A DNA stretch of 30,553 nucleotides from a virus, in the IMG/VR virus record IMGVR_UViG_3300047359_000427, positions 1-30,553 of that record. The stretch is one strand, 5' to 3'. The notes below the pieces were generated by a model that ran no database searches, was not told where the DNA came from, and saw nothing but the letters and a program-made list of their open reading frames with translations. Numbering within the stretch: position 1 is the first letter of the stretch; the number at the start of each line of letters is the position of its first letter. The position numbers were made by a program, and so were the translations under genes. Below are positions 1-30,553 of this stretch, in pieces.

Positions 1-531
1 TGCACCCCTACCACCACTTTCGATGTTAGTGTCATAACCAATTATCCCACCATCAAGTAGGATACCAGCAAACAAGAGAGGTTGAATACCCGTTGGGGAA
101 TCCTCATTACCTTCTTGATTTGCAAAGTCTTCTCTAGCAGAACGAACAATCTGTCTCTCTCTTACAAGTGCATCTAAATTTGTTCTCTCTACTACTCTAA
201 ACCATTTACCTTTTCCAGCAGTCTTAAGTGCATCAATCAAGAATGCTTCTGCACCTTGGGTCACTGCAGTTGAGAATGATGCAACTCCATCCATCCTCTT
301 CCTCTGTCCTGTCTTATCTAAGAATCCATAAACTGCAACCACTGGCATTGTCTCTGCAGCTGGTAAGTTTGAAAGTTCTTGATAGGTTGGTATCTTCACA
401 ACCTTTGCTTTTTCTATACAAGTGCCTACCTTACTCATTACAGTTGAGTCACACGAATCATAAGACGAAGGAATACTTGCACACCCACTAGTGAGCAAGA
501 TAACTAATCCTACCAATCCGACAATTCTCAT
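1..531 (-). CDS. csgG: CsgG-like curli secretion channel lipoprotein (partial, C-terminus beyond window)
   Basis: In bacteria CsgG is the outer-membrane lipoprotein that forms the nonameric curli secretion pore. The ATG at 531 opens 177 codons that run off the left edge, so the C-terminal barrel part is missing. A hydrophobic signal peptide ends in a lipobox-like TSGC with Cys17 as lipidation site. CsgG signatures follow in order: a 'YQELSNLPA' stretch like the family's YKDLTHLPAP, 'FLDKTGQ', 'FSTAVTQGAEA', 'ERTNLDALVRERQIVR' and 'GIIGYDTNIESGG'. The match to E. coli CsgG as I remember it is close and colinear. It starts two bases after the csgF stop, which supports joint expression. At the channel constriction the aligned residues differ from E. 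coli (Asp for Tyr51, Ser for Asn55; Phe56 kept). A role in export or in membrane permeabilisation at lysis is inference. Confidence 0.9.
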   Translation of the reverse strand, partial: MRIVGLVGLVILLTSGCASIPSSYDSCDSTVMSKVGTCIEKAKVVKIPTYQELSNLPAAETMPVVAVYGFLDKTGQRKRMDGVASFSTAVTQGAEAFLIDALKTAGKGKWFRVVERTNLDALVRERQIVRSAREDFANQEGNEDSPTGIQPLLFAGILLDGGIIGYDTNIESGGRGA

Positions 532-533
532 TT

Positions 534-998
534 TTAGAAACTTCCTGTACCTACTGGTATATCTAAAGTTGTTGTTGTTCCGTCTTCTGCTACAATGGTT
601 AACCTAATAAATTCTGCACCATCTTCACCAACCAATTTTTCGTATGTTACTGTATTACCTTCAATAGAGAAGACACCATATGATGCTGCTTCTCCGTTAG
701 AAAACATATTTTCTACTAACTGTTTTGCTATCTGAGCATAAATTCTACTTTCGACATTTCTAAGAAATTTTGCAAGGGTAGTGTTATTTGCCTCACGTTC
801 TGCTTTTGCAATTCGGTCTTCTATGTCTTGTGCTATCTTATCACGTCTTGATTTTTCTTGATTCTCAATCGTAAGATAATGTGATGATTGTCCTATTCCA
901 CTGAATGAAGGACTTTTGAATTTGTGAACTATTTCATCTGCACTTACACTAAGTGCAAAACAAATACTAATTATTACTATCTTTGGTTTTATCATCAT
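534..998 (-). CDS. csgF: CsgF-like curli assembly factor
   Basis: CsgF is the periplasm-exported partner of CsgG; its mature N-terminus plugs into the CsgG pore and the rest couples secretion to curli nucleation. The 154-residue product has a signal peptide (hydrophobic stretch to about residue 20, cleavage likely after SVSA). The mature start contains 'FKSPSFSG', matching the CsgF N-terminal FxNPxFGG motif that binds CsgG. A charged helical middle (about residues 45-95) and a beta-rich C-terminus ending 'IPVGTGSF' follow, resembling the family's C-terminal end. It overlaps the upstream membrane gene by 32 bases and lies directly before csgG. The second ATG at 995 is an equally possible start. 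No curlin subunit (CsgA/B) is visible in the window, so the exported substrate, if any, is unknown. Confidence 0.85.
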   Translation of the reverse strand: MMIKPKIVIISICFALSVSADEIVHKFKSPSFSGIGQSSHYLTIENQEKSRRDKIAQDIEDRIAKAEREANNTTLAKFLRNVESRIYAQIAKQLVENMFSNGEAASYGVFSIEGNTVTYEKLVGEDGAEFIRLTIVAEDGTTTTLDIPVGTGSF

Positions 999-1251
999 TT
1001 ACAGTTTTCCTCTTTTCTTCGTTCTCTTTATATTCAAGAACAACATCAACTTTCTGTTGAAGTCTAATCAAATCTTGGTCAAGCATTCTTACTTGGTCAA
1101 TCACTTTGATTAATGCAAAGTGTTGTTTTTCAATTTCGGGTTCTAATTGTTCACCCACAAACCACCAAATATAGTATACAAAGTATCCAAGTCCAACCAT
1201 CATGACGATTGGAAATCCATATTCTGATATCAGTTGTGCAATTTCTTCCAT
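967..1251 (-). CDS. Small membrane protein with coiled-coil tail (copy B of a pair)
   Basis: The 94-residue product has one N-terminal membrane segment (about residues 12-32, ending in 'YFVYYIWWFVG'), then a heptad-like helix (about 40-75) and a Lys/Asp-rich hydrophilic tail. It resembles its upstream neighbour at 1254-1547: both begin with an ISE-x-G-x-PI motif before the membrane segment and continue with a similar charged helix. I read them as tandem duplicates. The layout (one membrane helix, coiled coil, charged tail) suits a holin-like or membrane-scaffold protein, but no family is recognised. It lies between its paralogue and csgF, overlapping csgF by 32 bases, so it is probably made together with the CsgG/F proteins. 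Confidence 0.75.
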   Translation of the reverse strand: MEEIAQLISEYGFPIVMMVGLGYFVYYIWWFVGEQLEPEIEKQHFALIKVIDQVRMLDQDLIRLQQKVDVVLEYKENEEKRKTVNDDKTKDSNN

Positions 1252-1253
1252 AA

Positions 1254-1547
1254 TTAATCCCTTCTTACATCAAGTTTCCCGTCCTCTATAAAATTCTCTG
1301 CTCTTGCAACTCTCTCTATATCGGGTCTTAACTCTAATGCACTTGACACTAACAAGTCTATCTTAATCATTTCGTTAGACATTGTTCTTGCACGATTCTC
1401 TAAACTCTTACAAAACATGGTAAGGGTCTTGATATCATCCACAACTCCTTCAAGTATTTGTTTGATAACTGTAAAGATAAAGAATCCCATCACTAAACTT
1501 CCAGCAATAGGGGCTCCGACTTCACTTATCAATCCAAATATATCCAT
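1254..1547 (-). CDS. Small membrane protein with coiled-coil tail (copy A of a pair)
   Basis: The 97-residue product starts with an ISE-x-G-x-PI motif, followed by a membrane segment (about residues 13-33) and an amphipathic, probably coiled-coil region (about 35-80). It is a likely paralogue of the next gene (967-1251). It heads the operon that runs into csgF and csgG. A late-type CATAAATA box ends exactly five bases before its ATG, which would put the transcription start on the A of the start codon. The only purine run (AGGG) lies one base from the ATG, too close for a normal ribosome binding site. Function unknown; holin-like or secretion-accessory roles are inference from its shape and neighbours. 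Confidence 0.75.
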   Translation of the reverse strand: MDIFGLISEVGAPIAGSLVMGFFIFTVIKQILEGVVDDIKTLTMFCKSLENRARTMSNEMIKIDLLVSSALELRPDIERVARAENFIEDGKLDVRRD

Positions 1548-1552
1548 ACCCT

Positions 1553-1560
1553 TATTTATG
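1553..1560 (-). promoter_or_regulatory. T4-late-type promoter box CATAAATA before the CsgF/CsgG cassette
   Basis: CATAAATA read on the minus strand, five bases from the ATG at 1547 and just past the terminator at 1582-1607. It differs from the T4 late consensus TATAAATA at the first base only. The position after a terminator supports a new transcription start here. Confidence 0.6.
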
Positions 1561-1581
1561 ACAATGGTCTAGTGAAGACAC

Positions 1582-1607
1582 AAAAAAAGGGGTCATAAAG
1601 ACCCCTT
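1582..1607 (-). terminator. Rho-independent terminator after the 1625-1894 gene
   Basis: An 8-bp perfect stem, AAGGGGTC (1587-1594) against GACCCCTT (1600-1607), with loop ATAAA. On the minus strand it is followed by seven T residues (1582-1588, partly inside the stem). It lies 17 bases beyond the stop codon of the SAP-like membrane gene and separates that gene from the csgF/csgG operon. Confidence 0.9.
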
Positions 1608-1624
1608 CTTAATAACTAAGTATT

Positions 1625-1894
1625 CTACTTCAGTTTCGCATGAATTTCATTAATAACTGCAGCTTTAGTACCCGATTTTTTTACTTTAAGATTCTTCTTA
1701 TCAGCAAGTTCAATCAATTGGTTTTTAGTTAACTTCTTAAGCTCTGCCTTAGATGTTATACCGTTACCATTTTTATCAGCAACTGGTGCTGACTTGGTTT
1801 TAGCAGCAGATGACACTGGTGTTTTACTTCCTTTGTCTTTATTAAAGAAATAAACAACACCTACTACTATTAGTATTCCTGCTATAATTTCCAT
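1625..1894 (-). CDS. Membrane-anchored protein with SAP/HeH-like C-terminal helix-extended-helix
   Basis: The 89-residue product has an N-terminal membrane helix (residues 3-18) followed by a Lys/Ser/Ala-rich linker. Its C-terminal segment of about 40 residues ('SKAELKKLTKNQLIELADKK' through 'AAVINEIHAKL') resembles SAP, HeH or Rho-N-like modules, which usually bind nucleic acid. A membrane-tethered nucleic-acid-binding module could attach phage DNA to the envelope, but that is inference. A GGGAG ribosome binding site and an upstream GATAAATA box are present, and a strong terminator follows. Composition is lysine-rich and no frameshift is visible. Confidence 0.7.
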   Translation of the reverse strand: MEIIAGILIVVGVVYFFNKDKGSKTPVSSAAKTKSAPVADKNGNGITSKAELKKLTKNQLIELADKKNLKVKKSGTKAAVINEIHAKLK

Positions 1895-1913
1895 AATTTA
1901 TCTCCCGTTATAG

Positions 1914-2120
1914 TTATTTATCCAGTAAAGGATTTTTGTCTTTTGCCTTACCAATTGCAAGTGCTAAGACTTCCAAGTATTTATACACTTTTGCCCAGAC
2001 TTTGTCGTCTTTAGGTGTTGGTGTTAAACTTATGATGAGTGATGCAATTGAAATGACAATTGGTATAATCATTAATAAGTTCCAAATTCCCATAATAAAA
2101 GATATGATGCCTGAAAACAT
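1914..2120 (-). CDS. Small hydrophobic membrane protein
   Basis: The 68-residue product is hydrophobic from residue 1 to about 32, long enough for one long or two short membrane helices. A proline/aspartate turn ('TPTPKDDKVW') and an amphipathic helix follow. The ATG at 2120 has a clear AGGAG ribosome binding site. It is the first of four small membrane-protein genes between regA and csgF. Its size and hydrophobicity would fit a holin or antiholin, but no family motif is recognised. Confidence 0.7.
   Translation of the reverse strand: MFSGIISFIMGIWNLLMIIPIVISIASLIISLTPTPKDDKVWAKVYKYLEVLALAIGKAKDKNPLLDK
1915..1922 (-). promoter_or_regulatory. Late-type promoter box GATAAATA
   Basis: GATAAATA on the minus strand overlaps the stop codon of the 1914-2120 gene and lies 20 bases before the ATG at 1894. 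It is followed by ACTATAACGGGAG, nearly the same arrangement as at 20939-20946, where CATAAATA is followed by ACTGTATAACGGAG. The shared downstream sequence argues that this is a functional element. Confidence 0.5.
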
Positions 2121-2154
2121 ACTTTCTCCTATATTAGTTATATCTAACTAGTAT

Positions 2155-2568
2155 TTAGGTATTTTTAGTGTTACCTATGGAGTATTTTGTTGTTAACTTC
2201 CACTCATTCTTTTCTTTATGAGGAATAATCTTAATTTGGGATAATGGTGCAATAGGTTCTGAAACCATGCTTTCATCTACAATTGATATAAGTTTCCATT
2301 GTTCTAATAGTTTAACAATAGTGTTTCTTCTACCTATATCTGAATCATCTATACTTGTAGGTTTACCATCTAATTTGAATAGTTCTTTGAAGTGTGTAAT
2401 GTAATATTTACCACGTTTATGGAGTATGTGGCATGACTGGAACAGTTCTTGTTCTCTTCTTGATGCAACACCTATGCGTGTAAGTGTTTCTCTTATCTTT
2501 AAAAAGTCGTCTTTTTCGGGGAATGTTATTTCTACTAGGTCTTTGACTAGATTTTCATTCTCATTCAT
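2155..2568 (-). CDS. regA: RegA-like translational repressor
   Basis: T4 RegA binds the ribosome binding sites of early mRNAs, including the clamp and clamp-loader genes, and represses their translation. The product matches it along its length: 'DFLKIRETLTRIGVASRREQ', 'LFQSCHILHKRGKYYITHFK', 'LDGKP', 'RRNTIVKLLEQW' and 'NEWKLTTKYSIGNT' correspond to conserved RegA blocks. I chose the ATG at 2568 (136 residues, T4 RegA 122). An AGGTGG motif lies eight bases upstream, and a GTG at 2580 would only add four residues. It overlaps the end of gp62 by eight bases, as expected for the T4 order 45-44-62-regA. Autoregulation is known for T4 but not testable here. Confidence 0.93.
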   Translation of the reverse strand: MNENENLVKDLVEITFPEKDDFLKIRETLTRIGVASRREQELFQSCHILHKRGKYYITHFKELFKLDGKPTSIDDSDIGRRNTIVKLLEQWKLISIVDESMVSEPIAPLSQIKIIPHKEKNEWKLTTKYSIGNTKNT

Positions 2569-2953
2569 TGTTTTGTCCACCTGTTTTCATTCTGTTTTTC
2601 AACTCACGGACTTCTTTATCACTCAACACTTCCATGTATTCTTTTGCTTTCAGTGTTGATACTTTATAATAGTCTTTAATTGTGTCTAATTTTTTACTAA
2701 GATAGGGTTTACTCCATTGAGAAAACCTTTGTCTTTTCCTAAGAGTATTTAGTAAAAAGAGGTATTGAAGACGGTGGTCTAAACCATGTCTACAATTCAT
2801 TTCATTAGTAAAAAATACAGAATCTTGGTGGTAAGATAATGATTTGTTTATAAGGAATGGGGCATAGTTCTTCTCTTCGACATCATCAATCATGATATCG
2901 TTTTTGTCATAAGAGACAGACTTGACAAAGTCAAAAGGGTTGCGTTTAGACAT
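2561..2953 (-). CDS. gp62: Clamp loader small subunit (gp62-like)
   Basis: In T4 one gp62 with four gp44 subunits loads the gp45 clamp onto primer-template DNA. This 130-residue protein lies exactly where gp62 is expected and has the conserved pattern 'NPFDFVKSV', 'APFLINKSLSYHQDSVFFTN', 'LDHRLQYLFLLNTLRKRQRF' and 'SKPYLSKKLDTIKDYY'. It is shorter than T4 gp62 (187 residues), like other marine T4-like versions as I recall them. Its ATG shares a base with the preceding stop (TAATG), so it should be translated by re-initiation from the 89-residue gene upstream. The gp62/gp44 ratio could depend on this coupling. Confidence 0.88.
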   Translation of the reverse strand: MSKRNPFDFVKSVSYDKNDIMIDDVEEKNYAPFLINKSLSYHQDSVFFTNEMNCRHGLDHRLQYLFLLNTLRKRQRFSQWSKPYLSKKLDTIKDYYKVSTLKAKEYMEVLSDKEVRELKNRMKTGGQNNE

Positions 2954-3222
2954 TAAGTGTTTCTTACATAAGAATCAAGAAGGTCTTGACCTCTAAGTGG
3001 TGTTCCTAGTATAACTGTTTCGTTTTCTGAAGTAGTTCTTTTAACACTGCCATCATTAAATTCTACATCTAAAACACTTTTACCACCTTCAGTATCTTGT
3101 GGTCTGTTGTCATAATGCATTGAACCCAATGAATGAGCATGTACTGATTTAACACCTTGAGACCATTTTTCTGCTTCCAGTTTTAATCTTTGTCTCTCAA
3201 CTCTATCGTCATATTGACTCAT
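2953..3222 (-). CDS. Conserved-looking small protein between gp44 and gp62, function unknown
   Basis: The 89-residue hydrophilic protein has a charged N-terminal helix ('YDDRVERQRLKLEAEKW') and a His/Ser/Gly-rich, probably beta, C-terminal half ('LDVEFNDGSVKRTTSENET'). I recognise no family. It has a good ribosome binding site (AAGGGAG) and one-base TAATG overlaps at both ends, with the 33-residue ORF before it and gp62 after it. It is therefore locked into the clamp-loader operon. A role in replication is possible from position only. Confidence 0.75.
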   Translation of the reverse strand: MSQYDDRVERQRLKLEAEKWSQGVKSVHAHSLGSMHYDNRPQDTEGGKSVLDVEFNDGSVKRTTSENETVILGTPLRGQDLLDSYVRNT

Positions 3223-3323
3223 TATTTTCTCCCTTTTAAAAACATTCTGTCTGCTTTTCTTTGCATTGATTTCTCTACTTGTGAATCAAACCACATTCTA
3301 AACCATTGTCTTAGTTTACCCAT
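3222..3323 (-). CDS. 33-residue basic microprotein coupled to gp44
   Basis: The ATG at 3323 lies inside the last codons of gp44 (8-base overlap), and its stop shares a base with the next ATG (TAATG at 3224-3220). The product is strongly basic and amphipathic ('MGKLRQWFRMWFDSQVEKS' then Lys/Arg-rich). The reading frame fills exactly the gap between gp44 and the 89-residue gene with coupled junctions on both sides, which is why I call it despite its size. No function can be assigned. Confidence 0.6.
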   Translation of the reverse strand: MGKLRQWFRMWFDSQVEKSMQRKADRMFLKGRK

Positions 3324-4260
3324 TTTTGAATTTACACTCCGACATAATCTCTGTTAGACATGCAGTGAAGTTAATCTCTGAGTCCATTGCAAATGCAGAT
3401 TTGTATTGATAGTCTGCAATGATTAGAACTGCAGCTGGTATTGAAGATGGTTCTAATCTTTGTTCTAATGCATTGAACACTTTTCTGAATAGTGTATTGA
3501 AGTCGTTATCAGAATTCTGACCGACCCACTTTCTCATTCCACTCCAATTCTTTTCTTTAATCATATCAATAAGTGGGGTGAACTTCTCTTCTGACAAAGA
3601 TGATAGTATACCCGAATCAATAACACCACCAACACCATATCTCTGAATCTCATTCAGAACTCTTCTGAAGTCGGGAAAGAATCTCATAACTAATTCTGCA
3701 AGAACCTTTTCGTCTGCTTCTATGTTTTCGATATGACAAATACTTTTACATCTTAATAACATCTTTTGTGCAAGTACTGGTTTTTCTTTTGGTGCAATTT
3801 TAAAATCAATGACTGTTGTTCTTGAATGTAATGCAGGTATGATTCTGTTTTTGTAATTACAAGTAAAGATAAATCTACAGTTAGAAGAGAACTCTTCTAT
3901 GAATGCTCTAAGTGCAGGTTGCACTGATTCTGCAGAAATGTAATCTGCCTCATCAAGGATAACGACCTTTGGGCCACCTCCCAATGAAACAGTACTTGCA
4001 AAGTTTTTGATTTTAGTTCTTAAGGTATCAATAAGTCTACCTTCATCAGAACCATTGATTACAATAAAGTCTGCACCTAACTCATTACAGAGAGCCCTAG
4101 CAACAGTTGTTTTACCAACACCTGCAGAACCACAAAGTAAAAGATTAGGAATCTCTCCCTGTTTGACAAACTCCAAAAATTGGTCGTGAAATTCTTTTGG
4201 TAGTATCGTTTCCTCAATCTTTTGTGGTCGATACTTTTCTACGTATAAAAATTCGTTCAT
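3316..4260 (-). CDS. gp44: Clamp loader large subunit, AAA+ ATPase (gp44-like)
   Basis: gp44 is the ATPase that opens the gp45 ring and loads it on DNA. The 314-residue product (T4 gp44: 319) starts with the RFC-like 'YVEKYRPQKIEETI' box and has Walker A GSAGVGKT at residues 44-51 and Walker B 'ILDEADYIS' with DEAD at 103-106. Sensor 1 follows in 'RFIFTCNYKNRIIPAL'. An SRT stands in place of the usual SRC arginine-finger motif. The C-terminal helical collar domain is intact. The start at 4260 has GGGGAG about 14 bases upstream, a longer spacing than usual. A 7-bp hairpin in the leader (4295-4319) could take part in control of translation. Confidence 0.95.
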   Translation of the reverse strand: MNEFLYVEKYRPQKIEETILPKEFHDQFLEFVKQGEIPNLLLCGSAGVGKTTVARALCNELGADFIVINGSDEGRLIDTLRTKIKNFASTVSLGGGPKVVILDEADYISAESVQPALRAFIEEFSSNCRFIFTCNYKNRIIPALHSRTTVIDFKIAPKEKPVLAQKMLLRCKSICHIENIEADEKVLAELVMRFFPDFRRVLNEIQRYGVGGVIDSGILSSLSEEKFTPLIDMIKEKNWSGMRKWVGQNSDNDFNTLFRKVFNALEQRLEPSSIPAAVLIIADYQYKSAFAMDSEINFTACLTEIMSECKFKNG

Positions 4261-4366
4261 AATAAGTTAGATACTCCCCACCGAGTTTCTAGTACAGTCC
4301 ACCATGATGAGTTGGACTGCTCCCGTGATAATAGTTGAGACTTGAACTTTAATCACTCCAAACAAC
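4261..4366 (-). promoter_or_regulatory. gp45-gp44 intergenic leader with hairpin
   Basis: This 106-base gap separates two genes that belong to the same replication module. It holds a perfect 7-bp inverted repeat, CAGTCCA (4295-4301) and TGGACTG (4313-4319), with an 11-base loop. There is no T-run, so it is not a classical terminator. A translational operator in the gp44 leader, possibly RegA-related, is a guess. A GTG-started frame of 29 codons crosses the gap but lacks a properly spaced ribosome binding site. Confidence 0.35.
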
Positions 4367-5035
4367 TTAAGATGCTGTATAAGAACTATCGGGTTCTAAT
4401 GCAATGAAGTACTCAACTTCAACATCTGTATTTTTAAAGTGTGATATTCCTTTTGAGGAAACTTGCACTTCATAGTTACCTGTTAGAATTTTTAGATTCT
4501 CAATCTTGAAATTCATTTGGTATTTATCTCCATTACCTTCTGCAACCGTTCTACTAAATGTATTTGATGTTGCATTCTTTTTGTCCTTTACAGTAAGTGT
4601 GACAGCAGTTCCATCAGATTCTAAAACTAAATCATTGACACCTAGAACACTAGATGCTTTCTGTAAGTCTGTTAATAGAGTTGATGTTATTGTGAATGAC
4701 ACTTCTGAAGAAGGCATGGTTATCATTTTCTCGGGTGCAACAACCATTCCTTCAGATGCATAAAAATAATCCATCTTTGAATTGGTGTCTTCTACCGACA
4801 ATTTTTCGGGGTTGAAATTAAACTCGGGGTCGTCTAACAAAGAAGTTGCACCCAAGAACTCTGGCAAATTATATATTGCAAAATCCTGTGGGAATGATTC
4901 TTCGATTGTAGCAATCGCAAGAATGTTTTTCATGTTAGAAATAGTTTCGAGTTTATTTCCAGTTTTAACTCGTATACCCGAGTTTATGGTTGAGAAGTTT
5001 TTTAGAACGTCTCTTGTTTCATTACTAATTTTCAT
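4367..5035 (-). CDS. gp45: DNA polymerase sliding clamp (gp45-like)
   Basis: gp45 is the trimeric ring that tethers the replicative polymerase and, in T4, also activates late transcription through gp55 and gp33. The product is 222 residues from the ATG at 5035 (T4 gp45: 228). The frame could start at a GTG at 5038, but the ATG forms a TGATG junction with the preceding gene and has AAGGAG at proper spacing. Recognisable clamp blocks include 'VLKNFSTINSGIRVKTGN', 'ILAIATIEESFPQDFAIY' and 'NLPEFLGATSLLDDPEF'. The C-terminal domain ends with the beta-rich 'EVEYFIALEP'. Presence of gp55 in this window fits coupling of replication to late transcription. Confidence 0.92.
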   Translation of the reverse strand: MKISNETRDVLKNFSTINSGIRVKTGNKLETISNMKNILAIATIEESFPQDFAIYNLPEFLGATSLLDDPEFNFNPEKLSVEDTNSKMDYFYASEGMVVAPEKMITMPSSEVSFTITSTLLTDLQKASSVLGVNDLVLESDGTAVTLTVKDKKNATSNTFSRTVAEGNGDKYQMNFKIENLKILTGNYEVQVSSKGISHFKNTDVEVEYFIALEPDSSYTAS

Positions 5036-5337
5036 CACTTGTGTTTCTCCTTATCGTGAACATGTAACATAAAGAGAGCATAGTGCAACACTTTTAGTAA
5101 GTCAGCCCTATTCCTCCCACCTTTCTTTCCGTATCGCTGTGCATATTTCATTATGTTTCCGATACAAAAACCTTCACCGTGTCCACTGTCAATTATAAAT
5201 TCAGTAGACTGGTATTTGTTTAAACTATAATGTTGGTCGTAAGTGTTATCAATATAAGAGGCAAGTTCCTTAAGGGACTTGTCCTCGTTATATTTGTAGT
5301 CTATTGACTTGACTTTTTTACCGAACATATTAATCAT
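5035..5337 (-). CDS. DUF3310 / SaV-like small protein
   Basis: The 100-residue product has the DUF3310 signature: 'FIIDSGHGEGFCIGNIMKYA' followed by 'QRYGKKGG', 'RADLLKVLHYALFML' and a charged end. DUF3310 proteins are common in phages and sometimes labelled nucleotide-kinase-like, but no kinase motif is present, so no activity is assigned. The ATG at 5337 overlaps the end of the CobS-like gene; an alternative ATG lies three codons downstream. It is coupled to gp45 through TGATG. Confidence 0.75.
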   Translation of the reverse strand: MINMFGKKVKSIDYKYNEDKSLKELASYIDNTYDQHYSLNKYQSTEFIIDSGHGEGFCIGNIMKYAQRYGKKGGRNRADLLKVLHYALFMLHVHDKEKHK

Positions 5338-6565
5338 TATACTCTGAAGACTCTGATTCGTCTAGAGGGTTTTCAGCATTTAAATCAACCCCTGCATCAA
5401 TCTTAGAATAGAGGTCGAGGATACTATTTCTAGTCTCTTCGTCAAATCTTGAAATACACATTGTGATTGACTTGAGTTTGTCATTGAACATTCTGAATGC
5501 ATTGACAATGTGAACCAGTCTTCTAGTCGTAACAACATCATCTATTGCACCTTCATAGTAGGTTTTTCTGATAATGTCTGCCCAGTCAACAAGTTTGTGA
5601 CAGAACTCGGTATCAACTTCACCAGTCAATGCCATTTCTTTTTTAAGAATAGACCTTTCAGTAGTCACTGGTGGATATTCTTGTTGCATTGTGATTGCAA
5701 ATCTTTCCAACATTGCTTCATTCATGATTTGAGTCCCGATGAATTTACCATCGTCTGACCCTTGTCCTTTAGTGTTTGCAGTTGCAAGGATTGTGAAACC
5801 CTCTGCAGGTGAAACCCACTCACCAGTTTTCTTGATTAGGTATCCTTTACCTTCAAGAACTGATTGTAGACACATCAACTTGTTTGAACCAAGGTCGACT
5901 TCATCTAATAGAAGTACAGCACCTTTTCTCATTGCTTTGATAACTGGGCCTTCTCTGAAGAGAACGTCCCCACCTTGTAAAGTGTGACCACCCATCAAAT
6001 CATCTTCATCAGTCTCAATAGTAATATTGACCCTGTAAAGTTCTCTCTTCAACTGAGCGCAAGTTTGTTCAATCATTAATGTTTTACCATTACCACTTAG
6101 ACCAGTAACAAATACTGGAAAGAAGATTTTAGACTTAATGATATTCTTGATATCTTTGAAGTGTCCAAAAGGAACATAGTTTGACATCTTCTCGGGAATG
6201 ATTTTGACGTTGTCAAGTGAGTTGACAGCAGTGGTTTTTGCAGCCACTGGCATATTAGATGGATTTGCAATTGCAGGAATCGGTGCAGATTTTACAGGAG
6301 TTTGAACTTCGGGTTCATAACCACCATTGTAACCACTTACAACTGCATGTAGATTGAAGATACCGTTATCTTTAAAACTGTATCTTGATGATTTAACCCA
6401 GTATGGCATACCACCCACTTTATCAAAATCTTCTTTAACGAAGTTGGATTGATTAGGATATGCTGAGGTTAAACTCTCTAGGAACTCCTTCCTATCGGGT
6501 GTAAAATGAAAGTCCTTCCCGTCAATGACGATGGACTCGGTTCTGTCATAAGTTCTTTGATTCAT
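5330..6565 (-). CDS. cobS: MoxR/CobS-type AAA+ ATPase
   Basis: The 411-residue product has an N-terminal region of about 130 residues resembling the CobS N-domain, then an AAA+ core: Walker A GLSGNGKT at 155-162, Walker B 'LLLDEVD' at 218-224, and sensor/arginine-finger region 'TILATANTKGQGS' to 'NEAMLERFAI'. CobS normally powers the aerobic cobalt chelatase together with CobT and CobN. Marine T4-like phages carry cobS homologues, usually without the rest of the chelatase. Here the neighbour at 7126-9510 has a VWA domain, the usual partner of MoxR-type ATPases. A chaperone-like or remodelling pair is therefore as likely as cobalamin synthesis. It has its own sigma70-type promoter (6610-6639) and a good AAGGAG ribosome binding site. 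Confidence 0.85.
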   Translation of the reverse strand: MNQRTYDRTESIVIDGKDFHFTPDRKEFLESLTSAYPNQSNFVKEDFDKVGGMPYWVKSSRYSFKDNGIFNLHAVVSGYNGGYEPEVQTPVKSAPIPAIANPSNMPVAAKTTAVNSLDNVKIIPEKMSNYVPFGHFKDIKNIIKSKIFFPVFVTGLSGNGKTLMIEQTCAQLKRELYRVNITIETDEDDLMGGHTLQGGDVLFREGPVIKAMRKGAVLLLDEVDLGSNKLMCLQSVLEGKGYLIKKTGEWVSPAEGFTILATANTKGQGSDDGKFIGTQIMNEAMLERFAITMQQEYPPVTTERSILKKEMALTGEVDTEFCHKLVDWADIIRKTYYEGAIDDVVTTRRLVHIVNAFRMFNDKLKSITMCISRFDEETRNSILDLYSKIDAGVDLNAENPLDESESSEYND

Positions 6566-6609
6566 AATATAGTCTCCTTAGTAAATCAGTTTATTTTCTC
6601 ATCTTGTAT

Positions 6610-6639
6610 AGTATACAAAAAAGTGTGGGGCATTGTCAA
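6610..6639 (-). promoter_or_regulatory. Sigma70-type promoter for the CobS-like ATPase
   Basis: On the minus strand: TTGACA (6634-6639), an 18-base spacer and TATACT (6610-6615). The spacer (ATGCCCCACACTTTTTTG) is almost identical to those at 9517-9546 and 10258-10287. It lies 45 bases before the ATG at 6565, between divergently named but co-oriented genes. Confidence 0.85.
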
Positions 6640-6641
6640 CC

Positions 6642-6926
6642 CTATTTGCATATTTGCAGTAAAGATTTTATTGAGTTCTCAATAGGTTTCTCTTTAGGGT
6701 TTCCGAACTTGTCCATGTTCAAGTGTCTCTCATAAACACCTTCACCTTGGTTAGTCCATACTCTAAATGCTTTACACTCAACACCTAGTGTTGCACACTC
6801 ATTGGTATTATCACATTTAAATTTCTCACATGGACTTGGGCCAACATCTTGAATTGCATCTGCAAATGCAGAATAATCCGTTTGATGTGATATGTAATAT
6901 GCTTGGTCTACTTGTAATGTTTTCAT
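6642..6926 (-). CDS. Small cysteine-containing protein, function unknown
   Basis: The 94-residue soluble protein has five clustered cysteines in its middle (pattern C-x4-C-x5-C-x5-C within 'CEKFKCDNTNECATLGVEC') and one near its end ('LLQICK'), suggesting a small metal site or disulfide-rich fold. It follows the 67-residue gene with a four-base overlap, and the CobS promoter begins right after its stop codon. No family recognised. Confidence 0.7.
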   Translation of the reverse strand: MKTLQVDQAYYISHQTDYSAFADAIQDVGPSPCEKFKCDNTNECATLGVECKAFRVWTNQGEGVYERHLNMDKFGNPKEKPIENSIKSLLQICK

Positions 6927-7126
6927 TGTGTCTTCTCCATAATTGTTTGTAAAGTGTATCTGTTATCCAGTAGTGTCACTTCAAAAGTGTCTAGGATATA
7001 ATCGTGTTCCACGATATAAGGTGCTTCCTCATTTCTTGATTGTAGAATCATAACCCTATTGGTAAAATCCCTGTAATCGTCTCTCTCTAAAATGAATGTC
7101 TCATTCATCATATATTTTGCTTCCAT
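6923..7126 (-). CDS. Small acidic protein, function unknown
   Basis: The 67-residue product is charged and rich in Glu, Asp and Arg, with an alternating hydrophobic pattern in the second half ('YILDTFEVTLLDNRYTLQTI') that suggests beta strands. Its ATG shares a base with the stop of the peptidase/VWA gene (TAATG at 7128-7124), so it is probably translated by re-initiation. No recognisable domain. Confidence 0.65.
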   Translation of the reverse strand: MEAKYMMNETFILERDDYRDFTNRVMILQSRNEEAPYIVEHDYILDTFEVTLLDNRYTLQTIMEKTQ

Positions 7127-9510
7127 TATGCTATCTCCTTAATGAATTCATTGGTTAAAAATCTTGAAGTTGTTTTTGATTTCTGATTTCTTTTGAATGC
7201 AGCCATCACTCTAGTTTTCTTTGCATCGATGAACTCTTCTCCAAGTTCATCATTTCCTGCAGTCCCGAGGGTGTTGGCTGAAGTAAGAAATAATTTGTTG
7301 TATCCATGAGCAGAGAATACTTTACCCTCTTTTCTAATCTCTCTCCAAGCAGTATCAACATCAATGTCTTTTCTCTTATACTCTTTAGTATGTTCAATGA
7401 CTGACCACAACTCTCTTTTACCATCCAAGACAAAGTATCCAGTAATGGTAACATTGCAAGTTTGTGATATCCACTCTAAAATATTTTGAGTTACTGTAAA
7501 GGAGTTTCTTCCAACATATCCAGTTGACTCTTCTAATGGGAAAGTCTTGTTTAGATATGGGTCGATTAAATCTCTAGACTGTTTGGTTCTCCAAGCATAT
7601 GAATCATCATCACAGTTCTTTTCTTGTTCAGCATAGTCTTGTTTCTCTTCTTGAGTCCTTGCAAGTAGGTCTGCTCTATGAGAGAACCCATCAGTGATAA
7701 CTGTTAGGATTGACTTCTCAATTCCATATTGTTTGTTGAACTCGGGAAGAAGTTTTCTAAGGAAAACTAGTGTTTGGTCTAATGGTGTTCCACCTAGTCT
7801 GAAGTTTCTAGGGTGGAAAGTTGTTTCCAAATCCCAGTATCTTCCATCTTGTTCCATAGTCTCAAACCCTTCATAGAACTCATTGTATGTTGTAAGTGCT
7901 TTCTCATAGTTTCTCCAACTCATGTTAGAGTTCCACATGTTAGAGTAGATGCAACCTAAGTAACTCATCATTTCTTTATGTTTTCTATTGTTCATTTCAT
8001 TAGATAGAATCTCAATTAGTTTACCACCGTTTCCATAGTAATCATCTTTTTTCTCTTCTGCTGTATAGTAACAGTCACTGAAAAGATAGATTCTATAAGG
8101 GATGTTAACTTTTCTACAGAACTCTGCAAGTATCATTGATTGTTCTAATAGGTCGGTGACTTGATTGTGAATTGAACCACTCCAGTCAAGTAAAACATTC
8201 AACCCGTGGTTTTTACCTTCGGGAAGATATGTAGCTCTTTTGAAAATGTCGTCAACGATTTGGTATTTTGCAAGTCTATTCATATCTAACTTACCAGTTT
8301 TACCACTGAATGCTTTCTTGGAAAGTTGTGCAGACTGTTTCATTTCAAATTCTTTTGCCATATGAGCAACAATCTTTTTGTTTTTGTTCTCAAGTTTTTT
8401 TGCAACAAAACAACCCCTCTGATAATTTTTAGTCCAAGTATCTTGTTGGGCATAATCGGGTTTAGTGTCTACATAGTTTTTCCACTCATTCAAAACTTCT
8501 TGGAATGAAATGACATTCTTCTTAATATCAGTATTCTTGAATATTGGTTTTAAGTTGATTGAAGTCTTAATAATATTTTCTTCTGAAAGAAATTGGTCTT
8601 CGTTATTGTGTGCATAGTGTTCAGTGATAGATTCTCTAGCACCATCTTCTTGGTCGTGGTATCCATTTGTTTGACCACCTTCTTTACCACCAGTAGACTT
8701 GACTTGTTCTTCTGCATCATCAGTGTCACCTTCTTGGTCGACCTCATCGTCTGCATCATCACCACTGTCGGTGTTTAACTCGGGAAGTGTATCCTCTTCT
8801 ATTTCATCTTCATCTGAATCTCCACCATCAGAAGATTCTTGAGATTCATTTTCCATTTCTTCCATTTCTGATTCTTCTGAATCGTCACCTTCTTCTTCGT
8901 CACCAAGGTCAAACATTTGAGGAACTAACATTTCATCATCTTCAGTCCTAGTCTCATTCTCTTTAGAATACTCATAGATTGCAGTAGCACATTCAACAAC
9001 CTCTTCCCAAGTTTTGCATGATTCTGCCATGTCTAGGAATTCTTGTTCTACTTTGTTGAACTTAAGACCAAGTCTTGAACCAACTTTAGTTTGTAAATTA
9101 ATTTTGTCAATCAATGAAAGGTCTGCAAGATTTCTTTTCTTAAGTTGGAAGAAGTCCATTTCCATCAATTCATTGTATGCAGTGAAGAAAGATTTTCTTA
9201 ATCCTTGGAATTTATTTTTGATTGCTTTCTCAATCCTAACATCTTCTACAACATTAAGATATCCTTTAAGTGTTCTATTCATTTCTAATGCAGAGTGTAG
9301 TCCTTCATAAGGAGTATTCAATGCATGTCCAACTTCATGTCCCATGAATAGGTCATAAAGTTCTGCAGACATATCTTCTTTAAAGATAGGACAAGCAAGT
9401 ATCCTATTCTTAACATCGAAGTATGCAGTTGGTATTTTCTTATGGACAACAGTGATGTTCTCTGTAGCCATGAGTTTTGCAAGTTGGTCTTTTTGGTTTT
9501 TATTTATCAT
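7126..9510 (-). CDS. Zinc-peptidase-like / VWA-domain protein (CobT-like organisation)
   Basis: The 794-residue product begins with a metallopeptidase-like domain containing HEVGH at 58-62 and a downstream Glu (about residue 89 in 'NVVEDVRIEK') that could be the third zinc ligand. Residues about 202-268 form an extremely acidic linker. A C-terminal VWA domain has the MIDAS motif DWSGS at 442-446. An acidic middle followed by VWA resembles CobT, the partner of CobS. The CobS-like ATPase lies 560 bases downstream with a matching promoter, so the two probably form a MoxR-VWA machine. The peptidase domain is not part of classical CobT. The ATG at 9510 has no ribosome binding site and lies six bases from the -10 box, suggesting a leaderless mRNA. 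Confidence 0.82.
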   Translation of the reverse strand: MINKNQKDQLAKLMATENITVVHKKIPTAYFDVKNRILACPIFKEDMSAELYDLFMGHEVGHALNTPYEGLHSALEMNRTLKGYLNVVEDVRIEKAIKNKFQGLRKSFFTAYNELMEMDFFQLKKRNLADLSLIDKINLQTKVGSRLGLKFNKVEQEFLDMAESCKTWEEVVECATAIYEYSKENETRTEDDEMLVPQMFDLGDEEEGDDSEESEMEEMENESQESSDGGDSDEDEIEEDTLPELNTDSGDDADDEVDQEGDTDDAEEQVKSTGGKEGGQTNGYHDQEDGARESITEHYAHNNEDQFLSEENIIKTSINLKPIFKNTDIKKNVISFQEVLNEWKNYVDTKPDYAQQDTWTKNYQRGCFVAKKLENKNKKIVAHMAKEFEMKQSAQLSKKAFSGKTGKLDMNRLAKYQIVDDIFKRATYLPEGKNHGLNVLLDWSGSIHNQVTDLLEQSMILAEFCRKVNIPYRIYLFSDCYYTAEEKKDDYYGNGGKLIEILSNEMNNRKHKEMMSYLGCIYSNMWNSNMSWRNYEKALTTYNEFYEGFETMEQDGRYWDLETTFHPRNFRLGGTPLDQTLVFLRKLLPEFNKQYGIEKSILTVITDGFSHRADLLARTQEEKQDYAEQEKNCDDDSYAWRTKQSRDLIDPYLNKTFPLEESTGYVGRNSFTVTQNILEWISQTCNVTITGYFVLDGKRELWSVIEHTKEYKRKDIDVDTAWREIRKEGKVFSAHGYNKLFLTSANTLGTAGNDELGEEFIDAKKTRVMAAFKRNQKSKTTSRFLTNEFIKEIA

Positions 9511-9516
9511 GTTTTA

Positions 9517-9546
9517 AGTATACAAAAAAGTGAGGGGCATTGTCAA
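9517..9546 (-). promoter_or_regulatory. Sigma70-type promoter for the peptidase/VWA gene
   Basis: On the minus strand: TTGACA (9541-9546), an 18-base spacer (ATGCCCCTCACTTTTTTG) and TATACT (9517-9522). The spacer is the same as at 10258-10287. Only six bases separate the -10 box from the ATG at 9510, so the likely start site is the A of the start codon. The -35 abuts the stop of the 58-residue gene upstream. Confidence 0.85.
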
Positions 9547-9548
9547 AT

Positions 9549-9725
9549 TTATTTTTTAAGTTCAACAAACTTTCTCCTCGATTTAGAAAATTGTTTCATT
9601 GGGGACTTAAAGATTATCTCATCTTTAGTTCCAGTCTTGATGTATCCAACTAAGTGTCCAGCATCATTGACCATGTAAGTGTGATTGGATACTTCCCAAT
9701 CTGTAATCTCTTTAAGATATTTCAT
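9549..9725 (-). CDS. 58-residue basic small protein
   Basis: The ATG at 9725 shares a base with the stop codon of the preceding gene (TAATG at 9727-9723), and the frame runs 58 codons to TAA at 9551-9549. The product starts 'MKYLKEITDWEVSNHTYMVN', continues with a beta-like 'GHLVGYIKTGTKDEIIF' and ends in a strongly basic tail. Coupling to the upstream gene and an end placed exactly before a promoter make it a credible gene. Function unknown. Confidence 0.65.
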   Translation of the reverse strand: MKYLKEITDWEVSNHTYMVNDAGHLVGYIKTGTKDEIIFKSPMKQFSKSRRKFVELKK

Positions 9726-10033
9726 TAAGCAACCTCTGTCATTAACATAGTGTATGGTTCATAACAACCACTCACACCGATTGCAGAGTTATCACAACCT
9801 CTTCCGTCCATCCATATCTCTAAGTCAATTGCATCATAACAATCTGAAGAGAATGTCTGACCCACAAAATCGGTACTTAGATTAGTCTCAAATACATACT
9901 TACCCAGTCTACTGATAGGTTTTACTGAAAGATAATTAGGAGTAACCTCTTTGATTATAGCAGTGGTTGTTATACCATCTATAGTATACTTACAGGTATC
10001 ATACCCAACTTCTATGTAACTCGTATCCAACAT
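9725..10033 (-). CDS. Small protein of unknown function
   Basis: The 102-residue product appears to be beta-rich ('YIEVGYDTCKYTIDGITTTA') with four cysteines, the last three in the C-terminal half (in SSDC, GRGC and SGC). Its ATG overlaps the stop of the preceding gene (TAATG), and its own stop overlaps the next start in the same way. It belongs to a three-gene operon driven by the promoter at 10258-10287. No family recognised. Confidence 0.65.
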   Translation of the reverse strand: MLDTSYIEVGYDTCKYTIDGITTTAIIKEVTPNYLSVKPISRLGKYVFETNLSTDFVGQTFSSDCYDAIDLEIWMDGRGCDNSAIGVSGCYEPYTMLMTEVA

Positions 10034-10230
10034 TAAATAGACCTCGCTTCTTTTCTAAGTTCAAATAGTTTTGCAATGAAACCATTTGCACCACCTGTAG
10101 GACTTGGTACTTCTGCAATACCAAATTCGTTTTCAATTGCAAAAATTACATTCCAAATATCCTTATCTGCCATAGATAGGATATCTTCCATAATTTCTTG
10201 ATTAATGTTGTCGTTGTGAATGTTTGACAT
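10033..10230 (-). CDS. Small acidic protein of unknown function
   Basis: I place the start at the ATG at 10230 (65 residues, beginning 'MSNIHNDNINQEIMED') because AAGGAG lies at ideal spacing. Earlier in-frame starts fall on the promoter or right at its start site: the TTG at 10287 is within the -35 box and the ATG at 10248 would be practically leaderless. The product is acidic and helical in its first half. It contains 'VPSPTGGANGFIAKLFELRK' at the C-terminus. It heads the operon 10230-9549. No family recognised. Confidence 0.65.
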   Translation of the reverse strand: MSNIHNDNINQEIMEDILSMADKDIWNVIFAIENEFGIAEVPSPTGGANGFIAKLFELRKEARSI

Positions 10231-10257
10231 GTTATCTCCTTTTTTCATTATATACAT

Positions 10258-10287
10258 AGTATACAAAAAAGTGAGGGGCATTGTCAA
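10258..10287 (-). promoter_or_regulatory. Sigma70-type promoter for the 10230-9549 operon
   Basis: On the minus strand: TTGACA (10282-10287), an 18-base spacer (ATGCCCCTCACTTTTTTG) and TATACT (10258-10263). It is a near-copy of the promoter at 9517-9546, including flanking AAATTTGACA. The predicted start near 10250 leaves a 20-base leader carrying AAGGAG. Confidence 0.85.
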
Positions 10288-10289
10288 AT

Positions 10290-10931
10290 TTATTTTAACT
10301 TATTTTTTAGAGTATAAGAGGAGTCTTGAAGGACTTTGGTTCTGTCGTCAATTAAAAGGTTGTCGGGATTTGAGGTAAACCACATTGCAATAGTATGTCT
10401 AGAACACCTTCTTACAGCATTTACACCATGGTAATGGTATATACCTTGGAAAAGAATGCCCTCACAAGCACTAGGAGAGTGTGTATAACCATGTTCGGGA
10501 AAGTATGTCTCTCCATCTCCATAATTATCGTTAAGGGTTAAGATAAGAGTCCACTCTCTACTGGGTTGTTGGTCTAGATTTTCGTCTTCTATTTCCCATC
10601 TAGAATAAGTGTCTAAGTGTGGTTCTTGAGTACCACCTATTGGCCACTCATTAATTGATGTCATTTCGGGATAGACTATTTGTGAGTTTTCTTTATAGAT
10701 TTCTGCAACACACTGATAACCTATTCTTCTGAATATATCTCGAACCCACTGAGTATGGATATGGACTATATCTAATCCAAAGTAATCAGAACCGTCTCCA
10801 ATACTTCTAAGATGTTTGTGCGTTTTGTGGAAGTGTATCAGTTCCTTTGCTTGTTGTGGATTCACTAGATTCGGAATCTTTATCAGATTGAAGGGTCTTG
10901 ATGTACTCTGCAATTGCTCTTCGTTTTTCAT
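10290..10931 (-). CDS. 2OG-Fe(II) dioxygenase family protein
   Basis: The 213-residue protein has the jelly-roll oxygenase signature. The iron-binding HxD is H105 and D107 (in 'EPHLDTYSRW'), the distal histidine is H168 (in 'IYHYHGVNAV'), and the following 'RRCSRHTIAMWF' supplies the arginine that binds 2-oxoglutarate. Such enzymes are frequent in marine T4-like phages; proposed substrates are protein proline or lysine, or nucleic-acid bases, and none can be chosen here. The ATG at 10931 lies 125 bases inside the deformylase gene in another frame. No later ATG precedes the conserved domain, so the long overlap seems genuine. AAGGA lies about 12 bases upstream of the ATG. Confidence 0.8.
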   Translation of the reverse strand: MKNEEQLQSTSRPFNLIKIPNLVNPQQAKELIHFHKTHKHLRSIGDGSDYFGLDIVHIHTQWVRDIFRRIGYQCVAEIYKENSQIVYPEMTSINEWPIGGTQEPHLDTYSRWEIEDENLDQQPSREWTLILTLNDNYGDGETYFPEHGYTHSPSACEGILFQGIYHYHGVNAVRRCSRHTIAMWFTSNPDNLLIDDRTKVLQDSSYTLKNKLK

Positions 10932-11433
10932 TTTCTATTCTTTTCCTTTTTTCTTTAGGACGTGATTTCAATGCACGTTCTAATTTCAATTTAGATGCTC
11001 GTTGTAGAAACACTATACCATTTAAATGGTCTATTTCATGTTGAGCGCATCTTGCACCAAGACCATCTAATATCAAAGTGTGTTCAGTACCATCACTGTC
11101 TTGATATTTCATTTCTATTACTCTTGCTCTTTTTATCATAAGAAATAAATCGGGAAACGATAAACATCCCTCTTTTTGTAATTCTGTTTCTTGGGATAGT
11201 CTTGTTATTTCGGGATTAAAGAAAGTTTTGTTTCCTGCATCTGCAGTCTTCATAACAAAACATCTAACATCTAATCCAACTTGATTTGCAGATAAACCAA
11301 TACCACCAAATCTATCCATTGCTTCAGATAATAGACTCTCTATTTCCTTTGGGTCTTCTGATGGATTATCAAAATCAAATTCTAAAGGAGGTGTTCTTAA
11401 TACCTTTGATGCTTCTTCTACTAATGTATACAT
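10807..11433 (-). CDS. def: Peptide deformylase with extended C-terminal tail
   Basis: Peptide deformylase removes the formyl group from the N-terminal methionine of new proteins. All three catalytic motifs are present: GIGLSANQ at 44-51 (family GxGLAAxQ), EGCLS with metal ligand C90, and HEIDH with H132, E133 and H136. The core ends near residue 150. A basic helix and a Ser/Thr/Asp-rich tail follow to residue 208, whereas phage deformylases are usually much shorter. The last 41 codons overlap the oxygenase gene in a different frame. The start ATG shares a base with the preceding stop (TAATG). Marine phages often encode this enzyme, presumably to sustain maturation of phage or host proteins during infection. 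Confidence 0.92.
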   Translation of the reverse strand: MYTLVEEASKVLRTPPLEFDFDNPSEDPKEIESLLSEAMDRFGGIGLSANQVGLDVRCFVMKTADAGNKTFFNPEITRLSQETELQKEGCLSFPDLFLMIKRARVIEMKYQDSDGTEHTLILDGLGARCAQHEIDHLNGIVFLQRASKLKLERALKSRPKEKRKRIENEKRRAIAEYIKTLQSDKDSESSESTTSKGTDTLPQNAQTS

Positions 11434-12569
11434 TATCTATCTACTACTCCACTATATTGTAATTTTAACATACTAAATTTTGCCAATCTTCCTAGTGTTG
11501 CGAGTTTCTTACCTTCTCTAACTCCTGCATCACTTCTAATTGTCATCTTCAGTTTCTTCATTTCATCGGGTGTATCTATATCTATAAACCATTCTTGAAC
11601 TGATGCTTTATTTAGATATGCTTTAAAACTTGTGACCAGTGGTAATAATGATGCAAGGTCGTCCCCTTTTTGTTCTGCTGTTTTACCTACTGCTTTTACT
11701 AATATTAGTGGAACTTTTGCAGGTTTTTGTAAATTGAAATTATCATATACCCAATTTTTGAAATCTTCTAGTGATAATTCATTTAGTGCTTTACACACAT
11801 GAGTTCTTTGTATTCTTACCATTGCAGCATACAAATTGTTAGACTCTTCTTCATTTTGAAGATGGTAATCCAAGTATAGTTGTCTGACACCTGCAGTGAC
11901 TTTTCTATCTCCACTTGCATAAGTACTTTTTGATGCAACCGATTCTATGTTTGGAATTTTAGAATACACTGCATCCCAAAGTTCATCTTCCATAGGTTTA
12001 AGTGCTGATTCTTTATCCATCTTTTTAAGTTGAGTCTTAACATAAGAGTTTAATAATGGTTCTGTAGATTTTGTTGTTCCTGCCTTTAATGAGATACCTA
12101 GTATCTCTTTATTTTTAAAGAATACAAAAATATCTCCTGCATGATTTTTAGGAACTCCAGTGGGTTTTGCACGATATCCCCATACTACTTTTCGTATAGG
12201 TTTAGAAGTATTCAAATCATATAAAAAATTTGTAATGCCAATTGCATTTTCTATTTTCATCTTAACAAACCTTTCTTCCATAGTGCTGAGTCTGTCTATA
12301 ACTTCTGCAGCAGCATCTGCATCTGAAGATGCATAAGAGGTTTTTGCACTTTTTATATTTAACTTGTAAAGAAACTTTTTAAAATCTTCTACACTATTGG
12401 GTCTAAACTTTTTGTTAAATGCTAAACACGGAAACAATTCTGTTATGGATGCATTTTGTGTAGTTTCACCCATGCTCTTACTCTCTAGTAAGTCAACAGG
12501 GATGTCGTAAGAATATGCTAGTTTACTTCTTACTAAAGGTTTCTCTAGATGTTCTTTAAAAGATTTCAT
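11433..12569 (-). CDS. Possible PD-(D/E)XK-like nuclease, otherwise unknown
   Basis: The 378-residue product is not a family I can name. Around residues 145-163 it shows 'GDIFVFFKNKEILGISLKAG': an Asp followed by two strands and SLK, which resembles the D-x(n)-(D/E)xK core of restriction-type nucleases with Ser replacing the acidic residue. Upstream Glu residues (99, 100, 107) could supply the missing ligand. The rest is basic and helical. It lies between gp46 and the deformylase. A GATAAATA box ends five bases before its ATG and no ribosome binding site is visible, so late leaderless expression is likely. A late DNA-processing or structural role are both open. Confidence 0.5.
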   Translation of the reverse strand: MKSFKEHLEKPLVRSKLAYSYDIPVDLLESKSMGETTQNASITELFPCLAFNKKFRPNSVEDFKKFLYKLNIKSAKTSYASSDADAAAEVIDRLSTMEERFVKMKIENAIGITNFLYDLNTSKPIRKVVWGYRAKPTGVPKNHAGDIFVFFKNKEILGISLKAGTTKSTEPLLNSYVKTQLKKMDKESALKPMEDELWDAVYSKIPNIESVASKSTYASGDRKVTAGVRQLYLDYHLQNEEESNNLYAAMVRIQRTHVCKALNELSLEDFKNWVYDNFNLQKPAKVPLILVKAVGKTAEQKGDDLASLLPLVTSFKAYLNKASVQEWFIDIDTPDEMKKLKMTIRSDAGVREGKKLATLGRLAKFSMLKLQYSGVVDR

Positions 12570-12574
12570 AGTAC

Positions 12575-12582
12575 TATTTATC
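12575..12582 (-). promoter_or_regulatory. Late-type promoter box GATAAATA before the nuclease-like gene
   Basis: GATAAATA on the minus strand, with five bases (GTACT) to the ATG at 12569. It directly follows the gp46 stop codon. The five-base distance equals that at 1553-1560 and 27403-27410. Confidence 0.5.
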
Positions 12583-14297
12583 TATTCTGCAATTCGGGAG
12601 AAGTTTTTATGTTTCTCAAACCTAATTACATCATTAAACTTATCATACAATGCTTCACCTTTATGTGATATGATGAATGCATTAGTTTTCTCTGTAAGTG
12701 TATTCAATAGTTTTAAAAAGTCGTCTGTTCCGTTAGTGTCAAGTGAAGAGTCGAACACTTCATCGAGAATGAGCAGGTTAGTGTTAACACTATTTTTCAT
12801 TCTTGCAATAGTTCTCCATGTAAATAGAATACTTAAATCTATTCTCATTTTCTCACCTTGTGAAAAGTTATCGTATTTGAACACATCTCTGAATCTTGAC
12901 TTGATTGTTTCCTCAAAGGATTCATCTAATTCAAATCCTACAAAGAACTCCAGTGATGCAAGATACTTGTTTATCATATTGTTCATTACTGGAACATACT
13001 GTTTAATAATCTTCTGTTTAACACCTTGGTCTCTCAACAACATTTGTGCTAACTCGTAATAGTGTCCTTGGTCTACAAGTGTTTCTTTTTTAGATAATAG
13101 TATCTCTAATTTACTTTCATTCTCTTCTATAGATTCATGTGTGTTAGAGGGGACGTTTGCTTCAATCTGTAGGTCTTCTATTTCTTTGTTAAGTTTCTTT
13201 ATGTATTTCTGATTAGAAATAATTTCAGTTTGGATAACTGCAATTTGTTTTTGAAGAGATTCTATTCCTTGTTGGACTTTTCCGATTTCGTCCATTCTGT
13301 TGGAGGAGTCTGTGATTGTGTCTTCAATTTGTTGGAGTGCAGATACCAGTTCGTCCTTCTTCTTCTGTTTCTCTGCGATGTGAGTTTTTTTGTGTTCCTC
13401 ATCTAATCCTTGTTTACATGTTGGACATTCATCATTCTTTTCATAGAATGATATTTCTTTTTCTACTTTTCGTCTGTTCTCTTCCATCTTCTTTTCAAAC
13501 TCTAGAGCTTGTTTCAGACGGTCTCCTTGTGGGTCTCTATCTGAAATTGAAGATGTTTTTTCTTTAATGGTTTCAGTTTTTAATTCAACCTTTTCCATAA
13601 GTGAGTCGACATTATCTTCAGTTTCTTTTATAGTAGACTGAAACTTACCTATCTTCTCATCACGATTTACACGAAGTGCAGTCAACTGTTCATTCAAACC
13701 ATTGATTCTCTCTTCCATAATATTTATTTCATGTTCATTCTCACGTTGCTCTACAACGTAATTACTGACTCTTTTTCTTAGGATGTCACTCATAGTCGAA
13801 AAGATAGATATGTCTAATAGGTCTTCGATAAGACCTCTTCTATCCTTTGCTTTCAATTGCATGAATGGGACAAAGTTTGCAGAACCTAAGATTGCAACTT
13901 GGGTGAATGAACGATAAGACATCTTAAGAATATTCTTTTCTAATTGTTCTTGGTAATCCTTTACTGTTGCATCTTGGTTGACGAATACTCCATCAACATG
14001 TATCTCAAACTTATTAGGTTTTGCACCTCGCATAACCTTATACTCTTTTTTACCTATGTTAAATTCAACCTCTACTATAAGTCCTTTCTCGTTAACACTA
14101 TTAATAAGAAGTTCTTTCTTTAAGTTTCTGAACCCACGACCATAAAGACCAAAACACAATGCATCTAAAAGTGTAGATTTACCTGCACCATTCTCTCCAA
14201 GTATTAGGGTTGTTTGGTGTGCATTTAAGTCTATCTCTGTAAAATTATTTCCCGATGAAAGTAAATTTTTCCATCTTACCTTTTTAAAATTTATCAT
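12582..14297 (-). CDS. gp46: Recombination endonuclease subunit, SMC/Rad50-like ATPase (gp46)
   Basis: gp46 with gp47 forms the phage Mre11-Rad50 complex that resects DNA ends for recombination-dependent replication and host DNA breakdown. The 571-residue product (T4: 560) has Walker A GENGAGKS at 34-41, long coiled coils (about 170-290 and 300-395), and the zinc hook CPTC at 291-294 between them. The ABC signature 'FSQGEKMRIDLS', Walker B 'LLILDEVFDSS' and the switch histidine in 'FIISHKGEAL' complete the C-terminal lobe. It overlaps the gp47 gene by four bases (ATGA), which should keep the subunits in balance. Confidence 0.96.
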   Translation of the reverse strand: MINFKKVRWKNLLSSGNNFTEIDLNAHQTTLILGENGAGKSTLLDALCFGLYGRGFRNLKKELLINSVNEKGLIVEVEFNIGKKEYKVMRGAKPNKFEIHVDGVFVNQDATVKDYQEQLEKNILKMSYRSFTQVAILGSANFVPFMQLKAKDRRGLIEDLLDISIFSTMSDILRKRVSNYVVEQRENEHEINIMEERINGLNEQLTALRVNRDEKIGKFQSTIKETEDNVDSLMEKVELKTETIKEKTSSISDRDPQGDRLKQALEFEKKMEENRRKVEKEISFYEKNDECPTCKQGLDEEHKKTHIAEKQKKKDELVSALQQIEDTITDSSNRMDEIGKVQQGIESLQKQIAVIQTEIISNQKYIKKLNKEIEDLQIEANVPSNTHESIEENESKLEILLSKKETLVDQGHYYELAQMLLRDQGVKQKIIKQYVPVMNNMINKYLASLEFFVGFELDESFEETIKSRFRDVFKYDNFSQGEKMRIDLSILFTWRTIARMKNSVNTNLLILDEVFDSSLDTNGTDDFLKLLNTLTEKTNAFIISHKGEALYDKFNDVIRFEKHKNFSRIAE

Positions 14298-15361
14298 AAG
14301 TAATTGTGTTGGTCTAATGCTTCATCATATAGGGATGTCATTAAGTCATTGAGTGGTTTTTTCTTTCCTTGTATTTCTAAACTATCTACATATTTCTCTA
14401 CGATAGTTAAAGTGTCTTCGATATCATCTATCTCTGAATCATCAAAGAAATCCATATGTTTATTATCATCTACTACTTGTAGGTGAAGAGGATTCTCGGC
14501 ATGGACTTTATCCAAGAATGTATCAAACCAATATGGATTGTCTTTGTTTATAACAATAAGTTTTATAAACTTACCATTCACACTTGATAAGTCCTTTTCA
14601 GTTATAGTATCAAAAGTTTCTTTGCTGTCGTCATAGAAAACTTTCTCAAACATTTCAAGTGGATTGTGAACTGGTGTTATTTCTTGTGTTTCGGTATCGA
14701 AGATATGGAAGTATTTGTTGTCTCCATAGTCCGACCATGTGAATTGCATTTGACTTCCTAAGTATCTAATATTACCAACTTCTGATTTGTGATGGAAATG
14801 ACCACTCAAGACTTGTTCAAATCTTTTTACATAAGTATGGTCTAATCCATGTGGACAATTGAATCCTGGCTGCATCAATGCACCTTCAAACTCAAAGTGA
14901 CCCCAACATTGGGTTGCCTTTGCAGAGTGTAAAAACTCTACTGTATCTGCATAATTTTCGGGATTAATCCACGGAACAAGTGCAATAGGATATCCATCAT
15001 ATTCTTTTACTTCGGGTTCTTGTATAACATTAATGTTTGATTCATTGAATAGTAAAAGTTCGGGTGAGTTGACATCATTTGTATTCTTATAATAAGTGTC
15101 ATGATTACCAAGAATTAAATCCATTTGGATTCCTCTTTCTACTAAAGGTTCAATGAAGTGTTTACGATTAGCATGTAGACTGGAAAAGTTTACATACTTC
15201 CTTCTATCAAAGTAATCTCCCAAGTGAATCACTTGTTTGATATCATGTTCATCTAGATATGGGAAAAATATTTCCTCGTAGAAACGACCTTGATATTTTG
15301 CCATTTCCAACATATCCGACCTAACACCTGCATGGGTGTCATTTAAGATTGCTATTTTCAA
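14294..15361 (-). CDS. gp47: Recombination endonuclease subunit, Mre11-like phosphoesterase (gp47)
   Basis: gp47 is the nuclease partner of gp46. The 355-residue product (T4: 339) shows the calcineurin-like phosphoesterase motifs in order: DTH at residues 8-10, 'HLGDYFDRR' with D49, GNHD at 85-88, and later 'WGHFEFEG' and 'LSGHFHHKS' histidines. The start codon is TTG at 15361, immediately after the gp55 stop (TAATTG), with GAGGAA as a good ribosome binding site. No ATG lies between it and the first catalytic motif, so the TTG start is well supported. The C-terminal region is acidic and variable. Confidence 0.95.
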   Translation of the reverse strand: MKIAILNDTHAGVRSDMLEMAKYQGRFYEEIFFPYLDEHDIKQVIHLGDYFDRRKYVNFSSLHANRKHFIEPLVERGIQMDLILGNHDTYYKNTNDVNSPELLLFNESNINVIQEPEVKEYDGYPIALVPWINPENYADTVEFLHSAKATQCWGHFEFEGALMQPGFNCPHGLDHTYVKRFEQVLSGHFHHKSEVGNIRYLGSQMQFTWSDYGDNKYFHIFDTETQEITPVHNPLEMFEKVFYDDSKETFDTITEKDLSSVNGKFIKLIVINKDNPYWFDTFLDKVHAENPLHLQVVDDNKHMDFFDDSEIDDIEDTLTIVEKYVDSLEIQGKKKPLNDLMTSLYDEALDQHNYL

Positions 15362-15958
15362 TTATTCCTCTTCTTCTGAGAAGTTAGTTTCTAAATTATT
15401 CTTTGTTGATACTCTTTTAGATTTACGAGGTTTATACTCGACATGATTCATATTTTCGTTCATCCACTCAACATTTGTGTTAATAAGGGTTGGGTCATGA
15501 ATGCCATCTATAGTTGTAAATGAATCTAATGTTAATGCAGATTCTATTGTTGACTTTTGTTTGATGTAAACCTGTTTCTTTTCTTTTTGTATTCTTCTTA
15601 AGAAAGCATAGTAACAGATTTGGGTAACATATGCGAATGCATTGTTGGACTTCTCTACTTTAAAGTTCCCAATGTATTGAATACAGTTTTCAATTGCATC
15701 ACAAATCATTTCATCTCTATATGTGTAGTTGATGAAGTTTGGTCTTGTAGATAGACGGGTTGCAATTTTATAAATGCACTCTCCTATGTACTCTGACATT
15801 TGTGGTGCTTCCTTTCCTTCAGAAAGATTGGACTGTATCTGACTTACATAATCTGCAACTGCAGCTGTAAAGTCTTTATTAGATACATAATGAATTGCTT
15901 TTTTGGGGTCTTTTTTTGTTGTCATACCTCTATTATACGGATAATTCTTTAAATTCAT
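15362..15958 (-). CDS. gp55: Late-transcription sigma factor (gp55-like)
   Basis: T4 gp55 replaces the host sigma factor and recognises TATAAATA late promoters, together with gp33 and the gp45 clamp. The 198-residue product (T4: 185) contains the sigma region 2-like stretch 'MICDAIENCIQYIGNFKVEK' to 'AFAYVTQICYYAFLRRIQKE', typical of gp55. Late-type boxes in this window fit its presence. The ATG at 15958 has no clear ribosome binding site and is preceded by an inverted repeat; an ATG 11 codons later has GAGG only one base away. The N-terminus is therefore uncertain. A Lys/Arg-rich segment and acidic tail end the protein. Confidence 0.88.
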   Translation of the reverse strand: MNLKNYPYNRGMTTKKDPKKAIHYVSNKDFTAAVADYVSQIQSNLSEGKEAPQMSEYIGECIYKIATRLSTRPNFINYTYRDEMICDAIENCIQYIGNFKVEKSNNAFAYVTQICYYAFLRRIQKEKKQVYIKQKSTIESALTLDSFTTIDGIHDPTLINTNVEWMNENMNHVEYKPRKSKRVSTKNNLETNFSEEEE

Positions 15959-16005
15959 AGAGGGTTTTTGAAATAAAATAATTAAACTTTTTTAAGAAAC
16001 CCTCT
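15959..16005 (-). repeat. Inverted repeat in the gp55 leader
   Basis: A perfect 9-bp inverted repeat, AGAGGGTTT (15959-15967) and AAACCCTCT (15997-16005), with a 29-base AT-rich loop. One arm touches the start codon of gp55. In an mRNA the hairpin would occlude the start region. It has no T-run, so a regulatory role is more likely than termination. The remaining bases up to 16068 show only AT-rich sequence with palindromic ATATCATATGATAT-like tracts and no gene. Confidence 0.5.
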
Positions 16006-16068
16006 TGTAGAATTTGAAATCATATGATATTATTAATATGTCCCGAGGGGATATACTATAATAAGGGA

Positions 16069-16194
16069 TTAAGTGTAGGTTATAACTCTACTCTTTGCAG
16101 GATTATTAATTGCACGACTCATTCTATCGATATCACCAACGGCAAGTTCAAACATGCACCAACCTAAAATTGTATATATTATATAGTGTTTCAC
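16069..16194 (-). CDS. 41-residue membrane microprotein (GTG start), last gene of the cytochrome operon
   Basis: A GTG at 16194 overlaps the stop of the 68-residue gene in the classic GTGA arrangement, and AGGA lies about 11 bases upstream. The frame runs 41 codons to TAA. The product begins 'MKHYIIYTILGWCMFELAVG' (hydrophobic, one short membrane helix) and ends in a basic, Asn/Arg-containing tail. Size and topology recall small accessory subunits of respiratory oxidases such as CydX, but no sequence motif is shared, so this is only a comparison. The tight coupling is the main evidence. Confidence 0.55.
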   Translation of the reverse strand: MKHYIIYTILGWCMFELAVGDIDRMSRAINNPAKSRVITYT

Positions 16195-16397
16195 AATCTG
16201 TCCAATCCTACGTTGATTAAGTAAAAGGACAAGAGCATAAAACCGAAAACGAGGACTTGCACGACTGACATTATTGCAACTTGTTTCATTGGGTGAACTT
16301 CAACAATTTTCTCAATCCAAGATTCATCAGGTGAAAGGTTTACAACCTGTAGTATTTTCTTTTCAGTATCGGGTTTTGTAAACCAAGGAACGTACAT
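16191..16397 (-). CDS. 68-residue membrane protein next to cytochrome c
   Basis: The product has a soluble N-terminal part of about 40 residues ('WFTKPDTEKKILQVVNLSPD') and a single C-terminal membrane helix (about residues 44-63, 'VVQVLVFGFMLLSFYLI'). Its ATG shares a base with the cytochrome stop (TAATG at 16399-16395). The operon position makes it a probable partner, anchor or assembly factor for the cytochrome. No known family recognised. Confidence 0.75.
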   Translation of the reverse strand: MYVPWFTKPDTEKKILQVVNLSPDESWIEKIVEVHPMKQVAIMSVVQVLVFGFMLLSFYLINVGLDRL

Positions 16398-16840
16398 TAC
16401 TTTAACTCCACCTCTATAAACTTACCAATCATATTGATATCTGCATCACTCAACATTCCTGCTTGAGCCCACATAGTAGAAGACATATTACCGACTGTCT
16501 CTCTATTTTTATATGCATTGAGTTTACTTACAATGTAATCTTGTGATTGACCTGCAAGTTTAGGAAAGACTGCCATACCTTGACCTTCTGCACCGTGACA
16601 AGCTGCACACCCACTCCATAGACTTCTAATAGAAGAGAACTCATCTGCATTTGCAAGTGCATTTTTTCTTTGTTGTATTTCTGATGCAGTTCCGTTCAAT
16701 GCAACATAGTCAACATAACACTGACCAGTGCATGAAGTATTACTACTATATCCACTGTATTCTAAGTTTGGATATACTTTTGCAACAAAGAAAGTTGCGA
16801 TTGCAATACATCCTAATAGAGACATTCCTAATTCTTTCAT
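16397..16840 (-). CDS. Membrane-anchored class I cytochrome c
   Basis: The 147-residue product has an N-terminal hydrophobic helix (about residues 5-21) that could be a signal peptide or membrane anchor. A segment with two cysteines (C37, C41; CTGQC, not a heme site) precedes a single-heme domain. Heme attachment is CAACH at 78-82, in the context 'CAACHGAEGQGMAVFPKLAG' typical of c4/c553-type cytochromes. By spacing to 'LSDADI', M123 is the likely axial ligand. Such proteins carry electrons in the periplasm between the bc1 complex or dehydrogenases and terminal oxidases. The start is well supported by AGGAG. It sits in a coupled operon of tiny membrane proteins, which suggests the phage alters host respiration. 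Heme attachment would rely on the host Ccm machinery. Confidence 0.88.
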   Translation of the reverse strand: MKELGMSLLGCIAIATFFVAKVYPNLEYSGYSSNTSCTGQCYVDYVALNGTASEIQQRKNALANADEFSSIRSLWSGCAACHGAEGQGMAVFPKLAGQSQDYIVSKLNAYKNRETVGNMSSTMWAQAGMLSDADINMIGKFIEVELK

Positions 16841-16841
16841 A

Positions 16842-16916
16842 TTATACTCCTGTAAGTGAAAGTACTGATAAACAAAAAATAAACGTAAGTGTACCGATTT
16901 CTAATTTATCTCTCAT
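16842..16916 (-). CDS. Possible 24-residue membrane peptide
   Basis: An ATG at 16916 overlaps the stop of the 57-residue gene (ATGA), and the frame runs 24 codons to a TAA two bases before the cytochrome ATG. The product is a short charged start followed by one hydrophobic helix ('LTFIFCLSVLSLTGV'). No clear ribosome binding site of its own, so it would depend on re-initiation. It could instead be only the leader of the cytochrome gene. Confidence 0.4.
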   Translation of the reverse strand: MRDKLEIGTLTFIFCLSVLSLTGV

Positions 16917-17086
16917 AGGGATGCCCTCGATAGATACATTATCATAAATGGTAGTAAGAACGGAAGAGTCATCAGCACTAGAAATTCGATAGTGTCAACC
17001 AGTTTTCTCTTTACAGGTCTAACTTGATGGTTGACTTCTCTAGCTTTTCGCACCATGCTCTTCGCAAAAAAAGTTGCTGTGGTCAT
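16913..17086 (-). CDS. 57-residue membrane protein, first gene of the cytochrome operon
   Basis: The ATG at 17086 has TTTAGGAAAA as ribosome binding site. The product has a basic N-terminal half ('VRKAREVNHQVRPVKRK') and one C-terminal membrane helix (about residues 35-53, 'FLVLMTLPFLLPFMIMYL'). It heads a run of five overlapping or abutting genes that includes the cytochrome c. The 85-base gap upstream (17087-17171) is AT-rich and holds possible -10-like sequences but no clear promoter. No family recognised. Confidence 0.65.
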   Translation of the reverse strand: MTTATFFAKSMVRKAREVNHQVRPVKRKLVDTIEFLVLMTLPFLLPFMIMYLSRASL

Positions 17087-17171
17087 GGTTTTCCTAAAGT
17101 TAAGTTATAAGTATTTTGTATAATGTGATATAAATCTATGTTATACGCACATATTTAGACAAACTAAAATC

Positions 17172-17618
17172 CTAATGAATTTTCTTAGGGTCGGATGGTG
17201 CAAGAAGAGAATCTTCTTCTAAGAACTGTTCCTCTTCCAGTTTATCTAATTCTTCATCTGACATTCCTGCAACTAATTTGTTGATGGTGTCTTTGATGTA
17301 TTCCATTTTAGGCATCTTGTTGGTTAAAGGGATAGATTCAGTTTCTACCATAGTTAACCACTTTGAGGATGCTTCATCATAAAAGGGGATGTATTGTTCA
17401 CTCATTTTACTTCTATGAAGAACATGTTCAGTGTCTATAGAAATCATTGAGTCTGAACTTACAGGTGTGTAAGGTATAAAGGTTGCAAGAGTATTAGTTA
17501 AATCTAATCTTGAAAGTTGACATACCATAGGTGCAGTAATCCTTATAGTATCTCCTACTTCTTCTACCATACCACAAATCTCAGCACCCGTTATTATTTT
17601 TATTACTTCGTATCTCAT
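17172..17618 (-). CDS. Conserved-looking protein after UvsW, possible Sm-like N-terminus
   Basis: The 148-residue product begins with a compact beta-rich stretch ('MRYEVIKIITGAEICGMVEE' to 'DTIRITAPMVCQL') that looks like a small Sm-like barrel, an impression that I cannot confirm. An acidic helical C-terminus follows ('GMSDEELDKLEEEQFLEEDS'). Its ATG overlaps the uvsW end by four bases (ATGA), so it is coupled to the helicase. Function unknown. Confidence 0.65.
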   Translation of the reverse strand: MRYEVIKIITGAEICGMVEEVGDTIRITAPMVCQLSRLDLTNTLATFIPYTPVSSDSMISIDTEHVLHRSKMSEQYIPFYDEASSKWLTMVETESIPLTNKMPKMEYIKDTINKLVAGMSDEELDKLEEEQFLEEDSLLAPSDPKKIH

Positions 17619-19027
17619 AAGTTGAATTGTTTTATTTCGTATTTAAATCCTTCTTCGTTATAGATATTTATTCTTTCTTTAAGGTGGTTAAGTGTATAGT
17701 TATTACATTGTAAATCATCTGCAATGTCAAACAGTCTCATTTCTGTTTTGCCTTCAGTCTTACGAAGTCCTCTACCAATTGATTGTAGATTTCTAATTCT
17801 TGATTTGGATGGTGATGCAAAAACCACATTATCAATTTTCTTAATGTTCACTCCAGTTGAGAATGTACCATAAGATGCAAGTATAACATTGTCTTCTGCT
17901 TTCTCTACGATTGTTCTGACTTCTTCTCTATCAGTTACATCAGTTCCACCGTAAACATAGTGTAGTTTATCATCAAGTCTCTTAAACATTTTACCATGTA
18001 AGACTGCACCATGTTTCTCTACATATTGAAACAAGACTAATGTATTTCCTTTAAGTGAATATACAAGATTACAAATAAATTCGTTCCTACTATCATTGCC
18101 GACCAAGTAGTCCATCTCTTCTTGGTAGTTCCCTTTCTTCTGTTTAGTATGACGAAGTATGATACAATCAATTGAAAGATTTGCAATAGTTCCATCTTCC
18201 ATTAAATCTTTAGTTGATATAACTTTTTTGACTGGGCCGAACAAACCTTCGAGTTGTAATCTATGAACCTCTGAACCATCCAGTGTTCCAGTAGTTCCAA
18301 ATCGTATTGCAGTTTTTTTCATCTTCTCTAAGATACCTTTGAGAACATCTGCTTTGAATAAATGTGCTTCGTCACCGACAACCATATCAAAAGAACTTAA
18401 CACCTCCTTTGGTGCTTTTGCGAATGATTGCCATGTGGTGATTGTTATTGGTGCATCAAACACTTCTTGTCCATGATATATCTTACAGACTCTTTCCTTA
18501 TATCCATACTCTTCAAAATCTTTTGTCATTTGTTCTACTAGTGATGTAGTAGGAACTATGATAACCGTTTTAACATCATAGTATCTTGCAAGTAAGTATA
18601 TAATCAATGACTTACCACTTGCAGTTGGAGATAGTAATAGTTGTCTCCCATATTGAACTGCAGTATTGAATGCATCTATCTGATAATCTCTTGGAGGAAA
18701 AGGTAAGTCTAAATCTGCTAACCATGACTGACTACACTTCTCTCTATGTTTAACACCAATAACATCTTCAATCCCTTCAAACTCATATCCTCGTTCTTTA
18801 CAGAACTCATCTATGTAAGGAAGTAATCCTATGTATATCTTTCTTGTTTTGATTGAGAATAAACGAACCTTACCATCCCACCATTTGTTTCTGTAGGAAG
18901 GCATAAACTTTGCATTTGGAACTGTAAAGGAAAAGAAGTCAAACAAGTCTTTTGCAAGACCATCATCGGGACACTCTACTTTTAAAAAAACTTCGTCTAT
19001 CTTAGAGACACGAACTGTATTAGACAT
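17615..19027 (-). CDS. uvsW: UvsW-like recombination helicase
   Basis: T4 UvsW is a superfamily 2 helicase that unwinds R-loops and branched DNA and switches the phage from origin to recombination-dependent replication. From the ATG at 19027 the product is 470 residues. Motifs: Walker A 'PTASGKS' at 134-140, motif II DEAH at 219-222, motif III 'GTTGT' at 244-248 and motif VI 'QSIGRGLRK' near residue 425. The N-terminal domain (about 1-110) matches the UvsW-specific domain in position. An earlier in-frame ATG at 19051 would overlap the oxygenase by 32 bases; the ATG at 19027 overlaps its stop by eight bases and is preferred. Neither has a strong ribosome binding site. Confidence 0.93.
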   Translation of the reverse strand: MSNTVRVSKIDEVFLKVECPDDGLAKDLFDFFSFTVPNAKFMPSYRNKWWDGKVRLFSIKTRKIYIGLLPYIDEFCKERGYEFEGIEDVIGVKHREKCSQSWLADLDLPFPPRDYQIDAFNTAVQYGRQLLLSPTASGKSLIIYLLARYYDVKTVIIVPTTSLVEQMTKDFEEYGYKERVCKIYHGQEVFDAPITITTWQSFAKAPKEVLSSFDMVVGDEAHLFKADVLKGILEKMKKTAIRFGTTGTLDGSEVHRLQLEGLFGPVKKVISTKDLMEDGTIANLSIDCIILRHTKQKKGNYQEEMDYLVGNDSRNEFICNLVYSLKGNTLVLFQYVEKHGAVLHGKMFKRLDDKLHYVYGGTDVTDREEVRTIVEKAEDNVILASYGTFSTGVNIKKIDNVVFASPSKSRIRNLQSIGRGLRKTEGKTEMRLFDIADDLQCNNYTLNHLKERINIYNEEGFKYEIKQFNL

Positions 19028-19694
19028 AAGGTTGACCGTTAAACCACACAACTAGTGATTTTCTTGTACCTCTTAAAACTGGTGTTACTTGATGATAAAC
19101 AAACGAAGGAAATACCACAACACTTCCTTTTGCCTTTGCAGAAAATGGAACGGTTCTTATAGATTGATTAATGTCTATGCTAGTATCTTTCTCTGTAATT
19201 TTATCTAACTGTCGGTGAGGTTCTAACCATTGAAAATGCCCACCCTCATAATCATCGGGGTCTGATAATTGTATAGTCATACTTAACTTTCTTATAACTC
19301 CATTTGGTAATGGTTCTGGCCCTGCATCAGTATGCCATGTATAGAAGTCCCCTTTCTTCTTATTAGGTTGTGCATCATAAACTGTATACTGAGGTGGTTC
19401 ATTCTCTGTGATTAAATCAGTCCATCCACTTTCATCACATGCAAGATACAATGCTTCATACATCTTATCTATAAGTTCTTGTGGCATTTCGTGTCCACCA
19501 AACCATTTTACTCTCGAACTTCTAATGTCCTCATTGAAATCACCTTTTAGACCACCATCTCCATCGGGGTCTTGTTGTCCCATTCCAATCTCTGCATCCA
19601 TGAAATCAATCTTATTTGCAGTTTTATGAAAAAGTTCTACTTCTTTGTCATTGAAAAAGGATGGTGCATTCCAAATATAATTCTTTAGTATCAT
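19020..19694 (-). CDS. 2OG-Fe(II) oxygenase (PKHD-type hydroxylase-like)
   Basis: The 224-residue product has the full active site of the prolyl-4-hydroxylase-like family: H121 and D123 in 'YTWHTDAG', distal H201 in 'SFVYHQVTPV' and R211 in 'RGTRKSLVVWF' for 2-oxoglutarate. It resembles PKHD-type hydroxylases found in many marine T4-like phages. The substrate is unknown; a modified phage protein, a host ribosomal protein or nucleic acid are possibilities. It is the second such enzyme in the window (other at 10290-10931) and the two are not close copies. It lies between uvsY and uvsW, one base beyond uvsY. Confidence 0.88.
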   Translation of the reverse strand: MILKNYIWNAPSFFNDKEVELFHKTANKIDFMDAEIGMGQQDPDGDGGLKGDFNEDIRSSRVKWFGGHEMPQELIDKMYEALYLACDESGWTDLITENEPPQYTVYDAQPNKKKGDFYTWHTDAGPEPLPNGVIRKLSMTIQLSDPDDYEGGHFQWLEPHRQLDKITEKDTSIDINQSIRTVPFSAKAKGSVVVFPSFVYHQVTPVLRGTRKSLVVWFNGQPYV

Positions 19695-20138
19695 TTAACT
19701 TCCTGCCATGAACTTTCTCCAATCAATCGTATTACGAATTGTTTGGTGTCTCCAAGTAATGTTTTGCATACACTCTTTGAGAAAGTCTATTGTTATTTTT
19801 AAGTAATCTTGTTTTGCCTTCATTTCCATGAGGTCTTTATCTGAATTGTAAAAGTAATGCATGTCTGCTTTCATGACATTAACACCGTCAAGTGGGTCAT
19901 GTTCCCATCCCAATTCATTAATTCTATCCATGTCCATTTTACCGTTATACCATAACCACTTATCTTTGAGTAGTTCATTGTATTTAAATTCGTATTGTTT
20001 TGCTAATAAAAGTTTACTGGTTAGTAAGTCTTGGTATTTTGCATGTAGTTTAGGGACTTCAAGTGATGCATTATCTAATTCGATATCATCTATCTCACAA
20101 TCTTCTTTCCACATGGTTTTTAATTCATCTAAGTTCAT
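19695..20138 (-). CDS. uvsY: UvsY-like recombination mediator
   Basis: UvsY helps load the UvsX recombinase onto single-stranded DNA coated with gp32. The 147-residue product (T4: 137) has the helical, charged character of UvsY. Its N-terminus, 'LKTMWKEDCEIDD', matches the family's 'W..D..ID' pattern, followed by 'VPKLHAKYQDLLTSKLLLAK' and 'EFKYNELLKDKWLWYNGK', close to the conserved 'K.HSKY...L......LK' region. Its extended -10 promoter (20146-20174) places the transcription start within about one base of the ATG and no ribosome binding site is seen, so the mRNA may be leaderless. Confidence 0.88.
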   Translation of the reverse strand: MNLDELKTMWKEDCEIDDIELDNASLEVPKLHAKYQDLLTSKLLLAKQYEFKYNELLKDKWLWYNGKMDMDRINELGWEHDPLDGVNVMKADMHYFYNSDKDLMEMKAKQDYLKITIDFLKECMQNITWRHQTIRNTIDWRKFMAGS

Positions 20139-20145
20139 ACTGTAT

Positions 20146-20174
20146 ATTATACCACAAAAAGTGGGTTTTATGAA
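20146..20174 (-). promoter_or_regulatory. Extended -10 promoter for uvsY
   Basis: On the minus strand: TTCATA (20169-20174), a 17-base spacer and TATAAT (20146-20151) with a TGG extension. The spacer holds CCCACTTTTTGTGG, related to the CACTTTTTTG of the other promoters and partly palindromic (CCAC-TTTTT-GTGG). Seven bases separate the -10 box from the ATG at 20138. Confidence 0.7.
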
Positions 20175-20707
20175 GTGGTTTCTATATCGTAATAAGTAAA
20201 TCTAAATGTTGCTGTACACACTACTGGTTCAGTTTCAGAACCTGACTCTAATTCCATTCCACTGATTCCAGTAGGGAAACAGTCATAGAACCTTAAAAAC
20301 TTATTTGGAATGTTTTTATTAGTGTTCATTACAAGTGTAATCATTGAATACTGATTTAAGTCATTGTTTATTGCTGACAACCTACCAGTTGGAGTTTTTA
20401 CAGTTTCAACATAGTTTTCAAAATCTGATGGGTCTTTGATTGGAATAATTGCATTCATCCAATCATACACTTCTTTGAAGTTTTCCAAATCTTCATCGAC
20501 AAGGAACTGCACTTCTAAGTTATCAAAGGAAACTTTGTCGCCTGGAAAAAATGCATCTACTCCAACACCTGCACCAGTTTCCACTTCTGTAAACTGTAAG
20601 CCAGGAATATTAACAGACCTAACATAGTATTCCACTGTAGGAATCTTGTCTATGATGAGTCTGAAATTATTCTTATTAAGAATAGATGTATTGATATTAG
20701 TTGTCAA
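20168..20707 (-). CDS. Tail-tube-like structural protein (gp19/gp54-type fold)
   Basis: The 179-residue product shows the pattern of T4-like tail tube relatives: 'NNFRLIIDKIPTVEYYVRSV', 'NIPGL', 'FPGDKVSFDNLEVQFLVDED', 'EVYDWMNAI' and a C-terminal 'ATFRFTYYDIE'. It differs from the gp19 gene at 27447-27944. It may be a tube initiator or terminator, or a baseplate protein. In T4-like phages gp3 can occupy this place after gp23, so gp3 is a positional alternative. The frame opens with TTG at 20707, overlapping the end of the previous gene by 11 bases; no ATG lies upstream of the conserved domain. Confidence 0.75.
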   Translation of the reverse strand: MTTNINTSILNKNNFRLIIDKIPTVEYYVRSVNIPGLQFTEVETGAGVGVDAFFPGDKVSFDNLEVQFLVDEDLENFKEVYDWMNAIIPIKDPSDFENYVETVKTPTGRLSAINNDLNQYSMITLVMNTNKNIPNKFLRFYDCFPTGISGMELESGSETEPVVCTATFRFTYYDIETTS

Positions 20708-20918
20708 GTTTTAATACTCTCTTGTTTGTTGAAGTGTCCATGTAGTCATTACCTCTATATTCTCTTGTAACTACCTCTTCACAAAGATATCCGTCCTTTT
20801 CATATAGTGTGGTAATCTTTCTACTGATAACTCCTTCCGTTGTTTCTTCACCATTTGGGAATGCTTTAGTTGACCATGGCCCTTCTAAAACTTTCACTGT
20901 TCTTTCATAATCTGTCAT
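20697..20918 (-). CDS. Small structural-looking protein, function unknown
   Basis: The 73-residue hydrophilic product is beta-rich ('RTVKVLEGPWSTKAF', 'YLCEEVVTREYRG'). A late-type box (20939-20946) and an ACGGAG ribosome binding site precede its ATG, so late expression is likely. It overlaps the tail-tube-like gene by 11 bases and may be co-expressed for virion assembly. No family recognised. Confidence 0.65.
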   Translation of the reverse strand: MTDYERTVKVLEGPWSTKAFPNGEETTEGVISRKITTLYEKDGYLCEEVVTREYRGNDYMDTSTNKRVLKLDN

Positions 20919-20938
20919 TTAATTCTCCGTTATACAGT

Positions 20939-20946
20939 TATTTATG
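20939..20946 (-). promoter_or_regulatory. Late-type promoter box CATAAATA
   Basis: CATAAATA on the minus strand, 20 bases before the ATG at 20918 and overlapping the end of the cysteine-cluster gene. The following ACTGTATAACGGAG closely matches the sequence after the box at 1915-1922. Confidence 0.55.
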
Positions 20947-21337
20947 TTTTTTTCATCACCGTTTTTGGTGAAATGGAATCTTTCTCAAATTCCTCTCTCC
21001 AAACTTTCATGTCACCATTTTTAACAAGTTGTATGAGTCGTTTGGATTTATCATAATCATACTCACCTGTTTTGTATTTTACCAATACTCCACACTCAAA
21101 GGTTCTGCAAGTGTATGGTCGTTTATCATATACTCTGCATATGCCATTTGATGTTAGGTTTGTGCAACCACCCCCATCAAAAGTTACACTATGTGTAAAG
21201 TCTTGACCTTCATATGAGGTAATATCCTTTACATCGAATAGTTCGTATTCTTTATCAAAGAGGTGGATTGTCTCATTCGGTTGTGAACAACACAAATTGC
21301 ACGATAGACAAATATTATTTTTCGATGACGAACTCAT
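20942..21337 (-). CDS. YkgJ-type cysteine-cluster (putative zinc/iron chelating) protein
   Basis: The 131-residue product has the CxxCxxCC cluster at C10, C13, C16, C17 and the family's second half 'GICRVYDKRPYTCRTFEC', i.e. C-x(n)-RP-x-x-CR-x-F-x-C. Members of this family (YkgJ/FliB-like, PF03692) are thought to bind zinc or iron; the enzymatic role is not settled. The ATG at 21337 overlaps the upstream gene by 23 bases. Phages of marine T4-like type often carry it. A supply of metal to the two Fe(II) oxygenases is an attractive but unsupported idea. Confidence 0.82.
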   Translation of the reverse strand: MSSSSKNNICLSCNLCCSQPNETIHLFDKEYELFDVKDITSYEGQDFTHSVTFDGGGCTNLTSNGICRVYDKRPYTCRTFECGVLVKYKTGEYDYDKSKRLIQLVKNGDMKVWREEFEKDSISPKTVMKKT

Positions 21338-21533
21338 TCAATTGTCTTGCAACTCTAATGACTTCTTCACCAGTGATTTCTCTTAATGGTAAAGGTTTTT
21401 TATCATTTGGGAATGAGTCGTTGTGTGCGTAGATAGCATCAACTTCCCTCTGATAATTAGAAGTCAATAGTCCTTCTGCTTGTGATAATAGGTCGGCTCT
21501 GATTTCGAACCCCGATTTATTTAAATTACTCAT
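21315..21533 (-). CDS. Small protein of unknown function, upstream of the cysteine-cluster gene
   Basis: I set the start at the ATG at 21533 (72 residues, 'MSNLNKSGFEIRADLLSQAE') because CAGGAG lies at normal spacing. A GTG at 21686 would extend the frame by 51 codons but would cross the plus-strand promoter and yields a Ser/Leu/Phe-rich sequence that looks like antisense. The product is helical and acidic with 'LPLREITGEEVIRVARQLNE'. It probably starts the operon toward the tail-tube-like gene. No function assigned. Confidence 0.7.
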   Translation of the reverse strand: MSNLNKSGFEIRADLLSQAEGLLTSNYQREVDAIYAHNDSFPNDKKPLPLREITGEEVIRVARQLNEFVIEK

Positions 21534-21585
21534 ATTTTTCTCCTGTGTGTATGTGTAATGTACTTTATTGTACCTTGTATTTAGG

Positions 21586-21615
21586 TTGACAATCCCCTCC
21601 ACTTTTTGGTATACT
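21586..21615 (+). promoter_or_regulatory. Sigma70-type promoter facing the plus strand
   Basis: TTGACA (21586-21591), an 18-base spacer (ATCCCCTCCACTTTTTGG) and TATACT (21610-21615) with a TGG extended -10. Spacer length and sequence match the promoters at 6610, 9517 and 10258, but it points the opposite way from all recognised genes. The predicted start is near 21622. Confidence 0.85.
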
Positions 21616-21621
21616 AGTAAA

Positions 21622-21968
21622 GTAGGAAATCGAGACGGAAGTAAGTTGGTTGTGAGAGGTTGTTCCGTATAGAAAAGGTGTTCCACACTGTTAAAGTCAA
21701 TTAAGACGTGGCATATAATCGTGAGGTGTGGATAGAATCCGAACAGAGAAGTACTTGAAATTTTTGACGAATTGGGAAAGTATGGTAAACGAATTTCTTT
21801 ATGGTCACTACCTATTGACCTAGATAAAATTGAGGTAAGGCCTCACTAGAAGGACACGGTGTAAAGAATTGGGTTAATCCCCAAGACATTGAACGATTAG
21901 AGTCAACTTTGAAGGAAAGGATAATAAGGCATGATTCGGAAGGATGCAGTCCCAGTTTAAAGATAAAA
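21622..21968 (+). ncRNA. Plus-strand transcription unit: undescribed RNA or decayed gene
   Basis: About 350 bases lie between a strong plus-strand promoter and a terminator, with no intact gene of recognisable kind on either strand. Short perfect stems are present, e.g. GGTCA/TGACC (21803-21820), TTGGG/CCCAA (21869-21884), ACGGAA/TTCCGT (21635-21668) and TCCACAC/GTGTGGA (21682-21732), but that many could arise by chance. In the plus strand, three consecutive frames give protein-like pieces: 'AYNREVWIESEQ' (from about 21711), 'REVLEIFDELGKYGK' with 'LWSLPIDLDK' (from about 21745), and 'KNWVNPQDIERLESTLKERI' (from about 21864). These are separated by stops and one shift near 21833. The unit may therefore be a frameshifted gene instead of a structural RNA. 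No tRNA or tmRNA features found. Confidence 0.4.
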
Positions 21969-21996
21969 AAAAAGGTCTCGTGAGAGACCTTTTTAG
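21965..21996. terminator. Bidirectional terminator between gp23 and the plus-strand unit
   Basis: A perfect 11-bp stem, AAAAAGGTCTC (21969-21979) and GAGACCTTTTT (21984-21994), with loop GTGA. For gp23 (minus) the stem is followed by nine T residues counting the arm; for the plus strand there are five T residues. It can end transcription from both sides. Confidence 0.93.
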
Positions 21997-22025
21997 TATT
22001 CCGATTAAGGAATGAGACTTTCGTC

Positions 22026-23327
22026 TTACAGAATGTTTGACACTGCAAATTTTCTGTAGTACTGGTTAGTACCTGCTGATGCAAGTCCGTTTGCTGGTGT
22101 AGCACCGACAAATGGATTTGAAACCATACCATATCTAGTTTTGAAACCGATTTTTGGTTGGAATGTGTTCTCACCGACTGCACGAACCATTTGTAATGGA
22201 ACGTATGGGCAGTAGAAAAGACCTGCGTCATAAGGGTTAGTACCTCTATAACCTACTGTTAAGTAGTCAACACCTGCATAAGGGTCAACATATACTTTAA
22301 CTCTACCGTTTAATAAACCAGCAAAAGTATTACCAGTATCATCTACGTTTAGGTTAGTTGAAAGAGCTGGAGCGTAATCTAATACACCTGCCATTGACAA
22401 TGCACTTGCTACGTCTGAAGAACATAGGATAAAGTTACCTTTTCCTCTTCTTGTTTCTTTAGCAATTGTGTTTGATTCTCTTTCGATTTGGAATAATAAA
22501 CCTTTGAATTTCTCAACAGACCATCTTCCGTTTGCATCTACATCTAAGTTGAATGTACCTGCAGAAGCAGTTGCTGATGCACCTGTTTTTGCTTGTACGT
22601 TTACTGTTCTAACAACTTCTCTGTTGATTTCTGCAAGAATTTCTGATGAAAGAATATTCGCAAGTTCTGACTCAGCGTCAAGACCGTGGATTGCTTTGAG
22701 GTCTTGTGCAAGTTCTAATGTGTATTCTGCTTTTAATGCTCTTGATTTTGCAGTAACAGTTGCTTTCTCTATTGAGAATGCCATCTGAGCAAAACCGTTT
22801 GATGCTTCAACATCACCTAATGCTTCTGCAGATGCAGTAGTCATTCCGTTTCCAGTATGAGTTGCATAGTCAGAGTTAAAAGGGTCTGAGTTAGCCGTAG
22901 CTTGTAGTCCAGCAGTTACTGTTTGATTTTCTGATGAGTAACGTGATTCAACTTCGTTGATTCCCATTGCTTCAGTTTTATTTACAACAGATTCTGATGG
23001 ATAGTCGTTATACCTTGCTTTCATTGCAAAGATAAGTCCTGTCGGGCCAGTCATAGGTTGAACGCCACAAATGTCGTATGCAACGAGATTTGGCATAGCT
23101 CTTCTAACTAGGGATATTAAAATCGGGTCCCAGTTTGAAATTGAACTACCAGTAGCATTTAAAGGTGCTGCTTCCGCCAATTGAGCTCTGTCTTCGTTTA
23201 GAGCATTCTCTTGGTTTTCAAGGATAACAGCAGTAACAGCACGTTTGTAGTTGTCTTCGATTTTTGGTAAATCGGCGTGTTCTAGAATCGGTTGCCACTT
23301 TTCTTGTAAGTTTTCTGATAAAAACAT
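22026..23327 (-). CDS. gp23: Major capsid protein precursor (gp23-like)
   Basis: gp23 forms the hexamers of the head. The 433-residue product (T4: 521) begins with a charged N-terminal scaffold-binding segment. It has a probable gp21 cleavage site, QLAE|A after E52, matching the family's (L/I)xE rule, which would leave a mature protein of about 380 residues. After it come 'DPILISLVRRAMPNLVAYDI' and 'CGVQPMTGPTGLIFAMKARY', the hallmark gp23 motifs, and later 'FKTRYGMVSNPF'. An AAAGGA ribosome binding site precedes the ATG. It is followed by a strong terminator, fitting very high expression. The gene is intact and shorter than T4's, like other marine versions. Confidence 0.97.
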   Translation of the reverse strand: MFLSENLQEKWQPILEHADLPKIEDNYKRAVTAVILENQENALNEDRAQLAEAAPLNATGSSISNWDPILISLVRRAMPNLVAYDICGVQPMTGPTGLIFAMKARYNDYPSESVVNKTEAMGINEVESRYSSENQTVTAGLQATANSDPFNSDYATHTGNGMTTASAEALGDVEASNGFAQMAFSIEKATVTAKSRALKAEYTLELAQDLKAIHGLDAESELANILSSEILAEINREVVRTVNVQAKTGASATASAGTFNLDVDANGRWSVEKFKGLLFQIERESNTIAKETRRGKGNFILCSSDVASALSMAGVLDYAPALSTNLNVDDTGNTFAGLLNGRVKVYVDPYAGVDYLTVGYRGTNPYDAGLFYCPYVPLQMVRAVGENTFQPKIGFKTRYGMVSNPFVGATPANGLASAGTNQYYRKFAVSNIL

Positions 23328-23351
23328 TTTATTTCCTTTATTAAGTAAGTC

Positions 23352-24698
23352 TTAACCTAATGGTTTTAACTTACTGATTGCTTGTGTATACTTTGCCATT
23401 GTAGGGTCTTTCTGAACTTCTGTAGATTCCTCTACTTTAAATTCTTCAGAACCTTCAACAACTAAAGTTTCTTCAACTACACTTTCACCTTCTGCAGGGA
23501 AGTATGCTTCTTTGATTTCAGAAATCTTCTCAGCGAAGTCTTCTGCATCTTTAAAGTCTACTCCTTCAGCAAGTGAAGATAGTTTCTCTTTTTGTGTTTC
23601 AGTCAAATCTTTCGATGCGTCTGAAACTACGTTATCTCTTTTGAGGGTGTCTAACTCTTCAGTGATGTCCATATTTCTATTTACTTCACCGTCAAGTTTT
23701 TGTTCCATCTCGTCAAGACGATTTGCAAGTTCATCGATAACATCATACTTATCTTCAGGAACGTCAACATAATGTTCTACGAACAATGTTTTCAAACCTT
23801 CGATAAAGTTTTCTGTCATTTCTGACCTTAAACCACGTTCTATAGCAAGTTCGTTTTCTTTCGTCCACTCTTCTGCACAATACGTTAAGTACTTATCAAC
23901 TGCTTCCGATAGGTCACCTTTGACAGTCTCAACTGTGGTTTTTAATTCTGCTTCATATTGAGCTTTCAATTCTTCAGATACTTCTTGTACCTTACTTGAA
24001 ACTGCTGCTTTGAAGATTGTTTTTGCCTTTTCTGCATTTTCTTCAGAAAGGTCTAATGCTTCTGAAATTGCTGATAGGTCGTCATCTATTTCAATTTCAA
24101 CAAGAGATGATTCTAATTCAGATGAAATTTCTTCAGAAACAGATTTCTCTTCTTCTTCTTGTTCACCTTCTTCGTCTTCTTTCTTCTTGTTTGCGTTCAG
24201 TTTACCATAAGTTTCTGTAACTTCTTCTTCAGTCATAGACTTCAAAGACTCTACTACTTTTCTAGCAACTTCTGCTTTTGTCAAACTTTCGTCAACTTCT
24301 TCTTCAGATATTGTTCCCAATATTGATTGGATGTCTTCCTTAGTCATTTCCTTCATATTGTTGACGATAGCTTTGATTGATTCCATTTTTGAAGATTTGA
24401 CTTCGTCTTTTTTAGACTCTTCTTCATCTTCTTTGATTGAATCTGCTTTTTCAGATTTACCAGCATTTTTCTTCTGAGCATCACCTTCGTTAGATGGTGC
24501 TGTTTCAGCTTTCTTTACTGATGCAACTGCTTTGTCAACAGGATTTTCTTCGGGTTTGACGACTTCAACTTTACCACTTCCAATTTCTGCGGCATCAGAT
24601 GAACCTTGTTTGACTGGTTTTGAATCTCCTTTTTCAGCACCGTCATGAGGTTGTTTTACCTCTTCGATACTTTCTAGGTTGTTTTCTAAATCTGCCAT
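23352..24698 (-). CDS. gp22: Prohead core scaffold protein (gp22-like)
   Basis: gp22 is the internal scaffold of the prohead, degraded by gp21 during maturation. The 448-residue product is extremely rich in Glu, Lys, Ser and Asp and mainly coiled-coil, with a helical core (about residues 190-400) and a short C-terminal 'MAKYTQAISKLKPLG'. It is much longer than T4 gp22 (269). The extra part is a low-complexity N-terminal region (about 1-190). Several (L/I)xE sites fit cleavage by gp21. Position between gp21 and gp23 is the strongest evidence. A TATAAATA box lies 41 bases upstream and AACAGGAG is the ribosome binding site. Confidence 0.88.
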   Translation of the reverse strand: MADLENNLESIEEVKQPHDGAEKGDSKPVKQGSSDAAEIGSGKVEVVKPEENPVDKAVASVKKAETAPSNEGDAQKKNAGKSEKADSIKEDEEESKKDEVKSSKMESIKAIVNNMKEMTKEDIQSILGTISEEEVDESLTKAEVARKVVESLKSMTEEEVTETYGKLNANKKKEDEEGEQEEEEKSVSEEISSELESSLVEIEIDDDLSAISEALDLSEENAEKAKTIFKAAVSSKVQEVSEELKAQYEAELKTTVETVKGDLSEAVDKYLTYCAEEWTKENELAIERGLRSEMTENFIEGLKTLFVEHYVDVPEDKYDVIDELANRLDEMEQKLDGEVNRNMDITEELDTLKRDNVVSDASKDLTETQKEKLSSLAEGVDFKDAEDFAEKISEIKEAYFPAEGESVVEETLVVEGSEEFKVEESTEVQKDPTMAKYTQAISKLKPLG

Positions 24699-24738
24699 TT
24701 TTTTCTCCTGTTATTAGTTTCTAATGAACTACTTAATT

Positions 24739-24746
24739 TATTTATA
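24739..24746 (-). promoter_or_regulatory. T4-type late promoter TATAAATA for gp22/gp23
   Basis: A perfect TATAAATA on the minus strand, 41 bases before the gp22 ATG at 24698 and just after the gp21 stop. It matches the T4 late consensus exactly and fits the gp55 encoded at 15362-15958. Confidence 0.8.
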
Positions 24747-24748
24747 TG

Positions 24749-25399
24749 TTATAGACTCTCAACGAACCTTTTCCATAGATTTAACTTGGTTTCTTCCAAT
24801 TTATTTAGTTTTGCAGTTTTTAACTCGTTTTGCATCTGCTCAACTTGAACTGCAGTAAGTATACCATTCTGATATACCCATTCGACTCCTTCCATTATTC
24901 CTTCAACGAATGCTTCAGGTGCAGACGGGTCTGCAACTATATCACCTGCTGTTGCAAGTTGGAAATCACCTTTTACCATTTGTGCGCCACCTTTTTGTTC
25001 TAGTGAACCTAGACCTCTAGATGAAACACCAAGTTTTGCACCATCATTGATAAGTGCTTTAACTATTTCTCCATTAGGAGTACTTAATATTTTTGCTTTA
25101 CCCACGTAATTTTTACCTTCGAGTGTAAGTGATTCTATTAAGTGTGAAACTTTGTCTAAATTGATTGTTGGCCCTTCAGGATGTCCTAACTCACCAAATG
25201 CTCTTTGTTTTTCTACAAACTCTTTTGTATATCGTTCAACTTCCTTTTCCATCACTTCCATAGGATAGATTCTACCATTCCTATTTTTGATGTCTGCTTG
25301 CATAAAGACCCCTTCTATGAAGTAGTCTTTACCTTTACCGTCTTTTGATTCGGTGATGATTGGAGATATTGTCTCGTTAAATTCAGCTATTAATTTCAT
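24749..25399 (-). CDS. gp21: Prohead core protease (gp21-like)
   Basis: gp21 is the serine protease that matures the head by cutting after (L/I)xE. The 216-residue product (T4: 212) has catalytic His73 in 'RAFGELGHPEG' and the nucleophile region 'KLGVSSRGLGS' (S126/S127), as in the S78/U9 herpesvirus-like proteases. 'GVFMQADIKNRNGRIYP' near the N-terminus is a typical family block. It overlaps the preceding gene by 17 bases. Order gp20-small-small-gp21-gp22-gp23 is as in T4. Confidence 0.93.
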   Translation of the reverse strand: MKLIAEFNETISPIITESKDGKGKDYFIEGVFMQADIKNRNGRIYPMEVMEKEVERYTKEFVEKQRAFGELGHPEGPTINLDKVSHLIESLTLEGKNYVGKAKILSTPNGEIVKALINDGAKLGVSSRGLGSLEQKGGAQMVKGDFQLATAGDIVADPSAPEAFVEGIMEGVEWVYQNGILTAVQVEQMQNELKTAKLNKLEETKLNLWKRFVESL

Positions 25400-25679
25400 T
25401 TATAATGTCCTCTAATTTTACTTCTTGCATATCGGATGATGACATAATAGATTTTATCTGTTTCATCTCCTTCTCTGCACCTTTTAAGTCTTTGTAAGGT
25501 TTCTCACTGAATAAATTACCATCTATATACACATTAACCTTACCTTTGTTATCAGTGTATACTATTTCAACTTTCGATGAACCAACTTTAGTAACATCTC
25601 TCTTCAACTCTTTCTCTCCACGAGGAAGTTTAAACTTTGCCTCGTTTAGTTCGATTTGCATTGAAGAAAAACTTTTCAT
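25383..25679 (-). CDS. Small prohead-region protein at the gp68 position
   Basis: I start this gene at the ATG at 25679 (98 residues), since it forms a TAATG junction with the 58-residue gene and has AAGGA eight bases upstream. An earlier ATG at 25715 would overlap that gene by 37 bases. The product is basic and helical with a beta hairpin ('KVEIVYTDNKGKVNVYIDG'). In T4 gp67 and gp68 occupy this interval and shape the prohead core. Sequence similarity to gp68 is not apparent to me, so the role is from position. Confidence 0.65.
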   Translation of the reverse strand: MKSFSSMQIELNEAKFKLPRGEKELKRDVTKVGSSKVEIVYTDNKGKVNVYIDGNLFSEKPYKDLKGAEKEMKQIKSIMSSSDMQEVKLEDIINEINS

Positions 25680-25855
25680 TACATTCCTTGTGTTTCTGCT
25701 GATTGATTCATCCAATCAACTTGTAGTTCTACTCTTTTCATGTCCACGGTCTCTGCTGCTTTCTGCTTGATACCTTGGTCTATTAGTTCCTTTGCATCAG
25801 AAAGACTACCTTTTTCTATGGTGTCAACTATCTGTTTTGCTATTTCACTACTCAT
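25679..25855 (-). CDS. 58-residue protein at the gp67 position (prohead core candidate)
   Basis: The ATG at 25855 has AGGAG nine bases upstream, and the frame gives 58 residues ending at TAA 25681-25679. The product is helical and charged ('MSSEIAKQIVDTIEKGSLSD', then 'VELQVDWMNQSAETQ'). It lies directly between portal and the next small gene with coupled translation. T4 gp67 (80 residues) is acidic and sits in this position; homology is plausible but unproven. Confidence 0.65.
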   Translation of the reverse strand: MSSEIAKQIVDTIEKGSLSDAKELIDQGIKQKAAETVDMKRVELQVDWMNQSAETQGM

Positions 25856-25867
25856 TATTTATATCTC

Positions 25868-27397
25868 CTAATATGATGAAAAACCGTCATCGTCTTGGTC
25901 TGGCATTGTTTCCTTTTCAGTTTTTATCTGCTGGTCAAGAAGTTCAATGTCCTCTTCTGTTTGTCTAAGTATATACTTTCTTACATATTCATGTGAGAAG
26001 TATTGACCGACATACTCTGATGCACCTTGTAATGCATCTAATCTTTCTTTAAAAATCTCTTGTTCTTTTAATTCTGTAAAGTGATTATCTGCAGTAAAGT
26101 CGTATTGGATAAAGTCTTTAAACTTATCAAATTCTTCTTGACTTACTATCTCTTTAAGAATAACTTGAGTTCTTAAAATGTCTGTAAATGTTCTAGCAAA
26201 CTTCTTCTGAAGTCTGTTAGTGAACTTATTAAATTTAAGTTCGTCTCTACTAATCTCTGAAGAACGACCCATGTTAAACCCATTGTCGGACTCCATTCTT
26301 GACGAAGGAACATTCAGTGATTGATATAGTTTCTTCTTGAAGTATTCTATATCATCTATTTCTGAAAGATTCTGTCCGCCAGGCAGTGTAGTAATCTCTG
26401 TTCCTCTACCACCCTCTCTTCTCGGCAACCAAAAGTCTTCTAACATACTCATATGTTTTCTATCGTCTTTTATCTCACCAGTATCTGCATTGTAAATAAG
26501 TTTATTTCTATACTTATTCATAGTCTCTGCAAGGTACTGTTCTGCCTTTGCTTTTGGAAGGTTTCCTACATCAATGTAGAAAATTCTTCTTTCGGGAGCT
26601 CTTGATAATCTATAAATTACAAGTGCATCTTCCATCATTGATAACTGATTTGAAGTTTTCAATGCTTTATGCAGATACCCGATAACTGCATTTTTGTTAT
26701 AGTCTATAAGACCCGAAGTAGTGTAACATACTGCTTCAGGTGCAATTTTAAGTGTAGAACCTTCTACAGCACTACTCTTGTCGAATCCTTTATCGTTGAA
26801 GACATAAAATTCTTCAATAGACTTGATTCTTTTAATTCCGTCTGAACCCTTTTCTTCTTCTACGTTTCTAACTTTCTTAATTTTAAGAGGGTCTACGTTT
26901 CGTAAATCCACAAGACCCAGTTTCGGTCTTTTAGTGTCAACGACTTTATGGAAGTATATTCTTCCATCAACGTACCATTTTCTGAATAATTCATGAGAGT
27001 TCTGATTGAACTTCATTAGAGATAGGATATGACTAAATTCGTCTTGCATCTTTTTCTTGATGCTGTCTGAGAGTTTGACATCTCTTAAGTCAAGTGTAAC
27101 TATCCTATCAGCACTATCCGATGTGATACACTCATTTATAATGTCTTCTATAGCTGCATCACATTCAGGCACTAGGGATGTTTCTCTGTATCTACGAATG
27201 AGTTCAACCTCATTCTTAATACCACCATCCATATCAACATAGGCACCATAAGCACCTCCTGCAATATACCCTGCTTGTTGTGCAATGACGGGTGTTCCGT
27301 CATCGTCTACAGGTGGAACAAAAGACTGTCCTTGTTTAACAGTCGTTGCTCTTAACTCGTCTTTCTTACGAGATATTTCAAATCCAAATATTTCCAT
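25868..27397 (-). CDS. gp20: Portal vertex protein (gp20-like)
   Basis: gp20 is the dodecameric portal through which DNA enters and leaves the head. The 509-residue product (T4: 524) has conserved portal stretches: 'RRYRETSLVPECDAAIEDII', 'FNQNSHELFRKWYVDGRIYF', 'APERRIFYIDVGNLPKAKAE', 'PRREGGRGTEITTLPGGQNL' and 'SLNVPSSRME'. A perfect TATAAATA box ends five bases before its ATG and no ribosome binding site is present, so the mRNA may start at the ATG itself. The C-terminus is acidic. Confidence 0.96.
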   Translation of the reverse strand: MEIFGFEISRKKDELRATTVKQGQSFVPPVDDDGTPVIAQQAGYIAGGAYGAYVDMDGGIKNEVELIRRYRETSLVPECDAAIEDIINECITSDSADRIVTLDLRDVKLSDSIKKKMQDEFSHILSLMKFNQNSHELFRKWYVDGRIYFHKVVDTKRPKLGLVDLRNVDPLKIKKVRNVEEEKGSDGIKRIKSIEEFYVFNDKGFDKSSAVEGSTLKIAPEAVCYTTSGLIDYNKNAVIGYLHKALKTSNQLSMMEDALVIYRLSRAPERRIFYIDVGNLPKAKAEQYLAETMNKYRNKLIYNADTGEIKDDRKHMSMLEDFWLPRREGGRGTEITTLPGGQNLSEIDDIEYFKKKLYQSLNVPSSRMESDNGFNMGRSSEISRDELKFNKFTNRLQKKFARTFTDILRTQVILKEIVSQEEFDKFKDFIQYDFTADNHFTELKEQEIFKERLDALQGASEYVGQYFSHEYVRKYILRQTEEDIELLDQQIKTEKETMPDQDDDGFSSY

Positions 27398-27402
27398 ACT
27401 AT

Positions 27403-27429
27403 TATTTATAACACCTTCGTGAGTGTTAT
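27403..27429 (-). promoter_or_regulatory. Late promoter TATAAATA of gp20 overlapping a hairpin
   Basis: TATAAATA at 27403-27410 on the minus strand, five bases from the ATG at 27397. A 7-bp inverted repeat, ATAACAC (27408-27414) and GTGTTAT (27423-27429), overlaps the box. For transcripts coming from gp18/gp19, the hairpin may weaken read-through or translation; it lacks a T-run. Confidence 0.6.
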
Positions 27430-27446
27430 TTTCACTTTAATTCTAC

Positions 27447-27944
27447 TTAAACGACTCTTTCCCAGTGAGAATATGAGAATGTTGTTTCAAATTCTTCCAA
27501 AGCATCACCGTTTTCATAAGATAAATCGATTGTACCGATTGAATTTGGGAACATATTAAAGAACTCATATCTCGCAAGGACTGAATCATCTTTACCTAAC
27601 TGTTCTACGAATGCACGAGAAATTAAGTAATCAGTTGAAGTTGCACCATCAGAAGTTCCAAATCCTTGGATTTCTTCTTGCCATGCTTCTAAAGCAGTTC
27701 TTGCAGAGAACTCATTATCGTTTATAACAGTGATACTCCAATCTTCAAAAGTTCTATCACCTGCAAGTTTAAGTACTTGACCTCTGAACGGGACTTCTAC
27801 TGGAGTGATTGTAGCAGCAGGTATACTTGTTGCTTTACACAAAAACTCTATCTTGTTTCCTGTTCTAGGAACAAACACCCTAAATCTGTTAGCTCTTGGG
27901 CCACCTCCGATTAATTGTGCTTTAAATTGGTCTATTGTTGCCAT
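27447..27944 (-). CDS. gp19: Tail tube protein (gp19-like)
   Basis: gp19 hexamers stack to form the inner tail tube. The 165-residue product (T4: 163) has the family features 'PRANRFRVFVPRTGNKIEFL', 'SIPAATITPVEVPFRGQVLK', 'FEDWSITVINDNEFSARTAL' and the C-terminal 'FETTFSYSHWERV'. AAGGAG precedes the ATG. It lies between the sheath and portal genes as in T4. Confidence 0.95.
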   Translation of the reverse strand: MATIDQFKAQLIGGGPRANRFRVFVPRTGNKIEFLCKATSIPAATITPVEVPFRGQVLKLAGDRTFEDWSITVINDNEFSARTALEAWQEEIQGFGTSDGATSTDYLISRAFVEQLGKDDSVLARYEFFNMFPNSIGTIDLSYENGDALEEFETTFSYSHWERVV

Positions 27945-27957
27945 GTTTTATTTCTCC

Positions 27958-29946
27958 TTAAACTGCACTATATATTTCTTCAAACTCAACACCACTTCTA
28001 GCAGCAATAAAGTTTAAAGTTATGAAGTTAATAGATTTTGCAGGTTTTACGAAGATTGAACATACAAACTCATTTCTGTCTATAACAGTGTCTGTATTGT
28101 TTGTTTCATCACAAATAACTGAATAATCTACTAATCCTCTTCTGTTTTTAACATCTCTTAAGAAAGGTTCTACTGCAGCTCTAAATTGAGCACGAGTAAA
28201 TGCATCGTTAAATTCAAACAACTGAGCTTTAGCTGCAGTTGCAATTGCTTTCTCTAATACTATGAATAACCTTCTTACATTAATTCTATCAAATGCACTA
28301 GGTGTTGTTAATGCAGTCTTATCTCCATATAACAATGTACCTTGGCCTGGGAATGTGACTACAGGGTTAACTCTTGCACGATATAAATCGTCTCTTGAAC
28401 CTTGTTTTGGATTGAATGCAAGTTTAGTTATACCTAAGTATTGACCTCTTGAGAACCCAGCAGGAGATACCCATGCATCTCTTAATAGGTCTGACCTTGC
28501 CATAATACCTGCAGTGTGTCCGTTTGCAGGAATCCATCTGTATGTGTCATGGAATCTATCGTATTGATATACCCATGTTGAATCGATAACTGCATAAGAA
28601 CTTGATGTTGCTGTATTTGCAGTTGTGATTACATTACTTGATTGTGTTTCTTCTGATGAAACACCCACGACATCTGCATATCTTGGTGAACATATTGCCA
28701 TACAGTCCTTTCTTGTTTCACAAAGAAGGATTGCTTGGTTTGTTAATGTTGTCCAGTCTGCAAGAATGTCTTGTTGAACACCACTTCCGTTATCAGTTCT
28801 TGTTGAACCTACTAATAACATTGAGAAGTCGATAGTTTCTGCATCACCGAAGTGAGTTGACCATGCACCATGTTTCTCACCTGCAGTAGATATTCTACCA
28901 TCTGCACCACCACTTAATGATGATGAGAAAGGTGTTGATGGGCCAGTAAATACATTACTTACTGATTGTGCAAGTGTTCTACTTTCTGATACTGTTAGGT
29001 CTGTTGCAGTGTTATGTCCACTCCAATATACCCATGATGAACTATTTGATACTACATCTTTATAGTATAATGAACCACCTTGTGCATCTTTAGCATCTGA
29101 TGCAAGTGATACAAAACCATATGATTCTAAAACTGTTCCTGATGCACCTGAAATTGCACCATCTTCGTCAATAACTACAATGTGTAGTTCGTCTGCACCT
29201 GCACCTGCAAGTGTAGCACCTGAAGATGTGCCTGGTGCTTTACTGAATAATGCATAGTGTTCCCAATATCTTGATACTTGAACACCAGTTGCAACATCAA
29301 CTGTTAAACCAGTTCCAGCAGGTTGTCCTACTGCTTCTACTGTTAAATCGTTTGAATTGATTGCAGTAATTTTATATTCTGTGTTGTGTCCTGCAAATCT
29401 GATTATATCTCCAACGATGAATACTGCACCACTTACTACGGAAATAACAGTTTGTCCTGTTCCTTCGTTTCCGTCTACTGTAGTTACGTTATCGTTGTAG
29501 TATGCGTCTGCACTAGCACATGATGATACTTTTAATGAGTTACCTAGTGAGCCTGGGTTTCTTGCTATCCACTGTCCTGCAGTTCCTGCTTGTCCACCAC
29601 TCTTATAAGTGTTTACATAGTCATCGTTGTTTTTTAGTAATGAAGAGGCATTTCCACTTGCATTTGCACTGAAAAGACCGTTTGTGTTTACCCTAACGAT
29701 TCTTAAAGAAGAACCATATTTAAGGAAGGATTCTGCTGTGTAGAAGTCTTCAGCTCCTGCAACTGAATTTGCTGGTGAAGAAAAATTGTCTACCAAACCC
29801 TTTGCATCTGAAACTGTTACAACTTCATCAACAGGGCCCCAATTAAATGAACCTGCAAATGCACCAGTTGTACTGGATACTGCTGGAACAACATTTGTCA
29901 AATCTATTTCTGAGATTTGAACGCCTGGTGATACTTGAAATGTCAT
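27958..29946 (-). CDS. gp18: Tail sheath protein (gp18-like)
   Basis: gp18 is the contractile sheath. The 662-residue product (T4: 659) begins 'MTFQVSPGVQISEIDLTNVV', the conserved N-terminal arm. Its C-terminal sheath domain includes 'DRFHDTYRWIPANGHTAGIM', 'WVSPAGFSRGQ', 'RVNPVVTFPGQGTLLYGDKT' and 'INVRRLFIVLEKAIATAAK'. The middle is variable and rich in Gly, Ser and Thr. A TATAAATA late promoter and CAGGAG ribosome binding site lie upstream. Confidence 0.97.
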   Translation of the reverse strand: MTFQVSPGVQISEIDLTNVVPAVSSTTGAFAGSFNWGPVDEVVTVSDAKGLVDNFSSPANSVAGAEDFYTAESFLKYGSSLRIVRVNTNGLFSANASGNASSLLKNNDDYVNTYKSGGQAGTAGQWIARNPGSLGNSLKVSSCASADAYYNDNVTTVDGNEGTGQTVISVVSGAVFIVGDIIRFAGHNTEYKITAINSNDLTVEAVGQPAGTGLTVDVATGVQVSRYWEHYALFSKAPGTSSGATLAGAGADELHIVVIDEDGAISGASGTVLESYGFVSLASDAKDAQGGSLYYKDVVSNSSSWVYWSGHNTATDLTVSESRTLAQSVSNVFTGPSTPFSSSLSGGADGRISTAGEKHGAWSTHFGDAETIDFSMLLVGSTRTDNGSGVQQDILADWTTLTNQAILLCETRKDCMAICSPRYADVVGVSSEETQSSNVITTANTATSSSYAVIDSTWVYQYDRFHDTYRWIPANGHTAGIMARSDLLRDAWVSPAGFSRGQYLGITKLAFNPKQGSRDDLYRARVNPVVTFPGQGTLLYGDKTALTTPSAFDRINVRRLFIVLEKAIATAAKAQLFEFNDAFTRAQFRAAVEPFLRDVKNRRGLVDYSVICDETNNTDTVIDRNEFVCSIFVKPAKSINFITLNFIAARSGVEFEEIYSAV

Positions 29947-29989
29947 ACTCTTTTACTCCTGTTAATGTAAAAAGTGTTGTTTACTGTTT

Positions 29990-29997
29990 TATTTATA
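29990..29997 (-). promoter_or_regulatory. T4-type late promoter TATAAATA for gp18
   Basis: A perfect TATAAATA on the minus strand in the gap between the gp17 and gp18 genes, 43 bases before the ATG at 29946. Confidence 0.8.
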
Positions 29998-30027
29998 ACA
30001 AATAAAAACCCACCAACACATGATTTT

Positions 30028-30553
30028 TTACGATTGAAACCACCTATCTCCTTCTTTATCTACAAATGATACTTCTTCTGTAGGGGTTGAACCAAAAACA
30101 CCTGCTGGTAATAGGTCTTCTTCAATCATTTTTTGTTGTTCTGAATACAACAAGTCTTTAACTTGTGAATCCGTTAAATGATAGAAAAATTCTGTTGTTA
30201 CAAACCATGCAAATAATACACAATTCATAACCATGTCATCATGATATCCCTTTGCAGCTTCATAAGAATTACCTTTGTTAACAAATGTTAGTAATTCAGT
30301 TATAGTTGCACGGTCAATTAATTCTAATCTATTTTCTTCTAATAATTCTTTTAGTGTTGAACAACCAATCCTTTTGATTTTTCTGTTCATTGTTACACCG
30401 ATATCTTCTTGTTTTGTCATCCCTTGCACAAAAACATTAGGATATTCTATATCATAGTGTAATTGAGTTGCAACTGTACCACCTTCTGCATTGTTCTCTA
30501 CTATCACTAATGCTTCGTTGTATGGTTTTACATACTTACTTATCATGTCACAT
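30028..30553 (-). CDS. gp17: Terminase large subunit, C-terminal nuclease part (gp17-like, partial)
   Basis: gp17 is the packaging motor and headful nuclease. Only about the last 175 residues lie in the window; the frame is open to the right edge, so the N-terminal ATPase is outside. The piece matches the RNase H-like nuclease domain: 'ALVIVENNAEG' with the second catalytic acid (T4 E458 region), 'RKIKRIGCSTLKELLEENRL', and 'GYHDDMVMNCVLFAWFVTTE' with the third acid (T4 D542 region). The in-frame ATG at 30546 is internal, not the start. It is followed by the gp18 gene as in T4. Confidence 0.95.
   Translation of the reverse strand, partial: CDMISKYVKPYNEALVIVENNAEGGTVATQLHYDIEYPNVFVQGMTKQEDIGVTMNRKIKRIGCSTLKELLEENRLELIDRATITELLTFVNKGNSYEAAKGYHDDMVMNCVLFAWFVTTEFFYHLTDSQVKDLLYSEQQKMIEEDLLPAGVFGSTPTEEVSFVDKEGDRWFQS

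Follow-up and report, generated by a model that had tools for sequence, protein, structure and literature searches.

Does a T4-like virus of the ocean carry a cytochrome c that acts on the respiration of its host, and does that protein form one complex with the very small membrane proteins predicted around it? The locus that raises this question lies in a 30,553-base virus record (IMGVR_UViG_3300047359_000427), analysed here over its full length and referred to as the window. A preliminary description had read five linked frames in it, a haem c protein flanked by membrane proteins of 57, 24, 68 and 41 residues, as a small membrane complex placed between uvsW and gp55. Cyanophages carry genes for photosynthetic electron transport, e.g. 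plastocyanin, ferredoxin, and PTOX (a subject of PMC5082946), and to our knowledge most electron carriers described from phages so far belong to cyanophages and to photosynthesis. One passage of a 2020 study of oxygen-depleted waters describes carriers such as quinones or cytochromes as unobserved in its phages (PMC8115048), and reads for cbb3 cytochrome oxidase subunit I were reported from marine viral fractions (PMC3474794). The latter also represent a respiratory gene, but one for a different protein, reported from reads, and not a cytochrome c carrier in a phage locus. Searches of the open PMC literature listed no title or abstract on a phage-encoded cytochrome c carrier; subscription papers and bioRxiv lie outside that scope, and gene catalogues may list one without comment.

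The phage and its row of small genes

The virus of the window is T4-like, and its T4-like genes are encoded on the minus strand. PHROG matches back the helicase gene uvsW and the late sigma factor gene gp55, gp23 was identified by its match to phage major capsid proteins and lies in the same record as the cytochrome gene, and gp18, gp20, gp22, gp46, and gp47 are presumed from position. By gp23, the nearest isolates are Methylophilales phage Melnitz (67%) and the Pelagibacter phages HTVC008M (66%) and Mosig (65%). A tree built from 15 gp23 rows groups the window with eight related viral records, of which one is identical to it, in a fully supported clade separate from Melnitz, HTVC008M, Mosig, and two cyanophages. 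The corresponding gap in Mosig contains one 36-residue frame, by eye unlike all of the micro-proteins. Elsewhere in the window, the frames at 5330-6565 and 7126-9510 presumably encode a MoxR/CobS-like ATPase and a large CobT-like protein, and 20942-21337 a small cysteine-rich protein that we take, by eye, to resemble the YkgJ-type CxxCxxCC protein.

The gene order is uvsW, a 148-aa gene, p57, p24, the cytochrome gene, p68, p41, and gp55. Both of the flanking genes named in the preliminary description are thus present, but the 148-aa gene also stands between uvsW and p57. The tight linkage described for the five frames holds: three of the junctions overlap, by 4, 1, and 4 bases, and the remaining one is a 1-base gap. 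The features of the row are as follows (hydropathy is the best 19-residue value; dN/dS values are medians).

17618-17172, minus strand: 148-aa gene, matching phrog_471 (E 2.9e-6), between uvsW and p57
17087..17171, minus strand: conserved, promoter-like upstream region, in which TCTAAATATGTGCGTATAA lies some 73 bases ahead of p57; aligned in 24 loci
17086-16913, minus strand: p57, predicted small membrane protein, conserved in 140 viral contigs; hydropathy 2.08, dN/dS 0.34
16916-16842, minus strand: p24, predicted very small membrane protein, following p57 in relatives and backed by a shifted-frame control; hydropathy 1.72, dN/dS 0.26
16397..16840, minus strand: c-type cytochrome of 147 aa with a predicted membrane anchor; hydropathy 2.00, dN/dS 0.25
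16397-16191, minus strand: p68, predicted small membrane protein with a C-terminal hydrophobic segment and an HPMxQ motif, aligned and found in 562 viral contigs; hydropathy 2.39, dN/dS 0.15
16194-16069, minus strand: p41, small protein with a GTG start and a borderline hydrophobic N-terminus, found in relatives; hydropathy 1.41, dN/dS 0.39

All five frames are real genes under purifying selection, and they stay in the same order in relatives, so that the check on small-frame conservation came out in their favour. Read in frame, pN/pS was 0.45 for p57, 0.39 for p24, 0.36 for the cytochrome, 0.26 for p68, and 0.54 for p41 (25, 25, 15, 25, and 24 distinct sequences, respectively), whereas the two shifted readings of these alignments gave 0.75-0.98 and 1.14-3.11. 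Their membrane character is less uniform than had been claimed, p41 having by its hydropathy a borderline predicted segment only. Because a hydropathy of at least 1.6 is attained by 31 of the 189 ATG-initiated frames that the window contains in the range of 20-80 aa, hydropathy alone is weak evidence.

Profile and structure searches, which the preliminary description had proposed, were informative for the cytochrome (below) and gave little for its neighbours. For p57, no match was found in the phage collection at E up to 10, and the solved structures gave four weak matches (E 0.6 or worse). For p68, no solved relative was found, 15 rows gave no PHROG match at 0.1, NCBIfam matches were weak (E 0.04 or worse), and 128 weak matches in the phage collection (127 Staphylococcus, 1 Leptospira; those listed with E 1 to 6) were judged to be chance. 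Single weak PHROG matches paired phrog_7722 with p41 (E 0.021), phrog_26244 with the cytochrome (E 0.12), and phrog_25216 with p68 (E 0.28). None of the five proteins matched PADLOC at E up to 1.

The region before p57 contains [TA]CTAAATA in all 24 loci compared and TGCGTATAA in most; the exact joint motif CTAAATANNTGCGTATAA occurs in 71 of 195 loci, a set that includes many repeats of the same contigs. The element before p57 differs from TATAAATA, found before structural genes, which has exactly five copies on the minus strand of the window, including those just before the putative gp18, gp20, and gp22; late control of the row is thus no more than a possibility. A sigma-70 scan gave results at chance level, and the terminator scan found no terminator. 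Between p41 and gp55, an inverted repeat was noted by eye at 15959-16006 (arms AGAGGGTTT and AAACCCTCT, about 30 bases apart); it is absent from the terminator-scan output.

A cytochrome with a virus-specific N-terminus

The identification of a predicted haem c protein with CAACH and a probable axial Met was borne out. The protein scores above the cut-off of Pfam Cytochrom_C (PF00034, E 1.7e-8; 36.1 bits against 21.3) and below those of the models for cbb3 oxidase subunit III (PF13442, 24.5 against 27 bits; TIGR00782, 19.2 against 179.95). By its profile match, its CxxCH with a distal axial Met, and its predicted fold, it belongs to the class I c-type cytochromes. An alignment of 71 rows (59 viral, 12 cellular) was used for an AlphaFold2 model with a mean pLDDT of 86.8; an earlier model from 19 viral rows was poor (pLDDT 54.8) and was not used. 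The model comprises an N-terminal helix, two further helices (residues 40-49 and 52-65), and then the cytochrome fold, residues 21-40 being less sure (block means 65-66). The features of the protein, all on the minus strand, are:

16763..16837, minus strand: N-terminal helix in the model, residues 2-26, predicted membrane anchor; hydropathy 2.00
16732-16718, minus strand: CxxxC (C37, C41) ahead of the hairpin, in 59 of 59 viral rows and 0 of 12 cellular rows
16646..16723, minus strand: helical hairpin in the model, residues 40-65
16595..16609, minus strand: haem motif CAACH, residues 78-82, with C78, C81, and H82 in 71 of 71 rows
16472..16474, minus strand: probable axial Met123, in 71 of 71 rows

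The anchor predicted in the preliminary description is thus consistent with both the model and hydropathy. Structure comparison, covering the haem domain (residues 66-147), placed it on T. paradoxus c546/556 (8yts, with model residues 67-147; Z 14.3, rmsd 1.4, 81 aligned residues), followed by V. parahaemolyticus c554 (2zzs; Z 12.7), P. nautica c552 (1cno; Z 12.6), and the c4 chain of a bc1-cbb3 supercomplex (Z 11.7). By sequence, the best matches among solved structures were 1h1o, a cytochrome c4 (7.9e-16), and V. parahaemolyticus c554 (3.3e-15). The viral protein therefore shares with c546/556, c554, c552, and c4 the haem-domain sequence, the fold, and the columns of CxxCH and axial Met, and among the sequences compared its haem domain best matches the c554/c552/c4 type. 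It departs from them at the other end: the soluble c554 and c552 consist of the haem domain only, the 12 cellular rows lack the CxxxC hairpin, and the viral protein adds about 65 N-terminal residues, a hydrophobic helix predicted to stay in the membrane and the hairpin. Among the sequences compared, this N-terminal part appears to be virus-specific. Invariant in 59 of 59 viral rows are C37, C41, Y45, V46, G50, W75, W124, and Q126, and beyond the anchor the protein is acidic (pI 4.6-5.8 across 19 sequences).

Cytochrome cy/CycM of alphaproteobacteria has an N-terminal anchor and one haem domain and acts as a tethered shuttle; the viral protein, with its predicted helix, would be similar in layout. 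The 71 rows had no PHROG match, and the model had no BFVD match, at E up to 0.001. A variant in L318 and L323 (cytochrome at 2393 and 3983, respectively) has a different, signal-peptide-like N-terminus, stands behind an AhpC-type peroxiredoxin gene, and is possibly a soluble form.

Distribution in viruses and cells

Among the 2.9 million contigs of IMG/VR, 261 relatives of the cytochrome were recovered with the window protein as query and at least 481 with a profile, in scans that see only contigs with certain peptide patterns and in which many contigs are near-copies. A tblastn search of 50,697 phage records found none at E up to 0.001 and one unconvincing match (E 4) at the loosest limit. 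The carriers amount to more than one phage species: gp23 was matched in 14 of 26 viral records, with identities from 100% down to 37% (G422) among the cytochrome carriers, and several carriers, one of 130 kb, gave no gp23 match. The viral cytochrome c family is real and widespread, and it occurs often but not always within the row of micro-genes.

The cytochrome might have been a recent, single-gene acquisition from a host, and as far as the searches reached there was no sign of this. A scan of genomes from 84,980 species, which sees only stretches matching one of two short peptide patterns, returned eight relatives, four near full length and four covering the haem domain only. The four near full-length matches all lie on contigs of metagenome-assembled genomes (MAGs) with a phage gene order (nrdB, cytochrome, glutaredoxin, and others); for L085, a 121-kb contig, this order was read from the last 7.7 kb. 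A second search covered 398 genomes of the phylum of the genome holding L087 (filed as a Burkholderiales MAG), with mostly up to nine candidates scored per genome. Matches at E up to 1e-14 were found in 15 of these, from residue 63 on only, residues 1-62 being covered by none of the 15; the best scored 73 bits, as against 241-292 bits in 11 viral records. Recent host capture is accordingly rejected as far as tested, the near full-length matches of these searches being confined to MAG contigs with phage gene order and the others to the haem domain. Three contigs with the phage gene order, L083, L084, and L086 (NYUU01000108.1, NHBP01000001.1, and NYUU01000003.1), are filed in Synechococcus and Planctomycetaceae MAGs and are probably mis-binned phage DNA.

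A phage 5-aminolevulinate synthase is reported in PMC11480375. A link of the cytochrome to haem supply drew no backing from this enzyme: of 26 viral records, many of them fragments, none reached its cut-off, and one had a match below it.

Gain and loss between uvsW and gp55

The preliminary description had suggested looking for the same operon in other viral genomes, and it was found there in part. In 80 loci anchored on p57, the cytochrome gene is present in 39 (35 with genes visible beyond it, 4 truncated where the contig stops) and absent from 34, the remaining 7 being too short; in 6 of the 34, the contig stops within p68 or shortly past it. Upstream, uvsW is found in 80 of 80, and a gene of the p68 family (an 87-aa counterpart included) is present in 68 of 69 informative loci. 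This counterpart, with a p68-like C-terminal membrane segment, replaces p68 after the cytochrome gene in L030 (2538-2798) and its near-copies and in G001 near 64700 (L198).

The close relative L108 shows the difference between presence and absence most directly, with flanks identical to those of the window at 92.5% over 2168 bases and 91.6% over 1245 bases and with no cytochrome gene.

16400..16933, minus strand: block absent from L108, which has about 113 bases instead, holding only the end of p57 and p24

For a uvsW tree, 49 of the 80 p57 loci qualified by having 300 or more aligned residues, an uninterrupted frame, and either p68 or gp55 within the stretch, and removal of near-copies left 26, of which 9 have the cytochrome gene and 17 do not. 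Its presence requires 7 changes on this tree, 6 of them forced by starred branches; with shuffled labels the mean was 7.6, and values as low as that observed came up in 204 of 500 shuffles. Since 7 changes is about what shuffling gives, presence of the cytochrome gene does not follow the ancestry of its neighbour. A tree of the cytochrome itself drew on 141 of 146 loci; discarding near-copies left 82, and leaving out 4 that lie at contig ends gave a tree of 78 rows. Genome place requires 16 changes on it, as against a shuffled mean of 28.5, and at least 4 place changes are forced for uvsW-gp55, on few alignment columns for so many rows. The cytochrome gene therefore behaves as an exchangeable auxiliary gene, often gained and lost at a few favoured places among phage genes.

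Other genome places and neighbours

Among the 146 cytochrome loci (142 viral, 4 on MAG contigs), 45 occupy the uvsW-gp55 place and 76 have nrdB and/or glutaredoxin as a neighbour; a further 19 are in other places, and 6 sit at the end of a contig. Many lack p57, p24, or p41. A p68-family gene directly adjoins the cytochrome gene in 66 of the 146, at two different genome places; conversely, 44 of 80 loci anchored on p68 have no cytochrome gene in the stretch covered (L012 and L015 do have one), and several of those without it are ordered nrdB-p68-glutaredoxin. Eighteen larger records, picked for holding the cytochrome or p68, include 11 with the cytochrome and 15 with a p68 match (one weak, E 9e-4), and the two genes are adjacent in 6 of the 8 having both. 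A second family of small membrane proteins, p56 (EGTKxI...Y..K.GK..TA), was found in 10 contigs, directly before the cytochrome gene in 7. Examples are:

L068 3829-3996: p56
L085 5840-6001: p56
L321 3811-3978: p56
L370-L379: p56 contigs

Small membrane genes thus recur beside the cytochrome gene, and none of those tested is obligatory.

Several neighbourhoods hold further genes of redox or iron metabolism. A ferredoxin-like frame in L379 (1046-1381; two CxxCxxC clusters by eye) follows p41-like and p87-like frames and directly precedes a p56-like frame; no cytochrome was found there, and the frame may encode a different electron carrier of viral origin in a like neighbourhood. A ferritin-like gene follows the cytochrome gene in L028 (4457-6614), L042, L280, and L315. 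In L028 and L315 a class-V aminotransferase (cysteine-desulfurase-like) also lies downstream, to which L028 adds an IscU-like frame (by eye); this neighbourhood suggests a viral iron-sulfur or iron-storage cluster. In L323, the AhpC-type peroxiredoxin gene lies upstream of the cytochrome gene.

What the cytochrome might do

That ocean phages carry their own cytochrome c suggests that they draw on or redirect the energy supply of the cells they infect. The reading preferred here, to which we give about an even chance, is that the protein shuttles electrons in the periplasm as a virus-specific carrier tethered to the membrane and so keeps host respiration going during infection, with the micro-proteins as a separate unit. 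Host machinery would export the cytochrome and attach haem c, and the anchor, judged from the anatomy of the protein, would hold the haem domain in the periplasm at the inner membrane. Electrons could then be carried within the host respiratory chain, most likely from a bc1-type donor to a terminal oxidase, such that proton pumping and ATP supply might continue during the shutdown of host gene expression. The small membrane proteins p57, p24, p68, and p41 would form a unit that is more constant than the cytochrome gene often inserted into it; they may steer the same membrane and do not need the cytochrome. It speaks for an electron carrier that the nearest folds, those of c546/556, c554, c552, and c4, belong to small periplasmic electron carriers, one of them the c4 of a bc1-cbb3 supercomplex; the haem domain with its axial Met, the predicted N-terminal membrane helix, the purifying selection, the 481 viral contigs, and the repeated gain or loss point the same way. 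Two observations count against a role in respiration: roughly half of the informative p57 loci do not carry the cytochrome gene, and the glutaredoxin and, singly, peroxiredoxin or ferritin-like neighbours would fit a role in stress equally well.

Small c-type cytochromes can serve cytochrome c peroxidase, and the viral protein might likewise feed a periplasmic peroxidase, or work with phage thiol proteins, and so shield the infected cell from oxidants. The 76 of 146 loci beside nrdB and/or glutaredoxin, the peroxiredoxin gene of L323, the ferritin-like gene of L028, and the invariant CxxxC of the viral rows are all in keeping with such a partner in redox stress, which we nonetheless hold to be unlikely. 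Glutaredoxin and ribonucleotide reductase are cytoplasmic, but the haem domain should be periplasmic, and p68 alone is found between nrdB and glutaredoxin as well, so that this may be merely a permissive site. On the sequence evidence, the protein could donate electrons either to an oxidase or to a peroxidase. Another use, and a decidedly improbable one, would be interference, in which the phage protein would displace the carrier of the host by competition or occupy the haem-attachment system, damping or redirecting respiration, e.g. to exclude other phages. Patchy presence is what is expected of genes under changing selection, small membrane proteins adjoin the cytochrome, and W75, W124, C37, and C41 are invariant and virus-specific; however, the haem ligands are retained without exception, although a protein that merely blocks could strictly do without them, and PADLOC had no match for the five proteins.

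The idea of a single membrane complex of the cytochrome and all of the micro-proteins survives in part: the genes do form a compact unit with a conserved upstream region, on one strand and with overlapping frames, p68 adjoins the cytochrome gene at two genome places, and p56 directly precedes it in 7 of 10 contigs. An obligate five-part unit, however, sits poorly with the 34 of 80 p57 loci and 44 of 80 p68 loci that have no cytochrome gene in the stretch covered, and with the many cytochromes found elsewhere with no p57, p24, or p41, and we regard one complex of all of these proteins as very doubtful; it may form in phages that have the full set of genes, but not as a general arrangement. It is enticing to speculate, at long odds, that the cytochrome is the core of a virus-invented respiratory module, in which the CxxxC hairpin and the invariant tryptophans would dock it to small membrane proteins of the virus, such as p56 and either p68 or the 87-aa counterpart, and together these would open an electron route outside the normal carrier of the host. 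Finally, a passenger gene of no benefit, spread by recombination alone, would account for the unclustered presence on the uvsW tree and for the several genome locations, but with a median dN/dS of 0.25 and with haem ligands and other residues fully conserved in 59 viral rows, this is extremely improbable.

Significance

If the preferred reading of a tethered electron carrier is adopted, the cytochrome family plausibly joins the known phage electron-transport genes. The cyanophage genes are likewise phage-encoded parts of electron transport, but they serve photosynthesis in cyanobacteria; unlike those systems, the viral cytochrome c belongs to T4-like phages with no cultured close relatives. 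Near-identical pairs of phages with and without the cytochrome gene, of the types of the window and L108, offer a natural comparison, and with a cytochrome c family encoded by hundreds of viral contigs, the idea that viruses control heterotrophic respiration would become open to direct tests.
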